Below, in pieces: positions 1 through 15,072 of a stretch of 15,072 nt of DNA. The number at the start of each line of letters is the position of its first letter. Positions within the stretch are counted from its first letter, which is position 1. The notes below the pieces were generated by a model, which had not been told where the DNA came from, did no database searches, and saw nothing but the letters and a program-made list of their open reading frames with translations. The stretch covers positions 1 through 15,072 of the forward strand of contig JAIPJR010000062.1 in the NCBI GenBank assembly GCA_021734045.1, given 5' to 3'. A program made the position numbers and the translations under genes. This DNA is from Fidelibacterota bacterium. GTDB lineage: Bacteria; Fidelibacterota; UBA8477.

Positions 1-105
1 GCGAAACCCCACGCCCTGTACGATGCCCCGGACACGGATGCGTCGTGCGAACAACTGGCTACCGGTTTCCGGTGTCCGTGCGTTTACCGTGGCATTTTCA
101 GCCAT
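1..105 (-). CDS. hypF: Carbamoyltransferase HypF, N-terminal fragment
   Basis: This is the first 35 codons of a gene that runs off the left edge of the window. Translating the minus strand from the ATG at 105-103 gives a short leader followed by RIRVRGIVQGVGFR. That is the signature of the N-terminal acylphosphatase-like domain of HypF (motif VxGxVQGVGFR). HypF makes the cyanide ligands of the [NiFe]-hydrogenase iron from carbamoyl phosphate and passes a thiocarbamate to HypE. The ATG lies inside the 3' end of hypB, so the two genes overlap by 22 bp (84-105) in different frames, which suggests translational coupling. A stand-alone acylphosphatase also carries this motif, but position directly after hypA-hypB makes HypF much more likely. 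The catalytic and zinc-finger regions lie outside the window and cannot be checked. Confidence 0.87.
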   Translation of the reverse strand, partial: MAENATVNARTPETGSQLFARRIRVRGIVQGVGFR

Positions 106-833
106 TCCAACCAGTCCTCAAGTCCTTCCCCGGTTTTCGCGGAAAGTGGGAAGAATTTCAGATGATGATTCACTGAACGGGCGGCTTCCATACACTTTTC
201 CAAGTCAAAATCCACATGGGGGCATAAATCGGTTTTATTAATAATACAAATATCGGCAGCGGCAAACATGGTGGGATACTTGTAGGGTTTGTCATCGCCC
301 TCGGTAACACTGATTATCACAACCTTATGTGCTTCCCCCAGGTCAAAAAGCGCCGGGCAGATCAGGTTGCCCACATTTTCGATGAAAACCAGGGAAGGCG
401 ACTGTAGATCCAGCTCATTCACAGCATTTCGTACCATCTGGGCATCCAGATGACAGCCGGTCCCGGTATTAATCTGCACGACGGCAGCACCGGTTTGCTC
501 AATGCGCGCCGCATCCCGCATGGTCTGCTGATCCCCTTCGATAACGCCCACGGACAGGGTCCCCTGAAGCAGGGGAATGGTCTGTTCCAATAGCGTTGTT
601 TTGCCTGAACCGGGTGAACTCACCAGATTAATGACAAACCACTCCTTGGCTTCGAAATAACCACGATTCCGCTCCGCCAGACGATTGTTTTCCGAAAGAA
701 TATCCTGCTCAAGGTTGATTGTCGTGTGGCCATGCTCCTGTTGATCAGTTGGGTCAGAATGATGGTCGTGTTCCTGAATCGGTTTCCGGATTGTCACATG
801 GTTTGTATCGCCACAACCACAAGTATCACACAT
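84..833 (-). CDS. hypB: Hydrogenase nickel-incorporation GTPase HypB
   Basis: HypB is the GTP-dependent nickel chaperone that works with HypA to load Ni into the large subunit of [NiFe]-hydrogenases. The protein has 249 residues. The N-terminus MCDTCGCG carries the CxxCGC high-affinity nickel motif. It is followed by a modestly histidine-rich linker (residues 22-36, HDHH and EHGH). The SIMIBI GTPase core shows a P-loop SSPGSGKTT (72-80), an EGD/DAARI switch region (99-111), a TGTGCHLDA metal-site segment (123-131, Cys127-His128), ENVGNLICP (152-160), the guanine-specificity motif NKTDL (199-203) and SAKTGEG (231-237). The frame stays open upstream to about 1004, but ATG 833 is chosen because the CxxCGC motif must be N-terminal and a strong AGAAGGAG Shine-Dalgarno precedes it. 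It overlaps the end of hypA by 8 bp and hypF by 22 bp. The call is near certain. Confidence 0.97.
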   Translation of the reverse strand: MCDTCGCGDTNHVTIRKPIQEHDHHSDPTDQQEHGHTTINLEQDILSENNRLAERNRGYFEAKEWFVINLVSSPGSGKTTLLEQTIPLLQGTLSVGVIEGDQQTMRDAARIEQTGAAVVQINTGTGCHLDAQMVRNAVNELDLQSPSLVFIENVGNLICPALFDLGEAHKVVIISVTEGDDKPYKYPTMFAAADICIINKTDLCPHVDFDLEKCMEAARSVNHHLKFFPLSAKTGEGLEDWLEWLKMPR

Positions 834-1200
834 GCTGGACTCCTTCTGATTCTGAAAGTGTATCCACTTGGATAGATTTAATTTTGAGCTCATCTCCGGC
901 GAGAATGGTGTACCGCATGCTCTCACAGTGGGGGCAGAGCGCCCAGCGTTGGGAGAGGGGAAATTCCAAGCCACAATCCTCACAGACAGCTTGCCCGGGA
1001 ACAATATGAATGGATAGTTGCGCCTGCTCTGCCAGGGTGTGTCTTACAGCGACTTGAAGAGCGAATTCCAACGCTTCTATCATCACACCGGCAAATTCCC
1101 CGATTTGAATATCAATGCAGTGAATGCTTTGCGCCTGCGCTTCTCTGGCCGCGTTTTCTGCCAGGTTGATGATATTTTGAGCGATGGACATTTCGTGCAT
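826..1200 (-). CDS. hypA: Hydrogenase maturation nickel metallochaperone HypA
   Basis: HypA binds nickel at its N-terminus and a structural zinc ion, and delivers Ni with HypB to the hydrogenase large subunit. The protein has 124 residues, slightly longer than the usual 113-118. It begins MHEMSIAQNII: His2 and Glu3 are the conserved nickel ligands, so the start is fixed. The zinc site is two CxxC pairs, CEDC (73-76) and CPHC (89-92), with the usual 12-residue spacing. An AAGGGGG Shine-Dalgarno lies just upstream of the ATG. It is the first gene of the hypA-hypB-hypF run, and its TGA overlaps the hypB ATG region by 8 bp. No hydrogenase structural gene is visible in the window. A CRP/FNR-like palindrome sits about 90 bp upstream. 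Confidence 0.97.
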   Translation of the reverse strand: MHEMSIAQNIINLAENAAREAQAQSIHCIDIQIGEFAGVMIEALEFALQVAVRHTLAEQAQLSIHIVPGQAVCEDCGLEFPLSQRWALCPHCESMRYTILAGDELKIKSIQVDTLSESEGVQHV

Positions 1201-1290
1201 GTTTCCCCCTTAACACCGATCGTCATATTGCAAGAATGAGACCGGAAAAGCAGATGCCAGCGTTTTGAAGTCATCAGGATTTTTGTCTGC

Positions 1291-1306
1291 TGTGATTTAT
1301 GCCACA
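1291..1306. promoter_or_regulatory. CRP/FNR-family-like operator upstream of hypA
   Basis: The 16-mer TGTGATTTATGCCACA matches the CRP half-site pattern TGTGA-N6-TCACA at 9 of 10 defined positions. It lies 91 bp upstream of the hypA start codon, a normal distance for an upstream activator site. hyp operons are often controlled by CRP/FNR-family regulators in response to oxygen or energy state. The assignment to a particular regulator is inference, since a single site can arise by chance. Confidence 0.35.
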
Positions 1307-1466
1307 AAAATATACACTTATCGCAAAATCAGTGTAAAAATGACCGGCTGTAATCTCAATATTATTATTACCAATAAAAATAAACATAGCAATATAGTGT
1401 TAAAAATAAGGTATTATAACTGGCATAAAATAAATATAAATAAAAGTGACATATATACTCACTAAT

Positions 1467-1485
1467 ATTGAGAATTGTTCTCAAT
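1467..1485. promoter_or_regulatory. Fur-like palindromic operator
   Basis: ATTGAGAATTGTTCTCAAT is a 19-bp sequence with perfect 8-bp arms (ATTGAGAA / TTCTCAAT) around a 3-nt centre. It closely resembles Fur boxes of the TGAGAATnATTCTCA type. It lies 197 bp before the start of the 2219-residue exported protein and 267 bp upstream of hypA, so it could serve either unit. Other members of the Fur family (Zur, PerR, Nur) use similar sequences, and a Nur-type nickel regulator would fit the hyp context. The palindrome is seen directly; the regulator is inferred. Confidence 0.4.
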
Positions 1486-1681
1486 AATTAAAAAAACACT
1501 GTAATAAGTTGATAATTCTATGATTATTCAAGGAGACAATTACTTTATACCTTGAATTGATACAAGGGAGGCATACTGTCTGGTCAACAGATGCAGATTT
1601 AAAATATCACTTAACACCATTCAAGGTTTGCATTTCGTGATTTTGGGGTAAGACCAGGAAAAAAATTTACAGGGGGACATC

Positions 1682-4600
1682 ATGTACCGTCATTCCTATC
1701 TTTCGTTTTTAACGGCAATTCTTGTATTTGCAACAACTGCGTTTGGTCTTCAGCCGGTAAAACCGGATGCTGTACCGGTAAATCGGACTGAGATTTTGTT
1801 GCCCGCCCGAATGCAGGTGGCGAATCCTGCCGGGTCGATGGCAAACCAGATTACAACCAACCGTGAAGGTCTGCAGGCGGTTCTGCAGCACGTGGATAAC
1901 CAGGCGGAGTATTATCTGGGTAGTGGAGATGCAGGGGATACGCTGGCCGTTGTGTTTACACCCGATGCACCGGCACGGGTGAAAGAAGTGTACGTTCAAT
2001 GGTATGACGCTGGTACGATAGAAGCCTTTGCTGCGGATTACAGTGCTGCTGCAGCTACACTGAGTAGTGATGGTGAAGTGAGTGCATTTGATCGCGGGAC
2101 ACTGGATATCAGCCCCATCGGTGCGCATCGCACATCGGTGACAATGAATACCATTGACGGGTACACCACTGATTGGTCGGCACTGCTGGATATTGGCGGT
2201 GAATTTGTGGTGGGGGACAGCACTGATATCAACAGTCGTGAATCATTTGTCATTGCCTTGGTGAAATCAGGTGCCACACCGCATCCACTGGCTGATGGCA
2301 CCGATGATCAGGGTAATTTAACCTACACCTGGACGGGTGGTCCCTGGACAGGCGGCATGTGGGGTAAATACGGTGCCTCCGATATTATGATGCGCGTAGT
2401 GGTCGAGTATCCCTGGGGAGGTCCCATCACTGTTTCAAGTCTGAGCGCATTAAATAATACTTTTAATACCACTGGTCCTTTCACCGTTTATGCTGAGTTG
2501 CAGGACGATGTGGAGGGGACCATTGCTATAGATGGCAGTGATAATGTAGCGCTCATTGGGACGGCTAATGGTGATACACTGATCTACACAAGTGGTACCC
2601 CCACCAATGTGGACGCCGCCGGAAACGGCCTTTATAGCTTTACGTTCAGTGGGGCCTATTCACCGGGCACCGAAATCGAATATTTCATACGTACGATCGA
2701 TAATACCGGGATTCGCTCCGAGTCCATGCATCGCTCGTTTCAAATCAAAGCGCCACAAAATCCCACGGCTGACATGCTATTTATTGTCGATGGTCAGCAG
2801 TCTCAAATGGATCTGTATCAAATAACGGCGAATTGGAACGGCATTGATTATGTGTACTGGAATGTTCAAGCCGAAGGCGGCATTGATGCTTCCGTTATCA
2901 ACTACGGCTGGTCCAATATTGTCATCTACGGCTGGGGTAACCAAACCCTGCCGGTAGTCAGTGGCGATCCGGATCCGGGCTATGCTGATTTTATGGATGC
3001 CGGCGGAAATCTGGTCCTCATTGATCAGGATTGGTTTTACGGTCATGGTTTGGGACCAGACCTGGACTTTTCGTCAGGTGATTTTGCCTATGATTACTTT
3101 GGATTGTCAGGCGGAACCAGTGACCCGGAACTGGGTGGTATTGGTGCGGCGGATTCAAGCTATCTGGGCATCAGCACGACGCCCATGGACACACCCTTTC
3201 AAACCGATCCCATGATTTTGCGGCACGGTGACTGGGGAACCCTTAACTGGGCTGACTATCTGGTGGCCGGGAGCGGAACGCCTGTTTTCCAGGGAAGTAT
3301 TGACGGCAACCATTATGGTGTGGTTTATGAAAATGGCGTATCAAGAGGCGCTGTGTTCAGTTTTCTGGCGGACGCTGCTGTGGAAGTACAGGAGAATGGC
3401 TCGGTCAGCTTTAATCAGTTCTGGACATTTTTTAGCGGTGTTCTGGAATGGCTGGGCTATGCACCTAATGGCATGTCCATTCACCAGGCACGATTTGAAC
3501 CGCTGGGTGAAGTGGTGACTGTGCGGGGTACGGTAACGACACCGAATTTCGACATCCCCGGCTCTCGTTCTGAGTATGCACTCCAGGAAGGTTTGGACGG
3601 CATCATCCTGTATTCTAATGCCTTTGATGCTGGTTTGAGCGTGGGTGATTATGTCGTGGTTACCGGAACGCTCACAGAATACAGAGGCAAACTGGAGCTC
3701 GTTCCAGCCGGCATTGAGGATATTCGTGTCCAGGGAACCAGTGCTTTGCCCGAGTTTCAAACGATTTCCATTGCCGATCTGGTGGCGGATCACAATCAGT
3801 ATGAGTCGGAATTAGTCCGAATCGAAAATGCCTCCATCGTGGACGGCGCATGGCCCAATCCGGGCAGTGACGCCAACCTGCAGATTTCCGATCCGTCAGG
3901 TGCCATAGTGACCATGCGCGTGGATAAAGAGACCGATGTAGATGATAATCCGGCACCGGCAAATCCATTTATCGTGCAGGGCATTGTGGGTGATTTCGAT
4001 GGTCCCCAGATTTTGCCCCGTGCGTATAGTGATTTTCAGCCGTTCGAAACCGGCATGATAACCTTCCAGGCGGACCTTACCACATTCATTCAAAATGGCT
4101 GGTTTGACCCATCAGGTGAAGGTGATTCCATCGTGGTGAATGGTGATTTCAATGGTTGGAATTCCACTGAACGGATGACGCCCAATATCCAAAATCCAAA
4201 TATTTATACCATGACCATTCCCAATACGGGGAATCCCGGTGACCAGTGGGGCTGGAAGTTTCGTTTGTTTCCCAGAACAACCTGGGCTAACGATGGCTGG
4301 GAAATAGGAGATAATCGCATTCTAGACATCCAGGCAGGTGATATGGTGCTGCCACCGATTGAGCCAGCATGCTCCTACCAACCTACTGAACTCATTTCTC
4401 AGGATGTGCTGGTCACCTTCCGGGTGAATCTGATGGATGCGATTAACTTCAACAATTCGCAGCCTTTCAATTCGCTTGAATCGGTGTGGCTTAATGGTGA
4501 TTTCGTCACGGAATCCGGCTGGGCCGGCTGGACGGAAAATGACACGGTAAATATGGTACGCCTGTATGACGACGGCACCAATGGTGACGCCGTTGAAGGT

Positions 4601-7600
4601 GATCATATCTGGACTGCCCAGGTGAATTTCACCAGCGGATCCAGCGCATACCATTTTTACAAATACGCCGCCTACGATCCTGCTCATCAGGATACCACCA
4701 TTCTGATTGACAATGAATCGGGATTTGGGGATGATCACGCCGTGATGATTGACGATTCTGCACCCACCTATGATGCGGGCATCGATATCTGGAAAACCCG
4801 TAATCTGGATATAAGGAGCATTGCGGATGTGCGTCAAATGCCAGATGGCGAAGTGGTGACGGTTTCCGCAATCGTTACATCACCCAATTTTGGTGATGGC
4901 TATTCAGAATACACGATTCAGGATGAATCAGCGGGTATCGTATTGTTTTCCAACGCCTTCAGCGCAGACTTGCAAGTGGGACAGGAAGTTATTGTTACTG
5001 GTCAACTGCTTACTTATGCCGGTAAGTCAGAGATCGTTCCTGCCGATCCTTCTGCTATTCAGATTGTCTCCAGTGGTAACTGGATAGAACCGGTACCGGT
5101 CATGGCTGCTGATCTGACCTATGAGATGGGTGAGATGCTGGAGTCGATGCTGGTACAGATGAGCAATGTGGAAATTATTGAAGGCGCATGGCCACCTGCG
5201 GGCAGTAATGCCAATCTCACTATCTATGATGGTAGTGGCGCCACCACCATGCGTATTGATAAAGAGACGGATATTGATGACAATGCTCAGCCGGAGGGGC
5301 AGTTTGGTCTGCTGGGTGTCATTTCCCAGTTTGACAATTCTGAACCATTTGACGCAGGCTACCAGATAATGCCCCGGTTTTACAGTGATTTTCAGCAGGG
5401 TGGCGTGGCGGCAGATGTCACTTTCCAAGCTGATCTGACAGCGTTTATTGAAAACGGCTGGTTTGATCCGCAAAATCCGGATCATCAGATTGTTGTCAAT
5501 GGGGATTTCAATGGTTGGAATGCCACCGAGGTCATGACACCGTTGGACGAAAATCCCAATGTTTACACTTATACTGTAGCTATAGTCAATAATCCGGGTG
5601 CGGAAATCCGTTGGAAATTCCGTATGAGTCCGGCTTATTTGTGGCAGGATAGTGGCTGGGAAATCGGTGCGAATGATGCGTTTACCTTCACCGGCGAAGC
5701 GATGGTGCTACCGCTCCGTGAGCCCAATTGCGCCTATAATGCACCCTTGAGTCAGGCGGTTACGGTCACATTCCAGGTGGATATGAGCGGTGCCCAGAGT
5801 TTCCAGACCGGTCAACCCTTTGATAACCTGCAGTCCGTGTGGATGAATGGCGATTTCGTATCAGCGTTCGGCTGGGCTGGCTGGACGGTTGATGACACCA
5901 CAAATATGATCCGTCTGTACGATACCGGTACAAATGGTGACCTGGTGCCGCAGGATGGCATTTGGAGTGCTGAGGTTGCATTTCCGGAAGGTTCGGGCAG
6001 CAGCCATTATTACAAGTATGCGGCTTATGATCCGGACAATATGAGTCTGGAAAATCCCGAGCCCATGGACAATGAAGCCGGGTGGGGAATGAATCATCAC
6101 GTTGATGTAGATGATACCAATCCCGTATTTCTACCGCCGGTAGATATCTGGGCTTCCGGTATTGAGTTGACGATTTCCATTGCCGAAGCCAGAGCCGCTG
6201 AATTAGGATCAACGGTTACGGTTCAGGGAATAATCACCAGTCCCAATTTTGGAACATCCGGATCCATGACTGAATACACGCTGCAGGATGAATCCGCTGG
6301 TATTGTTCTGTTCTCCAGTGCCTTTGATGCCGGTCTGCAGCCGGGAGATGAAGTGAAGGTTACGGGTGAAATTGCTGAGTATAATGGCAAAATGGAGATC
6401 ATTCCGGCAGAGCTGACCAATGTCCAATTCATCAGCTCCGGCAACGATCTGCCACCCTTTCAGACGCTCACCATCATGGCGCTGAACACAGAGTGGAATG
6501 CGTATGAATCTGAATTGGTTGAGATCCTGGATGTTGAGATTGTGGAAGGCGTTTGGCCCGAACCTGGCAACAATATGAATCTGCTTATTACCGACGCAAC
6601 CGGTGAGACGCTGACGATGCGGGTGGATAAGGAAACCGATGTGGATGATAATCCGGCACCCGTACAGCCCTTCACACTGCGTGGTGTGGTGGGCGATTTC
6701 AATAACCCACAGGTGTTGCCGCGTTTTTACAGCGATCTGATCCAGTCTGATCCCGAACTGAGCCATTTTGAACTGGTGTACGCCGGGAACCCATACCTGG
6801 CCATGAATTTCTATGTCACCAGTGCTACCATCGGTGGCGAAATGGTGAGTGTGGGTGATGAGATTGGTATTTTTGACGGTGAGCATTGTGTGGGCGCCGG
6901 CGTTGTCACGGCCTCAATCACCGATTATCTGGCCCTGGTTGCTGCTACGGACGACCCCGGCACGCCGGAAATTGATGGATTTACACCCGGTAATAACATC
7001 TCTTATCGAATTTGGGATGCATCCGAAGGGGTGGAAATCTCCAGCGTCTCAGCTGATTACACGTTGGGTGACGGGACATTTGCCAGTCAAGGAACGGCCA
7101 TGATTGAGTTGACCGGCTCCACCAGCATTGACATGAATCTCACGCTGGCAAGTGGCTGGAACATCGTCTCCTTCTACACCTTACCGGATGCCACCGATCT
7201 CCAGGACATTATGCAGCCACTAATGGACAATGGTAGCCTGCTGAAGGTTCAGGACGAAAGTGGGGCAGCCATGGAAGAGCTGCCGGTAATGGGCTGGATT
7301 AACAATATCGGCGAAATGAATCTGACCGAAGGCTATTATGTGAAAATGGCCAATAACGCTGAATTGACAGTTAGTGGTGCGCCGGTGGGACTACCCTTCA
7401 CGGTACCATTAAATGGCGGCTGGAATATCATGGGCTACCCGCTTTCGATTAGCCAGGATGCCCTGACAGCCGTTCAGGATTTGATTGACGCAGGTGTCCT
7501 GCTCAAAGTCCAGAATGAATCGGGTGCGGCATTGGAAGAGCTACCTGTACTGGGTTGGGTCAACAATATCGGCAATCTCCTTCCCGGGAAAGGCTATTAC

Positions 7601-8341
7601 ATCAAAATGTCCGCCGATGCTGATCTGGTGTTGAATACAGCGCCGGCACTGGCACGCAGTATTCCGGTGAAAACAGTCGAGCCCGGACGGCATTTCTATC
7701 TGGAAGATGAGGGGAATCCTTATCTGGCCATGAATGTCTATGTCATGACAGCCACGCTGGATGAAATGCCATTGGGCGCCGGGATGGAAATTGGTGTATT
7801 TGATGGTGACCGGTGTGTTGGATCTGCACGATTGACAGAGACATTGGTCCGGGAAGATGTCTATCTGCCGCTCATTGTTGGCATGGATGATCCGCTCACC
7901 CAGGTAGTGGAAGGATTCACCGCCGGGAATGCGATAACTTTCCGCGTCTGGACCGGAGAGAAGGAGCAACCACTGGGCGCCACCATTCTCACGGAGCAGG
8001 GGTCGCTGGCTTTTGAAGCCCAGAGCAGCCTGGTAGTGGATCTGAGTGGCGTGACCATTCCGGACAGCTATGCGCTCTATGATTGTTATCCCAATCCTTT
8101 TAATCCGTCCACCACGATTCGGTACGATTTGCCCCAGGATACACGGGTGGCATTAGTCATCTATGATGTGCTGGGTCGCGAAATTCGCCAACTGGTGGTT
8201 GGTCATGAGAATGCCGGCGAAAAAACAGTGATTTGGGATGGTCGGGATAACTTTGGCCATACAGTACCCAGTGGCCTGTATGTGTACCGTCTGCAGGCAG
8301 GAGATTTCAGTAAGGTGAAGAAAGCCTTGTTCATCAAATAA
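1682..8341 (+). CDS. Giant modular exported protein with OB-like, CBM-like and sorting domains
   Basis: This is a 2219-residue secreted protein of unknown function. A good Shine-Dalgarno (AGGGGG) precedes the ATG. Residues 1-22 form a signal peptide (MYRHS, a hydrophobic core, then TTAFG). Residues about 75-250 and 250-360 are beta-rich domains. About 363-600 resembles a class I glutamine-amidotransferase-like fold (VLIDQDWFYGHG) with no visible catalytic Cys. A block then repeats. An OB-like domain occurs at 600-790, 1042-1242 and 1495-1693. A pair of GDFNGW-type carbohydrate-binding-like beta sandwiches occurs at 792-1040 and 1244-1491. The GNPYLAMN module is at 1695-1813 and 2001-2122, flanking two GWN repeats (1816-1988). 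The C-terminus (2128-2219, Y2136PNPFNPSTTIRYDLP) is a FlgD-like/type IX-style sorting domain. Cysteines are very few. The next gene shares modules with it and starts 53 bp downstream, so the two are probably one operon. A role in adhesion or polymer binding is inferred. Confidence 0.9.
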   Translation: MYRHSYLSFLTAILVFATTAFGLQPVKPDAVPVNRTEILLPARMQVANPAGSMANQITTNREGLQAVLQHVDNQAEYYLGSGDAGDTLAVVFTPDAPARVKEVYVQWYDAGTIEAFAADYSAAAATLSSDGEVSAFDRGTLDISPIGAHRTSVTMNTIDGYTTDWSALLDIGGEFVVGDSTDINSRESFVIALVKSGATPHPLADGTDDQGNLTYTWTGGPWTGGMWGKYGASDIMMRVVVEYPWGGPITVSSLSALNNTFNTTGPFTVYAELQDDVEGTIAIDGSDNVALIGTANGDTLIYTSGTPTNVDAAGNGLYSFTFSGAYSPGTEIEYFIRTIDNTGIRSESMHRSFQIKAPQNPTADMLFIVDGQQSQMDLYQITANWNGIDYVYWNVQAEGGIDASVINYGWSNIVIYGWGNQTLPVVSGDPDPGYADFMDAGGNLVLIDQDWFYGHGLGPDLDFSSGDFAYDYFGLSGGTSDPELGGIGAADSSYLGISTTPMDTPFQTDPMILRHGDWGTLNWADYLVAGSGTPVFQGSIDGNHYGVVYENGVSRGAVFSFLADAAVEVQENGSVSFNQFWTFFSGVLEWLGYAPNGMSIHQARFEPLGEVVTVRGTVTTPNFDIPGSRSEYALQEGLDGIILYSNAFDAGLSVGDYVVVTGTLTEYRGKLELVPAGIEDIRVQGTSALPEFQTISIADLVADHNQYESELVRIENASIVDGAWPNPGSDANLQISDPSGAIVTMRVDKETDVDDNPAPANPFIVQGIVGDFDGPQILPRAYSDFQPFETGMITFQADLTTFIQNGWFDPSGEGDSIVVNGDFNGWNSTERMTPNIQNPNIYTMTIPNTGNPGDQWGWKFRLFPRTTWANDGWEIGDNRILDIQAGDMVLPPIEPACSYQPTELISQDVLVTFRVNLMDAINFNNSQPFNSLESVWLNGDFVTESGWAGWTENDTVNMVRLYDDGTNGDAVEGDHIWTAQVNFTSGSSAYHFYKYAAYDPAHQDTTILIDNESGFGDDHAVMIDDSAPTYDAGIDIWKTRNLDIRSIADVRQMPDGEVVTVSAIVTSPNFGDGYSEYTIQDESAGIVLFSNAFSADLQVGQEVIVTGQLLTYAGKSEIVPADPSAIQIVSSGNWIEPVPVMAADLTYEMGEMLESMLVQMSNVEIIEGAWPPAGSNANLTIYDGSGATTMRIDKETDIDDNAQPEGQFGLLGVISQFDNSEPFDAGYQIMPRFYSDFQQGGVAADVTFQADLTAFIENGWFDPQNPDHQIVVNGDFNGWNATEVMTPLDENPNVYTYTVAIVNNPGAEIRWKFRMSPAYLWQDSGWEIGANDAFTFTGEAMVLPLREPNCAYNAPLSQAVTVTFQVDMSGAQSFQTGQPFDNLQSVWMNGDFVSAFGWAGWTVDDTTNMIRLYDTGTNGDLVPQDGIWSAEVAFPEGSGSSHYYKYAAYDPDNMSLENPEPMDNEAGWGMNHHVDVDDTNPVFLPPVDIWASGIELTISIAEARAAELGSTVTVQGIITSPNFGTSGSMTEYTLQDESAGIVLFSSAFDAGLQPGDEVKVTGEIAEYNGKMEIIPAELTNVQFISSGNDLPPFQTLTIMALNTEWNAYESELVEILDVEIVEGVWPEPGNNMNLLITDATGETLTMRVDKETDVDDNPAPVQPFTLRGVVGDFNNPQVLPRFYSDLIQSDPELSHFELVYAGNPYLAMNFYVTSATIGGEMVSVGDEIGIFDGEHCVGAGVVTASITDYLALVAATDDPGTPEIDGFTPGNNISYRIWDASEGVEISSVSADYTLGDGTFASQGTAMIELTGSTSIDMNLTLASGWNIVSFYTLPDATDLQDIMQPLMDNGSLLKVQDESGAAMEELPVMGWINNIGEMNLTEGYYVKMANNAELTVSGAPVGLPFTVPLNGGWNIMGYPLSISQDALTAVQDLIDAGVLLKVQNESGAALEELPVLGWVNNIGNLLPGKGYYIKMSADADLVLNTAPALARSIPVKTVEPGRHFYLEDEGNPYLAMNVYVMTATLDEMPLGAGMEIGVFDGDRCVGSARLTETLVREDVYLPLIVGMDDPLTQVVEGFTAGNAITFRVWTGEKEQPLGATILTEQGSLAFEAQSSLVVDLSGVTIPDSYALYDCYPNPFNPSTTIRYDLPQDTRVALVIYDVLGREIRQLVVGHENAGEKTVIWDGRDNFGHTVPSGLYVYRLQAGDFSKVKKALFIK

Positions 8342-8394
8342 ACGGCAAACCGATAAAGGCTAATGTGAATGGCAATTCAGAAAGGAATGAATAC

Positions 8395-11028
8395 ATGAAG
8401 AGGCTATTAATTCTGATGGGATTGTTCGGTTTGCTGACGGGAATCACCTGGGGACAGACGCATTTCCAGACCGTTTACAGTGGAAATCCTTACCTGGCCA
8501 TGAATATCTACGTGACCAGCGCAGTGATAGAAGATGTAGCCCTTACAGCAGGGGATGAAATCGGCATATTCGACGGTGAGTACTGTGTCGGTGCCGCGGT
8601 GGTGGAAGGGGACATTGACCCCTATCTGGCCATGGTGGCGGCTACCGATGAAGCCGGTACTCCGGAAGTGGATGGTTTCACACCTGGTAATGCCATCATT
8701 TTCAAAATTTGGGATTCTGAAAATGACATGGAAATCACCGATGTTGCCGCGACTTACGCGCTGGGGGACGGAACCTTCGCCTCCCAGGGTTCCGCCATGG
8801 TTGATTTGGTGGGAAGTCTGCCGGAAGACCATTTCACACCGGTCTATTTTGGCAATCCCTATCTGGCCATGAACTTCTATATCACAGCCGCATCCATTGA
8901 CGATGTTGAGCTGGGTGCCGGAGATGAAATTGGCATATTCGATGGTGATGTGTGTGTGGGAGCCGGTGTTTTATCTGCTCCCATCGGGGATTACGTGGCG
9001 CTGGTGGCGGCTACCGATGATCCGGGCACGCCGGAGATTGACGGATTCACGCCGGGCCACACCATCAGTTACCGACTCTGGGACGCGGGTCAGGAACTTG
9101 AAATCGAAAATGTGGAGGCCGTTTACGCGCTGGGGGATGGGATTTTTGCATCCCAGGGCAGCGCCATGGCTGACTTAATCGGGAGTACCAGCGTCTCGGG
9201 TCCGGTGGTGGTTTCACCCCTGGCGGATCTGACCCTGCCTGAGGATAATCCTGTCATGGACATTGCTGATCTGGATACGGTATTTGAAGATCTGGATCCG
9301 GAGGAAACCCTCGCCTACAGTGTATCCAATACGGAATCAGCTGTACAGGTAACCATTGGGGAAGGTGCCCTGCTTCAACTTGAATTGACTGCCGACTGGT
9401 TCGGTGAGGATGTTATCGTTGTCACCGCGACCAATTCGGTGATGGAAAGTATCTCCGATGAATTTACCCTCACGGTCACTCCCGTGAACGATCCGCCGCA
9501 GGCTTTCCCGCTCATCTCTCCGGAAAATGGCGCTTCACTCAGCACGCTGTCGCCGGCATTTTCCTGGCAGGCCGCCAGCGATATTGATCCGGATGATGTG
9601 GTTACCTACCGATTATATTTAAGCACGGATCCTGAAAATTACCTGCAGGTTTACGCCGGTTCAGAAACATCCTGGACCCCAACAGAACCTTTGGAGGATA
9701 ACAGTACGTACCACTGGCTGGTAAGTGCGGTGGATATGGCGGGAGACACGGTGGCAAATACCGGTGGTAGTCGGCATTTCTTTTTGAATCTGGAGAATGA
9801 GTCACCCCAGCCATTTGATCTTATCTCACCGGAAAATGACGCCATGCTCAGCACGCTGCAGCCTCAATTCCTCTGGCATCCGGCCCCGGACATTGATCCT
9901 GATGATGTGTTGACTTACCGACTTTATCTGGGGACAACCATTGAGGACTTCGCCCGCGTATATGAAGGTACGGACACGACCTGGACGCCTGCAGAATCAC
10001 TGCTGGATAACAGCAGCTACTACTGGATGGTGAGTGCCGTGGATCCCTCCGGAGATACGGTGGAGAATATTGATGGTGCCAGCCATTTTTATCTGAATGC
10101 TGAGAATGAAGCGCCTTCTGTTGTTGAATTGGTGACGCCCACCGATAACAGTGTAGAGGTGGTTCTCACGCCGGAATTCTACTGGGAGGCAGCCACTGAT
10201 CCGGATCCGGGCGATACGCTGATGTACGATCTGCTCATTGCCGTGGATACTGTCATGACGGATCCTCAGATCATCACCACGCCGGACCACGAGTGGATTC
10301 TGGAAACGCCATTAATGGATAATGGCGAATATTACTGGCAGGTGATTACCAGGGACCTGGCCGGTCTGGAAACAGCCAGCGAGGTGTACCGGTTCTGGAC
10401 GAATACGGAATTGGAACCACCCAATCCGTTTGAGTTGCTCTCACCGCCGGACATGGCGCAGGGGCTGACCACAACGCCGGCGTTTATTTGGGAAACTGCA
10501 ACGGATAATGACCCCCGGGACTATGCGGTTTATACACTCATGGTGGCTGAGGACAGTGCCTTTGTGTCCATCGTCCTCACCGCAGAAGCTTTAACTGACA
10601 CGGTTTTCACGCCCTCGGAAGGACTGTCCGAGAATACCCGGTACTGGTGGAAGATAATTGCCATGGATACGGATTCGCTGACGACCGAGTCGCCGGTGCA
10701 GACCTTCACGGTGGGGTATGTGGCCACTGAACCCGAAGCAGCGATCCCCACAAAGTTTGCGCTGCATACGAACTATCCCAATCCCTTCAATCCTACCACC
10801 ACGATCCGGTACGATTTGCCGGAACCGAGTCAGGTACGCTTGACCATTTATAATCAGCTGGGTCAACCGATCCGGACGCTGGTTCATGGGGAGAAATCTG
10901 CCGGTTTCCAGTCAGTGGTGTGGGATGGACGGAATAATGTAGGTCAACAGGCTGGAACGGGCATTTACTTTTACCAAATCAATTCTGGTAAATTCAACCA
11001 AACCCGGAAGATGATCCTGCTGAAATAA
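8395..11028 (+). CDS. Modular exported protein with FN3-like repeats and C-terminal sorting domain
   Basis: This is an 877-residue secreted protein of unknown function. The frame is open from a GTG at 8365, but ATG 8395 is preferred: AAAGGA lies 8 nt upstream and the protein then begins with a classic signal peptide (MKRLLILMGLFGLLTGITWG). Two GNPYLAMN modules follow (about 23-141 and 145-267), each with GDEIGIFDG, CVGA, GTPE(V/I)DGFTPG and LGDG(T/I)FASQGSAM. Next is an Ig/cadherin-like region (269-369), starting LPEDNPVMDIADLDTVFEDLDPEE. Four fibronectin-III-like repeats (about 369-775) follow, with recurring FxLxSPxxG, FxWxxAxDxDPxD, and YxWxVxAxD positions. The end (Y794PNPFNPTTTIRYDLP to IYFYQINSGKFNQTRKMILLK) is a FlgD-like/type IX-style sorting domain. 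It probably shares a transcript with the 2219-residue protein upstream and is closed by a strong terminator. A surface or extracellular binding role is inferred. Confidence 0.9.
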   Translation: MKRLLILMGLFGLLTGITWGQTHFQTVYSGNPYLAMNIYVTSAVIEDVALTAGDEIGIFDGEYCVGAAVVEGDIDPYLAMVAATDEAGTPEVDGFTPGNAIIFKIWDSENDMEITDVAATYALGDGTFASQGSAMVDLVGSLPEDHFTPVYFGNPYLAMNFYITAASIDDVELGAGDEIGIFDGDVCVGAGVLSAPIGDYVALVAATDDPGTPEIDGFTPGHTISYRLWDAGQELEIENVEAVYALGDGIFASQGSAMADLIGSTSVSGPVVVSPLADLTLPEDNPVMDIADLDTVFEDLDPEETLAYSVSNTESAVQVTIGEGALLQLELTADWFGEDVIVVTATNSVMESISDEFTLTVTPVNDPPQAFPLISPENGASLSTLSPAFSWQAASDIDPDDVVTYRLYLSTDPENYLQVYAGSETSWTPTEPLEDNSTYHWLVSAVDMAGDTVANTGGSRHFFLNLENESPQPFDLISPENDAMLSTLQPQFLWHPAPDIDPDDVLTYRLYLGTTIEDFARVYEGTDTTWTPAESLLDNSSYYWMVSAVDPSGDTVENIDGASHFYLNAENEAPSVVELVTPTDNSVEVVLTPEFYWEAATDPDPGDTLMYDLLIAVDTVMTDPQIITTPDHEWILETPLMDNGEYYWQVITRDLAGLETASEVYRFWTNTELEPPNPFELLSPPDMAQGLTTTPAFIWETATDNDPRDYAVYTLMVAEDSAFVSIVLTAEALTDTVFTPSEGLSENTRYWWKIIAMDTDSLTTESPVQTFTVGYVATEPEAAIPTKFALHTNYPNPFNPTTTIRYDLPEPSQVRLTIYNQLGQPIRTLVHGEKSAGFQSVVWDGRNNVGQQAGTGIYFYQINSGKFNQTRKMILLK

Positions 11029-11053
11029 TCTCAAAACAAATCTCAGAGTCTTC

Positions 11054-11083
11054 AAAGGCACCTGAGGAATCGGGTGCCTTTTT
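11054..11083 (+). terminator. Rho-independent terminator after the exported-protein pair
   Basis: AAAGGCACC pairs with GGTGCCTTT around a 12-nt loop, and the second arm runs into a run of five T. It starts 26 bp after the stop codon of the 877-residue protein and closes the plus-strand transcription unit. Confidence 0.88.
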
Positions 11084-11166
11084 ACATGTCCAAGAAATGC
11101 CAATACATCGATATGTTCTGGTCATGTGTCTTTGAATTAGATATGACTTAGTTGCCCATACAGGCA

Positions 11167-11245
11167 CCCGAATTCCTGGTCGTCATGTAGACCATATAAT
11201 CAATATGCTGACAAATGATCTCACCGTTTCGAGGGCCCGGGGGTG
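11167..11245. repeat. Left copy of 79-bp direct repeat flanking fic
   Basis: This copy matches 12632-12710 in the same orientation at 74 of 79 positions with no gaps. A 43-base core in the middle is identical. It contains a small hairpin, TGGTC/GACCA with an 8-nt loop, and a GC-rich end around GGGCCCGGGGGTG. On the minus strand both copies can be read as part of a short open frame containing NGEIICQHIDY, but neither extends into a gene. It may be a dispersed intergenic repeat or a cassette boundary; which one cannot be told from one window. Confidence 0.85.
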
Positions 11246-11296
11246 GTTAGGTCTCTCTTATTTTATAGATCCACATATCGATATATTGCAATATTG

Positions 11297-11306
11297 TAGA
11301 CATGTT
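11297..11306 (+). promoter_or_regulatory. TAGACATGTT motif overlapping the fic leader
   Basis: This exact 10-mer lies immediately upstream of the fic Shine-Dalgarno. It recurs at 12498-12507 and 12534-12543, and inverted at 12549-12558. A near copy, TAGACATATT, is at 12605-12614. Its placement suggests an operator, possibly for the Fic protein's own C-terminal winged helix, but this is inference. Confidence 0.35.
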
Positions 11307-11318
11307 TAGGAGAACAGG

Positions 11319-12461
11319 TTGAGTATCTGTATATTAAGTTACTTCAACAAAAAGAAATGGCTTATGAATACCACATCTGATCCGTACAAACCCTACAATG
11401 ACCTTCCACGGTTACCGCCCCCCGTCGAGATAGAAACCAAGGCTGTCTTGCGGAAAACCACTTCGTGTGGGCGAGCGCTGGCTGAATTAAAGGGTATTGG
11501 CCGGGTTATTCCCAACCAGGCTCTGCTGATTGACTCGCTGATCCTGCAAGAAGCCCGGGCCAGTAGCGAGATTGAGAATATTGTTACAACTTCAGATGCG
11601 GTCTACAAAGCTTTCAGTGCCCAGACCAGTCAGATTGACCATGCAACCAAGGAAGTACTCCGGTATCGAGAGGCACTGTGGTACGGCTTCAATGAGTTGC
11701 AGCGGCAGCAAGTGCTCAGCACGAACCTGTTTGTGAAATGTGTTCAGATTATCCGAGAGAATAAAGCTGGCATCCGCAAGACTCCCGGAACCAGGATCGT
11801 TAATCAGACCACCGGTGATGTCATCTATACACCACCGGAAGGAGAGCAACGAATCCGTGAACTACTCCACGATCTTGAGCAGTTTATCCATTCTGAAGAC
11901 GGGATCGATCCCCTGATCAAAGTAGCCCTCATTCACTACCAGTTCGAAGCTATCCATCCCTTTAGTGATGGAAATGGCCGTACCGGCAGGATCATTAACC
12001 TGCTCTACCTTTCACTTAATGACCTTCTGGACTATCCGGTGCTGTACCTCAGTAAATATATCATCGAGAATCGGGCGGAATACTACCGATTGCTCCGGGG
12101 AGTCACGATCAATCAAAGCTGGGAACCATGGATACTCTATATGCTGGCGGGCATCGAACAAACGGCAAATTATACCCGTGATAAGATTCTGGCCATTAAG
12201 GATCTAATGGATGCGACCACAGAAAAAGCTCGTAATCAATTACCAGGCAATGTGTTCTCAAAGGAGTTGATCGAACTGCTTTTTGAGCGTCCTTACACGA
12301 AGATCCAGTATTTAACCGACAAAGGCATTGCCAAGCGCGAGACAGCATCCAAGTATCTTAAAGTTCTGGAAACGATACACATTCTCAAGAGTCAGCGGGT
12401 TGGTAAGGAAACACTGTTCCTGAATACGGGCCTCTATAATCTTCTGTCCCGTTCGAATTGA
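11319..12461 (+). CDS. Fic family protein adenylyltransferase with N-terminal inhibitory motif and C-terminal winged helix
   Basis: Fic proteins transfer AMP from ATP to hydroxyl side chains of target proteins. The catalytic motif HPFSDGNGRTGR (residues 213-224) matches HPFx(D/E)GNGRxxR in full, with the base His213 and the phosphate-binding loop intact. The class II inhibitory motif SSEIEN (82-87, pattern S/TxxxEN) precedes it, so the protein should be self-inhibited through Glu86. The N-terminal PYNDLPRLPPPVEIETKAVL segment is a Fic_N region. A winged helix (about 318-375, PYTKIQYLTDKGIAKRETASKYLKVL) ends the protein, as in SoFic-like proteins. The TTG at 11319 is used because AGGAG lies 6 nt upstream. 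ATG 11364 (giving 365 residues) has no Shine-Dalgarno but fits the usual family N-terminus, so the start is uncertain. There is no adjacent antitoxin gene, as expected when inhibition is internal. The gene sits alone between 79-bp direct repeats. Confidence 0.93.
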   Translation: MSICILSYFNKKKWLMNTTSDPYKPYNDLPRLPPPVEIETKAVLRKTTSCGRALAELKGIGRVIPNQALLIDSLILQEARASSEIENIVTTSDAVYKAFSAQTSQIDHATKEVLRYREALWYGFNELQRQQVLSTNLFVKCVQIIRENKAGIRKTPGTRIVNQTTGDVIYTPPEGEQRIRELLHDLEQFIHSEDGIDPLIKVALIHYQFEAIHPFSDGNGRTGRIINLLYLSLNDLLDYPVLYLSKYIIENRAEYYRLLRGVTINQSWEPWILYMLAGIEQTANYTRDKILAIKDLMDATTEKARNQLPGNVFSKELIELLFERPYTKIQYLTDKGIAKRETASKYLKVLETIHILKSQRVGKETLFLNTGLYNLLSRSN

Positions 12462-12520
12462 CTTCATACGATCCTGCGTCGTCATACATTACTTTAATAG
12501 ACATGTTCATGTTCATGCTT

Positions 12521-12582
12521 CATATCGATTGCTTAGACATGTTATGTGAACATGTCTAAGCAATGGTGATAATTTCGATATG
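12521..12582. repeat. Nested inverted repeat downstream of fic
   Basis: The inner arms ATTGCTTAGACATGTT (12528-12543) and AACATGTCTAAGCAAT (12549-12564) are perfectly complementary over 16 bp around the loop ATGTG. Outer arms CATATCGA (12521-12528) and TCGATATG (12575-12582) are also complementary, with an asymmetric spacer. No T-run follows, so it is not a typical intrinsic terminator, although it could act as a transcript-end hairpin. A two-fold operator or a transposon-like end are alternatives. Confidence 0.8.
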
Positions 12583-12631
12583 TAATGGATTCATGATAAT
12601 GCCATAGACATATTCCACCGCCTATTCAAGC

Positions 12632-12710
12632 CCCGAATCCCTGGTCGTCATGTAGACCACATAATCAATATGCTGACAAATGATCTCACCGTTTCGAGCC
12701 CCGGGGGGTG
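12632..12710. repeat. Right copy of 79-bp direct repeat flanking fic
   Basis: This copy differs from 11167-11245 at 5 of 79 positions: two isolated transitions and three changes in the GC-rich end. A TCGATATG motif ends 49 bp before this copy and 51 bp before the left copy. The duplicated unit may therefore once have been about 135 bp long, with its outer part now diverged. Confidence 0.85.
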
Positions 12711-12828
12711 TTGATAATGACCCGTTTTGCGTTGTGCTACAACACTCCACGGTTTTTCTTAAGAACTGTTTTGAAATCCGGTCCACAGACTTAATACTTG
12801 GTGGTATTGACTGAATAAGGGGCACCAC

Positions 12829-13107
12829 ATGGCCAACACCATACCCCGTAAACCGGAGGAAACCCTGGCGTTATTGGATCAGATGATAAATGGGGTGGAG
12901 AAAAACCGGGCTGACCTGGGAACCTATGCCGATGAGCTGCTAAAACGGTTTGTGCCGATTCGGGATAACCTCCGGGCAGCCATACAGAAACGCACCGAAA
13001 CGGCCGGCTTGGCACGCCAGGCTACCCAGGTGATCAACGACAATCAAAATCCCCGGCCAATGATATGTATTTTTCCCGGTTCACTTCGTAAGATATTTTT
13101 TCGATAG
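12829..13107 (+). CDS. Small helical protein of unknown function, possibly C-terminally truncated
   Basis: This is a 92-residue protein with an AAGGGG Shine-Dalgarno about 7 nt before its ATG. Residues 1-72 look like a real, hydrophilic helical or coiled-coil domain: MANTIPRKPEETLALLDQMI followed by charged heptad-like stretches, with no Cys and no membrane segment. The last 20 or so residues (NPRPMICIFPGSLRKIFFR) have a very different composition and could be out-of-frame readthrough after a deletion or frameshift. I recall longer (about 200-residue) helical proteins with a similar KPEExLALxxxIxxG start, but could not check this here. It lies just outside the right 79-bp repeat. No function can be assigned. 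Confidence 0.6.
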   Translation: MANTIPRKPEETLALLDQMINGVEKNRADLGTYADELLKRFVPIRDNLRAAIQKRTETAGLARQATQVINDNQNPRPMICIFPGSLRKIFFR

Positions 13108-13250
13108 TTACAGCTGATAACGGGGTAAATTCAATTCAATTCAAGTATTAAAACCTGGGATGCTAATCTGTCCAGGGCAGCGGCAGTGGCCGCAGTCACC
13201 TTCGTTGACCAAATTCGATTGATTCGATGTTGGATGAAGAAAAAGGGCAG

Positions 13251-13335
13251 TACCCGGGGCCGGACTCGAACCGGCACGCCTTTAAGGGGCGAAGGATTTT
13301 AAGTCCTTTGTGTCTACCAATTCCACCACCCGGGC
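13251..13335 (-). tRNA. tRNA-Leu (anticodon UAA)
   Basis: The minus strand folds as an 85-nt class II tRNA. The acceptor stem GCCCGGG pairs with CCCGGGT (last pair G-U) with discriminator A. The D region is TGGTGGAATTGGTAGACA. The anticodon stem AAGGA/TCCTT holds the loop CTTAAAA, giving anticodon TAA. A long variable arm (CGCCCCTTAAAGGCG) follows, then the T arm GCCGG-TTCGAGT-CCGGC. CCA is not encoded. It lies downstream of tRNA-Cys on the same strand. Confidence 0.96.
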
Positions 13336-13401
13336 ACTTATTAAAAAACGATGACTTGAATAATCAATATCAATCTTAAAAAGGTTGGGTAGAACACAGC
13401 G

Positions 13402-13475
13402 AGGCGTGGGCCGGATTCGAACCGGCGAATGATGGTTTTGCAAACCACTCCCTTAGACCACTTGGGCACCACGCC
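13402..13475 (-). tRNA. tRNA-Cys (anticodon GCA)
   Basis: The minus strand folds as a 74-nt tRNA. The acceptor stem is GGCGTGG/CCACGCC with discriminator T (U73), the identity base for cysteine. The D arm is CCC-AAGTGGTCTAA-GGG. The anticodon stem GTGGT/ACCAT carries the loop TTGCAAA, giving anticodon GCA. The T arm is GCCGG-TTCGAAT-CCGGC. CCA is not encoded. It lies 66 bp upstream of tRNA-Leu in the direction of transcription. Confidence 0.96.
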
Positions 13476-13557
13476 TTGAATATCGCATGCAAAAAGCGGC
13501 GAAATATAACCCGGGGTCCACCCTTGTCAAAAGGTTACAATGCAACCATCTGCATGA

Positions 13558-13588
13558 AAAAAGCCCCTCCGCAGGGGAGAGGCTTTTT
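13558..13588 (-). terminator. Intrinsic terminator downstream of groEL
   Basis: Read on the minus strand, AAAAAGCCTCTCC pairs with GGAGGGGCTTTTT around the loop CCTGC, with one U-G pair, ending in a T-run. It lies 28 bp after the groEL stop codon. Because A and T runs flank both sides, it could work in both directions. Confidence 0.9.
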
Positions 13589-13615
13589 GATGTATCTTGT
13601 GTCTGAAAAGCAGGA

Positions 13616-15072
13616 TTAATACATTCCGCCCATACCACCACCAGGAGGCATGGCCGGTGCTTTTTCCTCTTCAGGAATATCAGAGATTGCACACTCTGTG
13701 GTGAGCAACAAGGAGGCAACCGATGCCGCATTCTCAATCGCGGTCCGGGCAACCTTGGTGGGATCAATGATACCGGCTTTAATGAGATTGGTAAACACCT
13801 CTTTACGAGCGTCAAAACCAAAATCATCCTTGCCCTCTTTCACCTTCTGAACCACGATGGAATCTTCCCAACCGGAGTTCTTGGAGATCATGCGAATGGG
13901 CTCTTCCAGGGCACGACGGATAATGTCAACACCCAGTTGTTCGTCACCTTCCAGCTCCAGTTTCAATTCCTGTGCAGCACGCAGGAGAGCCACACCACCA
14001 CCGGGGATAATACCCTCTTCAACGGCAGCGCGGGTGGCATGCAACGCATCTTCCACGCGGGCTTTCTTCTCTTTCATTTCCACTTCAGTGGGTGAACCCA
14101 CATGCAGAACCGCAACACCACCGGCTAATTTAGCCAGGCGTTCCTGCAGTTTTTCACGGTCATAGTCAGAAGTGGTATTTTCAATCTGAACCTTGATTTC
14201 ATTAATCCGGGCTTTGATGGCTTCTTCTTCGCCGCCACCGTCCACAATAGTGGTATTGTCCTTATCAATGACGACCCGTTTAGCTTGTCCAAGATACGCG
14301 GTCGTGGCATTCTCCAGCTTGTAACCCTGCTCTTCGGAAATCAGTGTACCACCGGTTAAAACGGCGATATCTTGGAGCATGGCTTTGCGACGGTCACCAA
14401 AACCGGGAGCTTTCACAGCAGCAACTTTCAGCGTACCGCGCAGCTTGTTTACCACCAGTGTGGCCAGCGCTTCGCCTTCCACCTCTTCCGAGATGATCAG
14501 GAGGGGTTTGCCCATTTGGGAAGTTTTCTCAAGAATGGGTAACAGGTCTTTCATGGCGCTGATTTTTTTGTCATACAGCAGGATGAGTGCGTCTTCCAGC
14601 ACCGCTTCCATCGCTTCGGCATTGGTGACGAAGTAAGGGGAGAGATAGCCGCGGTCAAACTGCATACCTTCAACGGTTTCCAGATAGGTGTCCATGGTTT
14701 TGGATTCTTCCACAGTAATCACACCATCTTTACCCACTTTGTCCATGGCTTCTGCAATGAGATCACCAATGGTGCGGTCATTGTTCGCTGAAATGGTACC
14801 CACCTGGGCGATCTCTTCGCTACTGCTCACATCGCGGCTGATTTTCCGCAGGCTCTCTACCACTTTTTCAACCGCAGCATCAATACCGCGTTTGATTTCC
14901 ATGGGATTGGCGCCGGCGGTGACATTCTTCAAGCCCTGGGTAATGATTGCCTGAGCCAGAACCGTAGCTGTGGTGGTACCGTCACCAGCCACATCTGAGG
15001 TTTTGGATGCCACTTCGCGCACCATCTGTGCGCCCATATTTTCCCGGGGATCTTCCAGTTCCACTTCTTTTG
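13616..15072 (-). CDS. groL: Chaperonin GroEL (Hsp60), C-terminal 484 residues
   Basis: GroEL forms the double-ring ATP-driven folding chamber, working with GroES. The window holds all but about the first 60 residues; the gene runs off the right edge at [11 protein letters not shown]. Conserved segments seen are [15 protein letters not shown] (ATP and Mg binding), the apical-domain stretch [39 protein letters not shown], and a C-terminal tail [10 protein letters not shown]. The tail is a short version of the GGM repeat that extends into the folding cavity. No frameshift or missing core motif is visible. A groES gene would be expected just upstream, outside the window. Its transcript ends at the terminator at 13558-13588, so the two tRNA genes beyond it are probably transcribed separately. 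Confidence 0.98.

What the first reader, a model, noticed from the sequence alone, without database searches (positions are those of the whole stretch)
11167..12710. fic gene bracketed by 79-bp direct repeats: a possible mobile or exchangeable cassette
Two same-orientation copies (11167-11245 and 12632-12710), 74/79 identical with an uninterrupted 43-base identical core, enclose a single Fic AMPylase gene and its control sequences. No transposase or integrase is visible. A solitary toxin-like gene between long direct repeats suggests either capture by recombination between dispersed intergenic repeats or an uncharacterised cassette boundary. The core is more conserved than expected for neutral non-coding DNA.
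Basis: partly seen in the sequence, partly recalled or inferred. Interest (0 to 1): 0.6.

Follow-up and report, generated by a model that had tools for sequence, protein, structure and literature searches.

The report
Fic defence gene between operator arrays
The repeats around this bacterial toxin-like gene are real but private to one genome; the general feature beneath them is a rigid array of DNA docking sites that accompanies this gene family from groundwater bacteria to E. coli and is probably read by the toxin's own DNA-binding end.

Summary
The 79-bp direct repeats are real (74/79 identical; longest identical run 38, not 43) and are the outer half of a ~162-bp repeat. They occur only twice in the genome and in no relative. 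They do not define the fic cassette: a congeneric genome has the same fic unit beside the same tRNA-Leu without them. The homologous block there (11274-12615) runs almost exactly from array to array.

What recurs is an array of half-sites (A[CT][AG]TGTCGA-like), built of short and long palindromes in a fixed register (half-site centres 14, 16 and 24 bp apart). The four-site register was significant in 77 of 93 SoFic-type loci and in 11 of 27 fetched later; an E. coli Sofic gene has ten half-sites in register. Half-site sequence changes with the recognition helix of Fic's C-terminal winged helix (K instead of Q/E goes with TGTCCA instead of TGTCGA), pointing to Fic itself as reader. Arrays cover the fic start, or follow its stop; in type I restriction operons they lie just before hsdR or hsdS.

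Best reading: an accessory SoFic anti-phage gene with autoregulatory operator arrays, here degenerate and flanked by a private duplication. DNA binding is inferred, not measured. No cassette machinery was found.

The parts
11364..12461 (+). fic: SoFic-type Fic AMPylase, 365 aa, with N-terminal Fic_N, Fic and C-terminal winged-helix (SoFic-like_C) domains
   Evidence: Pfam PF13784, PF02661, PF21248; PADLOC SoFic E 4e-117; PDB SoFic full length
11562..11579 (+). class II inhibitory motif SSEIEN (aa 67-72)
   Evidence: sequence; motif class from PMC10628234 and PMC12249575
11955..11990 (+). catalytic Fic motif HPFSDGNGRTGR (aa 198-209)
   Evidence: sequence
12339..12341 (+). recognition-helix residue E326 (K-R-E-T-A-S), the position that covaries with the half-site base
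11084..11116 (.). long palindrome, ACATGTC-N19-GATATGT, left outer array
   Evidence: pattern search, 2 matches against 0.04 expected in the window; half-site scan
11123..11147 (.). degenerate short palindrome in register with the one before
11167..11245 (+). 79-bp direct repeat, copy 1; part of the ~162-bp repeat 11084-11245
11273..11305 (.). long palindrome before fic; left end of the block shared with G001
12519..12543 (.). short palindrome, downstream array
12549..12584 (.). long palindrome, downstream array (one base longer than the standard spacing)
12590..12614 (.). short palindrome, downstream array; right end of the block shared with G001
12632..12710 (+). 79-bp direct repeat, copy 2; part of the ~162-bp repeat 12550-12710
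13250..13335 (-). tRNA-Leu (UAA) beside which fic lies in this genome and in G001
   Evidence: ARAGORN

Best explanation
The locus is an accessory SoFic-type anti-phage gene carried as a unit with its own operator arrays. Fic dimers, through the C-terminal winged helix, dock on inverted half-sites arranged as alternating short and long palindromes in one rigid register, and thereby hold down transcription of fic, or of the next gene (for example hsdR) where fic sits inside an operon. In the window the arrays are degenerate and lie on both sides of fic. The 79-bp direct repeats are a private duplication of the stretch at the outer end of the array. They are a by-product of local rearrangement, for example tandem duplication of a fic-array unit followed by loss of one fic between palindromes, and not a recombination site. 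Shown here: arrays, register, association with fic, covariation with the recognition helix, an empty site in a relative, absence of the repeats in G001. Inferred: Fic binding, repression, and the duplication history.
For: Rigid four-site register (14-16-24) above the 99th percentile of 580 control windows in 77 of 93 SoFic-type loci and above the control maximum in 63; altered geometries give 2-25. 11 of 27 later loci pass. E. coli D7 Sofic: ten half-sites in register, the last overlapping the start codon. Half-site sequence differs between loci but is shared within an array. Recognition-helix position 326 is the top protein column for half-site bases 7 and 8; K with C 3/3, Q/E with G 47/47, Fisher 5e-5, on several separate branches of a tree built without that domain; two later RKTA proteins also have TGTCCA sites. 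In the window 14 of 22 half-site matches fall in the 496 bp flanking fic. Homology with G001 ends at the arrays. A related Fic protein, CccR, binds inverted repeats in its promoter and represses itself (PMC9755527).
Against: No binding or expression data for any SoFic. In the window the four-site test is not passed (5.5 against 6.17) because the array is degenerate. Downstream arrays without a near downstream gene are hard to read as operators. Arrays also occur without fic near a tyrosine recombinase in G006 and in G021. The palindrome parts of the 162-bp repeat are much more diverged than the 79-bp part, which a single recent duplication does not explain.
Confidence: 0.7

Rival explanations
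1. The palindromes or the 79-bp repeats are recombination sites, and fic is a gene cassette inserted and excised by a site-specific recombinase acting in trans.
For: Short palindromes resemble paired recombinase sites with a spacer; two arrays bracket a tyrosine recombinase gene in G006; the block shared with G001 ends at the arrays; fic is patchy.
Against: Most loci have an array on one side only (55 upstream, 23 downstream, 5 both). Half-sites covary with the Fic recognition helix. The 79-bp repeat exists in two copies only. No recombinase gene is apparent in the window.
Confidence: 0.12
2. The arrays act as RNA hairpins (terminators, stabilisers or an RNA antitoxin as in type III systems).
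For: Tandem hairpins beside a toxin-like gene; palindromes could pair in RNA.
Against: All half-sites within an array share one sequence and exact spacing, which pairing in RNA does not require; they covary with the protein helix; arrays also lie upstream and over the start codon; no Rfam family matches.
Confidence: 0.05
3. fic came in with a small island at tRNA-Leu, and the direct repeats mark an old attachment site.
For: fic lies beyond the 3' end of tRNA-Leu in the window and G001; G001 has a 43-bp partial tRNA-Leu copy on the far side of fic; the empty site in G011 has the same tRNA.
Against: The 79-bp repeat is not tRNA-derived and the window has no partial tRNA-Leu copy; no integrase.
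Confidence: 0.1
4. One reading: fic captured by recombination between dispersed intergenic repeats.
For: Long direct repeats do flank fic, and recombination between them could delete it.
Against: Only two copies in the genome and none found in relatives, so the repeat is not dispersed.
Confidence: 0.03

Closest known systems
SoFic / Sofic single-gene anti-phage system (S. oneidensis SO_4266, PDB 3eqx; E. coli Sofic, PMC12249575)
   Same: Same protein family, domains, catalytic and inhibitory motifs; an E. coli Sofic-family gene also carries the array.
   Different: No operator array was described in the papers I could read; anti-phage activity of the window gene is untested.
CccR of Yersinia pseudotuberculosis, a Fic toxin and autorepressor (PMC9755527)
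   Same: Works alike: C-terminal helix-turn-helix, inverted half-sites at its own promoter, dimer binding.
   Different: One operator, 10-bp half-sites 26 bp apart (AGATAATCAT-N26-ATGATAATCT), and low sequence identity to SoFic; here alternating 14 and 24 bp centre spacings in a multi-site array.
CbFic2 of Coxiella burnetii (PMC10628234)
   Same: Class II Fic with C-terminal helix-turn-helix; DNA binding shifts its activity.
   Different: No specific DNA site known there; the paper notes that DNA binding by SoFic had not been shown.
Controller proteins of restriction-modification systems (from my own knowledge)
   Same: Works alike where the array lies just before hsdR: a DNA-binding regulator encoded next to a restriction gene.
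   Different: Here the candidate regulator is a Fic enzyme and the systems are type I; no regulation was measured.

Membership tests
SoFic / Sofic | Fic_N + Fic + SoFic-like C-terminal domain | tested here: met
   Pfam E 1e-25, 1e-16, 3e-27; PADLOC SoFic
SoFic / Sofic | catalytic HPFx[DE]GNGRxxR and class II inhibitory [ST]xxxE[GN] | tested here: met
   HPFSDGNGRTGR and SSEIEN
SoFic / Sofic | protection against phage | not testable with these tools
   needs an experiment
Fic autorepressor (CccR type) | C-terminal DNA-binding helix-turn-helix | tested here: met
   PF21248 and SoFic structures
Fic autorepressor (CccR type) | inverted half-sites at own promoter | tested here: met
   long palindrome 11273-11305 upstream of fic; arrays in relatives
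Fic autorepressor (CccR type) | half-sites 26 bp apart as in CccR | tested here: not met
   register is 14-16-24 between centres
Fic autorepressor (CccR type) | binding and repression | not testable with these tools
   only covariation with the recognition helix was shown
Integron-like gene cassette | site repeated beside many different genes in the genome | tested here: not met
   two copies only in the genome
Integron-like gene cassette | integrase gene at the array | tested here: not met
   none apparent in the window ORF list; a tyrosine recombinase beside arrays in G006 is separate
tRNA-integrated island | intact tRNA at one side, partial tRNA copy at the other, integrase | tested here: inconclusive
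   tRNA-Leu beside fic in both genomes; a 43-bp partial copy in G001 only; no integrase

The most novel reading that the evidence does not exclude
The arrays are more than promoters: they anchor several Fic dimers on the chromosome and keep the enzyme in its locked or deAMPylating state, so that the DNA itself acts as the antitoxin. Destruction or occlusion of host DNA during infection would release Fic. In restriction operons the same arrays would tie the Fic toxin to restriction enzyme expression.
Probability: 0.12. Interest if true: 0.88.

Novelty: new variant of a known kind. Interest (0 to 1): 0.6.

Why it matters
SoFic is a studied anti-phage toxin whose DNA-binding end has no known target in the literature I could read. 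The array gives a specific predicted target sequence, a predicted geometry and a one-residue specificity rule that can be tested directly in laboratory E. coli. It also suggests that some Fic proteins control type I restriction genes.

Tried and rejected
79-bp repeat as RNA: no Rfam match and no unusual folding (z 0.77, -0.58 and 0.80). 79-bp repeat as coding remnant: one frame reads TRIPGRHVDHIINMLTNDLTVSR with both internal differences synonymous, but no convincing homologue was found. Repeat in viruses: no exact match to a 31-base core. The first grid scan used wrong base-centred distances and is void; it was redone. Mutual information over all loci is dominated by the Bacteroidota clade, so it was repeated within R325 proteins. 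One Pfam batch failed on a wrong frame and was not repeated. Searches for papers on Fic operators found CccR and CbFic2 only, within an open-licence library.

Full report
Observation. The 79-bp direct repeats exist as described, except that the longest identical run is 38 bases. They are the outer, better conserved half of a repeat of about 162 bp (11084-11245 against 12550-12710). That genome of the window holds exactly two copies of the repeat. Two congeneric genomes hold none, and no exact match to a 31-base core was found in the viral collection.

The gene. The enclosed gene encodes an intact SoFic-type enzyme: Fic_N, Fic and SoFic-like C-terminal domain, PADLOC SoFic, full-length similarity to SoFic structures, with intact catalytic and inhibitory motifs. 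SoFic proteins are reported as single-gene anti-phage systems (PMC12249575).

Is it a cassette bounded by the repeats? fic is accessory: 27 of 245 genomes in the phylum carry a close homologue. G011 has the same gene order (groEL, tRNA-Cys, tRNA-Leu, T9SS-type gene) with about 66 bp where the window has 2.2 kb. But G001 carries the same fic unit (88% protein identity) beside the same tRNA-Leu without the repeats. DNA similarity between the two covers 11274-12615, ending about at the palindromes that flank fic. The left neighbours differ; in G001 there is a 43-bp partial copy of tRNA-Leu. So the 79-bp repeats are not the boundary of the unit.

The arrays. Reading the fic flanks of relatives showed repeated palindromes. 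A motif search without prior consensus gave half-site starts such as 0+,15-,30+,55-,70+,85-,100+,125- (L022) and 0+,25-,40+,55-,70+,95-,110+,125- (L101). A strict model, four half-sites with base-centred distances 14-16-24 or 24-16-14 and no assumed sequence, exceeds the 99th percentile of 580 control windows from the same contigs in 77 of 93 loci and the control maximum in 63. Altered geometries give 2 to 25; the two highest, 13 and 25, differ from the true geometry in one distance only. The loci span many phyla. A few of the 93 are the same locus fetched twice. Of 27 loci fetched later, 11 pass; most of those that fail belong to a divergent subgroup with VSRITA-like helices. An E. coli D7 Sofic gene has ten half-sites in long-short-long-short-long register, the last overlapping the fic start codon; 278 of 5426 E. 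coli genomes have a homologue of the Salmonella plasmid fic at about 72% DNA identity.

Who reads the array? Within an array the half-sites share a sequence; between loci it differs. The difference follows the recognition helix of the Fic winged helix: KRQTA or KRETA with TGTCGA, RKTA with TGTCCA, NLKTVG with CGAGGGTAA, RAAAS with TGTTCG. Among R325 proteins, alignment position 326 is the strongest protein column for half-site bases 7 and 8. K goes with C in 3 of 3 and Q/E with G in 47 of 47 unambiguous G/C cases (Fisher 5e-5; the test ignores relatedness). In a tree built without the helix domain the K residues lie on several separate branches. Two later loci with RKTA helices (L190, L191) also show TGTCCA half-sites. 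Other K proteins (L107, L140) have further divergent half-sites, never TGTCGA. One paper states that DNA binding by SoFic had not been shown (PMC10628234); the related CccR does bind inverted repeats and represses itself (PMC9755527).

Where the array sits. Of 83 non-duplicate loci with an array, 55 have it upstream, 23 downstream and 5 on both sides. Downstream arrays often begin at the stop codon (TAACATGTCG). A close co-directional gene precedes fic in 6 of 18 downstream cases against 1 of 45 upstream cases. In type I restriction operons the array lies between fic and hsdR (L104, L114, L124; 75-151 bp) or hsdS (L087; 174 bp). This fits an operator for whichever promoter lies there. Downstream arrays with no near gene, as in the window, remain unexplained; auxiliary operators or anchoring are possible.

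The window's arrays. A half-site profile built from other loci finds 22 matches in 15 kb, 14 of them in the 496 bp flanking fic (P about 4e-16). They form long (11084-11116) and degenerate short (11123-11147), then copy 1 of the 79-bp repeat, long (11273-11305), fic, short-long-short (12519-12614), then copy 2. The four-site test is not passed here (5.5 against 6.17) because of degeneration and one extra base. Both 79-bp copies thus lie at the outer end of an array segment. The simplest history is duplication of a fic-array unit with later loss of one fic, but this is inference. Homologous recombination between the 162-bp copies would delete fic.

Limits. No binding, expression or phage data; a draft genome; collections sampled by similarity; literature limited to open-licence papers. 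The identity of the 79-bp segment is unknown.

Noticed in passing
L171:430-625 and L174:1501-1565 (G006:C11): Half-site arrays without fic bracket a tyrosine recombinase gene (L171:772-1737, Phage_integrase E 2e-17). Another fic-less array lies in G021:C69 (L169:1501-1570).
   Followed up: partly
L171:655-722, L169:1590-1655, and fic flanks in L018, L020, L022: A recurring element GTCTCAAAAAGGGTGTCTCA...GGCACTATTTTGCAG...CTCAAAAACGGCGGTTATTGAGAC lies next to the arrays in several relatives; it could be a mobile-element end or an attachment site.
   Followed up: no
L061:1469-1511 (G001): A 43-bp partial copy of tRNA-Leu lies on the far side of fic from the tRNA gene (91% identical), as expected after island integration.
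   Followed up: partly
L087, L104, L114, L124: SoFic-type fic genes sit inside type I restriction operons with the array just before hsdR or hsdS.
   Followed up: partly
L211:1270-1445 (E. coli D7): Ten half-sites in register upstream of an E. coli Sofic-family gene; the last one contains the start codon.
   Followed up: yes
L197-L206, L208-L210: A subgroup of Fic proteins at about 45% identity (mostly VSRITA-like recognition helices) does not pass the array test; its sites may have another geometry.
   Followed up: no
window 11167-11245 and 12632-12710: One forward frame through both copies reads TRIPGRHVDHIINMLTNDLTVSR / PRIPGRHVDHIINMLTNDLTVSS, and both internal base differences are synonymous; no homologue was found.
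   Followed up: partly
window 12829-13107: A 92-aa ORF between copy 2 and tRNA-Leu without a Pfam match; its DNA (13031-13057) shares 27 bp with G001 beside the same tRNA.
   Followed up: partly
window 1682-8341 and 8365-11028: Two large proteins with repeated domains; the second has a FlgD_ig domain and a type IX secretion-type C-terminal tail.
   Followed up: no
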